A DNA stretch of 64,000 bases from Deltaproteobacteria bacterium (GTDB lineage: Bacteria; Desulfobacterota; Binatia; Binatales; Binataceae): positions 1-64,000 of the forward strand of contig JAJZAI010000006.1 of NCBI GenBank assembly GCA_021799495.1. Direction: 5' to 3'. This document shows positions 1 through 64,000 of the stretch, piece by piece. A model generated the notes under the pieces. That model was not told the origin of the DNA. It saw only the letters and a program-made list of their open reading frames with translations, and did no database searches. The first letter of the stretch is position 1. Every line of letters begins with the position of its first letter. A program made the translations under genes and the position numbers.

Positions 1-783
1 GTGGTCGATCAGGCGGCGCGGCCGGCCGCGCAGGCGCCGCTCGGCCTGGGATACTGCGGCGCGCGCGCGGGAGCGGCGGCGATTTCCGCGCCGGCGCTGG
101 CTGGCCCGGCGGAGCGGTCGCTCGCGCCCGAGTCCGCCGCGGCGCCGGCCGCAACCTTCGCGCCGGATGCGCCGCGCTCGTCCGCACAAAATCCGGCGAT
201 TCCGCGCTATTCGGAACATCGGGTGCTCGGGCAGATTTTCACCGGCTATATCGCGCTCGAAGATGGCGAAGGCCTGCTGCTGGTCGATCAGCACGCCGCG
301 CACGAACGGGTCACTTTCGAGCGGCTGCGCGCGGAAGTTCGCGCCGGCGGCGTGCGCGTGCAGGCGCTGCTGGCGCCCGCGACGCTCGATTTGGAGCGCG
401 GGCGGGCGGCGCTCGCGATGGCGAATCTGGACGAATTGCGCGCCGCGGGCTTCGACCTGGAGCCGTTCGGTCCCGCGACGCTGATGCTCAAGGGAACGCC
501 GGCGGTGTTCGGGCTGGAAGGCGGCGTGAAGCTGCTGGCCGACATGATCGAGACGATGGGCGAAGGCGGCGCGCGCACGCGCGGTGAGGGCGCGTTCGAG
601 GAAGTGTTGAAGCGGCTCGCCTGTCACGGCTCGATCCGGGTGGGCCGAACGCTGCGGCGCGATGAAATCGCGGCGCTCCTGGCCGACCTCGACGCCACCG
701 AATTCAAGACCAACTGCCCCCACGGACGGCCGGTGCATGTGCGCTTCGCGCGCGGACAAATCGAGCGGATGTTCCGGCGCTGA
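1..783 (+). CDS. mutL: DNA mismatch repair protein MutL, C-terminal part (5' end outside window)
   Basis: Only the end of the gene is present; the reading frame is open to the first base of the window. After a low-complexity Ala/Pro linker (about residues 1-65) comes the MutL C-terminal dimerisation domain. It carries DQHAAHE (96-102) followed four residues later by a Glu, which matches the DQHA-x2-E-x4-E metal site of endonuclease-proficient MutL. An ACHGS segment and the terminal CPHGRP motif complete the metal-site signature. In methyl-independent mismatch repair this domain nicks the strand to be repaired after MutS recognition; that role is family knowledge. The gene is followed by miaA, the same neighbour order as in many proteobacteria. 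The ATPase domain would lie upstream and cannot be checked. Confidence 0.93.
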   Translation: MVDQAARPAAQAPLGLGYCGARAGAAAISAPALAGPAERSLAPESAAAPAATFAPDAPRSSAQNPAIPRYSEHRVLGQIFTGYIALEDGEGLLLVDQHAAHERVTFERLRAEVRAGGVRVQALLAPATLDLERGRAALAMANLDELRAAGFDLEPFGPATLMLKGTPAVFGLEGGVKLLADMIETMGEGGARTRGEGAFEEVLKRLACHGSIRVGRTLRRDEIAALLADLDATEFKTNCPHGRPVHVRFARGQIERMFRR

Positions 784-823
784 GCGGCGGCGGGCGCGCT
801 TCGATTCGGATAAACTCGAAAAG

Positions 824-1807
824 ATGGAAACGGCGGCCGAACGCGGCGTCGGGCCGAGCGCGGCTTTTATCGTGGGTCCGACCGGCGCGGGCAAAACCGC
901 TTTCGCGATCGCGCTGGCCGAGCGGCTGGGCGCGGAGATCGTCAACGGCGATTCGCGCCAGGTCTATCGCGGGATGGATATTGGCGCGGCGAAGCCGTCG
1001 CTGGCGGAGCGCGCCCGCGCGCCGCATCACCTGTTCGACCTGCGCGACCCGATTGAACCGCTCGACGCGGCCGAATTCGCGCGGATCGCGCGCCGCACGG
1101 TGGCGGAAATCGCCGCGCGCGGCCGGCCCGCCCTGATCGTCGGCGGCAGCGGGCTTTATTTGCGCGCGTTGCGCGGCGGACTTTTCGCGGGACCGCCGGC
1201 GGCGCCGGATTTGCGGCGGCGGATGCTCGCGGACGCGGGCGCGGCGGGCGCGCCGGCGATCTATCGCCGGCTCGCCGCGATCGATCCGGAGAGCGCCGCG
1301 CGTATCGGCCCGAACGACGCGGTGCGCATCGTGCGCGCGCTGGAAGTTTACGAATTGACGGGCCGCCCGCTCAGCGCATGGCATCGCGAGCATCGCTTCG
1401 CCGGCTATGCGGATTGCGGCCCGTGCGTGGGGCTCACGCTGGAGCGTGCGGAATTGTACCGGCGGATCGACCGGCGTTTCGACGATATGATCGCGGCGGG
1501 CCTGATCGACGAGGTGCGCGCGCTGATGGCGGCGGGGATGGATCGCGGCGGCGCGTTCGCGGCGACGATCGGTTATCGTGAAATCGGCGCATGGATGCGC
1601 GGCGAGCTCGAACGCGCGGAGGCGATCGCTGTGGCCAAGCGCGAGACCCGGCGGCTCGCCAAGCGCCAGATGACGTGGTTCCGGCGCGAGCCGGGCCTTG
1701 TGTGGCTTGACCCGGCGCACGGCATCGAACAGGCTCTGAATCTGTTTACGAATTATTTCAACGCGGAGCGCGCGCCACAGGATGGAGCATCAGGAAGAAG
1801 CGGCTGA
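824..1807 (+). CDS. miaA: tRNA dimethylallyltransferase MiaA
   Basis: A 327-residue protein of normal family length. It has the P-loop GPTGAGKT (18-25), then [12 protein letters not shown] with AAKP in place of the usual [14 protein letters not shown] near 105, and RQMTWFRRE near the C-terminus that contacts tRNA. It transfers a dimethylallyl group to N6 of A37 in tRNAs reading U-starting codons. The ATG was chosen because it lies just before the P-loop domain; an upstream in-frame extension would run back into mutL and lacks family sequence. The 3' end overlaps accA by 26 bases, suggesting translational coupling. Confidence 0.95.
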
Positions 1808-2771
1808 ACTGAGTCCGGCCGAGATCGAGCGGCGATTGGAAACGGTCGCGCGTAATCTCGCGGCGGAGAAATCGGCGGGCGCGCGGCGCAAACTCGCGGC
1901 CGAGCGCAAGCATCTCGAAGCGGCGCTGCGGGCGCGTCTCAGCCCGATCGATCGGGTGCGCGCGGCGCGCAATCCGGCGCGGCCGCAGACGCTCGATTAT
2001 ATCGAGGCGCTGATCGGCGATTTTATCGAGCTGCACGGCGACCGGCGCTATGGCGACGACGGCGCGATAATCGCGGGGATGGGCTGGTTCCGCGGCGGCC
2101 CGGCCGCGATCGTGGGGCATCAGCGCGGCCGTTCGACGGTCGAACGGCTGCGCCGCAATTTCGGCAAGCCGTTTCCCGAAGGTTATCGCAAGGCGGCGCG
2201 CATTTTCGATCTCGCCAGCCGGTTCAATCTGCCGGTGATCACGTTTATCGATACGCAGGGCGCGGAGCCGGGAATCGGCGCCGAGCAGCGCGGCCAGTCG
2301 GAGGCGATCGCGGCGAGCCTCGAGGCGATGGCGCGGATCGAAGCGCCGGTGATCGCGTGCGTAATCGGAGAGGGCGGCTCGGGCGGCGCGCTGGCGATCG
2401 GCGTCGGCAACGTCGTGCTGATGCAGGAGAACGCGTGCTATTCGGTGATCACGCCCGAAGGCTGCGCGGCGATTTTGTGGCGCGAGGCGGGGCCGGAAAA
2501 GGTCGCCGACGCGGCGCGCGCGCTCAAGCTGACCGCGGCGGATCTGCTGGCGCTGGGCGTAATCGACGAGGTCGTGCCGGAACCGCCCGGCGGGGCGCAT
2601 CGCGAACCCGCCGCGGCGATCGCGGCGGTGGGCGCGGCGATCGAGCGCCATTTGCGCCGCCTGCGCAAGCTCGCGCCGGCCGCGTTGCGGCAGGCGCGCG
2701 GGCGGAAGTTCGCCGCGATCGGCGCGCCGTTCCTGAGCGGCGGCGTTGAAAAGCGCGCCCGGATCAAGTAG
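1782..2771 (+). CDS. accA: Acetyl-CoA carboxylase carboxyltransferase subunit alpha
   Basis: A 329-residue protein, close to the usual AccA length of about 320. It has an N-terminal helical segment, the GHQRGR motif, [13 protein letters not shown] (binding region), [13 protein letters not shown], and the oxyanion segment [13 protein letters not shown]. With AccD it moves the carboxyl group from biotin on AccB to acetyl-CoA, making malonyl-CoA for fatty-acid synthesis. AccB, AccC and AccD are not in the window. The start lies inside the end of miaA, and pheA follows after 14 bases, so mutL to cmk reads as one transcriptional run. Confidence 0.95.
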
Positions 2772-2785
2772 CGCTTTCGCCCGCG

Positions 2786-3898
2786 ATGGCAACGGCAAAA
2801 AAGAACCGCGCGGCGGCCGGTCGGCCGCTGCTCGACGACCTGCGGCGGAGAATCGACGAAATCAACCGGGAGCTGGTGGCGCTGCTGTCGGAGCGCGCGA
2901 GAATCGCCCAGGCGATCGGCGAGCTCAAGCAGGCCGAAGGCAAGGCGATCTATCAGCCGGCGCGCGAGCGCCAGGTGCTGGATCGGGTGGGCGCGCTGAA
3001 TCGGGGGCCGCTCACCGGCGAACAGCTCCGCCGGATCTTCACCGAAATCATTTCGGCCTGCACCGCGCTCGAAGAGACGGTGCGAGTCGCCTATCTCGGC
3101 CCCGAGCATACCTATTCGCATGAAGCCGCGCGGACGCGGTTTGGCGCGAGCGCGGAGTTCGCGCCGGAAGCGTCGATCGCGGCGGTGTTTCAGGCGCTGG
3201 AGAACGGCCGCGCGGGTTACGGCGTCGTGCCGGTCGAGAATTCGACCGAGGGATCAGTCAGCCTGACGCTCGATTTGCTGATCGACACGCCGCTCAAGGT
3301 GATCGGCGAAATCCTGCTGCCGATCCGGCATACGCTGATGGCGCGGGCGGACGCGCGCGAGTTCGCGCGGATCGTGTCGCATCAGCAGTCGCTCGGCCAG
3401 TGCCGCAATTTCCTCGCGGCGAATTATCCGCACGTGGAGCTCGAGGCGGTGGCGTCGAACGCGCTGGCGGCGCAACGCGCGGCGGCCGATGCGACGGTCG
3501 CGGCGATCGCGTCGGCGAACGCGGCGCGCGCGTACGGCCTGAAGACGATCGCCGAAAATATCCAGGATTCGGCGCAGAACGTGACGCGCTTTCTGGTGCT
3601 GGGACGCGCGGCGCAGCCGCCCAGCGGCGCCGACAAGACCAGCATCGTCTTCGCGCTGCCGGAACGGGCGGGCGCGCTGCACGGAGCGTTGACGCTGTTC
3701 GCCGCGGGCAAAATCAATCTGACGATGATTCAATCGCGCCCGCAGCGCGAAAAACCCTGGGCTTATGTATTCTTCGTCGATTTGGAGGGGCATCGCGACA
3801 GCCCGCGCGTGCGGCGCGCGCTCAAGGCGCTGGAGCATCAGGCCCTTTTCCTGAAGGTGCTGGGATCGTATCCTGAAGGAAGGTTCGCCGGCGAATGA
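2786..3898 (+). CDS. pheA: Bifunctional chorismate mutase / prephenate dehydratase
   Basis: A 370-residue P-protein. Residues about 15-95 form an AroQ-type chorismate mutase (LRRRIDEINRELVALL). Residues 100-280 form the prephenate dehydratase, starting VAYLGPEHTYSHEAA and including VPVENSTEGSV. Residues about 285-365 form an ACT regulatory domain whose IQSRP segment corresponds to the phenylalanine-binding ESRP motif of the family. It converts chorismate to phenylpyruvate and is expected to be feedback-inhibited by phenylalanine. It is followed by hisC and tyrA, so both aromatic branches and an aminotransferase are together. Confidence 0.95.
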   Translation: MATAKKNRAAAGRPLLDDLRRRIDEINRELVALLSERARIAQAIGELKQAEGKAIYQPARERQVLDRVGALNRGPLTGEQLRRIFTEIISACTALEETVRVAYLGPEHTYSHEAARTRFGASAEFAPEASIAAVFQALENGRAGYGVVPVENSTEGSVSLTLDLLIDTPLKVIGEILLPIRHTLMARADAREFARIVSHQQSLGQCRNFLAANYPHVELEAVASNALAAQRAAADATVAAIASANAARAYGLKTIAENIQDSAQNVTRFLVLGRAAQPPSGADKTSIVFALPERAGALHGALTLFAAGKINLTMIQSRPQREKPWAYVFFVDLEGHRDSPRVRRALKALEHQALFLKVLGSYPEGRFAGE

Positions 3899-3916
3899 CG
3901 CCGGCGGCGGCCTTCT

Positions 3917-5020
3917 GTGAAACCCCAAGAACTGGTTCTTCCAACCGTAGCGGCGCTGCGCCCGTACGAGCCCGGCAAACCGATCGAGGAGTTGCAGCGC
4001 GAACTCGGAATCGGCGAGGCGGTCAAGCTCGCGTCGAATGAAAATCCGCTGGGGCCGTCGCCGATGGCGCTCGCGGCGATGCGCAAAGCGCTGGATGAGG
4101 CGAACCGCTATCCCGACGGATCGTGCTGGACGGTGGGCCGCAAGGTGGCGGAGCGCCACAACGTCGCGCCGGAGCGAATTTTCATGGCGGGCGGTTCGGT
4201 GGAAGTGCTGAACCTGCTTGCGTTTCTTTTCCTGCGGCCGGGTTTAAACGCGGTTTTCTCGGAGCATTCGTTCGCGATTTACGCGCTGGCGACGGCGGCG
4301 GCCGGCGGCGAAGGGCGCGCCGTGCCGATGAAAGATGGTTATTATCTGGATCTGGACGCGATCGCCGCCGCGATCGACGCGAATACGCGAATCGTTTTTC
4401 TCGACAATCCGACGAATCCCGCCGGCACGATTTTCCGGCGCGCCGACTGGGAGCGCCTGCTGGCGCGAACGCCCGAGCACGTGGTGATCGTCGCGGACGA
4501 GGCGTATTACGAATTCGTGCGCGATCCGGATTATCCGGATTCGCTCGCATACCATGACGATCGCCGAATGATCGTTACGATGCGCACGTTCTCAAAAATT
4601 TTCGGGCTTGCGGGCGTGCGAGTCGGCTACGCGGTGGCGCGGCCGGACCTCGTCAGCCTGTTGCATAATGTGCGGCAGCCGTTCAACGTCACGTCGATCG
4701 CGCAGGCCGGCGTAATCGCCGGACTCGACGATCGCGAGCACGTGCGCCGCACGCTCGAAGTCAACCGCGAGGGCATGGCGTATCTCGAAGGCGAGTTTCG
4801 GCGGCTCGGACTCGCCTATCCGAAGAGCCATGCGAATTTTATTCTGGTGGAGGTCGGCGACGGCGGGGCGGTTTATCAAAAACTGTTGCGCAGCGGCGTG
4901 ATCGTGCGGCCGATGGGCGGTTACGGATGGCCGCGTCATCTGCGGGTCAGCGTCGGCCTGCCCGAGGAGAATCGCCGGCTGGTCGCGGCGCTCGAAAAGG
5001 CGCTTGGACGCGCCGCATGA
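3917..5020 (+). CDS. hisC: Histidinol-phosphate / aromatic aminotransferase (HisC family)
   Basis: A 367-residue fold-type I PLP aminotransferase. Visible motifs are SNENPLGPSP (N-terminal substrate loop), DNPTNPAGT, ADEAYYEF and the PLP-lysine segment TFSKIFGLAGVRVGYA. The family usually transaminates histidinol phosphate, but members placed between pheA and tyrA often also or mainly act on phenylpyruvate and prephenate-derived keto acids. No other his genes are in the window, so an aromatic role is a reasonable inference from context. The stop overlaps the tyrA start as ATGA. Confidence 0.92.
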   Translation: MKPQELVLPTVAALRPYEPGKPIEELQRELGIGEAVKLASNENPLGPSPMALAAMRKALDEANRYPDGSCWTVGRKVAERHNVAPERIFMAGGSVEVLNLLAFLFLRPGLNAVFSEHSFAIYALATAAAGGEGRAVPMKDGYYLDLDAIAAAIDANTRIVFLDNPTNPAGTIFRRADWERLLARTPEHVVIVADEAYYEFVRDPDYPDSLAYHDDRRMIVTMRTFSKIFGLAGVRVGYAVARPDLVSLLHNVRQPFNVTSIAQAGVIAGLDDREHVRRTLEVNREGMAYLEGEFRRLGLAYPKSHANFILVEVGDGGAVYQKLLRSGVIVRPMGGYGWPRHLRVSVGLPEENRRLVAALEKALGRAA

Positions 5021-5880
5021 GCGTGTTGTTTCGTCAAATCACGATTTGCGGAGTCGGCCTGATCGGCGGCTCGCTCGCGATGGTTGCGCGGCGCGAAGGG
5101 CTGGCCGGGCGAATCGTCGGTTTGGGACGCGGACAGGCGAATCTCGACGTCGCGCTCGCGCGCGGGATCGTCGATTTCGCCACGCGCGATTCGGCCGAGG
5201 CCGCGCGCGGCGCCGATCTCGTGATGCTGGCGACGCCGGTGATGACGTTTCCGGAGACGCTCAAGGCGATGCTGCCGTACTTGCCGGACGACGCCGTGAT
5301 CACCGATGTCGGCAGCGTGAAAAGCTGGGTTGTCGATTCGCTCGAGCCGATGCTCGGGCCGCGGATGGCGCTGGTCGCGGCGCATCCGGTGGCCGGCAAG
5401 GAAACCACCGGCGCAGCGGCGGCGGAGCCTGGGCTTTTCGGCGGACGGCGCGTGATAATCACGCCCTCGGCAAGGAGCCTGCCCGGCGCGGCGGAGCGGG
5501 TCGAGGCGTTATGGCGCGCGACCGGCGCGCGCGTCGAGCGGATGGCTCCGGCGGCGCACGACGCGATTCTCGCGCGCGCAAGTCATCTGCCGCAGATCGC
5601 GGCGAGCGCGCTGGCGGCGGCGCTCGGCGACGAACGAATCGACGGCAGGGCCGCGATCGAATACGGCGCCGGCGGACTGCGCGACACCACGCGGATCGCG
5701 GCGTCCTCGGCGGAGATGTGGCGCGATATCTGCCTGACGAACCGCGACGCGATTCTGGCGGCGCTCAGGCTCTACCGCGGTTCGCTGGAGCGGTTTGAGC
5801 AGGCGGTGGAACGCGGCGACGCGGGCGCGTTGATCGAACTTTTCGAGCGCGGCCGGCGGATGCGCGAGCGGCTGACATGA
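5017..5880 (+). CDS. tyrA: Prephenate dehydrogenase
   Basis: A 287-residue TyrA of the monofunctional type without a fused chorismate mutase. The N-terminal Rossmann domain starts at GVGLIGGSLA (about residues 11-20); TDVGSVK and AAHPVAGKETTG (His of the substrate pocket) follow. It oxidatively decarboxylates prephenate to 4-hydroxyphenylpyruvate using NAD(P). The ATG is fixed by the 4-base ATGA overlap with the preceding aminotransferase; its own stop overlaps cmk in the same way. There is no C-terminal ACT domain, so direct tyrosine feedback of the ACT kind is not evident. Confidence 0.94.
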   Translation: MSVLFRQITICGVGLIGGSLAMVARREGLAGRIVGLGRGQANLDVALARGIVDFATRDSAEAARGADLVMLATPVMTFPETLKAMLPYLPDDAVITDVGSVKSWVVDSLEPMLGPRMALVAAHPVAGKETTGAAAAEPGLFGGRRVIITPSARSLPGAAERVEALWRATGARVERMAPAAHDAILARASHLPQIAASALAAALGDERIDGRAAIEYGAGGLRDTTRIAASSAEMWRDICLTNRDAILAALRLYRGSLERFEQAVERGDAGALIELFERGRRMRERLT

Positions 5881-6557
5881 GCCGGACGCGCCCGGTAATC
5901 GCGATCGACGGTCCGGTCGGCGCGGGCAAATCCACGGTGGCGCGCGCGCTGGCGCGGAAGCTGGGATTCGCCTACGTCAACACGGGCGCGATGTACCGCG
6001 CGGTAGCGATTGCGGCGCGCGCGGCCGGCATCGATCCGGACAGTCCCGCCCTCGCGGCGGATCTCGAACGGCTGCTCGGACGAATCCGCATCGCGTTCGA
6101 CGGCGAACGGATCGCGCTCGACGGGCGCGACGTGAGCGGCGAAATCGGCGACCCGGCGATCGGCGATCTGGCCTCGCGGCTCTCGACGATCGGCGTGGTG
6201 CGGGAGCGGATGCGCGAGTTGCAGCGCGCGGCCGGCCGCGACGGCGGCGTCGTGATGGAAGGGCGGGATATCGGCACCGCGATTTTCCCCGACGCCGAAG
6301 CGAAATTTTTTCTGACCGCCGATGTGAACGTGCGCGCCGCGCGCCGCCATGCGGAACTGGCGGCGAAGGGCGCGCCGGCGGCGTTTGAAGATGTGCGTGA
6401 ACAATTGCTCGAACGCGATCGGCGCGATCGCGAGCGCGCGCTGGCGCCGTTAAGGCCCGCGCCGGACGCGATCGAAATTGATTCGACCGCAAGCGGCGTT
6501 GACGCCGTGGTCGAACGGATGCGCCGGCGGATCGAAGAACTAACGCGCGCCGTATAG
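5877..6557 (+). CDS. cmk: Cytidylate kinase
   Basis: A 226-residue (d)CMP kinase of normal length. It has the P-loop DGPVGAGKST, the CMP-binding NTGAMYRA segment and EGRDIGTAIFP, followed by a lid region. It phosphorylates CMP and dCMP with ATP. The start overlaps the tyrA stop as ATGA. In many related genomes aroA sits directly between tyrA and cmk; here it is missing without leaving a gap. The ribosomal protein S1 gene follows, a widespread cmk-rpsA order. Confidence 0.95.
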   Translation: MSRTRPVIAIDGPVGAGKSTVARALARKLGFAYVNTGAMYRAVAIAARAAGIDPDSPALAADLERLLGRIRIAFDGERIALDGRDVSGEIGDPAIGDLASRLSTIGVVRERMRELQRAAGRDGGVVMEGRDIGTAIFPDAEAKFFLTADVNVRAARRHAELAAKGAPAAFEDVREQLLERDRRDRERALAPLRPAPDAIEIDSTASGVDAVVERMRRRIEELTRAV

Positions 6558-6627
6558 GACTTGAAACGGCGCCAACAGCCTTGTAGAGATCGCAATAGCC
6601 TCGATGTCCCGCGGAAGGTCCCACTAA

Positions 6628-8373
<1,746 letters not shown>

Positions 8374-8400
8374 CCGATCGATCGAGGCACGGTGGCGGCG

Positions 8401-8709
8401 ATGACCCGGCGGGGGATTATCGAGGAGTTGCTCGCGCGCAGCGAGGGCTCTTCGTACCGCGACGCGGAAACGATCGTGAATGCGATTTTCGAGGCGATGG
8501 CCGCGATGCTTGAAAGCGGCCAGCGCATCGAGGTCCGCGGCTTCGGCAGCTTCGCGGTCAAATCACGGCGCGCTCGCCAGGGCCGCAATCCCAAAACCGG
8601 CGCGTCGGTCGCCGTCGAGGCCAAGCGAGTTCCCTTCTTCCGCGCCGGCAAGGAGCTCCGGGCCGAGGTAAATGGCGCCGCGCAAGCCGCCGAAACGCAT
8701 CCGGACTGA
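8401..8709 (+). CDS. ihfB: Integration host factor subunit beta (HU/IHF family)
   Basis: A 102-residue HU-fold protein: MTRRGIIEELL at the N-terminus, then the strand region RIEVRGFGSFAVK, the DNA-wrapping arm RQGRNPKTGASV, and PFFRAGKELR. Position after rpsA and the arm sequence favour IHF beta over HU. It bends DNA at specific sites, normally as a heterodimer with IHF alpha, which is not in the window. A GTG nine bases upstream is an alternative start with a GAGG closer to it; I chose the ATG because it aligns with family N-termini. The 3' end overlaps the HIT gene by 38 bases. Confidence 0.9.
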   Translation: MTRRGIIEELLARSEGSSYRDAETIVNAIFEAMAAMLESGQRIEVRGFGSFAVKSRRARQGRNPKTGASVAVEAKRVPFFRAGKELRAEVNGAAQAAETHPD

Positions 8710-9232
8710 CGGCGCCGCCGGCTACAACCTGCTCTGGGCGCCGTGGCGCTCGGAATATTTGCAGCGGGCGGGCGGCGGCCGTCCGCCGCGATGCATCTTC
8801 TGCTTCGGCCGGGAGGGCGCGGAGAGCTTGCGCAAGCGGCTGGTGCTGCACGCCGGCCGAAACGCGCTCGTGATGCTCAACCGCTATCCGTATAACAGCG
8901 GCCATCTGATGATCGCGCCGCGCCGGCACGTCGCCTCGCCGGAGCTGCTTGATGCGGAGGAGCTGGCGGCGACCTCGCAACTGGTGGCGGCTGCCGTGGC
9001 GCGGTTGCGCGAAGCGTACCGGCCCGCCGGCCTCAACGTCGGCGCCAATCTCGGCCGCGCCGCCGGCGCCGGCTTCGCCGATCACCTGCACTGGCATCTG
9101 GTGCCACGCTGGGAGGGCGACACGAACTTCATGCCCGTGTTAGGCTTGACTCGCGTGCTTTCGCAGCGGCTCGACGAAACCTTCGCGCTGCTTGAGCCGC
9201 TGTTCAGGAATATCGATTCCAAAACGCTCTGA
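8672..9232 (+). CDS. HIT family hydrolase (Ap4A phosphorylase-like)
   Basis: A 186-residue histidine-triad protein. The active-site motif HLHWHLVPRW is the H-x-H-x-H signature, and an N-terminal CIFC pair resembles the zinc ligands of the bacterial HIT branch related to Ap4A phosphorylase. NLLWAPWRSEYL at the start is typical of this branch. Members cleave or phosphorolyse nucleotide substrates such as Ap4A; the exact substrate cannot be read from sequence. The start lies inside ihfB in another frame; no later start keeps the conserved N-terminus. Confidence 0.88.
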   Translation: MAPRKPPKRIRTDGAAGYNLLWAPWRSEYLQRAGGGRPPRCIFCFGREGAESLRKRLVLHAGRNALVMLNRYPYNSGHLMIAPRRHVASPELLDAEELAATSQLVAAAVARLREAYRPAGLNVGANLGRAAGAGFADHLHWHLVPRWEGDTNFMPVLGLTRVLSQRLDETFALLEPLFRNIDSKTL

Positions 9233-9261
9233 GACGGAAGTTACTCGCTGCGGCTTATCTC

Positions 9262-10671
9262 ATGGATCACAGCCTTTTACAGCTTCGGACCCTGGGCGAA
9301 CTAAAGCGCGCGGGCTATCGCACGCGCCCGGTGCGCATCGAGATGCGCGACAATCTGCTCGAGCGGCTGCGCCGCAAGGAGCGCGCGCTGCCCGGAATCG
9401 TCGGCTACGACCAGACGGTGCTGCCGGAAATCGAAAACGGCGTCCTCGCCGGCCATCACATGATCCTGCTCGGCGAGCGCGGCCAGGCCAAATCGCGCAT
9501 TATCCGCGCGCTCGCGACGCTGCTTGACGAATACGTCGCGGCGGTCGAGGGCTGCGAAATCAACGACGACCCGTTCGCGCCGATCTGCGGCCGCTGCGCC
9601 CGGCTGATGGTCGAGCGCGGCGACGAAACGCCGATCGCGTGGCTCTCGCGCGACCATCGCTACGCCGAAAAGCTCGCCACGCCCGACGTTTCGGTGGCCG
9701 ATCTGATCGGCGAGATCGATCCCATCAAAGTCGCCGAAGGCCGTTATCTGGCCGACGTCGAAACGATCCATTACGGCCTGATTCCGCGCGTCAACCGCGG
9801 CGTTTTCGCCATCAACGAGCTTCCCGATCTCACCGAAAAAGTGCAGGTCGGATTGTTCAACCTGATGGAGGAGAAGGACGTCCAGATCAAGGGCTACAAG
9901 ATCCGGCTGCCGGTGGACGTGGTCTTCGTCGCGAGCGCGAATCCAGAGGATTACACGTCGCGCGGCCGGATCATCACGCCGCTCAAGGATCGCTTCGATA
10001 TCCAGGTGCGCACGCATTATCCGAAAACGTTGGAAGACGAAATCGCGATCATGGAGCAGGAATGCGCCTATCCGCTGCGCGGCGAGATGCCGCTCAGGCT
10101 GCCGCAATTCATGAAGGACATCATCGCCCAGGTCACGTTTGAGGCGCGCGCGTCGAACGAAATCAACCAGGCCTCGGGCGTCTCGGTGCGGGTTTCGATC
10201 AATAATTTCGAGGCGGTCATCTCCAACGCCGAGAAGCGCTCGATCGTCAACGGCGAGAACGAAATCGTGCCGCGCCTCTCCGATCTCCACGCGCTCTACG
10301 CCGCGACCGCCGGCAAAATCGAGTTGGAATACGTCGGCGAGGACAAGAAGGACGACGACCTGATCGAGCGGCTGGTCAATCGCGCGGTGCTGAAAACCTT
10401 CGATCGCTTTCTCAAGCTCGAGGACCTGAAACGCGTGGCCGCCTACTTCGAAGAGGGATGGGGCGTCGAGGTCTCCGATTCCGCGCCGTCGTCGGAATAT
10501 CTGGACGCGCTGCGCGAAGTGCCCGGCCTGCGCGACGCGATCGCGCGGCTCGGCGTTTTTGAAACGCCGGGCCTGATGGCCACCGCGAGCGAATTCATCT
10601 TCGAGGGCCTTCATCTCCATCAGAAACTCAACAAGGAGCGCCAGGGCGGCCGGTTCGCCTATCACGCCTGA
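9262..10671 (+). CDS. Magnesium chelatase subunit I / MoxR-like AAA+ ATPase
   Basis: A 469-residue AAA+ protein. The P-loop is GERGQAKS (71-78): the glycine that normally precedes the lysine is alanine. The Walker B-like segment is VFAINELPDL (about 181-190), sensor 1 is VASANPED, and an arginine-finger region PLKDRFD follows. A small cysteine cluster (C98, C109, C112) sits after the P-loop helix. The layout resembles BchI/ChlI, but no BchD/BchH or pigment genes are nearby. It is directly followed by a VWA-domain gene, the usual arrangement of AAA-VWA chaperone pairs that remodel protein or metal-cofactor targets. The target is unknown. Confidence 0.85.
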   Translation: MDHSLLQLRTLGELKRAGYRTRPVRIEMRDNLLERLRRKERALPGIVGYDQTVLPEIENGVLAGHHMILLGERGQAKSRIIRALATLLDEYVAAVEGCEINDDPFAPICGRCARLMVERGDETPIAWLSRDHRYAEKLATPDVSVADLIGEIDPIKVAEGRYLADVETIHYGLIPRVNRGVFAINELPDLTEKVQVGLFNLMEEKDVQIKGYKIRLPVDVVFVASANPEDYTSRGRIITPLKDRFDIQVRTHYPKTLEDEIAIMEQECAYPLRGEMPLRLPQFMKDIIAQVTFEARASNEINQASGVSVRVSINNFEAVISNAEKRSIVNGENEIVPRLSDLHALYAATAGKIELEYVGEDKKDDDLIERLVNRAVLKTFDRFLKLEDLKRVAAYFEEGWGVEVSDSAPSSEYLDALREVPGLRDAIARLGVFETPGLMATASEFIFEGLHLHQKLNKERQGGRFAYHA

Positions 10672-10728
10672 GCCGGCCGCCGCTCCGCGCCGTTCGCGAT
10701 CGGCCGGCGCGAAGCCGGGGAGTCCACG

Positions 10729-12321
10729 ATGGTCACCACCCGCTACACGCAATGGGACGGTTCGCAGAAGCTGCGGCTCGACGCGGACAAGGTCTTCGAG
10801 AAACTCGCCGAATATCTTTCCTATACCGACGACCTCCGCCAGGCGATGGACTGGATGATGCGGCAGGGGATGGATTTCGACGGCGTCAAGGTGATGGGCC
10901 TGGAGGAGTTCCTCGAGCAGTTGCGCCAGGAGATGCGCCAGCGCTACCGCGATTTCAATCTCAAGAATTCGTTGTCCGATCTCGAACGCCGGCTCGACGA
11001 AATCCTCGACCGCGAGCGCGAAACGCTCAACTCGATGCGTGGCGGGAAAGATGGCGTCGAGGAAAAAGAACGCCAGCTTCAGCGCGTGCCGCGGCGGCTT
11101 TCCGAGGCGCTGCGCAAGCTCGAAAGCTACGAATTCGAAAACGCCGAAGCCAAAAAAGAATTCGACGACCTGCTCGCCGAATACGAGAATGTCCGCGACC
11201 TCGAAAATTTCCGCGAGCGCTACAACCACATGTTCCATGGGCCGAAGAGCCTCGACTATCAGGAGGCGCTCGACCTGATGCGCGAGATGGAGCGGATGCG
11301 CCAGCTCGAACAGGACCTGATGTCCGGCAACTTCGAGACCATCTCGATGGACGATCTGAAGGAGATGCTCGGCCAGCAGGCGCATCAGGAATTCCAGAAC
11401 CTGAAGCAGGTGATGATGCTGCTCAGCCAGTCGGGCTACATGGCGCAGAAGGGCGATCACCTGCAGCTTTCGCCCAAAGGCGTCCGCCGGATCGGCCAGT
11501 TGGCGCTGCGCGATATTTACCAGGGCCTGCTCAAGGATCGTTCCGGCTCGCACGCCACCGACCATCGCGGCGTGACCGAGATGCGGCCCGAGGAGACGCG
11601 GCCCTACGCCTTCGGCGATCCGCTCAATCTGAATCTGGTCGCGACGCTCAAGCACGCGCTCGCGCGCAAGCCGGGCGTGCCGCTCGTGCTGAATCCCGAC
11701 GATTTCGAGATTTACGAGAACGATTACGGCAGTTCGTCGTCGACCGTGCTTTGCCTCGATATGTCGTGGTCGATGAGCTGGGAAGGACGTTTCGCCGCTG
11801 CCAAGAAAGTCGCGATGGCGCTGGAGACGCTGATCCGCTCGAAGTTCCCGCGCGATTATTTTTCGATCGTCGGCTTCTTCACGCGCGCCATCGAGCTGAA
11901 GCTCAAGGATTTGCCCGAAGCGTCATGGAATATGGGCGATCCGTTCACGAATTTGCAGGACGGCCTGCGCCTGGCCACAGACCTGCTGGGCCGCCATCCT
12001 TCGCGCAACCAGCACATCATCGTGATCACCGACGGCCAGCCGACCGCCTACTTTCTCAACAAGCGGCTCTATTGCGAATGGCCGCTCTCCTTCGGCGGCA
12101 TCAGCATGCGCGCCGCGCAGGAGACGCTCAAAGAGGTCGAGCGCGTCACCCGCAAAGGCATCACGATCAACACCTTCATGCTCGACGATTCACCGAGCCT
12201 GCGCGCCTTCGTCGAGAAAATGACGCAGATTAACCGCGGCCGCGCGCTATACACCCGCCCCGACCATCTCGGCGAATATATGCTGGTCGATTACCTGTCC
12301 AAAAAGCGCAAGCACGGCTAA
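10729..12321 (+). CDS. VWA domain protein, partner of the preceding AAA+ ATPase
   Basis: A 530-residue protein. The first 330 residues are charged and helical, with likely coiled coil around 85-215 and many Glu/Arg-rich heptads. The C-terminal third is a von Willebrand A domain with a complete MIDAS: D344-M-S346-W-S348, followed by FTNLQDGL and an ITDGQPT segment. There is no signal peptide or transmembrane segment, so it is cytoplasmic. MIDAS domains of this kind bind a metal and a client or partner ATPase. The 57-base spacing and same strand suggest co-expression with the AAA+ gene. The client is not identifiable from the window. Confidence 0.85.
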   Translation: MVTTRYTQWDGSQKLRLDADKVFEKLAEYLSYTDDLRQAMDWMMRQGMDFDGVKVMGLEEFLEQLRQEMRQRYRDFNLKNSLSDLERRLDEILDRERETLNSMRGGKDGVEEKERQLQRVPRRLSEALRKLESYEFENAEAKKEFDDLLAEYENVRDLENFRERYNHMFHGPKSLDYQEALDLMREMERMRQLEQDLMSGNFETISMDDLKEMLGQQAHQEFQNLKQVMMLLSQSGYMAQKGDHLQLSPKGVRRIGQLALRDIYQGLLKDRSGSHATDHRGVTEMRPEETRPYAFGDPLNLNLVATLKHALARKPGVPLVLNPDDFEIYENDYGSSSSTVLCLDMSWSMSWEGRFAAAKKVAMALETLIRSKFPRDYFSIVGFFTRAIELKLKDLPEASWNMGDPFTNLQDGLRLATDLLGRHPSRNQHIIVITDGQPTAYFLNKRLYCEWPLSFGGISMRAAQETLKEVERVTRKGITINTFMLDDSPSLRAFVEKMTQINRGRALYTRPDHLGEYMLVDYLSKKRKHG

Positions 12322-12322
12322 T

Positions 12323-12339
12323 CCGCCCCTGACGGGCGG
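12323..12339. terminator. Short hairpin between convergent genes
   Basis: CCGCCC and GGGCGG (6-bp arms, 5-base loop) exactly fill the 17 bases between the stops of the VWA gene and the opposite-strand metallopeptidase gene. There is no U-tract on either strand, so it may be a weak bidirectional terminator or chance in GC-rich DNA. Confidence 0.35.
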
Positions 12340-13101
12340 CTACGGCGCGCCGGCAGAATCTTCCGGGGCGACCGGCTCGTCGGTCGCCGACGTCACCGGC
12401 CTTGAATTTTCCGGCCGATCCCATTTGGCCAGCTCCCAGCCCTCGCGGAACGCCGCGACCCGCTCTGTGCTGGTGCCGTGCTTCGGTCCGGCGCCGAATT
12501 CGTCGCCCGCGAGGCTCCAGTACGGCGCAAGCCCCGACGCGGGAATGTTCAACTCCTCGAGCGTGTAGCCGGCGAAGCGATCGGCCTCGAGTTCCTTGAT
12601 CCGGTTGGGCGTCGATGCGCGCGCGGCGGAGAAATCATGATGATACTCGTGGCCGACTTCGTGCGCGAAAATCGCGTAGAGCATCGGTTTGAATTCTTTC
12701 GGATCGCGCAGATCGAGCCGGCCGCCGAGCAGGCTCAAAAGCGCCGCTTCGTTGTAGAAGATGCATCCGCCGGCCAGCGCGTGCGGCGGTTCCGGCGCGA
12801 CGCTCGCGTAGGCCCGAACGTCGGCGCCCCACAACGAATCGATTTGCGCAACGATCGCGGCCACCTGGGGCGACGGATTCCGCGCTTTCTCGCCGCATGC
12901 GATAAAAGTCCGGCGAGGCGCGCCGGATTGCGGCGGCGCCGGGGGGGCGATGTACGAATTGGCCGGTTGTTCGGGCGCGCTGTCGCCGCTCCCGCCGGAG
13001 GTTGACGGGACCTGTTCCCATTCGTCGGCGGCGGCCCGCGCGCTCCATCCGGCGCCGATCGCGAGCGCCAGCAGAATCGCAAGTATCGCTTTAATTTTCA
13101 T
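12340..13101 (-). CDS. Secreted HExxH metallopeptidase-like protein
   Basis: A 253-residue protein with a signal peptide (KIKAILAILLALAIGAG, then an ARAAA cleavage region), a disordered Ser/Pro-rich stretch, and a domain holding HEVGHEYHH. A KELEADRFAG segment about 25 residues later supplies the usual third zinc ligand of gluzincin-type M48-like peptidases. It is therefore probably a periplasmic or extracytoplasmic zinc peptidase. It is shorter than HtpX/BepA and lacks TPR repeats. The ATG was chosen because the signal peptide starts there. The Cys in FIACGEK and in GGCIFYN could form a disulfide. Confidence 0.75.
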   Translation of the reverse strand: MKIKAILAILLALAIGAGWSARAAADEWEQVPSTSGGSGDSAPEQPANSYIAPPAPPQSGAPRRTFIACGEKARNPSPQVAAIVAQIDSLWGADVRAYASVAPEPPHALAGGCIFYNEAALLSLLGGRLDLRDPKEFKPMLYAIFAHEVGHEYHHDFSAARASTPNRIKELEADRFAGYTLEELNIPASGLAPYWSLAGDEFGAGPKHGTSTERVAAFREGWELAKWDRPENSRPVTSATDEPVAPEDSAGAP

Positions 13102-13199
13102 CGCATGCCGTTTTGGCGCCGCTGCTTCGCTGAAGATCATCAACATGACAGGCCATCGCAGAGACCGGGCATAGTCAAGCCGATCTGGGCGCGGATGAC

Positions 13200-14849
13200 T
13201 CAGCCGTGATGGCGGCCGGAAGCCGCGATCCGGTGCGCCACCGCAGGCGGCGCCTCGCCGCGATGGAACGAGCGGGCGCGATCGAGCACCTCCTGGTCGG
13301 CGAGCGTGGCCCGTTCGTGCTGGCGGAGATGCTCGATCCAGGTATCGACGACAAAATATTCGATATAGCGGCTAGCGTCGGCGGCGTCCACGAACAGGCC
13401 CCAAAAGGTCGCGCCGTCGCGCCGGCGCAGAGTGCGCAATTTATACATCGCGGCCTCGAACTCCGCGGCCTGTTCCCGATCGATCATAAATTCGACCGAC
13501 ACCAGCACCGGTCCGGCCTCGGGATCGACCTCGCCGTCGGCTTGCGGCGCGGGAACCGGCGGCGCGGGGTCCATCGCGATTTCTCCGATCGCGCCGATTC
13601 GCCAGCGTATCCCGGCGGCGAGGCTGACGAGCAGCGCCGCCGCCGCCAGCGTCATCGCCCATGCAATCCCGATCGGTTCGGCGATCGCGCCCCATCCGAT
13701 ACTCATCACCGCAAGCCCGCCCTGCAGAACGATTTGGTAACAGGCGAGCGCGCGGCCCTGCACCCATTGCGGCACCGCGAGCTGCGCGGCGACGTTCAGC
13801 TCAGACATCGCGATTACCCAGCCCGCGCCGCCGATCGCCATCGCCAGATGCACGAGCGGCAGCGAATGCAGCCAGCCCAGCGCGCCGGTCATCGCCGCCA
13901 GCGCGACGGTGGCGCAGCCGACCGCAGCGTCGCGGGACATCGCGCGATCGGCCAGGGGCATCAGCGCGCCGCCGCCGACCGCGCCCGCGCCGAAAGCCGC
14001 CAGCAGGCCGCCATAGCCGCTTGCGCCCAAGCCGAGCTGGGTCCGCGCGATCAAGGGCAGTATCGCCCACATCGCGGCTGCGCCGACCATCAGCGCGGCG
14101 GTGCGCGCCAGCACCGCCCGCAGCGGCGGCGCATGCCGGACGTAGCGCAGGCCCGCGCGTATCGCGCCCATCACCCGTTCTGCGGGCAGCACGCCCGGGC
14201 GATGCGATCGCTTCCACACGTACAGAACAGCGATAACGCCCAAAAAAGAGAGCGCGTTCAGGATAAAGGTCGCGCCCGCGCCGAGGATTGCGACCACCAC
14301 GCCGCCGAGCGCCGGACCGACCGCCCGCGCCAGGTTGAAATTGATGCCGTTGAGCGCGATCGCCGGCGCCAGTTCGTCGCGCTCGACGATTTCGGGAACT
14401 AACGCCTGCCATGCAGGCGCGCCCAGCGCCGCGCCAACTCCGAGCAGGAATGAAAGCGCCAACAGGAGCGCGGGCGTGGTCTGATTGCGAATCGTCAGCA
14501 CGCCAAGCGCGCCGGCGGCCGCCAGCATCCACGTCTGCGAGAAGATCAACAGGCGGCGGCGATCGAGCACGTCGGCCAGCGCGCCCGCCGGCAGCGCCAG
14601 CAGAAAGATCGGCAGGCTGGCCGCGGTTTGAATCGACGCAACCATCAGCGGCGACGGCGCCAGCGACGTCATCAGCCAGGCCGCGCCAACGTTCTGCATC
14701 CAGGTGCCGAGATTCGACGCGAGCGCTGCGATCCAGATCGCGACGAAGAGCCGCCGCGCGAAAGGCCGCCAAATCGAGACGCCGGTGCGGCGCGGCGCCG
14801 CCGGGGCCGGCTTCGGACGGGCGCCGCCGTAGGCGGGAAAACTCGCCAT
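13200..14849 (-). CDS. MFS exporter with C-terminal cytoplasmic domain (MFS_3/EntS-like)
   Basis: A 549-residue protein with about 11-12 hydrophobic segments between residues 30 and 420 and the loop signature ADVLDRRRLL after the second helix. WLMTSL, LLGVGAALGAPAWQAL and the NGINFNLARAVGPALGG segment are typical of the enterobactin-exporter-like MFS_3 branch. The last 100 residues form a soluble alpha/beta domain resembling antibiotic-biosynthesis monooxygenase-like folds, seen in some members of this branch. The substrate cannot be read; no siderophore genes are nearby. Confidence 0.85.
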   Translation of the reverse strand: MASFPAYGGARPKPAPAAPRRTGVSIWRPFARRLFVAIWIAALASNLGTWMQNVGAAWLMTSLAPSPLMVASIQTAASLPIFLLALPAGALADVLDRRRLLIFSQTWMLAAAGALGVLTIRNQTTPALLLALSFLLGVGAALGAPAWQALVPEIVERDELAPAIALNGINFNLARAVGPALGGVVVAILGAGATFILNALSFLGVIAVLYVWKRSHRPGVLPAERVMGAIRAGLRYVRHAPPLRAVLARTAALMVGAAAMWAILPLIARTQLGLGASGYGGLLAAFGAGAVGGGALMPLADRAMSRDAAVGCATVALAAMTGALGWLHSLPLVHLAMAIGGAGWVIAMSELNVAAQLAVPQWVQGRALACYQIVLQGGLAVMSIGWGAIAEPIGIAWAMTLAAAALLVSLAAGIRWRIGAIGEIAMDPAPPVPAPQADGEVDPEAGPVLVSVEFMIDREQAAEFEAAMYKLRTLRRRDGATFWGLFVDAADASRYIEYFVVDTWIEHLRQHERATLADQEVLDRARSFHRGEAPPAVAHRIAASGRHHG

Positions 14850-14885
14850 TGCTAACTAACCAGCCTCATTCACGATTATTGGTAA

Positions 14886-15872
14886 TCAAGGAACGGAACG
14901 CTGTGCGGTTACCGCAGGAGTGGTTTGCGGAAGCGTCCACGCCTCGCCAATCTGTCGCAGGACAATCTGATCGTCGTGTGCGCCCGCGGCCGACAGCAGT
15001 CGGCGCATCGGTTCGTTCACGGGTTCTTTGGAGAGCCGAAAGGTTCCCCAGTGGATCGGGATCAGGAAGCGCGCTCTGGTGGCCGCGAACATTTTCCACA
15101 CCTGCTCCGGGTCGGCGTGATTCCAAATCCACGGATCGTAGGCGCCGATCGAAAACGCCGCGACGTCGGGATGATTCCCACGCACGGCGTCCAACGCATT
15201 GGTGTAAGCTGTATCGCACGCGAGCAACATGCGGCGGCGATGGCGTGCGATCAGATAGCTGTTGTACCCATAACTGCGGCCAAATGGCGGCCATCGGCGC
15301 CCCCAATGGCGTGCGGGCAGCGCGGTAACGGTCAATCCGCGCACGTCGGTCGATTCGCCCCACTTGAGCTCGCGAACGTCCGCGAAACCGAGCGGACGAA
15401 TCAATGCGGCGCATCCGGAACACGCGACCACCGCCGCCGATTTGGGCAATGCGTCCAACGATGGCAGGTCGAGATGGTCCATGTGGGCGTGGGTGACGAG
15501 GATCACGTCGATATGGCCGATTTGGTTCGGGCGAAGCGGCGGCGGCGTGAAGCGGCGCGGGCCGATCGTGAAAAGCGGCCCTATCGCCAGCCCGATTCGA
15601 TTGAACAGCGTCGGATCGGTGATCACGCGCACGCCCATGAAGTCCATCAGCAGCGTGGCGTGTCCCAACGTGGCGATGGTCAGCGAATCGTCGCGCCACG
15701 CGGCAGGGTCAAGCCGCTCGTTCGCCATGATGCCGTTTGCGATCGCATCGTCGCCCCGGCTGGCGGCGCCTTCAGGCGTCATAAAGAAACCGGATGCGGT
15801 CGCAAGGGCGGCCAGCGCCGCCACCAGAAACGCCAGCAGGCGCCAATTCGAGCCATTGGGCCTTGCCGCCAT
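14886..15872 (-). CDS. Membrane-anchored MBL-fold metallohydrolase
   Basis: A 328-residue protein. Residues about 10-30 form one hydrophobic anchor, followed by a metallo-beta-lactamase fold. GHATLL and the metal site THAHMDHLD are clear, with later ligands in PARHWGRR, ACDTAYT and PIHWGTF. The overall pattern resembles the UlaG / NAPE-PLD-like lactonase and phosphodiesterase branch. The active site would face the periplasm if the N-terminus is an uncleaved anchor. Substrate unknown. It is followed, in transcription order after a gap, by genes of unrelated function, so context does not help. Confidence 0.82.
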   Translation of the reverse strand: MAARPNGSNWRLLAFLVAALAALATASGFFMTPEGAASRGDDAIANGIMANERLDPAAWRDDSLTIATLGHATLLMDFMGVRVITDPTLFNRIGLAIGPLFTIGPRRFTPPPLRPNQIGHIDVILVTHAHMDHLDLPSLDALPKSAAVVACSGCAALIRPLGFADVRELKWGESTDVRGLTVTALPARHWGRRWPPFGRSYGYNSYLIARHRRRMLLACDTAYTNALDAVRGNHPDVAAFSIGAYDPWIWNHADPEQVWKMFAATRARFLIPIHWGTFRLSKEPVNEPMRRLLSAAGAHDDQIVLRQIGEAWTLPQTTPAVTAQRSVP

Positions 15873-15887
15873 GAATTTCAGGATCGC

Positions 15888-16607
15888 CTAATTCGGCACA
15901 GGAAAACAGGGCAGGGAGGGCATTTCGTCGAATTCGTAGGTGCGGCCGTTGAAATCGAACGTGCCGACCGCCGGACCGAAATCCGCGATTAGCGCGACCA
16001 GTTCGTCGCGTTCCGCCTGGGTCTGATATGGCGCCGCGGCGTACGCGATATAGGTGACGCCGTCCGCCGTGGCGAGCAGCCGCAATGGCGGATTGAACCG
16101 CATCTGCGACAGGTTTGTCGCCGGCTGCCAGCCGTCAGGCCCAGCGTCTTTGGTGCTGTCCGCGGACGTCCGAACTCCCCATCGCGGCGTGTCGGACGAT
16201 CCGGCGAGCCCCAATTCACGCCATTGAAGTTCGCCGTTCCGCCCGGTGCGGAATTCCGCGATCATCGGCGCCACCAGTATCAGTTCGTTGCACCGGCCTT
16301 CGGTCTTGGTGGGTTTGGTCGCGGGATCGTTGAAATCCTCGTCAAAATCGGCCGTGGTTTCGGTTTCATCGGGATTCTTGTTTTTATCGTGCGCCATCAT
16401 CGTGCCGGCCTGAGCCGTACTGCTGAGCGTACTGCCGACCATCTCCACTCCTTGCATGGCCAGCGACGCGAGCGTTCCGGCGAGGCATCCCGACACGAAA
16501 GGGCCGAACGCCGCTGCGAACCCCGCGCATAAGAGCCAGCGGCGGATTCGGCCGGCGTTGTATCTAAACCGATACTTTAGTTTCGTGGATGAAAGGTTCG
16601 CTTTCAT
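15888..16607 (-). CDS. Predicted lipoprotein of unknown function
   Basis: A 239-residue protein with a basic N-terminus, a hydrophobic stretch and a lipobox-like VSGC at about residue 45, so probably lipidated and periplasmic. An acidic, disordered segment (about 80-105) precedes a compact C-terminal domain of about 130 residues. I do not recognise the family. The start is set by a 4-base ATGA overlap with the stop of the upstream methyltransferase gene, a sign of translational coupling. Confidence 0.72.
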   Translation of the reverse strand: MKANLSSTKLKYRFRYNAGRIRRWLLCAGFAAAFGPFVSGCLAGTLASLAMQGVEMVGSTLSSTAQAGTMMAHDKNKNPDETETTADFDEDFNDPATKPTKTEGRCNELILVAPMIAEFRTGRNGELQWRELGLAGSSDTPRWGVRTSADSTKDAGPDGWQPATNLSQMRFNPPLRLLATADGVTYIAYAAAPYQTQAERDELVALIADFGPAVGTFDFNGRTYEFDEMPSLPCFPVPN

Positions 16608-17602
16608 GAACGGACCGCCGTAACGATCGAGGAGCTGAACGGGGGGCTGGGCAGCGAAATGATCTCGGGCGCGGCAAAGCCGGCTTGCGCGAGCCAACGT
16701 TTGATTTCGCTGAAACTGTAATCGCGCCCGCGGGTCGTTAGTAGCAGATAAAGCGAGAAGACCGCGCCGGCCGCCGGCGTCGTCATCGCGTCGTCCATCA
16801 CATGGTCCTTTATTACGACCAGGCCGCCCGGGTTGAGTGCTCTATAGCACGTATGCATCAAGCGCAGGTTGTCGCGTTCGTTCTCGCTATGGATGATGTT
16901 GGAAAGAAAAACGGCATCAACGCGATTTGATGGTGAATCGCTATGGTAATCGAACGGGCGCAGCTCAATCCGATCGATCACGTCGGCGGCGCGCTCATGC
17001 AGGATTTGCCGCGCGACTTCAAGAGTGCCGGGGAGATCCCAGATTTCACCGAGCAATTCAGGATGTTTGCGCAGAAATTCGACCAGGTAGGTTCCTGGAC
17101 CACCGCCCAGATCGACAATTGAGCGCGTTCGGGAAAGGTTTAGGTGAGCCGCCGTCCAGGCGGCGTCGCCGCGCGCACGGACCAGACTGTCCATGGCGCG
17201 AATAAAACGCTCCGTCGCGGCGGCGTCGTTCTGGAACATGTCGGGATCGCGCGCCGGGCGGCCGGTGCGGATCGCCGCGTCCAGCCGGCCCCATTCGTCC
17301 CAAAGCGCCGCGTCAAAAAGGATCATGCCGCCGAGATATTCCGGCGATGCGGCGACGAGATAGCGCTTCGCGCCGTCGCTCAGCGCGTATTTCGCGGAAT
17401 TTTTTTCGAGCAATCCCAGTGCGGCGAGCGCGTCGGCCAAAAGCGCGGTGGCGCGCGGCTCGCAACCCATCGCCCGCGCGAGCGCGCCGGCATCGCAAGC
17501 CTCCGACGCAAGCGCATCGAACAGTCCGAGACTTATGGCCGTCTGGATAGTCCGCGCTTCGGCGTGCCCAGCCGCCATCGCGGCGATTGTCGAAAAGTCC
17601 AT
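16604..17602 (-). CDS. SAM-dependent O-methyltransferase (family 2, dimerisation domain + Rossmann)
   Basis: A 332-residue protein of the plant-type O-methyltransferase family. The N-terminal winged-helix dimerisation domain (about 1-95) is followed by the SAM-binding motif IVDLGGGPGTYL, FLSNIIHSE and the loop NPGGLVVIKDH. Bacterial members methylate hydroxyls of polyketide or aromatic metabolites, or act on bacteriochlorophyll (crtF/acsF-like); the substrate here is unknown. The ATG was preferred over an upstream TTG. Its stop overlaps the lipoprotein start. Confidence 0.83.
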   Translation of the reverse strand: MDFSTIAAMAAGHAEARTIQTAISLGLFDALASEACDAGALARAMGCEPRATALLADALAALGLLEKNSAKYALSDGAKRYLVAASPEYLGGMILFDAALWDEWGRLDAAIRTGRPARDPDMFQNDAAATERFIRAMDSLVRARGDAAWTAAHLNLSRTRSIVDLGGGPGTYLVEFLRKHPELLGEIWDLPGTLEVARQILHERAADVIDRIELRPFDYHSDSPSNRVDAVFLSNIIHSENERDNLRLMHTCYRALNPGGLVVIKDHVMDDAMTTPAAGAVFSLYLLLTTRGRDYSFSEIKRWLAQAGFAAPEIISLPSPPFSSSIVTAVRS

Positions 17603-17752
17603 TCCCCCCGCTTGCGAATCGTGCGCTGGCGTCAAACGGCTTTATTCATCGCGCCTACGCACGCCCATGCCCCAGTTATGAAGCATCCGCGCTTTTCGAT
17701 CAGACTGCAACGCCCGCCCTGTCCAGACGCGCCGAAAATGCGCCAACTTAAA

Positions 17753-18361
17753 CTAACGGATGAAATCTTGCGTGACGTACCACGACCCGTCCGGCGCGCG
17801 CGCGATGGCGATGGCGGTGGCGTGGAAGCTTGCGTTCAGCAGATTTCCGCGCCGCTCCGGGTTGGCCATCCATGCCGCCAGAACCCGGCTCGGCAACGCC
17901 AGGTCCATCGTTCGCCCATCCGCGAAAATATTTTCGGCGACCTCCTGATAATCCAAGCCGAAGCGCCGCACGCGATCGGCCGGCGAGTCGCCGGACGGCC
18001 CGTCATGGCCGAAATAGCCGCGCGCCGCCATATCGGCGCTATGGAAGCGCGCCGCCGCCATCAGCGTCCGCGAAAACGCGAGCGCGGGCAGCCCGAACCG
18101 CGCACGAACCTCGTTCGTCATGCGCAACAGCGCGGATTCCTGCGGTCCGATTGGCGCCGGCGAGGCGGGATTGGCCGGATACGGCGCGGACCAATAGACC
18201 TGCGCCGAGATCGCGCCCGCGCAAATCATCGCGACCAGCGCGCCGCTGATTCCGATCGCGCGGCGCCGCCGCATGCGCCGCGGATTTGGCAGCCTGATTA
18301 CTTTGGCGGGACGCCGGGGAACTCTTGCGGTCCCGCGACCGGTCGCAGACGAGGCTCTCAT
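17753..18361 (-). CDS. CAP (SCP/YkwD-like) domain protein, membrane-anchored
   Basis: A 202-residue protein. A basic N-terminal tail (1-35) leads into one transmembrane segment (about 36-56), then a CAP domain: TNEVRARFGLPAL, FHSADMA, GYFGHDG, VAENIFA and WMANPERRGNLLN. These match the bacterial YkwD-type fold, whose cellular roles are mostly unknown but extracytoplasmic. AGGTGG eight bases before the ATG supports this start over a GTG just upstream. A second, more divergent CAP protein occurs at 33.4 kb. Confidence 0.85.
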   Translation of the reverse strand: MRASSATGRGTARVPRRPAKVIRLPNPRRMRRRRAIGISGALVAMICAGAISAQVYWSAPYPANPASPAPIGPQESALLRMTNEVRARFGLPALAFSRTLMAAARFHSADMAARGYFGHDGPSGDSPADRVRRFGLDYQEVAENIFADGRTMDLALPSRVLAAWMANPERRGNLLNASFHATAIAIARAPDGSWYVTQDFIR

Positions 18362-18571
18362 GTGCGCAACCACCTGCGGTCCATCCGCAACCGGCCGCGC
18401 TCTCGGCCCGCGCGGTCGCGGGGCCGGATGGAGTTGAAGGGGGACGGCGACAGGCCGTCCTCACGCTTCAAGTTTTTGGCGCCGCACGATCGTTGTCAAC
18501 GAGGCCGCGAAGATCGATCGACAGCGCGGCCGCCGCGCATGTTGATTGCGCCGCGACCGCGCGTTTTGAAC

Positions 18572-19540
18572 CTACGGCGCGAGCACGATTTTGCCGACCG
18601 ATTCGCGCGATTCGATATGGCGATGGGCGGCCGGAGCCTCGGCCAGCGGAAACTTCCGGCCGATCAGCATCTTGAGCTTGCCTTCCTTCATCAGCCGGAA
18701 GCACTGCTCCGTTCCCTTGCGCATCAGGTCGTGATTCGACGACGCGGTGAAGAGCACGAACCCGCTGACCTTCAGCGATTTCTCGAAGAGGCGAAAGACG
18801 TCGAGCTTGTCCGGCGGACCGCCGGCGCGGCCGTAGAGAATCGAATGACCGAACGGAGCAAGGCATCCGAGTCCCTTTTCGAAGGTTGGTTTGCCCACGG
18901 CGTCGAGGATCAAATCGACGCCGCGGCCGTTGGTCAGGCGCTTGGCCTCTTCGGCGAAATCGTGGGTGACGTAATTGATCACGTCGTCGGCGCCATGCTG
19001 TTTGGCGACCGCGACCTTGGCCTCGCTCGAAACCGTGCCGATCACGCGCGCGCCCGCCGCCTTGGCGATCTGCGACGCCACCACGCCGACGCCGCCCGCC
19101 GCGGAGTGGACCAGCACGGTCTGGCCCGGCTCGGTGCGATGCGACACATGGAGCATGAACCACGCTGTGAGCGTCTGGATCGGAAACGCCGCGCCTTCGT
19201 CGAAGCTGACGAAATCCGGCAGCGGAATCGTCTGATTCGCGTGGAAGATCGCATACTCGCCGTAGGTTTTGAGGCCGACCGCCGCGACGCGCATCCCCGG
19301 CTTCAATCCCTCGACGTTCGGACCGACCGCGTCGATTACGCCGGCCGCTTCCATCCCGGGCGTATCGGGCAGCTTGGGGCGAACGAGGTAGGTTCCCTGA
19401 CGGAAGAAAGTGTCGGCGAAATTGACGCCGGCCGCATGCACTTTCATCCGGATCATGCCGGGGCGCGGCTCGGGCGTCGGAACTTCCGCAATCCGCATCA
19501 CGTCCGGTCCGCCAACTTCCTTGAATTGAATTGCTTTCAC
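18572..19540 (-). CDS. NADPH:quinone oxidoreductase (zinc-free MDR family)
   Basis: A 322-residue medium-chain dehydrogenase/reductase. It has the GroES-like N-terminal domain (HAAGVNFADTFFRQG), GMEAAGVIDAVG, and the nucleotide-binding AAGGVGVVASQIAKAAGARVIG segment. Structural-zinc cysteines are lacking, as in QOR/crystallin-zeta. It likely reduces quinones or enones with NADPH in the cytoplasm. The start is GTG, with AAGGAGA at a good distance upstream. It is monocistronic or leads into the CAP gene 210 bases downstream. Confidence 0.9.
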   Translation of the reverse strand: MKAIQFKEVGGPDVMRIAEVPTPEPRPGMIRMKVHAAGVNFADTFFRQGTYLVRPKLPDTPGMEAAGVIDAVGPNVEGLKPGMRVAAVGLKTYGEYAIFHANQTIPLPDFVSFDEGAAFPIQTLTAWFMLHVSHRTEPGQTVLVHSAAGGVGVVASQIAKAAGARVIGTVSSEAKVAVAKQHGADDVINYVTHDFAEEAKRLTNGRGVDLILDAVGKPTFEKGLGCLAPFGHSILYGRAGGPPDKLDVFRLFEKSLKVSGFVLFTASSNHDLMRKGTEQCFRLMKEGKLKMLIGRKFPLAEAPAAHRHIESRESVGKIVLAP

Positions 19541-19715
19541 GGTTCGATCTCCTTGAAACGGCGCGCCGCGCCCTTTGGTCGAGCGCGCCGGCGGGCTAAA
19601 CTTCTCCTACGATGATGCCAACTAGCAAATCGCGCGGTCGTGGTGAAACTCCCGGCCGCGCCATCCACTTGCGCCGCTTCGGTATCAGCCGGAATGCGTC
19701 CTGGTTCGCGCCGCG

Positions 19716-20354
19716 ATGATCGAGCTGGTGATTTTCGACGCGGACGGCGTGCTGTTCGATTCGACCGAGTCCAACACCGCATATTACAACGCGATTTTCG
19801 CCGCGATCGGCGCGCCGCCGATGAATCCGCAAGAGGAACGCGCGGGAGTGTTCATGGCGGCGCCGCAGGTGTTCGAGCTGCGGGCGCGCGGCGACGCCGA
19901 ATTGCTTGCCCGGATGCGCGCGGCGGCGCGCGGGATGGATTCGACGCCGTTTTTCAAACTGCTGCGGCCGTCGGTCGAGTTGCGACCTTTCCTGCTCGAA
20001 TTGAAACAGCGCTATCGGGTCGGATTGGCGACGAATCGCTCGGCGACGATTCCGGCCTTGATCGACTTTCTCGGCCTCGCGGGCGTTTTCGACGCGGTTG
20101 CGAGCGCGCGCGATCCGGTGCGGCCCAAGCCCGCGCCGGATATTGTCGAACTCTGTCTTGAGCGCGCGGGGGTTGGCGCACAGCGCGCGGTTTACGTCGG
20201 TGACAGCGAGACCGATCGCATCGCGGCCGAAGGCGCCGGAACGCACTTTATCGGCGTGGGCGCGCGCGTCGATCACGCGCATCGGATCGAAACGATCGCC
20301 GAGCTGCCGGCCACGCTCGCCCGCGTCTTCCGCGCTTCCGCGGCCCGCGGATGA
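19716..20354 (+). CDS. HAD-superfamily phosphatase (phosphoglycolate phosphatase-like)
   Basis: A 212-residue HAD hydrolase. Motif I is FDADGVLFDS near the N-terminus; the cap domain follows, then ATNRSAT (motif II), RPKPAPD (motif III lysine) and VGDSETDRIAA (motif IV). The arrangement matches the Gph/PGMB-like subfamily I. It would dephosphorylate a small phosphorylated metabolite; which one is unclear. It is divergent from the quinone oxidoreductase gene and ends at a repeat-rich intergenic region. Confidence 0.87.
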   Translation: MIELVIFDADGVLFDSTESNTAYYNAIFAAIGAPPMNPQEERAGVFMAAPQVFELRARGDAELLARMRAAARGMDSTPFFKLLRPSVELRPFLLELKQRYRVGLATNRSATIPALIDFLGLAGVFDAVASARDPVRPKPAPDIVELCLERAGVGAQRAVYVGDSETDRIAAEGAGTHFIGVGARVDHAHRIETIAELPATLARVFRASAARG

Positions 20355-20370
20355 CGATCGGCTGCTTTTA

Positions 20371-20447
20371 GTCATGGCCGGGCTTGACCCGGCCATCCAC
20401 GCGATTGCGGCGGGTGGATGGACCCTCGGGTCAAGCCCGAGGGTGAC
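20371..20447. repeat. Imperfect inverted repeat element
   Basis: A 77-bp element with two arms of about 30 bases. Both arms read GTCA, then a CGGGCTTGACCC core, and end in CCATCCAC when read towards the centre. Such elements (REP-like palindromes) are common between convergent genes in high-GC bacteria. Transcribed, it would make a long hairpin and may end the HAD transcript. Confidence 0.7.
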
Positions 20448-20611
20448 TGAAAAGAGGGATCGAGGGTGACAGAAAAAAAACGCCCGAGGGTAAATAAAAA
20501 ACGCTCGATTGCGAATAAATCGCCCGAGGATAGCTCCAAAAAACGCCCAAGGGTGACTGAAAAAAAATGATCGAGGGTGAATAAACCACCTGAGGGCGAC
20601 AGAAAAAGAAC
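20438..20611. repeat. Ladder of eight degenerate 18-24 bp direct repeats
   Basis: Units begin CGAGGGTGA and continue into an A-rich tail, with starts at about 20438, 20461, 20485, 20506, 20525, 20548, 20572 and 20590. The best-preserved copies are 1, 2, 6 and 7; copies 4 and 5 are worn. Spacing varies from 18 to 24 bases, and there is no unique spacer between units. The first unit is the right arm of the adjacent inverted repeat, so the ladder may have grown from it. A 60-residue minus-strand reading frame through the ladder merely translates the repeat and is not called as a gene. Confidence 0.75.
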
Positions 20612-20624
20612 ATTCGGCCGTGAG

Positions 20625-22169
20625 CTAAATCAGCATTTCGATCAGATTCGGGCCGCGTTCGGCGAGGGCGCGTTCAAGTTGCCTGACGAGATCGTCCGCG
20701 GTTTCGACGCGCACCGCGGGCACGCCCATCCCGGCGGCCATCCGCGACCAGTCGATTTCCGGATCGGCGAGGCTGGTGAGCGAGCGCGCTTTCCGGCCCG
20801 GTTCGGTAATTCCGGCGCGCGCGAGTTCGACCTGCAAAATCCGGTAGCGGCGGTTGTTGCAGATGAGCGTGGTGACGTCGAGCTTTTCGCGCGCTTGCGT
20901 CCATAACGCCTGCAGCGTGTACATCCCGCTGCCGTCGGCCTGAAATGCGATCACCTTGCGATCGGGACAGGCGACGGCGGCGCCGGTCGCGCACGGCAGT
21001 CCCTGGCCGATCGCGCCGCCGGTCAGCGCCAGATAGGTATGACGCGGCGCGCCGCGCGAGGCGCCGAAGAAGGGCAGGCCGGTGGTGGCCGCCTCGTCCA
21101 TCACGATCGCGCCCGCAGGCATCAGCGCGGCGATCGCGGCGCCGATCGTCGCGGGATTCAGCGCGCCGGTCGGACGCGGCGGGCGGTTGGCCTCGGTGGT
21201 GGACGCCGGTGCCGGCGCGCCGAGTTCATCCGCGAGCATTTCGAGCGCTCCCGCCGCGTCTTCCGCAAAGGCCGCCAGCGTCGCGATCTCGCGGCCTTCG
21301 GGAATCAACATGCTCGGCGTATTCGGATAGCCGAAGAAGGCCACCGGCGCGGAAGCGCCGGCGAGCACGACCGCGGCGAACGGATTCAACGCTTCGATCG
21401 CCTGTTCGGGAAAATAGGGCAGCTTTTCGACCCAGGGCATCGCGCCGCCCCGCTCGACCCGCGCCGGGAAGGTTTCGCACATCAGGCGGCATCCGGTTTT
21501 CGCCGCGATTCGTCCGGCCGCGGCAAGTCCGCGTTCGCCGAGCGCGGCGGCGCCCATGAAGAGGACGGATTTGGCGCCGTGGCGGCGAATCAGATCGGCG
21601 GCTGTGCGGATCGCCGATGAATCAACCGGGCGTGGCGCGGCTGAGGCGCGGACGGGCGCCGGCCGGCCCGCCTCGCTCCATTGGCAATCAGCGGGAACAA
21701 TCAAAGTCGAGATTGCGCCGGGCCATCCGCCGGCCGCCGCGATTGCTTCGGCCATGTCGTTCGCCGCCGCGCCCGGCGAGGCGCTCTTGCGAATCCATGC
21801 GGAGACCGGGCGCGCGAGCGATTCGATGTCGGAAGTGAGCGGAGCGTCGGCCTTGAGATGCCACGTCGCGTGGTCGCCGATCAGATTGACGATCGGCGAA
21901 TGGGCGCGGCGGGCGTTGTGCAGATTCGCGATTCCGTTGGCGAAGCCGGGGCCAAGATGGGTCAGCGTGAGGGCGGGCCGGCCCGCCATCCGCGCGTAAC
22001 CGTCGGCGGCGCCGGTGCATACGCCCTCGAACAGGCCGAGCACCGCGCGCATCCCGTCGGCCGCGTCGAGCGCGGCGACGAGCGGCATCTCGGTGGTGCC
22101 GGGATTCGCGAAACATACGTTGACGCCCGCGTCGAGCGCGGTGCGGATCAGGCTTTCGGCTCCGTTCAT
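20625..22169 (-). CDS. Thiamine diphosphate-dependent enzyme (acetolactate synthase / benzoylformate decarboxylase-like)
   Basis: A 514-residue three-domain ThDP enzyme. The pyrimidine-binding domain has [11 protein letters not shown], placing the catalytic Glu as in benzoylformate decarboxylase, and the [11 protein letters not shown] loop. The central domain is followed by the diphosphate-binding domain with [16 protein letters not shown] and ICNNR, the GDG-x-N type metal site with ADG instead of GDG. Annotation as an IlvB-like protein is common for such sequences, but no IlvN subunit or ilv genes are near. A 2-keto-acid decarboxylase or carboligase is more likely than true acetolactate synthase. 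The ATG was chosen at MNGAESL; upstream sequence is Arg/Ser-rich and unconserved. Confidence 0.82.
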
Positions 22170-22179
22170 GACGGCCAGC

Positions 22180-22476
22180 TTACGACTGTTTGAGCGCCGT
22201 CTCGAAGGCGGACCATTCGACGATCGGCGAGAGCCGCCGATGCGAGACGATGCCCTGCGCCACCGCGCCGCTGAAAGCCGGAAAAGTGAGGGCATGGTCC
22301 TGAATATCGAGGACGAGGACGACTTTCGCCTCTTCGTTCGACATCCACGGGCCGGCCTTGAGCGTGACGCCGGGCGGAAAGCCGCGGGTGACCGCGCCGT
22401 TGATCAGATCGTGGATTTTTTTGAAATCATCCTTGCTCGTGACGTTGAAATAGATTTCGTCGAGATACATCGGCAT
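22180..22476 (-). CDS. Small conserved hypothetical protein, possible alpha/beta-barrel dimer
   Basis: A 98-residue protein beginning [10 protein letters not shown]. Predicted alternating strands and helices over about 90 residues suggest a ferredoxin-like or dimeric alpha/beta-barrel fold, but I recognise no named family with confidence. GGAGGA five bases before the ATG is a strong ribosome-binding site and fixes the start. The stop lies 10 bases before the ThDP enzyme start, so the two are very likely co-translated and may share a pathway. Confidence 0.65.
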
Positions 22477-22567
22477 CGGCGCGTCCTCCCGGTTCCGCGG
22501 AATGATGAATTCGCACTGGTTATACACGCATCCGGCGCGCACCCGTCAACCGCGGCGGCGGGTCGAA

Positions 22568-23368
22568 TCAATGGGTGGGCGGAATCACGAGCGTGCCTGA
22601 GCCGGACGATGGCGCGGGCGGCGCGACCGCGCCGGGCGGGGTCGAGAGCGTGCGGGCGAGATCGCCGATTTGCTTGCGCAATTGCGCGGCCTGTGCGCTG
22701 TTGCCGGCCGCGATCATTTGCTGTTCGAGGGCGGCGGCGGAGCGGTTGACCGCGGCAAGCTGCTGCGCGGCGGCGGCCGCGCCGCTGGCGCCGGCGGCAA
22801 GGTACTGCGCCTGTATGGCGGCGATCTGCGCCTGCAGCAGCGCCATCGCGGGCGAGGCGTTAGCCGCGCCGGCGGCGGTGGAATTCGCTCCGGCGCTGAG
22901 AATCATCGCCATCGCCGGAGCCATCGCGGAAAGGTTTTTCGCCGCGAGCAGCGTATTGGCGTCCTGCTGGTTCGAGGCGCCGTCGATAGTCGCGCCGGAG
23001 TCCGCGGGCGGACTCGACGGATTCGGCGACAATACGTCGATGGTCGCGCCGGAAGGATTGTCCGCCAGCACCATGATCGAATCCTTGCGGACCTGATAAG
23101 CGTCGTTGCGATCGACGTCGAGCGTCACGTCGGCGCCGCCGCTATAGTCGCGATCGACGTTGGAAACCGAACCGATCGAAGAGCCGAGGCTCACCACCGG
23201 CGCGCCCGCCGCAAGCTCGCCCGGCTGGTTGAAGTGCGTATAGAAGCGCACTGTCTGCGACGAGCATCCGGCGGCGAGCGCGCCGAACGCGGCGAGCAAT
23301 GCGAATCGGCCGGCGCGCGAAAGCGGCGCACGCAATGGGCCGCGCCCTTTGTCGGCGAAATCAGTCAA
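22568..23368 (-). CDS. Lipoprotein with single MCE/MlaD-like domain
   Basis: A 266-residue protein with a lipoprotein signal (LLAAFGALAAGC, lipobox AAGC). The segment FYTHFNQPGELAAGAPVVSLG and IGSVSNVD follow, resembling the MCE domain of lipid-transport MlaD-type proteins. The second half is Ala/Gln-rich helix, likely coiled coil, ending in a Pro-rich tail. The start is TTG, supported by GAGGTGA upstream and an 8-base overlap with the preceding LLM gene. MCE proteins normally work with MlaE/MlaF permease-ATPase pairs; none are in the window. Confidence 0.72.
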   Translation of the reverse strand: MTDFADKGRGPLRAPLSRAGRFALLAAFGALAAGCSSQTVRFYTHFNQPGELAAGAPVVSLGSSIGSVSNVDRDYSGGADVTLDVDRNDAYQVRKDSIMVLADNPSGATIDVLSPNPSSPPADSGATIDGASNQQDANTLLAAKNLSAMAPAMAMILSAGANSTAAGAANASPAMALLQAQIAAIQAQYLAAGASGAAAAAQQLAAVNRSAAALEQQMIAAGNSAQAAQLRKQIGDLARTLSTPPGAVAPPAPSSGSGTLVIPPTH

Positions 23369-24281
23369 ACGCGGGCATCACCTCGCGGGCGAATAGTTCG
23401 AGCGTCGCGGGCGGGCCGAAATCGCCGAACATCACGGTGAAAAACGTAATTCCCTTGCGCACGCGGTCCTGAAGCTGGGCCACGACCTGCGCGGGCGTGC
23501 CCTTGATGCCGGTGAGCGAAAACGGCTTCAGGCGCGAGGCGACCTTCCACTTTTCCTCGACCTCGGCCTCGGTCGCGCCGATACAGACAAGCAACTGCTC
23601 GGAGATATTGATCGAGTTGACGTCGCGGCCGACGGCTTTGCAATGCGCCTTGAGCGCGTCGAACTTCTCCTCGAAGCTGCGATAGCCGGCGGGACAATTC
23701 CAGCGGTCGGCGTATTGCGCGACGATGCGCAGCATCACTTTTTCGCCGCCGCCGCCGATCGTGATTGGCGGGTGCGGCGACTGGAGCGGCTTGGGATTGT
23801 TGATCGCACCGTCAAGCTTGTAGTAACGGCCGGCGTAGCTGGCGCGTTTTTCGGTGAAGAGGAGCTTCAGGATTTTCAGCCCCTCTTCGAGCTGCCGCAG
23901 CCGCGCGCCCATCGTGGGAAATTCGTAGCCGTAACCGCGATACTCCTCGTCCATCCAGCCGGCGCCGAGGCCGATTTCAAGGCGCCCGCCGCTGACGTGA
24001 TCGATCGTGGTCAGCGCCTTGGCGAGCAGCGCCGGATTCCGGAAAGAGTTGCAGATGACGAGCGTGCCGATCCGCAGCTTTTCGGTGCGCGCTGCGACCG
24101 CGCTCATCAGCGCCATCGATTCCAGGCAATCGGCGTCGGGGATGCCGCGGTTCCAGAAATGATCGACGAACCACAGCGAATGGTAGCCGAGCGTTTCGGC
24201 GTGGGCCGCGCGATCGGCGATCGCTTTGAAGGACATCCCGGCCTGAGGCGAGAAGATTCCGAATCCGGCTTGAAAGCTCAT
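23361..24281 (-). CDS. LLM class F420/FMN-dependent oxidoreductase
   Basis: A 306-residue luciferase-like TIM-barrel protein. Recognisable segments are YHSLWFVDHFW, IGTLVICNSFRNPALLAKALTTIDHVSGGRLEIGLGAGW, and PITIGGGGEKVMLRIVAQYADRWN. This pattern is typical of the F420-dependent branch used in actinobacteria and Binatota-like lineages, but cofactor choice (F420 or FMN) cannot be decided by eye. Substrate unknown. First gene of a four-gene same-strand run that ends with the ThDP enzyme. Confidence 0.88.
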   Translation of the reverse strand: MSFQAGFGIFSPQAGMSFKAIADRAAHAETLGYHSLWFVDHFWNRGIPDADCLESMALMSAVAARTEKLRIGTLVICNSFRNPALLAKALTTIDHVSGGRLEIGLGAGWMDEEYRGYGYEFPTMGARLRQLEEGLKILKLLFTEKRASYAGRYYKLDGAINNPKPLQSPHPPITIGGGGEKVMLRIVAQYADRWNCPAGYRSFEEKFDALKAHCKAVGRDVNSINISEQLLVCIGATEAEVEEKWKVASRLKPFSLTGIKGTPAQVVAQLQDRVRKGITFFTVMFGDFGPPATLELFAREVMPAFD

Positions 24282-24375
24282 TAACGGCTCCGCAATAAAT
24301 CGTTAAAACTGACGATATGCGCAATATAGTACGAACGCGCGGCGGGGCGGAACCCGCGGCTCGGACGGAGGAGCG

Positions 24376-25566
24376 ATGACGGAACGTGGGGGCGCGATCG
24401 GACACGCGCGGCGGCTTTCAGGCCTAATTTTATTGGTCGCCGTAGCGGCGCTTGCGTCGTGGCCGGCCCGCGGCGCGCTTGGGAACGACGGCACGCCGGC
24501 GGATTTCACGCCGGTCGCCGGGATGCGCTCGTTCAGGGAGGCGCCGGGAATCCATGAATGGCGCTTCGGCGCGCCGCGCGGACCGTCGCCGTTCGACCGA
24601 ATCGGACTCGAGCGCGTTGCGCGCGGGAAAACGCCGGCGGTGAATCCGCTCGCGGTGGTGCTCTATCTGCCGGGCACTTTCATGAACGGCGCCGTCGCGG
24701 TGGACGATCCGCGCTACTCGATGCCGCTGTTCATGGCCGGGCGCGGCGTGGATTTCTGGAGCCTCGACTATCGCACGCATTTCGTGCCGCCGGCCGCCAC
24801 GCAGGCGCAACTTGGCGCGATGGCGGGATGGACCGACGCTGTATTCCTTGCGGATGTCGAGTCAGCGGCGCGGTTCGTCGAGACGGCGACCGGCCAGCCG
24901 CGCATCTACGTCGCGGGCTTCAGCCGCGGCGCCGAGTTCGCGTACCTGTTCGCCGCGCGCCATCCGGAAGAGGTCGCCGGCGTGATCATTCTCGACGGCA
25001 CGATGCCGTCGGCGGCGTTGCGCGGGAATCCGCCGCCGGGCCGGTACGCCGACGATGTGAGCGGCCGGCGGCTCACGTGGGCGCGGCGCGAGGCCCTGAT
25101 GCGCGCCGTGATCGAACATCCCGATGGACCGGCGCCGACGCCGCAATTCGCGACGGCACGCGCAAACCTCGAGCATGTCGTGTACGCGGCGGACGGATTT
25201 TTCGGCGGACACGGCGGTCTCGCGAATCCGCTCGGAGGATTTTCGGACGCGGTCGTGCTGGCGCGCACGATGGCGGCGTACGATCGCTATTGGCCGGCCG
25301 TTCAGGACTATGAAGATCCGTTCAACGCGGGGACGCGCTCGGCGCTCCTGGCGGCGCGCCTGCCCGTGCTCGCTTTCGCCAGCACCAATATCGGTCCGCA
25401 CTGGAGTCAAAACGTCGCCGCGTCGGCGCGCGCCGCGGCCGGCGACGGCGCTACGGTCGTAACGCTCGACGGATGGGGCCATCTGGACGTCATTTGCGGA
25501 ACGCATGCGGCGGCGGAAGTCTTCACGCCGACGCTCGGGTGGATCAGGCAGCGTCAGGCGAATTAG
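24376..25566 (+). CDS. Secreted or anchored alpha/beta hydrolase
   Basis: A 396-residue protein with a hydrophobic N-terminal signal (LSGLILLVAVAALASWPARG, probable cleavage after it). The alpha/beta-hydrolase core has the nucleophile elbow GFSRG, an oxyanion-type segment YLPGTFMNG, a downstream Asp and a late GWGHLD that supplies the catalytic His. The layout resembles secreted esterases or lipases; the substrate is not evident. It is divergent from the LLM gene. Its 3' end overlaps the opposite-strand membrane-protein gene by 23 bases. Confidence 0.8.
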   Translation: MTERGGAIGHARRLSGLILLVAVAALASWPARGALGNDGTPADFTPVAGMRSFREAPGIHEWRFGAPRGPSPFDRIGLERVARGKTPAVNPLAVVLYLPGTFMNGAVAVDDPRYSMPLFMAGRGVDFWSLDYRTHFVPPAATQAQLGAMAGWTDAVFLADVESAARFVETATGQPRIYVAGFSRGAEFAYLFAARHPEEVAGVIILDGTMPSAALRGNPPPGRYADDVSGRRLTWARREALMRAVIEHPDGPAPTPQFATARANLEHVVYAADGFFGGHGGLANPLGGFSDAVVLARTMAAYDRYWPAVQDYEDPFNAGTRSALLAARLPVLAFASTNIGPHWSQNVAASARAAAGDGATVVTLDGWGHLDVICGTHAAAEVFTPTLGWIRQRQAN

Positions 25567-25822
25567 CGCCGCCGGTGGGCGCCGGCGTTATCGCTCGCGG
25601 CCTGAAAATCAGTACGAAAGCCAGCGCCCACGCGCCGAACGCGAAACCCAGCGCGGTCCAGAGCGAACCCGAACGGCCGCGGCGGGCGGCGGCGATCGCC
25701 GTGATCGGCGCGAGCGCGGCGTCGACCGCCAGCGACGTGGCGATCATGGTCGCGGCGTCGCGATGGAACCGCATCAGCGCGAATCCCGACGTCCACGCCA
25801 GCACCGCGGCCGCGTACTTCAT
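25544..25822 (-). CDS. Small integral membrane protein of unknown function
   Basis: A 92-residue protein. Hydrophobic segments at about 1-20, 25-45 and 53-75 suggest two or three transmembrane helices. I recognise no family. It has an ATG start, shares a short divergent promoter region with the coiled-coil gene on the other strand, and overlaps the hydrolase gene tail. Hydrophobicity and position support it over a shadow reading frame, but confidence is moderate. Confidence 0.55.
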   Translation of the reverse strand: MKYAAAVLAWTSGFALMRFHRDAATMIATSLAVDAALAPITAIAAARRGRSGSLWTALGFAFGAWALAFVLIFRPRAITPAPTGGANSPDAA

Positions 25823-25861
25823 GGTTTGCCAGACGCGCGCCGCGGGCTATAGTTCTCCCGG

Positions 25862-26215
25862 ATGGCACATCGCGAAGCCGAAAGCCTGATCGACAAGCTG
25901 CGCCAGATGAGCGAGGAAGGCGCCGCCAGTTTCTTCAACGAACTGATGGCCAACGAAAATCTGCGCCGCCGCCTGGGCAAGGCCGGAGAACGCCTGCTCG
26001 GCAACAAGCACGTCTTCGACCGTAACGTCGAGACCATTCTGGATTTCGTCAACATCCCGTCAAAACGCGACGTGCGCGAACTCAAAGCGCGGCTTGACCA
26101 TCTCAACGGCCAACTCGTCAACCTTAGCATGAAGATCGATCGGATGCTGGCGGAGAGCGGCCACGAGGAGCGTCCGCCGGCCAAGCCGCGCAAGCGCCCG
26201 AAGCAAGCCCGCTGA
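25862..26215 (+). CDS. Small coiled-coil protein (phasin-like)
   Basis: A 117-residue protein, almost wholly helical and charged. Residues 60-100 (DVRELKARLDHLNGQLVNLSMKIDRM) form a clear coiled coil, and the last 15 residues are a basic Lys/Arg/Pro tail. The pattern resembles the C-terminal coiled coil of polyhydroxyalkanoate-associated proteins (PhaE/phasin type), but no PHA genes are near, so this is only a similarity of form. It converges with the ArsA-like pair. Confidence 0.65.
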   Translation: MAHREAESLIDKLRQMSEEGAASFFNELMANENLRRRLGKAGERLLGNKHVFDRNVETILDFVNIPSKRDVRELKARLDHLNGQLVNLSMKIDRMLAESGHEERPPAKPRKRPKQAR

Positions 26216-26237
26216 TTCGTTCCGCGCCGGGCGGCGT

Positions 26238-27344
26238 TCACGCGGGGCGAATCGTTTTCGCAATCTCCGCGAGGTCCGCCAGCGAGCGCGGCTCCCGTCC
26301 GAGGTCGGCCGCATAGAGCAGTTCCACGCCCTGCGGCAGTGCCGCGTGCAGCGCGTCGAGCGCGGCCCGCTCGCGGGTTTCGAGCGCGGCGAGATCCGCC
26401 AGATGGCTTTGCAGTTTGGCCCTGAGCGAAGCGGGAATTTTGCGCGCCCTCGCGATTTCCCCGGCGTCGGGCAGCGGCGGCCGCACGCGGTTGATCGCGA
26501 TCGCGCCCGCCTTCAAGTCCAGCTCATTCAGCGCCGCGACGAATTCGATCGCCTGGGCGATCCGTTCGCGCTCCGCGGTCGCGACCACGACGATCAGGGT
26601 GCGCGGATCGCGCAGCAATTCCCCGGCCGCCGCCGCGCGTTCGGCGAAACCGGCGTACATCCCGCTGAAATTGCGCACGAAATTCCGCACGTCGCCGAGC
26701 AGGCGCAGGCCGGTCACCCGATCGAAAGCTCCCAGCACCGCGCGCGCCGCCAGATCCAGCATCGAGAACGGCCCGCGCATCGCGCCGCCCGCCGCGCCCA
26801 GGAGCGTGACCGCGCGCGAATCCAGCAGTTCGAGCATCCGGCGCGGCGCGCCAAGAAAATCGAGCGCCTCGGCCGCGGGCGGCGTATCGAGAACGATCAG
26901 GTCCGCGTCGGGAGCACGGGAGAGCTCGAGCAACTGCTCCATCGCCATGTAGTCGGCGACTCCGGCCAGCGCGTTCGACAGGTTGCGATAGACCCGATCC
27001 GCCAGAATCGCGTCGCGCGCGGCGGCCGACGGCGCGTGCCGTTCGATCAGCCGATCGAAGACGCGTTTCGGATCGAGCTTGAGCGCGCGCAGCCGCGCCC
27101 CGCTCCGCGCGTCCATCGCGCCGAGGCCGACCGGCTGCAACGATGAATCCTCGACGCGCAGGCCGAGCGCGTCGAGCAGGCGCGGCGCCGGATCGACCGT
27201 CATCACGTCCACCCCGCGTCCGCCGAGCGCCAGATGGAGCGCCAGCGCCGCGCTGAGCGTCGTCTTGCCGACGCCGCCGGGACCGAGACAGACCACCAGC
27301 CGGCGATCGGCGAGCGCCAACGCCGTGATCTCCGGCCGATTCAT
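26238..27344 (-). CDS. ArsA/Get3-family ATPase, P-loop lacking the signature lysine
   Basis: A 368-residue P-loop ATPase. The Walker A is GPGGVGKTT (21-29): proline replaces the intradimer lysine of the usual GKGGVGKT. VDPAPRLLDALG follows, and LDTPPAAEALDFL gives the switch II region. This is the SIMIBI ArsA/Get3 fold. The start is fixed by a 4-base ATGA overlap with the upstream paralogue's stop. The pair resembles the actinobacterial two-gene ArsA homologues (Rv3679/Rv3680 in M. tuberculosis). No arsenite pump or regulator is present, so an arsenic role is not supported. Confidence 0.85.
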   Translation of the reverse strand: MNRPEITALALADRRLVVCLGPGGVGKTTLSAALALHLALGGRGVDVMTVDPAPRLLDALGLRVEDSSLQPVGLGAMDARSGARLRALKLDPKRVFDRLIERHAPSAAARDAILADRVYRNLSNALAGVADYMAMEQLLELSRAPDADLIVLDTPPAAEALDFLGAPRRMLELLDSRAVTLLGAAGGAMRGPFSMLDLAARAVLGAFDRVTGLRLLGDVRNFVRNFSGMYAGFAERAAAAGELLRDPRTLIVVVATAERERIAQAIEFVAALNELDLKAGAIAINRVRPPLPDAGEIARARKIPASLRAKLQSHLADLAALETRERAALDALHAALPQGVELLYAADLGREPRSLADLAEIAKTIRPA

Positions 27345-28234
27345 GGTTGCGAGAGGCCGCGTTCCAGCCGGCCGCACAGCGTCTCCAGTCCCGCATGATC
27401 GAAATCGGCCGCGAAGACCATCGGCAGTTCGATCACGCCGAGACCGGCGTCGCGCAACGCGCGGCGGGCGTCCGCCGCCGCCCGGCCGGCGCGCATGCGC
27501 GCCTCGGCGAGCCGCGCGTGTGCGGGGAAAGCGGCGAGCGCGGCGACTTCGGCGGCGCTGAACAGCGGCGCGGTTGCGAAATTCAGCGCCGCCGCGATCC
27601 AGCCGACGCGCGGTGTTTCACGCAGCGCGCGCGCCGCGTCGAGCGCCTCGCGCAGCGACAGTTCTTCGGGCGAAACGGTCAGAATCACGCCGAAGCGGTT
27701 CGGATCGGCGATAAAGTCCTCCACCGCGGCCGCGAGCCGGTTCAGCGTGCCGGCCGGCGCGAGTCCGCGAATTCCGCCCGCGACGTTCAACAGCTCCAGC
27801 GCGTGCCCGGTGGCCGGCGCGTCGATTACCGCGTAGCGATCTTCGAGCGCCGCGGTTCCCGCGATCAACCGAAGCCGCTCGAGCAGCAGGAACGCCTCCA
27901 GGCCCGGCAGCGCGGCCGTCACATACCCGAAGGTGCGGCTGCGCAGCATCCGCTGTGAAATCGATCGCAGCGGAACGATCCGGTGGATGAATGCTTCCAG
28001 TTCGGCGCGCGGCGTCAGCGCGAGCGTTTCGAGCGCGTCCGATTTTCCGGCCGCCGCCAGCATCGCCGCGGCGGAGCCCCTGCGGTCGAGGTCGGCCAGC
28101 GTCGCCGGCCGCCGGCGCGACAACGCGAGCGCGAGCGCGGCGGCGACGGCGCTTTTGCCCGCGCCGCCCTTGCCGGTCACGAAAATCAGGCGCGGCGGCG
28201 TCAGCGGCCGGACGCTAGGCGAAGGTTTCCGCAT
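27341..28234 (-). CDS. ArsA/Get3-family ATPase with canonical deviant Walker A
   Basis: A 297-residue protein. The P-loop GKGGAGKS (21-28) keeps the signature lysine that the downstream paralogue lacks. LADLDRRGSAA and AVIDAPATGHALELL give the nucleotide and switch regions. It most likely forms a heterodimer with the product of the coupled gene. The start at MRKPSPS lies just before the P-loop; longer forms would run into the divergent DUF4911 gene. Confidence 0.85.
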   Translation of the reverse strand: MRKPSPSVRPLTPPRLIFVTGKGGAGKSAVAAALALALSRRRPATLADLDRRGSAAAMLAAAGKSDALETLALTPRAELEAFIHRIVPLRSISQRMLRSRTFGYVTAALPGLEAFLLLERLRLIAGTAALEDRYAVIDAPATGHALELLNVAGGIRGLAPAGTLNRLAAAVEDFIADPNRFGVILTVSPEELSLREALDAARALRETPRVGWIAAALNFATAPLFSAAEVAALAAFPAHARLAEARMRAGRAAADARRALRDAGLGVIELPMVFAADFDHAGLETLCGRLERGLSQP

Positions 28235-28250
28235 AGTCCATATTGGAACG

Positions 28251-28520
28251 ATGGCGCCGTTCAGTGAAACGCATCCGCGCGAACCGCTCGCGGCGCTGGA
28301 GCCGCCGCCCGCGATGGCGACGATGCTGATCCACATGCCGCCGCGGCAGATCGTGGCGTTCAAATCGATCGTCGAAGCCTACGACAATCTCGCGACCTTG
28401 CGCACCGAGGATCCGGGCCGGCATCTGCTGCGACTCTACTTCGCGCCCGAGACCGCGGCCGACGTCGAAGCGGTGATCGCGTCGCTCACCGCGGAATTTT
28501 CGATCGAGCGAATCGCCTGA
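28251..28520 (+). CDS. DUF4911-like small protein
   Basis: An 89-residue protein. The core runs MPPRQIVAFKSIVEAYDNLATLRTEDP and then RLYFAPETAADVEAVIASL, a compact alpha/beta domain resembling DUF4911, a small family found in deltaproteobacterial genomes. Function unknown. The start is 16 bases from the divergent ArsA-like gene, so the promoters must overlap. Its stop converges with the glucoamylase gene. Confidence 0.75.
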   Translation: MAPFSETHPREPLAALEPPPAMATMLIHMPPRQIVAFKSIVEAYDNLATLRTEDPGRHLLRLYFAPETAADVEAVIASLTAEFSIERIA

Positions 28521-28545
28521 CCCGCCGCACGGCCGCGAGCCGCGT

Positions 28546-30945
28546 TCATCGCGGGCGCAGATCGACCTTGAAATCTTCGCCGAGCCATTTCCCGGTATCC
28601 TGCCAGCGAAAAGTGAAACGCAGCGGCGCGCGATCCTCCGGCTCGGTGCGGATATCGACGTAGTGCAGTCCCACCGCCGTGGTGTGGGAGACCGAATCGT
28701 ACACGCTGCGCCATTCGTCGTCGGTCCAGTGCAGCATGAAAGGATGCGTTGACTGGACTCGCAGGATCGCGCCCGCCGCGATCACCGGCGTTTTGCGGTT
28801 GAACTTCCAGATTTGAAGGTTTTTGCGGCCGCGGCCGTTGAGGTAGCGCTCCGCGACCTCGGGAATCAGATCGAACGCCTGTCCGTCGGTCAGCGATCGC
28901 AGCAGCTTGATATATTCGGCGTGCGCCCACATCAGCGGCATCGCGGCGCCAGTCGGCCCGCCGTAATACATCAGCGCGGCGGGCAAATCGGGCCGGTCCC
29001 AGATCTGCTCCGGCAGCATCCGCGTCGGCGTCGCGAAGCGCTCCATCGCGCGCAGATGCAGCGTGGCGTCGCGGCCCGCGGCCAACTCGTAATGGCCGCG
29101 CTCGCCGGTCAGCAAGGGCCACGGCCTTCCGACCCCCCATCCGTCGAACGGACCGCCGTCGTCGCGCTGGCCGTAGCCGTCGTGCGGATAGCGTTTCCAG
29201 CAGGGGCCGGCGGGAAATTCGTGCTTGAGCACGGCGTCGATCACGCGCAGCGAATCCTCGATCAACGGGTCGCCGCCGCGCCGGATGCCGTAGCGGACCA
29301 GTTCGAGAAAGCCGGCGTCCACGATCTCCTCGGCGCGATATTGCCAGCGCGCGCCGGGCGCGCCGTTGCGAATCGGCACGATTCTGCCGTTGGGGCTTTC
29401 GGGCGGAGCCGGATCGTGGACGTCGCACGGATTGATGCGCACGTAATGGCGCGGCACGCCCGCGAGCAGCGTTCCGCAGGTCGTCACGGTCCATGCCTCG
29501 ATGTGCGATTCGAGGAAGTCGGCGTACTCGAAGAGGTAATTGGCGGTGGCGTCGTCGTCGCGTTCGCGCGCGAACGCGGCCGCGCACACCAGCGCCGCGA
29601 TATTGCTGGCCAGCGTTGACGGCGAGTAGCCGCTGTTTTCCTCCCAGCGTTCCTGCGGCGTCGCCGGCCCGTGGGTAATCAGATACCGCGCGGCCATCCG
29701 CACCATCGGATAAGGATCGAAATCGCCGAGCGCGCCCGCGCGATGGAGCCGCCAAGCCAGCATGATCGGAAAGGCGACCTCGTCAAGCTGGATTCCGGAC
29801 CAGTAGGGTTCGCCGTCCACCCAGAAATTCTGCGCGAAGCCGCCGTCCGGATGCTGCGTGCAGGCGAGGTAAATCAAGGCGCGCAGGGGCGTGACGGCGT
29901 CGCCCGCGGCCAGCAACCCAGTCGCGCTGTTGACCATGTCGCGCGTCCACACCAGATGATAGCCGCCGAGGTCCTCGTCGCCCTTGACTTCCCCCCACGG
30001 GATTGAGAGCGACGCGATCAGCGCCCCCGGATAGCTCTTGTCCTCGTGCGCGAGCAGCAATTCCCGGCTGCGCCGGTAGAGCGCGCCGCCGTCGCCCGAA
30101 AGGCGATCCAGCGCACGCATCCCGCGCACCGCCCGCTCCCATTGTTCTATAAAGCGCGAGCGATGGTCCGCGAACGGGATGCCGAGCGATTGGAACATCG
30201 TTGTCACCGCGCGATGGAGCGTGCGGCCGAAGGCGAGCGCCAGCGTGAAGCGATGGCCCTGGCTGAGATCGATTTCGCCGATCAGCGCGATATTGCCGTT
30301 GGGCGCCGCCGCGAACTGGTAGTCCATCCGGAAATTGCGCTCCAGGTCCTGCCATCCGTCGGTCGCGCCGACGTAGCCGCAAGATCGCCGCACGAAGGGC
30401 GAACTCGCCGCCAGCGCCAGCCACGCGCCGTTTTTATGCGCGGTCAGGAATTCGCGGCCCGCGATCGACGCGGCATTGCCGTTGTTGCCCCAGCCGCCGA
30501 CCTCCATGTGCGGCGCCAGCAGCACGTAAAGATGCAGCCGGTTCAAAAAATCGGCTTCGCCCTCGAGCCGCGTGTCGATCAGCACGCACGGCTGATGCGG
30601 GTCGGCGATCACTTCGGCGATGATCTGGTAGCGGCCGTCGGGATCGGCGTTGATCATGCGCACGCCCAGGCCGTTGTCGCCCAGATACTCGGTGGTCACG
30701 TGGAGGTTGCGATGGGCGTCGTGGAAAAAGGTCGCGCCGTCGGTCACCAGGAATTGCAGGTCGCGCACCTGCGGCCGGTCCAGCGTCGGATAATAAATTT
30801 CGCTCAGCACTCCGCGCGAAACCGTGAACCAGATGCGGCTCGCGGTCGAATAGGCCGTGCCGACGACGTCCTTGGCGCTGTGCGTCCAGCGCGGCGGAAT
30901 TCCGGGCGCTCCGGTTGCGACTGGAGAATTCTCAAGCGAGGCCAT
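28546..30945 (-). CDS. Glycoside hydrolase family 15 (glucoamylase-like)
   Basis: A 799-residue protein. The N-terminal beta-sandwich (SEIYYPTLDRPQVRDLQFLVTDG) precedes the (alpha/alpha)6 barrel. LVWTRDMVNSATGLLAAGD, WEENSGYSPSTLASNIAAL (general acid Glu) and MPLMWAHAEYIKL (base Glu) are in GH15 order. The family releases glucose from alpha-glucans or trehalose. There is no obvious signal peptide, so a cytoplasmic role in glycogen or trehalose turnover is possible despite the adjacent Tat genes. A GH15 protein with an N-terminal lobe of this kind is common in soil bacteria. Confidence 0.92.
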   Translation of the reverse strand: MASLENSPVATGAPGIPPRWTHSAKDVVGTAYSTASRIWFTVSRGVLSEIYYPTLDRPQVRDLQFLVTDGATFFHDAHRNLHVTTEYLGDNGLGVRMINADPDGRYQIIAEVIADPHQPCVLIDTRLEGEADFLNRLHLYVLLAPHMEVGGWGNNGNAASIAGREFLTAHKNGAWLALAASSPFVRRSCGYVGATDGWQDLERNFRMDYQFAAAPNGNIALIGEIDLSQGHRFTLALAFGRTLHRAVTTMFQSLGIPFADHRSRFIEQWERAVRGMRALDRLSGDGGALYRRSRELLLAHEDKSYPGALIASLSIPWGEVKGDEDLGGYHLVWTRDMVNSATGLLAAGDAVTPLRALIYLACTQHPDGGFAQNFWVDGEPYWSGIQLDEVAFPIMLAWRLHRAGALGDFDPYPMVRMAARYLITHGPATPQERWEENSGYSPSTLASNIAALVCAAAFARERDDDATANYLFEYADFLESHIEAWTVTTCGTLLAGVPRHYVRINPCDVHDPAPPESPNGRIVPIRNGAPGARWQYRAEEIVDAGFLELVRYGIRRGGDPLIEDSLRVIDAVLKHEFPAGPCWKRYPHDGYGQRDDGGPFDGWGVGRPWPLLTGERGHYELAAGRDATLHLRAMERFATPTRMLPEQIWDRPDLPAALMYYGGPTGAAMPLMWAHAEYIKLLRSLTDGQAFDLIPEVAERYLNGRGRKNLQIWKFNRKTPVIAAGAILRVQSTHPFMLHWTDDEWRSVYDSVSHTTAVGLHYVDIRTEPEDRAPLRFTFRWQDTGKWLGEDFKVDLRPR

Positions 30946-30984
30946 CGGCGATTCGCCTTTCCCGATTTGCCGCCGTCCGTTCGA

Positions 30985-31872
30985 TCAGGCGGCGGGCGGA
31001 GCCGGCGCGGGCGCGCTGGCCGCCGCCGGATTTTCGCGGAACATCCAGGCGACCAGCACGCTGAGCCAGTAGAGCGCAATCAGCGGCATCGCCAGCAAAA
31101 ACGGCGAGACCATATCCGGCGGCGTCAGCGCCGCGGCGACGATAAAGATCCCGAGCAGCGCGTAACGGAACGAATGGATCATCATCCGGTAATCGATCAG
31201 GCCCAACCGGGTCAGGAAAAATGCGAAAATCGGCATCTCGAAGGTGATCGCGAAGGCGATCAGGAGCTTGGCCGAGAACGCAAGGTATTCGCTGATCCGC
31301 AGCGTCGGCGTCACGCCGATACTGGCGTACTGCGCGAGGAAAAAGGCGTAGCCGATTTTGAACACCACCGCCCAGCAGAAATAGCCGCCGGCGAGGAAAA
31401 AGAGCGTCGCGAACAGCACGAACGGCTTCGCCAGCCGCCGCTCGGATTCGTAAAGCCCCGGCGCGATAAATTTCCAGATTTCGTAAAACACCACCGGACT
31501 GCCGATAAACAGCCCCGCGATCAGCGCCACCTTGAGTTTGGTGAAGAACGCTTCGCCCACGCCCGTGCCGATCAACAGGAGGTTGCGGCCGTGCGCCGCC
31601 TCGCGCAGCGGCAGGGTCAGGGCGGCGAACAGCCAATCCGCGCCGAAGTATGAAATCGTGAAGCCGGCCAGCACCGCGATTGCAGCCCGAATCAGGCGCG
31701 AACGCAGTTCGCGCAGATGGTCCAGCAGGGGCATCCGCCCCTCCGCGGCGACGCCGGTGGCGGAGGGTTCCGGCGCGGGGGTCATCTCGCGATGCGGCCG
31801 GGGCGCGGGCGGATTTTCCCCGGCGGCGGACGGCGCGTCCGTGGCCCGCGGATTCGGATCGTCGGTAGTCAC
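30985..31872 (-). CDS. tatC: Sec-independent translocase subunit TatC
   Basis: A 295-residue protein with a long acidic/Pro-rich N-terminal tail (1-45), then MPLLDHLRELRSRLIRAA, the TatC signature, and six transmembrane segments ending near residue 275 in an Ala/Pro tail. It receives twin-arginine signal peptides in the inner membrane. It starts with GTG, 14 bases after the TatB-like gene, so the two are an operon; the glucoamylase gene follows 39 bases later. Confidence 0.94.
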   Translation of the reverse strand: MTTDDPNPRATDAPSAAGENPPAPRPHREMTPAPEPSATGVAAEGRMPLLDHLRELRSRLIRAAIAVLAGFTISYFGADWLFAALTLPLREAAHGRNLLLIGTGVGEAFFTKLKVALIAGLFIGSPVVFYEIWKFIAPGLYESERRLAKPFVLFATLFFLAGGYFCWAVVFKIGYAFFLAQYASIGVTPTLRISEYLAFSAKLLIAFAITFEMPIFAFFLTRLGLIDYRMMIHSFRYALLGIFIVAAALTPPDMVSPFLLAMPLIALYWLSVLVAWMFRENPAAASAPAPAPPAA

Positions 31873-31886
31873 GTGGTTCGGCCGAA

Positions 31887-32171
31887 TCAGGCTTGGGAAG
31901 CCGGAGCGGAATCTTCAGCTTTCGCGGCGCGCGCCTCGGCTTGGGCCGGCGCCGGCGCAGCGGCCGCGGCGGCGCGATTCGGTTGCGGCGGAGTTTCGCG
32001 CGGCGGCGACTGGAGATCGGCGACACTGGTCAGCTCATGCATCACCAGGTTGCTCGCCAGCCGCAATTCGCGCATCAGTTTGCCGGCGCCCCGCATCACG
32101 TCAGGCAGTTTTTCCGGCGGAATCACGATCAGCGCAATCACCAATAAGACGATTATCTCTCCAATACCCAC
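31887..32171 (-). CDS. tatB: TatA/TatB-family translocase protein (TatB-like)
   Basis: A 94-residue protein. The N-terminal membrane helix GIGEIIVLLVIALIVIPPEKLP is followed by an amphipathic helix, RELRLASNLVMHELTS, then an Ala/Pro/Gln-rich tail. The Glu at residue 4 and the ELT segment favour TatB over TatA. It is the only TatA/B-type gene in the window; a separate tatA may lie elsewhere or this protein may serve both roles. Starts with GTG. Confidence 0.85.
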   Translation of the reverse strand: MGIGEIIVLLVIALIVIPPEKLPDVMRGAGKLMRELRLASNLVMHELTSVADLQSPPRETPPQPNRAAAAAAPAPAQAEARAAKAEDSAPASQA

Positions 32172-32296
32172 GCGCCTTGCACCAATCCAAAATGTTACGC
32201 CAACCGCCGCCGCTGCGCGACTGTGCGTCGAGGCGCTGGCGGAGGCAGTTGGTTCCGGCGAATAATGGCGTAAAAGCCTCTGTCAGGTACTCGAAG

Positions 32297-33331
32297 ATGA
32301 TCAAGACCGCGCTGGTTTCGGACCGCCGCTATATGCTGCATGTGGCCGGCCGCGTGCATCCCGAACGACCCGAGCGGGTCGAGACGATGATCGAAATGGC
32401 CGAGGGCCTGAACCGTCCGGACCTTCAGCCGCTGACGCCGCGCGACGCCACGGTCGCGGAACTGGAGCTGTGCCACGGCGCGGCCTATGTCGCCGCGATG
32501 GAAAAGACCGCAAGGATGCAACGCTTCGATTTCGACCCCGACACCCATACCTCGCCCGCCACCTGGCGCGTCGCGACGCTCGCCGCCGGCGGCGCGCTCA
32601 CGGCGATCGAGGCGGTGCTCGGCGGCGCGGCGCAGAACGCCTTCGCGATCGTGCGTCCGCCCGGCCATCATGCGGTCGCCAATCGCGCGATGGGCTTCTG
32701 CTTCTTCAACAACGTCGCGATTGCGGCGCGCGCGCTGATCGAGCGGCACGGCCTCAAGCGCGTGCTGATCGTCGATTGGGACGTCCATCACGGCAACGGC
32801 ACGCAGGAATTGTTCTACGATTCGGCCGCCGTGATGTACATGTCCACGCATCAGTACCCGTTCTATCCCGGCACCGGCGCGATCGACGAAACCGGCGTTG
32901 GCGAGGGCCGCGGCTACACCGTCAATGCGCCGATGCCGGCGGCGTTCGGCGACGACGAATACCTGCGCATCTTCGACAGCCTGCTGATTCCGATCGCGCG
33001 GCGTTTCAATCCCGAATTCGTGCTGGTGTCGGCCGGCTTCGATTGTCATTACCGCGATCCGCTCGGCGGCATGCGCGTGACCGAGGAGGGGTTTCTCGCG
33101 ATGACGCGGCGGCTCAAACGGCTGGCGGCGGAATGCTGTGCGGGTCGGATGGCGGTGGTTCTGGAGGGCGGCTACGACCTGCGCGCGCTGGCCGACTCGG
33201 GCCGTGCCGTGCTCGAGGAACTGGGCCGGGAGGCGGATGAGCCCGTCCCGACGCCGGCCGCCGGCGGCCGGGCGATTCCGATTATCCAGCGCGCGCGCTA
33301 TTTTCACGATCGGCTATGGCGACTGGATTGA
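32297..33331 (+). CDS. Histone deacetylase family protein (acetoin utilisation / acetylpolyamine type)
   Basis: A 344-residue deacetylase-fold protein. It has HPERPER, RPPGHHA, GFCFFNNVA, the zinc site DWDVHHGNG, and SAGFDCH further on, with LEGGYDL near the C-terminus. All catalytic metal ligands (Asp, His, Asp) appear present. Bacterial members deacetylate polyamines, acetoin-pathway enzymes or other small molecules; histones are not the target. It is divergent from the tat genes over 125 bases. The ATG lies before the conserved N-terminus; long upstream extensions are overprint on tatC. Confidence 0.9.
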   Translation: MIKTALVSDRRYMLHVAGRVHPERPERVETMIEMAEGLNRPDLQPLTPRDATVAELELCHGAAYVAAMEKTARMQRFDFDPDTHTSPATWRVATLAAGGALTAIEAVLGGAAQNAFAIVRPPGHHAVANRAMGFCFFNNVAIAARALIERHGLKRVLIVDWDVHHGNGTQELFYDSAAVMYMSTHQYPFYPGTGAIDETGVGEGRGYTVNAPMPAAFGDDEYLRIFDSLLIPIARRFNPEFVLVSAGFDCHYRDPLGGMRVTEEGFLAMTRRLKRLAAECCAGRMAVVLEGGYDLRALADSGRAVLEELGREADEPVPTPAAGGRAIPIIQRARYFHDRLWRLD

Positions 33332-33374
33332 ACCGCGCGCCGCGGACGCGGCGGCCGGGAATTGCGGACTGACG

Positions 33375-34793
33375 ATGCGCGCCGCGGCGCGGTTGCGGCT
33401 GTCCGCGATCGGCGACGTTGAGCCGCGCTCATTTTCCATTGACCGCGCGCAAATTTCGATCGGAACCGGCGCCGGCAACGATCTCACGATCGCCGGCAAC
33501 GGAGTGTCGCGCCGGCACGCCACGCTCGCGCGCCGTTCTGGCCGATGGGAGGTCGCCGATCAAGGCTCGACCAACGGCACCTTCGTCAACGGCGTGAAAA
33601 TCGACGGCCGCGCCGTGGTCAATCCGGGCGACGAAATCGCCTTCGGCAGCGCCCGCTACCGGATAATGCCGGCCGCGCGCACTCGCGGCGGATGGTTCAC
33701 GCCGGCCCGTACCGCAATCACGGTCGCGATTCTGTTTGCGCTGGGCTTCGGCGGCGCCGAACTCAAGTTCCATGCGGATAGCGAAGTGGCCGGTCTCGAT
33801 CACCAACCGGCGCCGGCTACCGTCGCCCGGCCGGCGGCGCCGCCGCCCGTGTCGTCTTCCGGCGTCGAAGCCGCGAAAGTTCCCGCTCCGATTCCGACTG
33901 TTGCGATCGCGGCGGCCGCCGCCACGCCGCCCGCCGTTCCGACCGTCGCGATTATGGCGGAGCCGGGCGCGGGCGGGCCATGGCTGGTCGCGCTCAATCG
34001 ATACCGCGCGATGGCGGGCCTGAATCCAATCGCTGAAACTGACGCCGACAGCCGCGCCGATCGCGCGCACGCCCGCTATTTGGTGAAGACTTACAGCGCA
34101 CAAATCCGCGCGGGCGACAATCCGGGCGTTAAAATTCACGAAGAGGATTCTTCAAGCCCCTGGTACTCGCCCGCCGGAAAAGCCGCCGCGAGCCACAGCG
34201 ATATCGCCGAATGGGCGGGACCGGCGGCGCCGCCGTCGCTGTCGTGGGCGATCGACGTCTGGATGGCCTGTCCGTTCCATCGCCTGCCGATGCTGAATCC
34301 GCGGATGCGTACGGCAAGCTACGGCGATTATTGCGAAAACGGCGTCTGCGTGGTGCTGCTCGATCTTGCGGGCGCTCTCGATCGAATTCCTATGAACGCC
34401 TCGATGGTCCATCCGGTCGAGTTTCCGCCTGACGGTTCAACCATGAATCTCGAAGGGGCGTCGGGCGAATGGCCGGATCCGCTGAGCTCCTGTCCCGGTT
34501 ACGCTGAACCGACCGGACTGCCAATTTCGCTTCAAACCGCCTATTTCAGGCCGGTAAAGATGGAATCTTTTTCGCTCATCCGCTCGGACGGCGCAAAGCT
34601 GGACGCCTGTCCGATCGACGCGGCCAGCTACGTGAACCCGGATCCGCAAACTCAAAAGCGCGGCCGTAGCATTCTCGAATCGTTCGGCGCCGTAATTCTG
34701 ATTCCGCGCGAACCGCTCCGCCCCGATCTTTATAAAGTCGCGATTTCCACCGACAACGGCGATTATTCGTGGTCGTTCCGCACCTCCCGTTAG
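33375..34793 (+). CDS. FHA domain - transmembrane - CAP domain fusion protein
   Basis: A 472-residue protein with three parts. An FHA domain (about 20-95) has SIGTGAGNDL, SRRHATL and STNGTFVNG, the phosphothreonine-binding residues. One transmembrane helix (about 112-130) follows, then a Pro/Ala-rich linker to about 195. The rest is a divergent CAP domain (LVALNRYRAMAGLNPI onward) plus a C-terminal beta-rich region. The FHA domain would be cytoplasmic and the CAP domain periplasmic. No Ser/Thr kinase is in the window. The combination is unusual; either half alone is common. Downstream of the deacetylase by 43 bases. Confidence 0.8.
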   Translation: MRAAARLRLSAIGDVEPRSFSIDRAQISIGTGAGNDLTIAGNGVSRRHATLARRSGRWEVADQGSTNGTFVNGVKIDGRAVVNPGDEIAFGSARYRIMPAARTRGGWFTPARTAITVAILFALGFGGAELKFHADSEVAGLDHQPAPATVARPAAPPPVSSSGVEAAKVPAPIPTVAIAAAAATPPAVPTVAIMAEPGAGGPWLVALNRYRAMAGLNPIAETDADSRADRAHARYLVKTYSAQIRAGDNPGVKIHEEDSSSPWYSPAGKAAASHSDIAEWAGPAAPPSLSWAIDVWMACPFHRLPMLNPRMRTASYGDYCENGVCVVLLDLAGALDRIPMNASMVHPVEFPPDGSTMNLEGASGEWPDPLSSCPGYAEPTGLPISLQTAYFRPVKMESFSLIRSDGAKLDACPIDAASYVNPDPQTQKRGRSILESFGAVILIPREPLRPDLYKVAISTDNGDYSWSFRTSR

Positions 34794-34816
34794 GGAAGCT
34801 CGGCGCAAGTCAGATT

Positions 34817-34903
34817 GTCATTCTGAACGGAGTCCGCGTAGTGAAAGCCTGCCCTGAGTCCCGCGAAGGGAATCCCGGGATTCTTCGCTGCGCTCAGAAT
34901 GAC
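34817..34903. repeat. Palindromic dispersed-type repeat in a 323-base gene-free gap
   Basis: The gap from 34794 to 35116 holds no gene. It contains an 87-bp element bounded by GTCATTCTGA and its inverse TCAGAATGAC, with the 14-bp palindrome GAATCCCGGGATTC inside (34870-34883). Elements with these ends occur in many copies in several bacterial genomes and resemble non-coding MITE-like repeats. Only one copy is in the window. The rest of the gap shows only the strong AGGAGG site of the next gene. Confidence 0.65.
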
Positions 34904-35116
34904 GGGATGGACCTTTCGCAGAGCTTCCTTAGCGGCGGCGGAGCAATGGCGCGACGCAACATCGAAGGTTGCGATTTTACGGCCGAATCGCTATGAAGCG
35001 GGATTGGGGAACCTAGCCATTCGATCGCGTAATTCAGGCGCAAGCGCGCGCCGCCAGAGTCGGCGCGCGCCTGGCCGAAGCGGGGTCGAGGGGGCCGATC
35101 TCTCCAGGAGGCTGGC

Positions 35117-36394
35117 ATGAAAATTTCGATGTTCCATCTGATGCCGTATCGGGAACTCCCGGCGGATTTCGAGAAGCGTTACCAGTCCGTATGGGTGGAC
35201 CCGCCGTTCTGGGAATTGGCCGATCCGGGCAAGGTGGGACAGTATTACAACTGGACGCTCGACGAGCTGACCTACGCGGCGAAAGCCGGCATGGACGGCA
35301 TCTGCGTCAATGAGCATCATCAGAACGCCTACGGATTCATGCCCAGCCCCAACCTGATGGGTTCAGCGCTGGCGCGGGCCACCAACGGCCTCGATTGCGC
35401 CGTGGTGCAGATGGGCGCGACGCTGCCGACCACGATTCCGCCGATCCGGGTCGCCGAGGAGTACGGCATGCTCGATTGCATCAGCGGCGGCCGGCTGGTC
35501 GCCGGGATGCCGCTGGGCACGCCGATGGACGCCAATCTCTGCTACGGAATCACGCCGATCGAGCATCGCGAGCGTTATTACGAAGCGCACGATCTGATCA
35601 TGAAGGCCTGGAAGTCGCGCGAAATTTTCGCGTGGAACGGCAAGTACTTCAAACTTCCGATGGTGAATCTATGGCCGCGCCCGATTCAGCAGCCGCATCC
35701 CCCCGTATGGGTGCCCGGCGCGGGCAGCCTCAGCACGTGGGATTTTGCCGCCAAACATGACCATTGCTACTGCTTTCTGAGCTATTACGGCAACAATCTC
35801 GGCAAGCGCGTGATGGACGGTTTCTGGGAGTTCGTGGACAAGACCGGGCTCGATCCGAATCCTTATCGCGCCGGCTTCCTGCAGTTGGTTGTCGTGGCCG
35901 AAACCGACGCCAAGGCGGAGCAGGAATACTACCCGCATATCCGGTATTTCTACGACAAATGCCTCCATATTCTGAACGAATACCAGATGGTGCCGGGCAA
36001 TCAGGACTACCGCAGCCTCGCCAACAGCGTGAAGAACCTGCTGCCGATGCAGATGCAGCTCATCAATTCGGTCGGCAACTGGAAGTACAAGGATTTCGTC
36101 GACAACCAGTTCGTAATCGCCGGCAGTCCGGCGTCCGTGCGCGACCAGTTGATGCAGGCGGTCAAGAAGCTGCGCGTCGGCAACCTGATGGTGCTGCTGC
36201 ATATCGGCTCGATGCCGCACGAGCTGACGCTCAAGAATATCGATCTGTTCGCGCGCGAAGTGCTGCCCCATTTTCGCAACGTCTGGGACGAGGACGGATG
36301 GGAGAATAAGTGGTGGCCGGCGGCGCTCAAGGGCAAAGTCAACGCGGACAAAGTCGCGGCGCGGGCGCGGTCTGAAGCGCGAGCTGGTAAATAA
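35117..36394 (+). CDS. LLM class flavin-dependent oxidoreductase (alkanal monooxygenase-like)
   Basis: A 425-residue luciferase-like TIM-barrel monooxygenase, longer than the 23.4-kb paralogue. NEHHQNAYGFMPSPN, IRVAEEYGMLDCISGGRL, and PHPPVWVPGAGSLSTWDFAA are characteristic of the bacterial-luciferase branch. It probably uses reduced FMN from a separate reductase, not seen here. AGGAGG just before the ATG is the strongest ribosome-binding site nearby. The following alpha/beta hydrolase could act on its product; that is inference from adjacency. Confidence 0.9.
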   Translation: MKISMFHLMPYRELPADFEKRYQSVWVDPPFWELADPGKVGQYYNWTLDELTYAAKAGMDGICVNEHHQNAYGFMPSPNLMGSALARATNGLDCAVVQMGATLPTTIPPIRVAEEYGMLDCISGGRLVAGMPLGTPMDANLCYGITPIEHRERYYEAHDLIMKAWKSREIFAWNGKYFKLPMVNLWPRPIQQPHPPVWVPGAGSLSTWDFAAKHDHCYCFLSYYGNNLGKRVMDGFWEFVDKTGLDPNPYRAGFLQLVVVAETDAKAEQEYYPHIRYFYDKCLHILNEYQMVPGNQDYRSLANSVKNLLPMQMQLINSVGNWKYKDFVDNQFVIAGSPASVRDQLMQAVKKLRVGNLMVLLHIGSMPHELTLKNIDLFAREVLPHFRNVWDEDGWENKWWPAALKGKVNADKVAARARSEARAGK

Positions 36395-36418
36395 GCGCTT
36401 CATATCGCGATAAAAGTT

Positions 36419-36450
36419 GGCGGCGGACGTCTGCAACGGCGTCCGCCGCC
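36419..36450. terminator. Perfect 11-bp stem hairpin after the LLM gene
   Basis: GGCGGCGGACG and CGTCCGCCGCC form a perfect stem with a 10-base loop, 25 bases after the LLM stop and 92 before the next ATG. No U-tract follows, so it may be a stabilising 3' hairpin between two co-transcribed genes rather than a true terminator. Confidence 0.5.
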
Positions 36451-36541
36451 GCATGATCGGATACCGGCGCCGAGACTTTCCGGCGATGACGCATCGGGCG
36501 GCGCCGAGCCAAAATAAATCCTCAAGAGAGCGTAATCAAAA

Positions 36542-37327
36542 ATGGCTGCGACTTCCGAACAGACCCTCAAACTTTGGGACGGCAAGGTCACCGCGCATGT
36601 GAAGGTGGCCGGCAGCGGTCCGGCGCTGGTCTATCTCCATAGCGGCTACGGCCTCGTATGGGACGAGACGCTGGACCTGCTCGCGCGGGATTTCACCGTC
36701 TATGCGCCTGAGCATCCGGGCACCAGCGCCAACGATCCCGACGCGGTAAAACCCCTCGATGACGTTTGGGACCTGGTGCTCTATTACTACGAAATGTTCG
36801 ATCAGCTTGGCCTCGAAGCGCCCGCCGTGATGGGCCATTCGTTCGGCGGGATGGTCGCGGCCGAACTGACCGCCAACAATCCGCGCCGCGTTTCGCGCCT
36901 GGTGCTGGTGAATTCGCTCGGCTTGTGGCGGGATGACGCGCCGATTCCGAATTACATGGTGATGCCCGAGGCGCAGATCGAAAAACTGCTCTTCGCCGAT
37001 CCACACAACCCGGCCCGCAAGCATATTTTCATGAACCTCGAGGACCCGGAATCGATTATCCGCGTGACATGGGCGCTCGGATGCGCCGGCAAGTTCAGTT
37101 GGCCGTTGCCCGACAAGGGATTGCGCAAGCGCGTGCATCGGATTGCCGCGCCGACGCTGATCGTATGGGGCAAGCAGGACGGCCTGACCAGGCCCGTCTA
37201 TGCCGAAGAATTCAAGAAATTGATTCCCAACGCCCGCGTTGAGCTAATCGACAAGGCCGCGCACATGACGCCGCTCGAGCAGCCCGCGGCGCTGGCCAAA
37301 ATGGTGCGCGAGTTCCTGAAACATTGA
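36542..37327 (+). CDS. Alpha/beta hydrolase (meta-cleavage hydrolase-like)
   Basis: A 261-residue soluble alpha/beta hydrolase. YLHSGYGLVWDE gives the oxyanion region, GHSFGGM the nucleophile elbow, WGKQDGLTRP the Asp region and KAAHMTPLEQP the catalytic His. The pattern resembles hydrolases of aromatic meta-cleavage or enol-ester pathways. No ring-cleavage dioxygenase is nearby. Same strand as, and 147 bases after, the luciferase-like monooxygenase. Confidence 0.88.
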   Translation: MAATSEQTLKLWDGKVTAHVKVAGSGPALVYLHSGYGLVWDETLDLLARDFTVYAPEHPGTSANDPDAVKPLDDVWDLVLYYYEMFDQLGLEAPAVMGHSFGGMVAAELTANNPRRVSRLVLVNSLGLWRDDAPIPNYMVMPEAQIEKLLFADPHNPARKHIFMNLEDPESIIRVTWALGCAGKFSWPLPDKGLRKRVHRIAAPTLIVWGKQDGLTRPVYAEEFKKLIPNARVELIDKAAHMTPLEQPAALAKMVREFLKH

Positions 37328-37513
37328 GCGTCCGGGGGCGCCGCGCGGTGCCTTTTGGCTGGCCGGCGATGTACAAACAAGGCCAGACCGCGCCGGACGT
37401 GCGCAACCATCCCGCCGCGGGAGACGCCGCGCTTGATGCGGCGGCGCTCCGGCCCCGCGCCAGCGGCGCTTGCGCCGTCGGGCGCGGTCGAATACTTGAA
37501 TGAGGATATTTTC

Positions 37514-38107
37514 GTGCCATCAAAGATTGAATTGAAGCATCGGCTGACAAGCCTTTTGTGGGCGGCGTTCGCGGCGCTCTTTATAACCGGCGTCGCGGCG
37601 AGCGGCGCAAAGGCGGCTGACAGAATGGATGGACTACCCGTACGCAATACCGGCCAATACGCGGTGCTCGACACCGACCGCGGCGTGATCGTGATCGAGC
37701 TTTATCCGGCGGTGGCGCCTAAAACCGTCGCCAACTTTGAAAAACTCTCCAAAGACGGCTTTTACAACGGCCTGACCTTCCATCGCGTGGAGCCCGGCTT
37801 CGTGGTGCAGGGCGGCGACCCGAAGGGCAACGGCACCGGCGGCCCCGGCTATGACCTGCCGGCCGAAATCAGCCCGACCGAAAAGCATCTGCGCGGCTCG
37901 GTCGCGATGGCGCGGCTGGGCGACAACGTCAACCCCGAACGCCGTTCCAGCGGCAGCCAGTTCTATATCTGTCTTGCTCCCGCGCCTTTCCTGAACGGCC
38001 AATACACGATTTTTGGCGGCGTGGTCGAAGGGATGGGCGTGGTCGATAAAATCCGGGTCGGCGACCATATCAAAAAAGTCACGATCACCGACAAGCTGCC
38101 GCAATAG
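37514..38107 (+). CDS. Periplasmic peptidyl-prolyl cis-trans isomerase, cyclophilin type
   Basis: A 197-residue cyclophilin with a signal peptide (LTSLLWAAFAALFITGVAASGAKA). The catalytic domain has TVANFEKLSKDGFYNGLTFHRV, VVQGGDPKGNGTGGPGY, and SSGSQFYIC. It isomerises prolyl bonds in exported proteins. The GTG start was chosen because GAGG lies 8 bases upstream and the signal peptide begins immediately; a longer in-frame form would add a non-conserved Arg/Pro-rich stretch. Confidence 0.88.
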   Translation: MPSKIELKHRLTSLLWAAFAALFITGVAASGAKAADRMDGLPVRNTGQYAVLDTDRGVIVIELYPAVAPKTVANFEKLSKDGFYNGLTFHRVEPGFVVQGGDPKGNGTGGPGYDLPAEISPTEKHLRGSVAMARLGDNVNPERRSSGSQFYICLAPAPFLNGQYTIFGGVVEGMGVVDKIRVGDHIKKVTITDKLPQ

Positions 38108-38115
38108 GCGCCGCG

Positions 38116-38838
38116 ATGGCGGATTCGGGCGGAGGCGGGATCGGTCGCTATTTCACGATCGACCTCCATTTGCATACCAATCGCGGCAGCGCCGACTCGA
38201 ATCTTTCGCCGGCCGACCTGATTGTCCGTTCCCGCGCTATCGGCATCGGCGCGGTATGCATCACGGAGCACGACAACGCGTGGAACCTCAGGGAGATCGA
38301 GGCGCCGGCGGCGGAGTCGGGCGTGGTCTTTCTGCGCGGGATGGAAGTGACGACCGAGATGGGCCATATCGGCGTATTCGGCCTGAGCGAATACGTCGGC
38401 GGCATCTACAAACTGCGCGAATTGCGCAAGGTGGTGGACAAGCTGGGCGGCGTCATGATCGCGAACCATCCGTTCCGCTACAAGCTCGATCCGCGTTTTT
38501 CGTTCATCAATCCCGACCATCAGGCGATCGATCCGTCGCGCCCTGAAACCGCCGCCAAGCTGGAAATCTTCGAAGTGTGCGACGCGGTCGAAACGCTCAA
38601 CGGCGCCTGCTCGGAAGAGGAAAACCTGTTCGCGCTGCGCGTCGCGCGCCATCTGGGGCTGGCCGAAGTCGCGGGTTCCGATTCACATTCGAAAAACTCC
38701 GTCGGATGCGTGACGACGCTGCTCGACGAGCCGATCGCCAGCGAACGCGACCTGATCGATTTGATCAAGGCGCGCCGGACGCGCGCCGGCCGGGGCCTGC
38801 TGGCCGGCGGGGTGACGCCGTTCGAGCTTCCGGCCTGA
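38116..38838 (+). CDS. PHP domain metal-dependent phosphoesterase
   Basis: A 240-residue protein. The first motif DLHLHTN, then ITEHDN, RGMEVTTEMGHIGVFG, ANHPFR and GSDSHSKN are the ordered metal ligands of the PHP fold. Stand-alone PHP proteins of this size hydrolyse nucleotides or small phosphoesters; a specific substrate cannot be named. It starts 8 bases after the cyclophilin stop. Confidence 0.88.
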   Translation: MADSGGGGIGRYFTIDLHLHTNRGSADSNLSPADLIVRSRAIGIGAVCITEHDNAWNLREIEAPAAESGVVFLRGMEVTTEMGHIGVFGLSEYVGGIYKLRELRKVVDKLGGVMIANHPFRYKLDPRFSFINPDHQAIDPSRPETAAKLEIFEVCDAVETLNGACSEEENLFALRVARHLGLAEVAGSDSHSKNSVGCVTTLLDEPIASERDLIDLIKARRTRAGRGLLAGGVTPFELPA

Positions 38839-38842
38839 GGGG

Positions 38843-38873
38843 CTGACGGCGGCGGCCCGCCGCAAATCGTCAG
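38843..38873 (+). terminator. Hairpin followed by short T-run
   Basis: CTGACG pairs with CGTCAG, with an inner GCGGC/GCCGC stem, after the PHP stop. A TTTTT run starts at 38881, eight bases past the stem. It could end the transcript before ptsP but the stem is broken by a 4-base bulge. Confidence 0.4.
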
Positions 38874-39034
38874 GCGAGCATTTTTCAGATTTCCGGAACC
38901 CGGCCGCGGCGCCTACGAAGCGCCGCATCGCTTTCGCCGCGGATTTTTCCCATGGCGCGAACGATTTTTCTCCATCCGGTTGTTTGCCGTGGAAGGCGTG
39001 GGATAGAATTTTCGGGCTTTCCCCATCTAACGTC

Positions 39035-41410
39035 ATGGCAGCCAACCGCGACCGCTTTACGTTGATCGAGAGCATCGCCGCGATCGGCAGCGAACCGCCG
39101 GAAGATCTGCGCGCAGTCCTCGATCAGGTGGTGCAGACGATCGCGGAATCGATGGAGGTCGAGGTCTGCTCGCTCTACCTGTTCGACGCGCAGCACGAGC
39201 GTCTGGTCTTGCGCGCCACAGTCGGCCTCGACCGCGATTCGGTCGGCCGCGTGTCGATGAAGATCAACGAAGGGTTGGTCGGCCTTGCGATCGAATCGAA
39301 TGGGCCGGTGATGGTGGCGGACGCGATGAGCCATCCGCGCTACAAGTATTTTCCGGAGACCGGCGAGGAGCGCTATCACACCTTCCTCGGCGTGCCGGTG
39401 CAGGAGGGCAAGCAGCGGCCGATCGGCGTGATCGTGGTGCAAACGCTGCGGCGGCGCCGTTTCGCCAAGGACGAAGTGCGCCTGCTCAAGATGGCCGCGA
39501 ACCAGGTGGCGCAGATTCTTTCGCACTTCCAGTTGCGCGAAACCCTGGCGACCAAGGAAAAGGAGCGCGACGAATACCGCCGCCGGATGATCGAGGCGAA
39601 CCGCCAGCTCAAGGGTTACGAGAAAGTCGGAGGCCGCACCAGAATCGCGCAGCCGATCAAGGTCCGCCGGCCGCGGCTGGTCGGATTGCCGGCCGCGCCC
39701 GGATTCGCGCGCGGGGCGGCGCACGTCGTCGGCGCCTATCTGAGTTCGATCGACAGGAATTTGCGCGGCCGCGACGCGAAGCTCGAAGCGCACCGGCTCG
39801 AAGAGGCGCTGGTGCGCTCGCGCGGCGAACTGGCGGCGCTGCGCACGCGGATGGCGCCGATGATGCCCGAGGCGGACCTCAAGATTTTCGACGCGCATCG
39901 GCTGATTCTCGAGGACGAAGAATTCATCCGCCGGATTCAGGAGTCGATCGAAGCGGGCTTCGCGGCGGAAAGCGCGTTGTTCCGGGTGATCGACGAATTG
40001 AGCGCGCAAATGCTGACGCTGGCGGACGGCTATTTGCGCGAGCGCGCGACCGATTTCCGCGACGTCGGCCATCGCGTGCTGCGCCATCTGAAGCAGGAGG
40101 AGGGCAAGGGCGCTTTCGCCCGGCCGACGATTATCGTCGCCGAGGAGCTGACGCTCTCGCAGCTCACGCTGGTTTCGCACGACAAGCTCGCGGGCATCGC
40201 GCTGCAATCGGGCGGCGCGACCTCGCACGCGGCGATTCTGGCGCGCGCGTTTGAAATGCCCACGGTGGTCGGCGTCGAGCATCTGATGGAGTCGGTGGTC
40301 GAGGGCGACGCGATCGTGATCGACGGCAACTCGGGCGTGGTTTACGTCAATCCGTCGAGCGAGGTCGAGCGCGAATATCAATCGATGATCAAGCGCTACG
40401 ACGCCTTTCGCAAAGAATTGCTGGCCGGCGGCGACGAGCCGACCGCGACCCGCGACGGCCATCGCGTGCAACTCCTCGCCAATATCGCGCTGCTTGCCGA
40501 CGTGCAGCTCGCGCGGCGCTACGGAGCGGAAGGAATCGGCCTGCTGCGCTCCGAGTTTTCGTTCCTGACCTACGAGGATTTTCCCGACGAAAACCAGCAG
40601 CTCGGCTTTTATACGCGCCTGCTGGAAGCGGTCGGCGATCGGCCGGTCACGATTCGCACGCTCGATATCGGCGCGGACAAATATCCCCCCTACCTGCGCG
40701 TGCCGCGCGAGGACAATCCGTTCCTCGGCTGGCGCTCGATACGGATTTCGCTCGAGATGTCGGGCATCTTCAAGGTGCAGTTGCGGGCGATTCTGCGGGC
40801 CGCCGCGCATAACCGCGTGCGTATCCTGTTCCCGATGATTTCGAGCCTCGAGGAGTTGCGCCGCGCGCGCGAATTGCTCGCGGAAGCGCAGGCCGAGCTG
40901 TACAAAGAGGGCCTCGAGCACAATCCCGATATCGAAGTTGGAATCATGGTCGAAGTGCCGTCGGCGGTATGGCTGGCGCCGCGGCTGATTCGCGAGGCCG
41001 ATTTCTTTTCGATCGGCACCAACGATCTGATACAGTATCTGCTGGCGGCGGACCGCAATAATCCCAAGGTCGCCCATCTCTACGAGCCGTTTCATCCCGC
41101 CGTGCTTTCCGCGATTGCCGAGGTCGTCAACGTCGCGCGCGGGGCGGGCAAAGAGGTTTGTCTCTGCGGCGAGATGGCGAGCGACCCGATCGCGACCCTG
41201 CTGCTGCTCGGAATGGGACTGGACGAATTGAGCTTGAGCCCCCTGTTCATCCCGGTGGTGCGCAAGCTGGTGCGGGAATCCAGCTACCAGACCGCGCGCC
41301 ATCTGGCGCGCGACGTCCTGCAGATGGGATCGGTCCAGGAGATCAAGGGATATCTGATCGAGCGCTATCGCGATCTGGGCCTGATTCAGATGGTCGAGAT
41401 GTACCGGTGA
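39035..41410 (+). CDS. ptsP: Phosphoenolpyruvate-protein phosphotransferase PtsP (EI-Ntr, GAF fused)
   Basis: A 791-residue protein. An N-terminal GAF domain (about 18-165) is followed by the Enzyme I N-domain with phosphohistidine H398 in GGATSHAAILAR, and the PEP-binding TIM barrel with SEFSFL, GTNDLIQY and C711 in CLCGEMASDP. It transfers phosphate from PEP to NPr in the nitrogen-related PTS. NPr and EIIA-Ntr are not in the window. The ATG at MAANRDRF lies at the conserved N-terminus; a slightly longer form is possible. Confidence 0.93.
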   Translation: MAANRDRFTLIESIAAIGSEPPEDLRAVLDQVVQTIAESMEVEVCSLYLFDAQHERLVLRATVGLDRDSVGRVSMKINEGLVGLAIESNGPVMVADAMSHPRYKYFPETGEERYHTFLGVPVQEGKQRPIGVIVVQTLRRRRFAKDEVRLLKMAANQVAQILSHFQLRETLATKEKERDEYRRRMIEANRQLKGYEKVGGRTRIAQPIKVRRPRLVGLPAAPGFARGAAHVVGAYLSSIDRNLRGRDAKLEAHRLEEALVRSRGELAALRTRMAPMMPEADLKIFDAHRLILEDEEFIRRIQESIEAGFAAESALFRVIDELSAQMLTLADGYLRERATDFRDVGHRVLRHLKQEEGKGAFARPTIIVAEELTLSQLTLVSHDKLAGIALQSGGATSHAAILARAFEMPTVVGVEHLMESVVEGDAIVIDGNSGVVYVNPSSEVEREYQSMIKRYDAFRKELLAGGDEPTATRDGHRVQLLANIALLADVQLARRYGAEGIGLLRSEFSFLTYEDFPDENQQLGFYTRLLEAVGDRPVTIRTLDIGADKYPPYLRVPREDNPFLGWRSIRISLEMSGIFKVQLRAILRAAAHNRVRILFPMISSLEELRRARELLAEAQAELYKEGLEHNPDIEVGIMVEVPSAVWLAPRLIREADFFSIGTNDLIQYLLAADRNNPKVAHLYEPFHPAVLSAIAEVVNVARGAGKEVCLCGEMASDPIATLLLLGMGLDELSLSPLFIPVVRKLVRESSYQTARHLARDVLQMGSVQEIKGYLIERYRDLGLIQMVEMYR

Positions 41411-41488
41411 ATCGGGCCAATCATTTGATTTTGTTGATAAAAAACGTGTTTGCGGAATTTCCGCAGGCAAATTGCCAGGGAGCTATTC

Positions 41489-41533
41489 TTGACTTCGGGA
41501 GTCTGGCTTTGTTTACTCTGACCGTTCGGTTAG
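41489..41533 (+). promoter_or_regulatory. Promoter with TetR-type operator
   Basis: TTGACT, a 17-base spacer and TTTACT form a good sigma-70-type promoter. Immediately after the -10 is CTGACCG-TT-CGGTTAG (41518-41533), an inverted repeat with one mismatch, of the kind bound by TetR/AcrR regulators. Bound protein would block transcription of the radical SAM gene 48 bases downstream. No TetR gene is in the window. Confidence 0.6.
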
Positions 41534-41580
41534 AATGACTCGGCCGGGCTATTACTGATGGTGCGGTAGAGGAAAACGAG

Positions 41581-43449
41581 ATGGTCTTTCTGCTCTGTCT
41601 GGCCGGTTTTCTGGTCTTTGCCGGCGTGGTTCTGTACCTGTTGCTGGGCCGCGAACGCTATGGAGTGGACCGTCCGGCGCCGGTCGCGCGGCTGGACGCG
41701 CGTCCCGGAGCGGCGCGCGACGGCGCGCTCAAGCCGGAGCCGTTCCGCACGATTCGCATCTATTTCATCAAGCCTTCGCGCTACGACGAAGAGGGCTTCG
41801 TGCAGGTCTATCGCTACGGCGTGCAGCCCAACAACACGCTGACGGTGCTCAAGGCGCTGAACGAAAGCTACAACCGCCGTTACTCGGCCGAGCGCAACGT
41901 TTACCTCGACACCGTGATCTGGGACGAAGTCTGCGACGGCGTGGTCAGCCCCGACACGGTCAAGGCGATCAAGGAAAAGGCGCAGGAAGACGGGGTCGAG
42001 TTGCTGGCCGGAATCGCCGGCGTGCAATCGAACCAGTATCCGCGCGGCCGCGACCTGGCGCTGCAATTTATCGCGCGCGGCGTGACCACGATGATGGGTG
42101 GATTCCACGTCAGCGGCTATCCGGAATCGCGCGAGTTCCTGAATTCGTGCGGCGTCACCACGATTTCGGGCGAGGCCGAAAATCTCTGGGGCGGGATTAT
42201 CGAAGACTATCTGCGCGGCGAGCTGAAGCCGCATTACGCGGTGACCGACGGAATCCGCGCCAAGACCGGCCGCGACGATATTATCGTTCCGGTGATCACC
42301 GAAGCGCAGCTTCCCGTGGTTGACGATCGCTATCTCACGCGGTTTTTCGATCCGACCATGACCACGATCGACACGTCGCGCGGATGCCCGTTCACCTGCT
42401 CGTATTGCAGCGTGAAGAACGTGATGGGGCGGACGATGCGCTCGCGCGAGCCGAACGCGGTGGTCACGTGGGTGCGCGACGCGGCGCGCAACCACGGCGT
42501 GACCTCGCTCTTCCTGGTGGACGACGATTTCTTCCGCAGCCCGCGCTGGGAGGAAATTCTGACCGGCCTGTGCGAAGTGAAGAAGGAATTTCCGTATTTT
42601 AACTTCATGATGCAGGTTGACGTCGACGCGTCGTGCTACGCCAATCTGGCCGAGGGCGAGAGCGAAACCGCCAAGCATCGCCGCAGCCGCCGCTTCACCG
42701 AACTGGCGGCGAAGGCGGGATGCTATCAGGCGTTCGTTGGCATCGAGTCGCTCAATCCCGACAACCTCAATTTCGCGACCAAGTACCAGAACACCGACGA
42801 GCGGCAGAACCGCCACAATATCGAGGAAGTGCGCAAGCACGTGCTCGACAAGTACCGCCGCGTCGTCGACAACTGGCATCGCGTGGGCGTTTCCGTGCAC
42901 GCGGGCTACATGCTCGGCTTTCCGTTCGACGGTCCCGATTGCGGCCGGATCGCGGCGCGGACGCTGCGCAAAATCGGCTTCGATATCGTGTCGTTCTTCA
43001 TCATGACGCCGCTGCCCGGCACCGAAGACCAGGTGCGCTACGCCAAGGAAGGGCAGATCGCGGATTGGGACTTCAACAATCTGGATTCGCAGCACGTGAC
43101 GCTCAAGCACGACAAGCTCGATCGCGCGGCGTGGTATCAGGCCTATCGCGACGCGTTCAGCGGCTTCTATTCGCTGGGCCGCCTGCTCCATACGATTTTC
43201 ACCGTGGCCGGCGGACGCGGACTCGAGGCCGAGGCGCGCCGCGCGACCGTGCGGCAGTTCGTGTATTACTTCTTCAGCTATCGCCAGGGACGCCATCCGA
43301 TGGTCGGCGGAGTCTGGCAGATTCGCCGGCGCGACGTGCGCCGCGCCCCGATCACCGACGACGAGGCGCGCCGCCATTACCTCGGCGGGCTGCGCTTCGA
43401 CGCGATTCTGCGCGGCGAGAGCGATGGCTTCGCGGCGGCGCCCGCCTGA
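41581..43449 (+). CDS. Membrane-anchored B12-binding-type radical SAM protein
   Basis: A 622-residue protein. Residues 2-22 (VFLLCLAGFLVFAGVVLYLLL) are a hydrophobic anchor. Residues about 55-235 resemble a B12-binding Rossmann domain, including GGFHVSGYP, but the DxHxxG cobalamin motif is not seen. The radical SAM cluster is C269-P-F-T-C273-S-Y-C276, with VDDDFFRSP and later strands of the barrel. Similar proteins include methylthiotransferases, hopanoid enzymes and others; the substrate is unknown. GAGG with good spacing precedes the ATG. A membrane substrate such as a lipid or quinone is an inference. Confidence 0.82.
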   Translation: MVFLLCLAGFLVFAGVVLYLLLGRERYGVDRPAPVARLDARPGAARDGALKPEPFRTIRIYFIKPSRYDEEGFVQVYRYGVQPNNTLTVLKALNESYNRRYSAERNVYLDTVIWDEVCDGVVSPDTVKAIKEKAQEDGVELLAGIAGVQSNQYPRGRDLALQFIARGVTTMMGGFHVSGYPESREFLNSCGVTTISGEAENLWGGIIEDYLRGELKPHYAVTDGIRAKTGRDDIIVPVITEAQLPVVDDRYLTRFFDPTMTTIDTSRGCPFTCSYCSVKNVMGRTMRSREPNAVVTWVRDAARNHGVTSLFLVDDDFFRSPRWEEILTGLCEVKKEFPYFNFMMQVDVDASCYANLAEGESETAKHRRSRRFTELAAKAGCYQAFVGIESLNPDNLNFATKYQNTDERQNRHNIEEVRKHVLDKYRRVVDNWHRVGVSVHAGYMLGFPFDGPDCGRIAARTLRKIGFDIVSFFIMTPLPGTEDQVRYAKEGQIADWDFNNLDSQHVTLKHDKLDRAAWYQAYRDAFSGFYSLGRLLHTIFTVAGGRGLEAEARRATVRQFVYYFFSYRQGRHPMVGGVWQIRRRDVRRAPITDDEARRHYLGGLRFDAILRGESDGFAAAPA

Positions 43450-43483
43450 AGCAGGCGCCGGCATTCACCTTCCGCAAATGAAG

Positions 43484-43525
43484 ACGGGGCGGACCGTTAG
43501 CGCGACGGCCCGCCTCGTTTTTTTA
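43484..43525 (+). terminator. Rho-independent terminator of the radical SAM gene
   Basis: GGGGCGGACCGT pairs with ACGGCCCGCCTC (one mismatch, one G-U pair) around a short loop, and is followed by a run of seven T. Position 35 bases after the stop fits termination of the radical SAM transcript. Confidence 0.85.
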
Positions 43526-43618
43526 TTTCGATCGAAATGAAAATGGCGCGGGAAACGCGCGCGCCGCTTCCGGCTTACCATCGCGCAGGCGCGATGCGCT
43601 ATACTTGAATCGACGACG

Positions 43619-43891
43619 ATGATTAGCGATGCGCAAATCGACGCGCTGGCGGCCCATCTGGTGCGCGGCCTTATACAGCGCGGATCGATCAGACCCAAAG
43701 CCGCCGAGAAAGAGCTGGTCGCGTGCGTGGTCGAACTGATGTCGGCGAATTTCGAGACCGAAGCGAAGATCGACGACGAGGCGGATCGGATGGCGGCCGA
43801 GCAGGCGCGCAAGGATCCGCGCGTCGATGCGACGCGGCTGCGCTCGCTGATCCGCCAGCGCCTCGCCGAGAAAAAGAACTTCACGCTCTGA
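43619..43891 (+). CDS. DUF507 family protein (first of two)
   Basis: A 90-residue charged helical protein beginning MISDAQIDALAAHLVRGL and ending RQRLAEKKNF. This matches the N-terminal-half form of DUF507, a small family of unknown function found in deltaproteobacteria and Aquificae. It is followed 37 bases later by a second DUF507 gene, and the two likely work together. Confidence 0.8.
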   Translation: MISDAQIDALAAHLVRGLIQRGSIRPKAAEKELVACVVELMSANFETEAKIDDEADRMAAEQARKDPRVDATRLRSLIRQRLAEKKNFTL

Positions 43892-43928
43892 GCGAAACGG
43901 TTTTGCGCGATTCGAGGAACGCTCCCAG

Positions 43929-44207
43929 ATGAAACTCAGCGAAGCGCGAACGCTCTATCTGGCGCGGGAATCGCTGGCCAGATTGCGCGACGAGGGCCTG
44001 GCGGAAATTCCCAACTTTGCCGTGGCGCTGCGCCACGCGCGGGAAATTATCGACGGATGGAGCGAGCAGGGGGACGCGGCGGACCTTGCGGCGCGGCGTA
44101 AAATCGAGTCGATCAAGCGCAATATCGTTGAGGGCAGCCCGGAGTGGAACATCCTCTACCGGCGCTATCGGGAAGAAGAACTGCGCAAAAAAGGCCCGCA
44201 ACGGTGA
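43929..44207 (+). CDS. DUF507 family protein (second of two)
   Basis: A 92-residue helical protein starting MKLSEARTLYLARES and ending NILYRRYREEELRKKG. The layout follows DUF507, with the closing Tyr-rich helix. Function unknown. The final codons lie inside a hairpin that acts as terminator for the opposite-strand gene, so the two transcripts converge. Confidence 0.78.
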   Translation: MKLSEARTLYLARESLARLRDEGLAEIPNFAVALRHAREIIDGWSEQGDAADLAARRKIESIKRNIVEGSPEWNILYRRYREEELRKKGPQR

Positions 44208-44224
44208 TCTGCGTTGCGGGCCTT
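44184..44224 (-). terminator. Terminator for the minus-strand secreted protein gene
   Basis: A perfect 13-bp stem, AAGGCCCGCAACG with CGTTGCGGGCCTT, has an 8-base loop. On the minus strand it is followed by TTTTTT (reading TTTTTTGCGC). It lies 75 bases after the minus gene stop and overlaps the last codons of the second DUF507 gene. Confidence 0.8.
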
Positions 44225-44298
44225 GCAGGCTGACTTCGCCTGGAAAGAAAACGGGCGTGCTGAAGTGTTTCATGTCCGCCCGTTTGGAAACGACAGGG

Positions 44299-44937
44299 TT
44301 ATTTCTTTGACAGTCCGCCGTTCAATGTCATCAAGGTTTGGCCACTGCCTAAGACCTGACTGTACGAGCAGTTCCCAGCGCCGCGCGCGCTGGCCCACTT
44401 TCCAGTGCCACCTACAACGATGTATGAGCCGGTAAATCCGGTAAATCCGGTAAATCCGTGATCAAAGTTGTCTGCGGAGTTTCCCTGGATGTTGAGGTTT
44501 ATCGTATCGCCAGCTTTGCCCGGTAAGGTGATTGTCAGAATTCCCTGAGAGGCAAAGTTGCCGCCGAAGGAGCCGCTCGGGAGCTGTCCCGCTCCAGTCG
44601 CGATGCTAATCTCATACGAGTACGAGCTCTTGCCAACTCCGTTGCCTATAATTGTGCCGGTTCCGAGTTCGCAGACGCAGGACGAATCGTTGCAGGTTAT
44701 ATCCGGACACGCTGCGAACGTATCTTGGCCTGTGCCCTGACCGACAGCCGCGAATTTTGGCGGAATCGGCTGAGCGGGAGTATTCACGCTAGGCGATTCG
44801 CCCGCATGTGGCGCTGGGGATGCGGCATTTGGGTCTGCGGTACTCGCCGCTTTTGCGATTCGGGCGGATCCCAACACGAGCGCCGCCGCGAATAATCCGG
44901 CTAAGCCGAAAATCCCAATAAATCTGAACGTCTTCAT
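44299..44937 (-). CDS. Secreted beta-rich protein of unknown function
   Basis: A 212-residue protein with a signal peptide (MKTFRFIGIFGLAGLFAAALV, cleaved after an AKA). A Pro-rich segment leads to a four-cysteine region (CPDITCNDSSCVC), then repeated beta strands. GFTGFTGFTG is a triplicated tripeptide from a 9-bp tandem DNA repeat at 44429-44455. The SYIVVGGTGKWASARG segment resembles secreted barrel-like domains of the allene-oxide-cyclase/dirigent type, at low certainty. Base composition is clearly lower in GC than its neighbours, suggesting recent acquisition or weak selection. Confidence 0.75.
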   Translation of the reverse strand: MKTFRFIGIFGLAGLFAAALVLGSARIAKAASTADPNAASPAPHAGESPSVNTPAQPIPPKFAAVGQGTGQDTFAACPDITCNDSSCVCELGTGTIIGNGVGKSSYSYEISIATGAGQLPSGSFGGNFASQGILTITLPGKAGDTINLNIQGNSADNFDHGFTGFTGFTGSYIVVGGTGKWASARGAGNCSYSQVLGSGQTLMTLNGGLSKK

Positions 44938-45164
44938 GACGATCCCCCCCTTGAGCTGTTGATTTATGGATTCGTGGCCCAAGTTCACGAACATTGATCT
45001 AATTATCATCTATTAGCTCTTAATACAAATCTTTAAAGGCCAATAAAATTTATTAAAGCTATTTAGCTCTTGTTTCGGTCATTCGAGGTAAAACATTTGC
45101 AATTAGTTAGACTGTAAAGACTGAAAGAGCTTTAATTTTTTCGTCGGTTTTGAGTTATGGTTGC

Positions 45165-45494
45165 ATGATGGACGCGAACGAATTCTTGCGGCGGGCGGAC
45201 GAATGCCTGAACCGCGTCGCGAAATGGCTCGAAACGCTCGATCCCGACGAGGTCGATTATTCGACCGGCGACGGCGTGGTGACGATCGAATTTCCGGACG
45301 GCGGAAAATTCATCCTGAGTCGGCAGGCGGCGACATCGCAGATCTGGCTGGCGGCCGGCGCGTCGGGCCGTCATTACGACTACGACGCTTCGTCAGATCG
45401 ATGGCGCGACGACAAGGACGGTCACGATCTTTATGCGCGGCTGGCCAGCCTGATCTCGGAGAAGATCGGCAGTCCGGTCGAAGCGCTCGGCTAG
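45165..45494 (+). CDS. cyaY: Iron donor protein CyaY (frataxin homologue)
   Basis: A 109-residue frataxin-fold protein. An acidic first helix (MDANEFLRRADECL) precedes the sheet with VTIEFPDGGKFIL, RQAATSQIWLAAG and the C-terminal LYARLASLISEK helix. These are the frataxin landmarks. It delivers iron or regulates Fe-S cluster assembly. Adjacent ATGs at 45165 and 45168 are equally possible starts. It lies between an AT-rich gap and groES. Confidence 0.85.
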   Translation: MMDANEFLRRADECLNRVAKWLETLDPDEVDYSTGDGVVTIEFPDGGKFILSRQAATSQIWLAAGASGRHYDYDASSDRWRDDKDGHDLYARLASLISEKIGSPVEALG

Positions 45495-45585
45495 ACGTTT
45501 CCAGTTTCACGTCAAATTTCAGATTCGATTTATTTTCGTCTAAAGGCTTTCTTGTAAAACTTGGCTGAATCAGTATTCTTGACGG

Positions 45586-45612
45586 TTGGCACTCGTCGAT
45601 TGCGAGTGCCAA
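45586..45612 (+). promoter_or_regulatory. CIRCE element (HrcA operator) upstream of groES
   Basis: TTGGCACTC, nine bases, then GAGTGCCAA: a perfect inverted repeat differing from the CIRCE consensus only at one symmetric position. A TTGACA follows at once (45613), with TAATTT 16 bases later as a possible -10. HrcA repression released by heat stress is expected; hrcA itself is not in the window. AAGGAGG lies 12 bases before the groES ATG. Confidence 0.92.
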
Positions 45613-45707
45613 TTGACAAACGGAAGCTCGTGATTAATTTGCGAGCGGATACCCCTGATCGCGGGGGGAATTAAATCACACCAGTCACAAGGAGGCTGTC
45701 GATCCCC

Positions 45708-45998
45708 ATGAAAATCAGACCGTTGGGCGATCGGATTCTGGTCAAGCGGATCAAAGAGGAAGAGAAGACCAAGGGCGGGATAATCATTCCCGACACCGCC
45801 AAGGAGAAGCCCCAGGAGGGCAAGGTGGTCGCCGTTGGCAAGGGCAAGATGACCGAAGAGGGCAAGCTGGTCGCGCCGGACGTCAAGGCGGGCGATCGCA
45901 TTCTCTTCGGCAAGTACGCCGGCAGCGAGGTCAAGCTCGAGGGCGAGGAGCATCTGATTCTGCGCGAGGACGACATCCTGGGCGTGCTCGAAGGCTGA
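45708..45998 (+). CDS. groES: Co-chaperonin GroES
   Basis: A 96-residue GroES of standard length. It starts [15 protein letters not shown], has the mobile loop with GGIIIPDTA, and ends [13 protein letters not shown]. It caps the GroEL ring. The groEL gene follows 45 bases later, and a CIRCE element lies upstream. Confidence 0.97.
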
Positions 45999-46025
45999 AG
46001 CGGAGACCAACGCCAACCAAATTAG

Positions 46026-47663
<1,638 letters not shown>

Positions 47664-47692
47664 TCGGCTTCCAACGGAAGCGCCGGAAACGT

Positions 47693-47729
47693 AAAGCGGC
47701 GGCCGGAAATTCCGGCCGCCGCTTTTTTA
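47693..47729 (+). terminator. Rho-independent terminator of groESL
   Basis: A perfect 15-bp stem, AAAGCGGCGGCCGGA with TCCGGCCGCCGCTTT, has a 3-base AAT loop and runs into TTTTTT. It is strong on the plus strand and may also stop the minus-strand gene that ends 47 bases further on. Confidence 0.92.
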
Positions 47730-47775
47730 TGTGTTTTGCATGGCCTGAAGTGCGCCGACGATACGGCGCCGAGCT

Positions 47776-48189
47776 CTAAGGCTGCGCTTCCGGTGGCTGA
47801 TCCTGATTGGCGCCGCCACCCTCGTTGTTCATCTGATCGCCGCTGTTGCCGCCGTCCGACTCGTCGGCCCCGCTTGCATCGTTGCCGGAATCTCCGCCCG
47901 CGTCGGGCGCGGCGGCCTCAGGTTCGGCGGCGTCGCCTGTCTCGGTGTCGACGCTCTGGTCGTCGGGCGGGCTTTGATCCCCGGTGTCGGCGCCGGAGTT
48001 TTCCTGCTGCATGTACATCTGATCGTTCTGCGCCAGCAGCGCCGCGCCGTGGCGGCTGAATCCGGAGCGTGCGGCGCTTGCTCCGTTTGGGGCGTGGCCG
48101 CCGCTCGTCGCGCGCATATCCATGGGACGCGGGCTGAGCGCGACAACCGTCAGGAGAGAGGCCGCAACCGCGAGACCGAGCGGTTTCAT
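47776..48189 (-). CDS. Secreted acidic disordered protein
   Basis: A 137-residue protein with a signal peptide (MKPLGLAVAASLLTVVA), then a sequence composed mostly of Asp, Glu, Gly, Ser, Pro, Asn and Gln (GADTGDQSPPDDQSVDTE and onward). No folded domain is visible. GGAGG eleven bases upstream supports the ATG. Strong acidity suggests cation binding or a spacer role, both speculative. It lies 90 bases after the addA stop, on the same strand. Confidence 0.6.
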   Translation of the reverse strand: MKPLGLAVAASLLTVVALSPRPMDMRATSGGHAPNGASAARSGFSRHGAALLAQNDQMYMQQENSGADTGDQSPPDDQSVDTETGDAAEPEAAAPDAGGDSGNDASGADESDGGNSGDQMNNEGGGANQDQPPEAQP

Positions 48190-48278
48190 AGAATTTTTAC
48201 CTCCATGCAACATTGCACTCATAAAACTGAGGTAAGCGGCCACTTACAGTTCAAGACTTTATCCGTGCGCGACATGAG

Positions 48279-51200
48279 TCAATCCCCGCGCCAGCATCGC
48301 GTTACATATCCGCAGCCCAGGCGGCGGCATTCGCGGGCGTCCGCGGGCGTTTTCGGCCATTCGCCCGCCCGCGCGGCGGCGGCCAGTTCCCGGCCGAGCG
48401 CCGTCACGCGCCGGCGAATTTCGCCGGGTTCCGGCAAATCCAGCTCCACGCGGCGCACGCCGCCGCGCAGATAGACGACTTCGGCCGTCACCGCGCAATC
48501 GGGATACGCGGCGCTCACCGCCAGCGCGTGGCATTGGCCCGCGAGCGTGTATTCCGCGCCGGCGCGGTCATCGGAAGGTTTGGCATATTTGTAATCGCGC
48601 ACGATCGCGCGGCGGCCATCGACGATTAACAAGTCGATTCGGCCGCGCAGGTAGATCGCGGGATCGCCCGCGGCGGCGCACATGAAGAACGGCAATTCCC
48701 GATCGTGGTGCGCGCGCTCGGGCGGACGGGCCGAGGCGGTCGCGAGATAGCGCCGCAAATCGCGCACGATCTCGTGTTGCGTGTCCGGCGGTATATCGTG
48801 CGCGGCCGCGACCTCGGCGGCCTTGCGTTCGAGCGCGTCCGCGGCGGCGCCGAAATCGAGCGTTTCGAGAATCTTGTGAACCGCGATTCCGAGCGTGGCG
48901 GCGTCCGGCGCGCCGCCGGTCGCGCCGCGCGCCGCGATGGGCGCTTCGGGCAGCTTCAGCTTGCGGCGGAAATAATATTGCCGCGGGCAGCGCGCGAAAT
49001 CCTCGAGCGAACTGGGATCGACGATCAAATCGCCGCCGCCCGGCGCGGCGAAATCGCGTCTCGCCCGGCTCGTCCGCATGAGTTCGGCGCGCGCGGCGTC
49101 CGGCGCCGGCGCGGACTCGTCCCGGATCGCCGCAACCGCCGCGTCCGGTCGCCGGAGCACGATCGCGAAGCCGTCGGCTGAAAATTCGCGCGACGGTTCG
49201 CCGGAATCGGCGAATGCGGCCACGTCGATCTTCCGTTCCGCGAGAAACGCGCGAACGGTTCTGGCCCATGCGGGTTTGGGCGTTCGCGAATTGAGTGCGC
49301 CCTCGCTGAGAATCAGGCGGTCGCGCGCGCGCGTCATCGCGACGTAAAGCAGCCGCGCGCGTTCGGCGTCAGCGCGATCGGCCAGCATTTTCCAGTGCGC
49401 GTCGAGTTCGCGATGCGGCAGCGGGAAATGGCCGGCTCCAACAGTCGCCGGAAGCATCAGGCCATGTTCGGGCGAAATCGCGCACACCTCGCGATCGTTC
49501 GGGGGCCGGCGCGCCAGATCCGCGACGATCGCGATCGGGAACTCGAGTCCCTTCGCCTGATGGACCGTCATCAGGCGCACTACGTTCTGATCCGCGCCAA
49601 GAATTTGAGCCTGCGACTCGCGCTCTTGGTCCTGTGCAAGCCGCCGCAGCGTCGCGACGAAATCGCGCAGCGAAAAAATTTCGCTCGACTCGAAGCGCCG
49701 CGCCAGTTCGACAAGCTTGCGCACGTTGGCGACGCGCTGGCGGCCGCGTTCGAGTCCGAGCAGCACGGCCTCGAAATCGGTGAGCGCGAGCGCGCGTTCC
49801 AGCAGTGTGGTCAGCGGCGCGCGGCCGCGCAGTTCGCGCAGTCGCTTCAGAATGTTCCACGCGGCCGAGGCGCCGGCCGCGTCTTCGGCGGGGTTTTCGG
49901 GCGCGGGCGGTTCCGGCGCCGAAAAAACCGCGGCCAGCGAGACTGTCGCTCCGCCGGAGCCGTTTACAAGGTCGAACAGACAGCGGTCCGACAGCCCGAA
50001 CAGCGGTGAACGAAGCGCGGCGGCGAGCGCGAGGGAATTGTCTGGATCGTCGATCGCGGCCAGCAGTTCGGTCAGATCGCCGACCTCCGTACAGGCGAAA
50101 AACCCCCGTCCTTGAACCGTGTAGCTTGGAATTCCGGCCTGCGCGAGCGCGTTCTCGTAGAGCGCGACGTCGCCGAACGCGCGCAGCAGAATCGCGATAT
50201 CGCCGTATCGCGCCGGCCGCGGCGCGCCGGTTTTTTCGTCGAATACGGCTTCTTCCGCGGCGATCATTCCGCGGATCCGCGCCGCGATCGCCGCGGCCTC
50301 ATGAGCCCGGTCATCAGCCCCGACGATTATCTCGATCGGCGGATTGAATCCGTCTGTGCGGAGCGCGCGCAAATGATGATCGGGAGTCCATTCCACCCAC
50401 CATGGCCGGCTGGCGCCGCCCGGCGCGTCTTCGCCGGCGGGCGGTTTCATCACATAGGCGCCGATTCCGTTCACGAAGCCGATAATTGCGGGCGTCGAGC
50501 GGCGATTTCCGCGCAACGGCAGGGCTTGCGAGGCGGCGTCGCGCGGGCGATTGATGACGGTCACGTCGGCGCCGCGAAAACCGTAGATCGACTGCTTCTC
50601 GTCCCCGACGATAAACAGTTCCGGCACGGCGCCGCCGCTTGCGGGCGCGGCCAGCGTTGCGACGATATCGTCCTGGAGCGGATCGACATCCTGATATTCG
50701 TCAACCAACAGCGCGTCGAGCTCGGCGCGGTAGCGATTGGCGATATCGGCGCGCTCGCGCAATAGTTGGCGCGTGAGAATCAGGAGGTCGTCGAAGGTGA
50801 CGACGCGTTCACGGTGGCGCGCGTCGATCAACGCCTGCGCCACGGCCGCGGCGGTCCGGGCGGCCTCGCGGATCAAGGGAATCGCGCGCATCGCGCCCCA
50901 TTCCGCAGCCAGTTCCCCGCTGAGTTCGCCGGATTTGGGCAGAATCGACTTAATTGCCTTGACGGTTTCTTTGATCGTTTTGTTCTGAGCCTTTGGCAGC
51001 CCGTCGGAAAACGCCGCCAGGGAGTCCCACTCGGCTTCTTCTTCGCAGCGTACGATCCGTTGGAGCGCCGTTTTCGCGCCGGCCCAGCGATCGTTCGATT
51101 CGGCGATTCTGTCTCCTGCGGCGCCGGGGACCGTTGCAGCCAGCAGAGTTTCGATCAGGCGAATCGCGCTGGCGCCGATATTTTCGAGCTCGCGCCGGAA

Positions 51201-51842
51201 GTTTTTTTCTCCGCTGCCGAACGCAAGCGCGCGCTCCAGGAGCCATTCCGGCGATTTGCCGAGACGGGCGATTTGCGTAGCGGTCGAGATGACGAGATCG
51301 ACCGCTCCCGTCGACCGCTCGGACCCCTCGAGCCGATACGTTCCGACCAGGTAGCAGGCGCCGGGGTCGCCCGCGCGCACCAGTTCGATCAATTTTTGCC
51401 GCGCCTCGCGACTCAGAAAGGCGTCGCTTTGGAATTCGTCGAGTTCCATGAAACCGGGATCGAGGCCGGCGGCGAGCGGGTTCTCGCGCAGGATCCGCGC
51501 GCAGAACGCATGGATGGTCGAGATGCGGGCGAGCGGAAGCATCCGGCGCGCGCGCCGCAATCCGGCGCGTTGTTCCGGGTCGGCCGCGCTCGCGATTCGC
51601 TCGTCGAGCACCGCGCCGATTCTTTCGCGCAGTTCGACGGCGGCGAGGTTGCCGAACACGATCGCCGCCATCCGTTCCGGCGGAACCGGAGCGCGTCCGG
51701 CGATATCGCCCGCGGCGAGCGCGACGAAGCGGCGCGCGAGCGTCTCGGTTTTTCCCGAGCCCGCGCCGGCGCGAATCAGCAGGTTGCCGGGCGTGACGAT
51801 CGCGGCGCGTTGCTCTTCGGTCGGCTCGAATTTCGAGGCCAT
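48279..51842 (-). CDS. addA: AddA-like helicase-nuclease
   Basis: A 1187-residue UvrD/Rep-type helicase. Motif I is RAGAGSGKTETLA (24-36), motif II VDEYQDVDPLQ, motif III GDEKQSIYGFRGAD, then MTVHQAKGLEFP and YVAMTRARDRLIL. A C-terminal RecB-like nuclease holds GRIDLLIVDG and VRDYKYAK. With AddB it resects double-strand breaks to load RecA. The ATG at MASKFEPTEEQ directly precedes motif I, one base past the addB stop. Confidence 0.9.
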   Translation of the reverse strand: MASKFEPTEEQRAAIVTPGNLLIRAGAGSGKTETLARRFVALAAGDIAGRAPVPPERMAAIVFGNLAAVELRERIGAVLDERIASAADPEQRAGLRRARRMLPLARISTIHAFCARILRENPLAAGLDPGFMELDEFQSDAFLSREARQKLIELVRAGDPGACYLVGTYRLEGSERSTGAVDLVISTATQIARLGKSPEWLLERALAFGSGEKNFRRELENIGASAIRLIETLLAATVPGAAGDRIAESNDRWAGAKTALQRIVRCEEEAEWDSLAAFSDGLPKAQNKTIKETVKAIKSILPKSGELSGELAAEWGAMRAIPLIREAARTAAAVAQALIDARHRERVVTFDDLLILTRQLLRERADIANRYRAELDALLVDEYQDVDPLQDDIVATLAAPASGGAVPELFIVGDEKQSIYGFRGADVTVINRPRDAASQALPLRGNRRSTPAIIGFVNGIGAYVMKPPAGEDAPGGASRPWWVEWTPDHHLRALRTDGFNPPIEIIVGADDRAHEAAAIAARIRGMIAAEEAVFDEKTGAPRPARYGDIAILLRAFGDVALYENALAQAGIPSYTVQGRGFFACTEVGDLTELLAAIDDPDNSLALAAALRSPLFGLSDRCLFDLVNGSGGATVSLAAVFSAPEPPAPENPAEDAAGASAAWNILKRLRELRGRAPLTTLLERALALTDFEAVLLGLERGRQRVANVRKLVELARRFESSEIFSLRDFVATLRRLAQDQERESQAQILGADQNVVRLMTVHQAKGLEFPIAIVADLARRPPNDREVCAISPEHGLMLPATVGAGHFPLPHRELDAHWKMLADRADAERARLLYVAMTRARDRLILSEGALNSRTPKPAWARTVRAFLAERKIDVAAFADSGEPSREFSADGFAIVLRRPDAAVAAIRDESAPAPDAARAELMRTSRARRDFAAPGGGDLIVDPSSLEDFARCPRQYYFRRKLKLPEAPIAARGATGGAPDAATLGIAVHKILETLDFGAAADALERKAAEVAAAHDIPPDTQHEIVRDLRRYLATASARPPERAHHDRELPFFMCAAAGDPAIYLRGRIDLLIVDGRRAIVRDYKYAKPSDDRAGAEYTLAGQCHALAVSAAYPDCAVTAEVVYLRGGVRRVELDLPEPGEIRRRVTALGRELAAAARAGEWPKTPADARECRRLGCGYVTRCWRGD

Positions 51843-51843
51843 C

Positions 51844-54800
51844 TTAATTTTCGCCCTTTCGATAGCGGCAGACCGGGCGATAAGGGCACCACTCGTCACA
51901 GGCTAGCGGATCGACGTCGAAACGCCCCGACGCCATCGCGCCGACGACATCGATAATCCGGTCGGCGACCGGGATGAGGACGATCGCGGGTGCGCCAGGC
52001 GCCGGTTCCGCCCGCTCCGCGAACTGCTTGCGCTTCTCAGGCTCGATCGCGAAGCGCGCGCCGTCAAACTCCGCAACCGCCTCTTTTTCATGGTCGCGTG
52101 CGGCCAGCGCCAGATAGCCGCCTTCAAATTTTGCCTTCGGCGCGATCTCGCCCGCAAAATCATTGCGCGCCGCCATCAGGTAAAGCGGAATCTGGAAACT
52201 CGCAAGGCCGAAATTTTCGGGCTTCAGCGCAGATTTGTAGTTGCGGAGGCCGCGGGAGGTTTTGTAATCGATGACGCGCAGGCGCTCGATGCGCCTGTCG
52301 CCGTTGCGATACAGGTCGAGCCGATCGATGCGACCGGACAGCGCCACGTCGATTCTTTGATCGGGCGGCAGCCGTCGGCGATCTTCGATTTTCAGCGTGA
52401 AGGTACGCTCCGCGTGCGATTCCGACGGTTTATCCGCTCCGTTGGCCAGGCGGCGGTTCTCGTAGCGCACGAATTCGTCCACGATACGTTCGACGTTTTC
52501 CCATGCGATCGCGAAAAACGCCGGGTCGCGCGCTTGCGCCTCGTGCGCGGCGCGCAGCTTGTTCAGGATGTCGCGCGCCTTTACGCGCGCGGCGGCGAGC
52601 CGGGCGAAATCGACATTTTGTTCGATTAGTTCGCGCAGAACGTCGTGCGCGAGCGATCCGCGCTCCATGCCGCTCTGTTCGACGTCGATCTCTTCGGCTT
52701 CCTCCAGCCGCAGAATTTCCGCCGCGAAATAGCGAAAGCCGCACGCGGACGCCGCGTCGAGCCGTCCGGCGGTCCATTGCCGGGGCGTCTTGCCGGATGC
52801 GCCGAGCAGCATTTCCCGCAGGCGCGGATCGGGGCCGATGCGGCCGTCGTACGGACCGGCGCGGCCGGCCTTTTCCGGAGACGAAGCGAGCGATTTGAGT
52901 TCCTCGCGCGTCGGCATCGCCAGATAATCCAGCCGTGCCCGTTCGATTTTGATGCGGCGGGAAATTGACGCGGCGCGTTCCGGCGCGGCGATCTCGGCCG
53001 GACACTCGCCGTCGAACATCGACAGCTCGGCGGCGCAATTGATGATTTCGTCGTCGGCGCGGCATTGCGACGGCGGCGGAATGAAATTTTCCGGTATGAC
53101 TTCACTGACCGATCCGGCGCCGAGCAGCCGCACAACTTCGTCGATAAAGGGCGAGCGCGCCAGCGGCCGGCCACTATCGTCCGCCGCCGCGAAGGTTAGC
53201 GTCACGCGCCGCGACGGCATCGAGAGCGCGAGAAAAAACAGAAACGGATCTTCGGCGTTGCGATGGCGCCGCGTGCGCAGAATCGGGCCGGGCGCCGCTG
53301 CGGCCCGCGCCGCATAGCGCCGCCGCAGCGCGTCCGCGAGCCGCGGATTCAGTGCGATTCGCGCGGCGTCGGGGATAAGCGGGTCCTCGCCGCGATACGC
53401 GGGAAAGACGCCGTCGTTCAGGCCCATCACGAACACAAAATCGAAATCGAGTCCGCGCGCTTCCATCACAGGCAGAGCCAGAACGCTCGGGAGGCTGTCG
53501 TCGCCGGGGCTGTCGAAAGTCGTTTCGGCGAAAATATCGGCGACCTCGGCGGCGAATTCTTCGGCCTTCAGCGTGCGATCGGGAGCAAGCCGGGCGTCCG
53601 CGCCGGCCAGCGCGTCGAGCGCCGCGTCGATTGGCCCCGCGGCGGCCGCGTTGCAGGCCGAGTCCGGGTCGAGCGGATTCGCGGCTGGGTCGAAATGAAG
53701 TTCGGCAAGCGCATGGCGCAGCCGCTTAACGTGGTCCGCGGCCGAAGCGGTTTCGTCCATCGGTTCAAGGAAATCGAGCAGCCGCGCAAATTCGCCGCGC
53801 GCGCGGTCGAATCGATCGGCGGCCGCGGCGGCGCGCCGGCTGGTTTCCTGGTCTGGCGCGGCGTTCGCCGCGTCGCGGAAAAAATCACGCCGCCGCGCGA
53901 GCCGTTCGGTCAATGGAGCGGTCGTCCGGTCGATATATCCGGCTTCGGCGAGCATCGGAAAATACGCGCGCGCCGGCGAGCGAAACAGCGCCGAGCCGAG
54001 CACGCGGCCAAGCGCTTCGCGGCCAAAATCTTCGGTGGGAACGCGCAGCAAATCCAGGATTGCGCGCGCGGCCGGCGCGGCGTGCAAAGGACGTTCGTGT
54101 CCCAGGCGCAGAGGAATCCGGTAACGGCGAAAGGCGGTTTCCAGATAGTCCGCGTACGGCCCGAGGTCGCGCGCGACGATCGCGATCCGGCCGGGCGCGA
54201 TCGCTTCGCCGCCGGGCTGTTCAAGCAGTTCGCGGACCGCGCGCGCCACTTCCTCAGCTTCGCGCATAGGAGACGGCGCTTTGACGATTTGGACCGTATG
54301 GTCGGCGGGCGGCGGCTCTGGAGCTTCGGCGGCGAAGATATTCCGCAGCAGGAAGCTCAATTGTCCGATCCGCCCCGCGCGATTCACGAACCCGGGCAGC
54401 GTCTGATCGGCGATCGATTCTTCGCCGACGAAGCGGTTCCAGGTCAACTCGGCGAAACGGGTCGCGTTGGTGACCTGATTGGGCTGGGCCTGAATCGTCA
54501 CCTCCGCCGCGCCGGCGATGCGGATTAGCGAGGCGGCAATCATGAATTGAAGCAGGCTGAGATCGTATATTTCCGCGATTACGACGCGGTCGACGCCGTT
54601 GAGCAAGCGCGGCCGGCGCCCCTCGTCCTCGCAGCGATGGAGCATCGCGAGCACCGCCGCCTCGCGATCGTAATGATCGCGGAGACCGGCTTGCGCCAGC
54701 AGCGCGTCGTACGCCGCTCCGGCTTTGGCGAGATCGCCGGGCGAAATCGCGGTGGCCAGCGCAAGGCCATTCGCGGCTCGCCGCAGATCGGCGGGGGTCA

Positions 54801-55095
54801 GCGCTCCGGTTTTGATGGAACGGATCACGCCGAGCAGGCTTTCGATCAATCCCGGCCCGGGCGATTCGAGGATGCCCGGCAGGCTTGCCCGTTCGAGCGC
54901 ACGCCGGAGCGCGATGCGTTCGCCGATGTGGTCGATCGGCTCGCGCGTATCGTTCGACTCGCCCGCCAAGGCCGCAATCAGTTGCGGAAAGGTCAAAATC
55001 AAATGGCCCATGACGCATCCGTCGCTTCCGGCGGCGCGCTTGAGATGGTCGGCGGCTTTGCGGGCGGTGGGAGCGATCATGAGCGTTTTGGTCAT
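51844..55095 (-). CDS. addB: AddB-like nuclease subunit without a P-loop
   Basis: A 1083-residue protein. The N-terminus, MIAPTARKAADHL, corresponds in position to the helicase P-loop of some AddB proteins but has no Gly-Lys-Thr. A C-terminal nuclease has GRIDRLDLY, VIDYKTSRG and SFQIPLYLMA. The last 20 residues carry CDEWCPYRPVC, with an earlier Cys in SACGFRYF; this is the four-cysteine Fe-S pattern of AddB. The ATG lies at the conserved start; upstream sequence is low-complexity and unsupported. Confidence 0.87.
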   Translation of the reverse strand: MTKTLMIAPTARKAADHLKRAAGSDGCVMGHLILTFPQLIAALAGESNDTREPIDHIGERIALRRALERASLPGILESPGPGLIESLLGVIRSIKTGALTPADLRRAANGLALATAISPGDLAKAGAAYDALLAQAGLRDHYDREAAVLAMLHRCEDEGRRPRLLNGVDRVVIAEIYDLSLLQFMIAASLIRIAGAAEVTIQAQPNQVTNATRFAELTWNRFVGEESIADQTLPGFVNRAGRIGQLSFLLRNIFAAEAPEPPPADHTVQIVKAPSPMREAEEVARAVRELLEQPGGEAIAPGRIAIVARDLGPYADYLETAFRRYRIPLRLGHERPLHAAPAARAILDLLRVPTEDFGREALGRVLGSALFRSPARAYFPMLAEAGYIDRTTAPLTERLARRRDFFRDAANAAPDQETSRRAAAAADRFDRARGEFARLLDFLEPMDETASAADHVKRLRHALAELHFDPAANPLDPDSACNAAAAGPIDAALDALAGADARLAPDRTLKAEEFAAEVADIFAETTFDSPGDDSLPSVLALPVMEARGLDFDFVFVMGLNDGVFPAYRGEDPLIPDAARIALNPRLADALRRRYAARAAAAPGPILRTRRHRNAEDPFLFFLALSMPSRRVTLTFAAADDSGRPLARSPFIDEVVRLLGAGSVSEVIPENFIPPPSQCRADDEIINCAAELSMFDGECPAEIAAPERAASISRRIKIERARLDYLAMPTREELKSLASSPEKAGRAGPYDGRIGPDPRLREMLLGASGKTPRQWTAGRLDAASACGFRYFAAEILRLEEAEEIDVEQSGMERGSLAHDVLRELIEQNVDFARLAAARVKARDILNKLRAAHEAQARDPAFFAIAWENVERIVDEFVRYENRRLANGADKPSESHAERTFTLKIEDRRRLPPDQRIDVALSGRIDRLDLYRNGDRRIERLRVIDYKTSRGLRNYKSALKPENFGLASFQIPLYLMAARNDFAGEIAPKAKFEGGYLALAARDHEKEAVAEFDGARFAIEPEKRKQFAERAEPAPGAPAIVLIPVADRIIDVVGAMASGRFDVDPLACDEWCPYRPVCRYRKGEN

Positions 55096-55154
55096 AGCGA
55101 ATCCTGCGCGCGATTGGGTCGCCGATGCGGCATCGCGCCGCGTCGCGTCGTGCA

Positions 55155-55212
55155 CTGCGATGTAGCATAACTGCAATTCGGACAACCGTTGTCGCCAAAC
55201 GCTACATCGCAG
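55155..55212. promoter_or_regulatory. Perfect 12-bp inverted repeat with nested palindrome upstream of addB
   Basis: CTGCGATGTAGC (55155-55166) recurs as its exact inverse GCTACATCGCAG (55201-55212), 34 bases apart. Between them sits GACAAC-C-GTTGTC (55181-55193). The element lies 60 bases before the addB start and 168 before the divergent response-regulator gene. It may be an operator for one or both. It does not match LexA boxes that I know. Confidence 0.6.
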
Positions 55213-55379
55213 CCAACTCGATAGAATGCGGAAAAATTCCACATTAACTAAAAAAATTCGTTCGCGCTGTTTCAAGGCGCGCCTTGGGCGATGGTCTCGT
55301 AATTGCAATCCGTTTGATGCCGAGATTCGCGGACGGCGGCGGGGGCGTTCCGGGTAAGTCAGGAGGCGGCGGAACAGCG

Positions 55380-55859
55380 ATGGTGGTGCGGATTTTGATG
55401 GTAGATGAATCGGCGGAGGTCCGGAATGTCCTGCGCCGTCACTTCGAATGCATCGGATGCGAGGTGGTCGCGGAGGCCGAGAACGCCGCACAGGCGCTCG
55501 GCCTTTTTCATACGGTGGCGCCTTCGCTGGTGATCCTCGATATCGCCGTGTCGCGCGACGGCGGAACGGGCGCGCTGGCGCTGTTCCGGACGATGCGCGC
55601 GGCGCATCCGATGACGCCGATATTGATCGTCAGCGAGCCGGCCTTTCCCGAGATTCGCCGTGCTTTTCTGAGCGAAGGCGCGCTGGATTGCATCCTCAAG
55701 CCGCTCGATGACGGCAGCTTCGAGCGGCTATTGGCGCGGCTTTGCGCGAGTTTCCCGCATCTGCGCCAGATGGCGTCCGAAGCTGTCAGAAAGGCGCCGC
55801 TCGCGGCTCCTGGCGACGCCCGGCCAGTGCGGGCGCGGCGCCGGTCACGCGCGGCCTGA
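55380..55859 (+). CDS. Orphan response regulator receiver protein
   Basis: A 159-residue CheY-like protein. Acidic pair D9/E10, phospho-acceptor D54 in LVILDIAVSRDG, the Ser of ILIVSEP and the Lys of ILKPLDD complete the receiver site. The last 35 residues are an Arg/Ala-rich tail with no output domain. No histidine kinase is adjacent. AGGAGG upstream supports the ATG. It is divergent from addB. Confidence 0.85.
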   Translation: MVVRILMVDESAEVRNVLRRHFECIGCEVVAEAENAAQALGLFHTVAPSLVILDIAVSRDGGTGALALFRTMRAAHPMTPILIVSEPAFPEIRRAFLSEGALDCILKPLDDGSFERLLARLCASFPHLRQMASEAVRKAPLAAPGDARPVRARRRSRAA

Positions 55860-55922
55860 CGCCGTTGCCGGGACGCCGGTCGATGGCCCCGCTGCGCGAG
55901 CGGCGTCGCCTCTTTGAGACGG

Positions 55923-56723
55923 TCAGGGTAGGTCGGCCGGTTGCGCGGCCGCGATGGCGGCTTCGTCCGTGATAAGCAGCCGATCGAGCCGCACCGGTTC
56001 GCCCGGAACGCAGGTGACCCATGCGACCCATCCAGCCTCGGAACTGGCGTACAGCGGCGCCGGAGTGCCGCAGTAGGCCGCGCGCGTAGCGCCGCGCGAT
56101 ACGTCGCCAAAGACGTGCACGTGGCCGAGGGCGATATAGTCCCACGCGCTGGTCTCGATCTCGTCCGGCGTAATCGGCGAAGAGCGGCCGTTGCCGCCGT
56201 CTTCGGTGAACAGTCCGTGCGCCAGCGCGATATTCCAGCGTTCAGGATGCGCCGCGGGGATGCCGCCGAGCGGGCGGTAGTCGGGCGAATGCTCCACCAG
56301 CGCCTTGCCCCAGAGGCGCGCGCCGAGTTCCGGAAAATCGATTACGCGGCCTTCCGGTTCGAGGATCAAATGCAGATTCGCCGGCAGTATCGCGGGGTCG
56401 AGCGCGGCGTAAATTGACCGCTCGTCGTGCGCGTCGTGATTGCCGGGAATCATCACCACCGGCATCCGCGCCTGCCCGATCTGGCCGAGCGCGAATTCCA
56501 TCGCTTCAGCCTGCACGCGGCTCGAATCGAACAGGTCGCCGACGATCAGCAGCAAATCGCTCTCCCGGCGGTTGGCGAGATCGATCACGCCCGCGAACGC
56601 GCGCCTGACGCGATTGCGAAACTCGTCGCCGCGCGCGCCGACGCCGAAGGTGTCGGTCTCCAGGTGAACGTCGGAGGTATGCAGCAAGCGCAGTGGTCGG
56701 GGCGGTTTGCGAGGCACAGTCAT
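55923..56723 (-). CDS. Metallophosphoesterase (SbcD/Mre11-like)
   Basis: A 266-residue calcineurin-like phosphoesterase. HTSDVHLE, GDLFDSS, PGNHDAHD, ALAHG and GHVHVFG are the ordered metal ligands. The spacing and VQAEAMEFAL helix resemble the SbcD/YhaO nuclease branch. It is shorter than SbcD and no SbcC-type ATPase is in the window, so it may be a free phosphodiesterase or have a distant partner. Its position near addAB hints at DNA repair. Confidence 0.82.
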   Translation of the reverse strand: MTVPRKPPRPLRLLHTSDVHLETDTFGVGARGDEFRNRVRRAFAGVIDLANRRESDLLLIVGDLFDSSRVQAEAMEFALGQIGQARMPVVMIPGNHDAHDERSIYAALDPAILPANLHLILEPEGRVIDFPELGARLWGKALVEHSPDYRPLGGIPAAHPERWNIALAHGLFTEDGGNGRSSPITPDEIETSAWDYIALGHVHVFGDVSRGATRAAYCGTPAPLYASSEAGWVAWVTCVPGEPVRLDRLLITDEAAIAAAQPADLP

Positions 56724-57206
56724 CTCCGTCGCGGTAGATGCCGAAATTGCGAATCCTCCGCGCGGAGTGCGGCGGACCGGCTATTGAAAACCATAGTAAA
56801 AGGGTTGGGCGGCGCGTTCAATGGCGCGTTCGATGCGTTCGGCGCCCGAAAGCGAGATTCCGCGGGCCGGCCTTGACGCTTATGGCCGCCGCGCCTTTGC
56901 GGCCGGACCGCCGTGGTCGAACGCGATGGCGGCTTGACGCGGGTATTCGCTTTTCCGGCCTAATTCGTCGAGCGATTCCGCCGGGCGTTGAAAAATATCG
57001 ATTTCAAAAGGAAAAACGCTGAAAACCGAGATTGGGCGTGATACTAAAGATCGCATGCGCCCCGTCAGCGCATCGTACATGCCTTGCAAAATTGATTTGC
57101 GCGGCGCTCCGCCGTCCGCGCATGAACCCGCCATCGGCCGCCTTTCACGTCCGCCGGCGAAAGAATCGAACGCCGCCGGGATGTGCCAAAGAGGGGGCTT
57201 CGCGCG
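56724..57206. other. Gene-free region
   Basis: About 480 bases between the divergent phosphoesterase and DAHP synthase genes. Only non-conserved short frames are present. A local AT-rich patch near 56990-57050 could hold the aroF promoter, but I could not align convincing -35 and -10 boxes. Confidence 0.6.
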
Positions 57207-58226
57207 ATGATTGTCGTGATGCGGCCGCGGGCCGGCGAAGCCGAGATCGCGAATGTGGTGCGGATGGTCGAGGCGCTCGACTACCGCGCCCACGTGATTC
57301 GCGGGGTTGAACGCACCGTCGTCGCGTGCGTTGGCGACGAGCGCGGCGAGGGCCATTCGCTCGCCCATCTCGAGTCCGTCGCGGGAGTCGAGCGGGTGAT
57401 GCCGGTGCTCAGACCTTACAAGCTCGCGAGCCGCGAGGTCCGGCCCGAAGGATCGCGCGTGACGGTCGGCGGAGTTGAAATCGGCGGGCGCCGAATCGTC
57501 GTGATGGGCGGGCCGTGCGCGGTCGAAAGCGCCGCGCAGGTCGAAGGCGCGGCCGACGCGGTGAAGCGCGCCGGGGCCCATCTGATGCGCGGCGGCGCGT
57601 ACAAGCCGCGCACCTCGCCCTATTCGTTCCAGGGGATGGAGGATCGCGGCCTCACGCTGCTTGAAACCGCCGCGCGCCGCGCCGGACTGCCGGTCGTCAC
57701 CGAAATCATGGACGCGCAGGATATCGATCTCGTCGCGGAACATGCCGACATGCTGCAGGTGGGCGCGCGCAATGCGCAGAATTTCTCGCTCCTGCGCCGG
57801 CTCGGACGGATTCGCAAGCCGGTGTTGCTGAAACGGGGGATGGCGACGCGGCTCGACGAATTTCTGATGGCGGCGGAATATATTCTCTCCGAAGGGAATC
57901 CCGACGTGGTGCTGTGCGAGCGCGGGATCAGAACATTCGAGACGGCGACCCGCAACACCCTTGATCTCAACGCCGTGCCGCTGCTCAAGCAATGGACCCA
58001 TCTGCCGGTGATTGTCGATCCCAGCCACGGCACGGGCGTGTGGTCGCTGGTCGAACCGATGGCGCTGGCGGCGGTCGCCGCAGGCGCGGACGGCCTGCTG
58101 ATTGAAGTTCATCCGGACCCGGCGGCCGCGCTTTCCGACGGTCCGCAACAGTTGACGCCGGCGAGTTTCGCGCATCTGATGGCCGCGCTCGGGCCGGTGG
58201 CGGAGGCGGTCGGACGATCGCTTTAG
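57207..58226 (+). CDS. aroF: 3-deoxy-7-phosphoheptulonate (DAHP) synthase
   Basis: A 339-residue type I-beta DAHP synthase. Residues 1-70 form the ferredoxin-like regulatory domain; the barrel has [25 protein letters not shown], and VDPSHGTG. It condenses PEP with erythrose 4-phosphate, the first shikimate step that supplies the pheA/tyrA branch at the other end of the window. GAGGGGG lies 9 bases before the ATG. A slightly longer in-frame form is less likely. Confidence 0.95.
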
Positions 58227-58305
58227 GCGCATACGCCCCGGCGCGAGCGTATCGTGCGGCCGGCGCGGCGCGCGCGGCGTCGCCGGCCGGATAAATCGAA
58301 TCGCG

Positions 58306-59226
58306 ATGGCGAAACCGCGCAAGCCGCCGGCGCTGAGACCGGGAGACGTGGTGGGGGTGGTGGCGCCGTCGGCCGCGATCGAGCGCAGCTATCTCGAAAC
58401 GGGCGTCGAAGCGCTGGCGGCGATGGGTTACCGGGTCAAAGTGTCCGCACATGCGCTGGATCGCGCCGGAATCATGGCGGGAACCGACGCGGTGCGGGCG
58501 GGGGAGCTGAACGCGTTTTTCGCCGATCCGGAAGTGCGCGCGATTTTCGCGGCGCGCGGCGGCTACGGCGCGGGCCGGATTCTGCCGCAGGTCGATTATG
58601 CGGCGATCGCGCGGCGGCCGAAAATTTTCCTGGGCTTCTCCGACGCGACTTTTCTGCTCAATGCGCTGGTCGATCGCGCGGGCGTGATCGCGTTTCACGG
58701 TCCGATGGCGGCGATGGATTTCGCGCGCGGCTTGACGCCGCGATCGAGCGCGCATCTCCAGCGCCTGCTCGGCGGCGCGCCGGGCGGCTTCGAGCTCGAA
58801 GCGGAAGCGGCGCTGCGGCCGGGAACCGCCGCCGGCGAACTGATCGGCGGATGCCTGTCGGTCGTCGTCGCGACGCTCGGCACGCCGTACGCGCCGCGTT
58901 TCGACGGCCGGATTCTGTTCCTCGAGGATACCGGCGAAAAAGCTTATCGCATCGATCGGATGCTCGTGCAGTTGCGGCAGTCGGGCGCGCTCGGCCGGGT
59001 CGCGGGAATTGTCTTCGGCGCAATCCGGCCGCTGGGCGGCGAGGATCTCGAACGGACGCGCATCGCGGAGTTCGCCGCGGAGCAGACGCGCGATCTCGAC
59101 TGTCCGGTGTTATTCGGAATCGAGGCCGGCCACGGTTCGGAGAACCTGGCGCTGCCGTTTGGGGCCGCGGTGCGGCTCGAAGCCGGCGCGCGGCGCATGG
59201 TGTGCGAGGATGCCGTCGTGAGCTAG
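58306..59226 (+). CDS. ldcA: Muramoyltetrapeptide (LD-)carboxypeptidase, S66 family
   Basis: A 306-residue protein. RPGDVVGVVAPS at the N-terminus, ARGGYGAGRI, the nucleophile segment GFSDAT, LEDTGEKAYRIDRM (Glu) and EAGHGSEN (His) follow the S66 serine-peptidase order. It removes the terminal D-Ala from recycled tetrapeptides in the cytoplasm. Mpl, a later recycling enzyme, is encoded 4 kb downstream. MccF-type immunity function cannot be excluded. Confidence 0.88.
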   Translation: MAKPRKPPALRPGDVVGVVAPSAAIERSYLETGVEALAAMGYRVKVSAHALDRAGIMAGTDAVRAGELNAFFADPEVRAIFAARGGYGAGRILPQVDYAAIARRPKIFLGFSDATFLLNALVDRAGVIAFHGPMAAMDFARGLTPRSSAHLQRLLGGAPGGFELEAEAALRPGTAAGELIGGCLSVVVATLGTPYAPRFDGRILFLEDTGEKAYRIDRMLVQLRQSGALGRVAGIVFGAIRPLGGEDLERTRIAEFAAEQTRDLDCPVLFGIEAGHGSENLALPFGAAVRLEAGARRMVCEDAVVS

Positions 59227-59277
59227 GCGGCGCGCGGCGTGTGCGCGCAGGGGGCGCGCGCAAAGGAGGGACATGCC

Positions 59278-60411
59278 GTGAGTTGGCGCGAGGTCGAACA
59301 GGCGTTCGCCGAAGCGATCGAAAAAGGCGCGATTCCGGGCGCGGTTCTGATCGCGCGGCGCGGCGCGGACATCGAATATCAGGGCGCCTTCGGGTTGCGC
59401 CGCCGCGAGCCTGAAGCCGCGCCGATGAGCTTGGAGACGGTCTTCGACCTGTCGTCGCTGACCAAGCCGCTCGCGACCGCGGCCGCGGCGATGGCGCTGG
59501 TCGCCGAGGGCAAGTTGAAGCTCGACGAGCGGGTCGGCCGCTACCTGCCGAATCTGGGAGTGCATGGCAAGGGCGGAGTGACCTTCCGCCATCTGCTGGC
59601 GCACTGTTCGGGGCTGGCGGCTTGGCGCGCGTTTTACGAGCGCGTGGCCGCGATCGAGCGCGGCGGCCGGGTGAACTTCACGGCGAGCCGCGCCGCGCGC
59701 GACTTCGTTTACGAGGAAATCCATCGCGAACGTCCGGAAGCGCGGCCCGGCGTTCGCGCCATCTATTCCGACCTGGGTTTCATGCTGCTCGGCGAGGCGA
59801 TCGAGCAGATCGGCCTGTCCCAGCTCGATCGTTTCTGCGCCGAGCGGATTTTCCGGCCGCTCGGATTGCGCGCGACCGGATTTTTCGATCTGGCGCTCGC
59901 GCGGGTGCGCCGGCTCGAACCGGTCGCCGAGATGTTCGCGGCGACCGGATTTTGTCCGATCCGCCAGCGGATTCTTTGCGGCGAGGTCGATGACGAAAAC
60001 GCCTACGCGATGGGCGGCGTGGCGGGGCATGCGGGGCTGTTCGCGCCGGCGGCGGAAATCGATCGAATCGCGGTCGAATTGATGGCGGCGTGGGTCGGCC
60101 ATTCCGATCTTCTGCCGCAGAAAATCGTCCGCGAATTCTGGACGCGCGATTCCGCCGTGAGCGGCTCGACCTGGGCGCTCGGATGGGACACGCCGTCGCC
60201 GGCGTATTCAAGCTCGGGACGCCATTTTTCGCCCGCTGCTGTCGGCCATCTGGGTTTCACGGGCACTTCTATCTGGATCGAACCGGAAGCCGGAATCTCG
60301 ATCGTGCTGCTCACCAACCGCGTTCATCCGCATCGCGACAACCAGGCGATTCGCGAGTTCCGGCCGATGATCCACGACCTCGCGATGGAGGCGCTGGGGG
60401 TCGGCGATTGA
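59278..60411 (+). CDS. Serine hydrolase of the beta-lactamase class C / esterase family
   Basis: A 377-residue protein. The SxxK motif is SLTK (in SSLTKPLAT), the second motif is YSDLG, and a late GHLGFTGTS stands for the KTG box. The GTG start has AAAGGAGG seven bases upstream; an ATG at 59273 is out of frame. No signal peptide is visible, so it is probably a cytoplasmic esterase or peptidase rather than a beta-lactamase. It follows ldcA by 51 bases and may share its transcript. Confidence 0.85.
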   Translation: MSWREVEQAFAEAIEKGAIPGAVLIARRGADIEYQGAFGLRRREPEAAPMSLETVFDLSSLTKPLATAAAAMALVAEGKLKLDERVGRYLPNLGVHGKGGVTFRHLLAHCSGLAAWRAFYERVAAIERGGRVNFTASRAARDFVYEEIHRERPEARPGVRAIYSDLGFMLLGEAIEQIGLSQLDRFCAERIFRPLGLRATGFFDLALARVRRLEPVAEMFAATGFCPIRQRILCGEVDDENAYAMGGVAGHAGLFAPAAEIDRIAVELMAAWVGHSDLLPQKIVREFWTRDSAVSGSTWALGWDTPSPAYSSSGRHFSPAAVGHLGFTGTSIWIEPEAGISIVLLTNRVHPHRDNQAIREFRPMIHDLAMEALGVGD

Positions 60412-60418
60412 GCGCAAC

Positions 60419-60481
60419 TTGTCTCTCCCGAATTAGCGCGATATACTCCCATCCAGTATGACCGATACTATTAGGGAGTAT
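60419..60481 (+). promoter_or_regulatory. csoR promoter and double palindromic operator
   Basis: TTGTCT, 17 bases, TATACT form the promoter. From the -10 to the ATG runs a symmetric element: ATACTCCC, four bases, AGTAT, five bases, ATACT, four bases, GGGAGTAT. It can be read as two inverted TACT-N7-AGTA sites (60444-60458 and 60466-60480), the pattern of CsoR/RcnR-type operators. It covers the start codon. Confidence 0.8.
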
Positions 60482-60800
60482 GGCTGGATCGCAATCGAAC
60501 CATAACCGCGCCGCCCGGCTCAAACCCCGGCCGCGGGCGGTCCGGCTGAAGCGCGATATCATGGCGCGCCTGAATCGTGCGCAGGGGCAGTTGCGCGGCG
60601 TCGGCAGGATGGTCGAGGGCGACGCGTATTGCGTGGACGTGCTGCAGCAAATCGCGGCGGCGCGGCGCGCGCTCGATCGCGCGGCGCTGATCCTGCTGCG
60701 GGAACATCTGGAGACCTGCGTCGCCGACGCGCTCGCGGCTGGCGGCTCGCGGGCGAAAATCGATGAATTGATCGGCGCGCTTGATCGTTTTCTGGCGTGA
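60480..60800 (+). CDS. csoR: CsoR/RcnR-family metal-sensing repressor (copper type)
   Basis: A 106-residue all-helical repressor. [17 protein letters not shown] is the family signature. Metal ligands are C51, H76 and C80 (C-x24-H-x3-C), the Cu(I) pattern of CsoR rather than the Ni/Co pattern of RcnR. A basic N-terminal tail precedes the core. It should leave DNA when Cu(I) binds, derepressing itself and copA. The ATG lies in its own operator; the stop lies next to or overlaps the copA start. Confidence 0.92.
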
Positions 60801-60805
60801 CAGGC

Positions 60806-63172
60806 ATGGAAGATAAATGCGGAAGCCATCACGGGCCGGCCGCCGCCGCTGGCGCGGCCGTGGCGAAAGATCCGGTTTGCGGGATGACGGTAAATCCGGC
60901 GGCGGCGAAGTGGCGGCATAATCACGAGGCGCGTGAATTCCTGTTTTGCAGCGAGGGGTGCCTGAAGAAATTCGCCGCCGAGCCGGCGAAATATCTGGCG
61001 GCGAAACCGGCCGCGCCGCGCGCCGCCGCACCCGCGGCCAACGATGCGGCGGCGGTTTACACCTGCCCGATGCATCCGGAGGTGCGCCGTTCGGCGCCGG
61101 GCGATTGCCCGCTTTGCGGAATGGCGCTGGAGGCGCACGTTGCGGCGGCGGACGCGGAGCCGCCGAATCCCGAGCTGATCGGCATGACGCGGCGTTTTTG
61201 GGTCAGCGCGGTGTTGTCGGCGCCGCTGCTCGCGCTGGCGATGGCCGATGCGTTGCCGGGCATGCCGGCGCGGCGCGCGCTGGGTGGAATGCGCACGATG
61301 GCATGGATCGAGCTTGCGCTGGCGACGCCCGTGGTGGTTTGGGGCGCGGCGCCGTTTTTCGCGCGCGGCGCGCGTTCGGTCGCGAACCGCAGCCTCAACA
61401 TGTTCACGCTGATTTCGCTCGGCGTTGGAATCGCATACGGCTACAGCTTGATCGCCGCGCTCGCGCCGCAAATCTTTCCGCCGTCGGCGCGCGGCGCGGG
61501 CGGACTGCCGCCGGTCTATTTCGAGGCGGCGGCGGTTATCACCGCGCTGGTGCTGCTGGGCCAGGTGCTGGAGCTGCGCGCGCGCGGCCGGACGGCGGGA
61601 GCGATTCGAGAGCTGCTCGGGATGGCTCCGCGGACGGCGCGAATCGTCCGGCTCGGCGGTATCGAAGAGGACGCGCCGCTCGACCGCGTGCAGCCAGGCG
61701 ATCTGCTGCGCGTGCGGCCGGGCGAAAAAATTCCGGTTGACGGCGTAATCGTCGAAGGCGCGGGCGCGATCGACGAATCGATGATCACGGGCGAGCCGAT
61801 GCCCGTGGAAAAAGCGGCGGGCGACCGCGTGATCGGCGCGACGGTCAACGGCGCCGGCTCGTTCGTGATGCGCGCGGAGCGGGTCGGCGCGGAAACCGTG
61901 CTGGCGCAAATCGTGCGGATGGTGGCCGAGGCGCAGCGCAGCCGCGCGCCGATTCAGCGGATGGCCGACATGGTGTCGGGCTATTTCGTGCCGATGGTGC
62001 TGGCGGCGGCGGTGGTGGCGTTCGCGGCGTGGTATGTGGCGGGGCCGGAGCCGCGTCTCGCGCATGCGATTCTCGCCGCGGTCGCGGTACTGATAATCGC
62101 TTGTCCGTGCGCGTTGGGTCTCGCCACGCCGCTGGCGGTGATGGTCGGCACGGGCCGGGGGGCGCGCGCGGGCGTGCTGATCCGCAACGCCGAAGCGCTC
62201 GAACAGATGGAAAAGATCGACACGATCGTGGTCGACAAGACCGGCACGCTGACCGCCGGCAAGCCGCGGCTGGTGGGCGTGCAAACTCTTGGCGGCGTGC
62301 CTGAAAACGAACTTTTGCGGCTCGCCGCGAGCGTCGAGCGCTTGAGCGAACATCCGCTGGCCGCGGCGATCGCGGCGGGCGCGGGCGCGCGCGGAATCGT
62401 TTTCGCCAAAGTCGATGATTTCAAATCGACGCCCGGCGCCGGTGTGTCCGGAACGATCGAAGGGCGCAAAGTCGCCGTGGGAAGGACTTCGATTTTCAGC
62501 GTTGCGGGCGCCGCCGCGAGCGATTTGGAGACGCGCGCGGCGAAGCCGCGGGCGGAAGGCGCGACGGTCGTCTTCGTCGCGATCGACGGCGCGCCGGCGG
62601 GGCTGATCGCGGTGGCCGATCCGGTCAAGGAAACGACGCCGGCGGCGCTCGCGCAACTGTCCGCGGCCGGAATCCGCGTGGTGATGCTCACCGGCGACAG
62701 CCGGGCGACGGCGGAGGCGGTCGCGCGGCGGCTCGGTATCAGGGAATTTATCGCGGAAGCGATGCCGGCGGACAAAGCCGAGACGGTACGCCGCCTGCAA
62801 GGCGAGGGGCGCGTGGTCGCGATGGCGGGCGACGGAATCAACGACGCGCCGGCGCTGGCCGCGGCGACGGTTGGAATCGCGATGGGCACCGGAACCGACG
62901 TCGCGATGCAGAGCGCGGGAATCACGCTGGTCAAGGGCGATTTGACCGGAATTGTGCGCGCGGTCCATCTGAGCCGCGCGACGATGCGGAATATCCGGCA
63001 GAATCTTTTTTTCGCGTTCGTTTACAATATGCTCGGCGTGCCGATCGCGGCGGGCGCGCTGTATCCGTTTATCGGTTTGCTGCTGAATCCGATGATCGCG
63101 AGCGCGGCGATGAGCGCGAGTTCGATTTCGGTCGTGGCGAATTCGCTGCGGCTGCGGCGCGCGGAATTGTGA
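60806..63172 (+). CDS. copA: Copper-translocating P1B-type ATPase with YHS and HMBD domains
   Basis: A 788-residue P-type ATPase. A YHS-like domain (about 21-64, DPVCGM) and a heavy-metal-binding domain (about 85-109, [10 protein letters not shown] and CPLCGM) replace the usual CxxC HMA domains. The membrane metal site is C433-P-C435, phosphorylation D477 is in DKTGTLT, then SEHPLAAAI and GDGINDAP. It exports Cu(I) from the cytoplasm. A GTG at 60797 overlapping the csoR stop as GTGA is an alternative start. It is in one operon with csoR. Confidence 0.94.
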
Positions 63173-63203
63173 AGCGCGCGGCGGCGGACGGGGGTTGACG
63201 GGC

Positions 63204-64000
63204 ATGGCGTTCGAGGTATCCGCCGAGTCGGCGGCGCGGATGGAGCGGATTCCCGCGGCTGTTCGCCACGTTCATCTGATCGGCGTGGCGGGTTCCGCGA
63301 TGGCGGCGCTGGCGGGGATGTTCGTCGCGCGCGGGATTCGCGTGACCGGCTCGGACAGCCAGCTTTACGAACCAACCGCGTCGCTGCTGAAGGAATTGAA
63401 CGTCGCGGCGCGAATTCCGTACTCCGCCGCGAATCTGGAGCCGCCGCCCGACCTCGCGATCGTCGGCAACGTGGTGACGCGCGCGAATCCGGAAGCGGCC
63501 GCGCTGATCGCGGGCGTGATTCCGTACGTTTCGATGCCGGAGGCGCTCTGGAGTTTTTTCCTGCGCGAGCGGCGGGTGCTGATGGTCGCCGGAACGCACG
63601 GCAAGACGACGTCCACGGCGATGATCGCGCATGTGCTGGCGGCGGCGGGGCGCGATCCGTCGATGCTGGTGGGCGGAATCGCGATCGATTTCGGCGCGAA
63701 CTACCGGCTCGACGGCGGCGATGACTTCGTGATCGAAGGCGACGAGTACGACACCGCGTTTTTCGACAAGGGGCCGAAATTCCTGCACTACCGTCCGCGC
63801 GGCGCGATTCTGACGGCGGTCGAATTCGATCACGCCGATATCTATCGCGACCTCGAGCATGTGAAGTCGTCGTTCCGCGCGTTGGCCGAGCGGATGGACG
63901 AGTCGCGCGTGCTCGCGGTATGCGCCGACTTTCCGCATGCGCTCGACGTGAGCGCGCGCACGCAGGCGCGGCGGCCCACCTTCGGCCTGCGCGCGGGAGA
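63204..64000 (+). CDS. mpl: UDP-N-acetylmuramate:L-Ala-gamma-D-Glu-meso-DAP ligase (5' part; continues past window)
   Basis: The first 265 codons are present and open at the window end. HVHLIGVAGSAMAALAGM is the N-terminal UDP-binding region, GTHGKTTSTAM the ATP-binding loop, and EGDEYDTAFFDK plus EFDHADIY the central domain. This matches Mpl more than MurC by EGDEYDTAF. It reattaches recycled murein tripeptide to UDP-MurNAc. The ATG has no strong ribosome-binding site. Confidence 0.9.
   Translation, partial: MAFEVSAESAARMERIPAAVRHVHLIGVAGSAMAALAGMFVARGIRVTGSDSQLYEPTASLLKELNVAARIPYSAANLEPPPDLAIVGNVVTRANPEAAALIAGVIPYVSMPEALWSFFLRERRVLMVAGTHGKTTSTAMIAHVLAAAGRDPSMLVGGIAIDFGANYRLDGGDDFVIEGDEYDTAFFDKGPKFLHYRPRGAILTAVEFDHADIYRDLEHVKSSFRALAERMDESRVLAVCADFPHALDVSARTQARRPTFGLRAG

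Follow-up and report, generated by a model that had tools for sequence, protein, structure and literature searches.

What does a radical SAM enzyme anchored in the membrane modify, and which regulator reads the palindrome at its promoter? These questions arise from one gene in a 64,000-nucleotide stretch of DNA (the window) from the genome of an uncultured soil-type bacterium of the family Binataceae, phylum Binatota (89 contigs, 98% complete). A sequence-only reading of the window had described the gene, its promoter and a TetR-type operator, and had guessed at a lipid, hopanoid or quinone substrate. Judged by sequence comparison, its description of the locus, promoter and operator is confirmed, its regulatory half is well supported as to operator and regulator, with tight, ligand-controlled expression a possibility, and its interpretation as a whole is partly supported. 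Hopanoids, sterol-like lipids of bacteria, modify membranes and serve as geological biomarkers; how their fossil forms are interpreted depends on the enzymes that decorate them. Here, we turn a vague guess at a lipid enzyme into a directly testable hopanoid hypothesis by naming a candidate gene, its likely regulator and a regulon of two promoters. The phylum is one on which our literature searches found almost no hopanoid work.

The anchored protein and its promoter

The gene (41581–43449, plus strand; ATG at 41581, stop at 43449) encodes a protein of 622 amino acids, identified by its open reading frame, Pfam Radical_SAM match, orthologues and tree position, whose closest relatives come from Candidatus Binataceae, including Candidatus Binatus soli, in the phylum Binatota. 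Its promoter (41489–41517, plus strand), read directly from the DNA, consists of a −35 element TTGACT (41489–41494), a 17-bp spacer and a −10 element TTTACT (41512–41517). Abutting the −10 is the putative TetR-type operator CTGACCGTTCGGTTAG (41518–41533, plus strand), whose arms agree at 6 of 7 positions; the good promoter and near-perfect operator of the earlier description are both in place. A Shine-Dalgarno sequence, AGAGGA (41568–41573, plus strand), likewise read directly, lies 7 bases 5’ of the ATG.

The N-terminal membrane helix that had been claimed for this protein holds up. We placed it at residues 2–27 (41584–41661, plus strand) from orthologue hydropathy, a predicted helix and the flanking charges. 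An AlphaFold model built with 35 aligned sequences (mean pLDDT 80.6) has a helix at the same residues (local pLDDT ~89 over residues 1–20), a Rossmann-like domain at ~56–196 and a radical SAM barrel. Nearly all Binataceae orthologues keep the ATG, the hydrophobic stretch and a following (L)xGxxRYG motif, and this recurrence excludes, within the family, the mis-called start that had been named as the helix's possible undoing. In most orthologues the N-terminal side of the helix is uncharged and the C-terminal side positive; the positive charges just beyond the helix predict a cytoplasmic catalytic domain.

The search for anchored homologues thus succeeded in Binataceae, but the helix is variable in the other families of Binatia. 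Orthologues in a second family (L064, L066, L095) likewise have a hydrophobic N-terminus, those in a third group (L062, L063, L069) have an N-terminal extension but no helix, and paralogues at 31–38% identity had no N-terminal helix in the sequences compared. On these comparisons the anchor is real but restricted to certain lineages.

The radical SAM core spans residues 265–448 (42373–42924, plus strand) and scores 44.5 bits against Pfam PF04055 (cut-off 29.5), which places the protein in the radical SAM superfamily. Its CxxxCxxC cluster motif (C269, C273 and C276 in RGCPFTCSYCS; 42385–42408, plus strand) is invariant in the 35-sequence alignment and is as normal as had been stated. The model, fold matches and alignment together delimit a B12-binding-like Rossmann domain at residues ~56–196 (41746–42168, plus strand), in which GVQ(S/T)NQ and GGFHVSG are conserved. 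The earlier description of a B12-like domain without DxHxxG therefore stands as to fold and motif, but Pfam PF02310 (B12-binding) gave no match even at E 0.1; two orthologues match it weakly (E 0.004–0.012), and clear matches come from this genome's HpnR and HpnJ. Absence of DxHxxG is common in the B12-type radical SAM class and is unremarkable. Over residues 56–581 the solved structures that share the overall fold are AprD4 (Z 23.2), TsrM (18.7), OxsB (18.4), CysS (18.4) and MgmA (17.7), at 12–18% identity and with different substrates. AprD4, the best match, is not known to use cobalamin, so a B12-type fold is no proof of B12 use, and the window enzyme may or may not be cobalamin-dependent.

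Relation to known radical SAM enzymes

In hopanoid synthesis, HpnH is responsible for the C35 side chain, HpnJ for the cyclitol ether of bacteriohopanetetrol, and HpnP and HpnR for methylation of ring A (PMC12583986). The C-3 and C-2 methylases HpnR and HpnP, which are B12-binding radical SAM enzymes, resemble the window protein in superfamily, in B12-type fold and core, and in hopanoid context, as does HpnJ in being a B12-type radical SAM enzyme that tailors a hopanoid side chain (PMC12583986). In NCBIfam no family rose above its cut-off for the window protein; the sub-threshold matches are B12-type radical SAM families, among them HpnJ, a ladderane-associated family and HpnR. The equivalog comparison covered HpnR, HpnJ, BchE and AprD4. 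The protein scored 39.9 bits for HpnR (TIGR04367; cut-off 650), 49.4 bits for HpnJ (TIGR03471; cut-off 577.6), 38.4 bits for the anaerobic cyclase BchE (TIGR02026; cut-off 481) and, despite the fold match, 19.9 bits for the diol dehydratase AprD4 (NF033070; cut-off 500).

Genuine copies of three of these enzymes lie elsewhere in the genome: HpnR (823.8 bits), HpnJ (718.5 bits) and the adenosylhopane synthase HpnH, also a radical SAM protein, which is encoded by a separate, shorter gene preceded by the same class of operator. The window enzyme is therefore something other than HpnH, HpnJ or HpnR, and we ruled out those identities. Unlike HpnR it carries an N-terminal anchor and is predicted to be controlled by the TetR protein of the hopanoid operon. 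In our tree the family falls far from HpnJ and HpnR, and the long branches leading to these prevent any sister group from being named. A Phyllobacterium protein (WP_188346274) shares ~31–33% identity over most of the length, has no named function and sits in a different neighborhood; matches in a plasmid collection carry generic annotation only. In the open-licence papers that we searched, we found no description of this radical SAM family, no TetR regulator of hopanoid genes and no anchored cobalamin-type radical SAM enzyme.

The operator and the hopanoid operon

Of the 30 Binataceae orthologues with upstream DNA available, 28 have the operator in front; the two exceptions are an extra gene copy in one genome (L060) and a gene with a degenerate site (L061). 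The conserved positions are TGACC and GGT(T/C)A around a variable center, the orientation is uniform in all orthologues except L050, where the site is flipped, and a −35 TTGAC(T/A) is kept at the equivalent position both in the radical SAM orthologues and in the tetR-hpnH promoter described below. A palindrome that overlaps the promoter and is conserved in this way among orthologues is what a TetR-controlled promoter should display, and by these alignments and the 41-genome count given below its occurrence is beyond chance. Outside Binataceae, the operator was absent upstream of the radical SAM orthologues examined in other families of Binatia; the possibility that orthologues would lack the operator, raised by the earlier reading against its own proposal, applies there but not within Binataceae.

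The genome contains 10 TetR genes, and the earlier suggestion that the right one be sought by operator matching proved productive. An exact search of the genome with the window operator gave extra matches only in coding regions and did not reveal the regulator, because the site before tetR differs at position 10, which is C in the radical SAM sites and variable in the tetR sites. By contrast, a position weight matrix of the radical SAM operators, run over the neighborhoods of all 10 TetR genes, returned one clear match, TTGACCGGATGGTTAG, ~160 bp upstream of a 222-amino-acid TetR gene that precedes hpnH. This site scored 13.4; in ~200 kb of this genome no unrelated site scored above 10.9. The TetR gene is present in 40 of 41 Binataceae genomes, and the same −35 and operator precede it in most of those read; a matching operator in front of a TetR gene is the arrangement expected of autoregulation. 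The regulator of the radical SAM operator is thus most likely the TetR protein that heads the hopanoid operon.

That operon runs tetR, hpnH, FPP synthase, alcohol dehydrogenase, squalene-hopene cyclase, dxr, hpnC, hpnD, hpnE, hpnA. Its HpnH scores 371.6 bits (NCBIfam cut-off 225) and its squalene-hopene cyclase 697.5 bits (cut-off 431), and HpnC, HpnD, HpnE, HpnA and Dxr all exceed their NCBIfam cut-offs. An HpnG-like phosphorylase gene, below its cut-off, is convergent to the operon, and a CruF-like gene lies near hpnA. In two genomes of one genus (L089 and L078, genus g15), the radical SAM gene is followed, ~4 kb downstream on its own strand, by tetR-hpnH.

In the 41 Binataceae genomes we counted 60 distinct sites with the combined −35 and operator pattern, spread over 39 of the genomes. 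Assigned by reading coordinates rather than by script, 37 of these precede tetR-hpnH, 23 precede the radical SAM gene and none lies elsewhere; a reversed control pattern gave 0 sites in the same 41 genomes. No operator was found at hpnJ or hpnR of the host genome. From these counts, membership of the radical SAM enzyme in a hopanoid regulon with two promoters is very probable, and since only one other operon, that for hopanoids, has the operator, the enzyme is a good candidate for a hopanoid-modifying activity not described before.

Proposed function, alternatives and history

We consider it probable that the radical SAM enzyme is part of a two-promoter TetR hopanoid regulon, is anchored at the cytoplasmic face and acts on a membrane-resident hopanoid or hopanoid precursor. 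One TetR-family protein would bind TGACC-N4-GGTTA operators just after the −10 of its own operon and of the radical SAM gene and repress both, such that the entire operon from tetR to hpnA and the radical SAM gene would be expressed together. The enzyme, uncharacterised and of B12-type fold, would be tethered by its single N-terminal helix to the inner membrane, on the cytoplasmic side, and would use a 5’-deoxyadenosyl radical for C-H functionalisation (methylation, oxidation/desaturation or rearrangement) of its hopanoid or precursor. Three features, namely the fold, the anchor and the control that it shares with the hopanoid operon, jointly point to tailoring of a membrane-bound hopanoid, and tailoring of a hopanoid or other membrane lipid from the cytoplasmic face appears the likeliest role. 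The shared two-promoter regulon lends the earlier hopanoid guess strong circumstantial support; common control does not imply a common substrate. More tentatively, and at somewhat less than even chances, the protein may belong to a class of hopanoid-tailoring radical SAM enzymes that is new, membrane-anchored and distinct from HpnH, HpnJ, HpnP and HpnR, with its own dedicated TetR protein and a modification as yet assigned to no gene.

The regulon might instead serve membrane remodelling, with the enzyme modifying another lipid (a phospholipid acyl chain, a lipoprotein acyl group or an ether lipid) as hopanoid content changes. We think this unlikely, although it accounts for the lipoprotein N-acyltransferase-like genes that adjoin the orthologue L068 and several of the 31–38% paralogues, and for the orthologues outside Binataceae, which are not adjacent to hopanoid genes in other Binatia families. 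The hopanoid operon is, however, the sole other target of the operator in Binataceae, and no N-acyltransferase gene was recognized among the near neighbors of the radical SAM gene there. Another isoprenoid drawn from the operon's precursors (a carotenoid, a quinone or squalene itself) is an improbable substrate: FPP synthase, dxr and the CruF-like gene suggest that the operon feeds isoprenoid supply generally, but most of its genes (hpnH, shc, hpnC, hpnD, hpnE and hpnA) are hopanoid-specific, and the operator with its −35 occurs at no other promoter in the 41 genomes.

It is also very improbable that the palindrome functions in RNA, as a hairpin of the 5’ leader, rather than as a DNA operator. 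CUGACC-GUUC-GGUUAG can pair in RNA by way of a G-U pair, the predicted fold of the leader is slightly more stable than those of shuffled sequences (z −1.9), and all orthologues but one have the site in one orientation. Against this, the palindrome overlaps the expected start point, so that its first half would be untranscribed; in variants whose last base is A the outer RNA pair is lost; the site is flipped in L050 and before hpnH in L230, as DNA sites may be; and the same site is carried by a TetR gene.

Returning to the hopanoid regulon, its history is suggested by other families of Binatia, whose radical SAM orthologues share 57–60% identity and, in genomes too few for a firm pattern, show no clear tracking of hpnH. 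In at least three of these families a TGACC-N4-GGTYA-type palindrome stands just upstream of hpnH (L227, L230, L233, L235), and in one it is the exact window operator, reversed; near hpnH at these four loci we found nothing related to the Binataceae TetR. Operator control of hpnH accordingly looks old; most simply, the radical SAM gene would have come under this control within Binataceae. An accessory tailoring enzyme need not accompany every hopanoid operon, and in several Binataceae genomes that have hpnH no radical SAM orthologue was detected, although absence counts for little in genomes that are mostly or all metagenome-assembled. The clade of 31–38% paralogues was also checked for a link to hopanoids, and its distribution does not follow hpnH.

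Gene neighborhood offered no route to function and was rejected as a guide, as the neighbors in Binataceae are mostly housekeeping genes (ptsP-like, PHP, DUF507, frataxin, groESL); synteny with ptsP is older than the operator. DUF507 is represented in the window by two separate adjacent genes (43619–43891 and 43929–44207), one matching the N-terminal half of the Pfam model and the other its C-terminal half, and the split pair is conserved in many Binataceae. The frataxin (CyaY) gene (45165–45494) lies just upstream of groES/groEL. In six other Binataceae loci (L076, L078, L079, L088, L089 and L091), the radical SAM gene is followed on its strand by a gene for a DUF1499 protein with hydrophobic segments at its N-terminus.

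Among the 31–38% paralogues (L096–L101 and L112), several stand tail-to-tail with apolipoprotein N-acyltransferase-like genes, whose products contain LNT_N and CN_hydrolase domains in the two tested; in L068, a 49% orthologue, the lipoprotein N-acyltransferase-like gene is directly upstream. These arrangements are possibly a second pairing of a radical SAM enzyme with lipid modification. Finally, one genome (G021, contig C23:9298–9812) carries a disrupted duplicate of the radical SAM gene, interrupted by in-frame stops.
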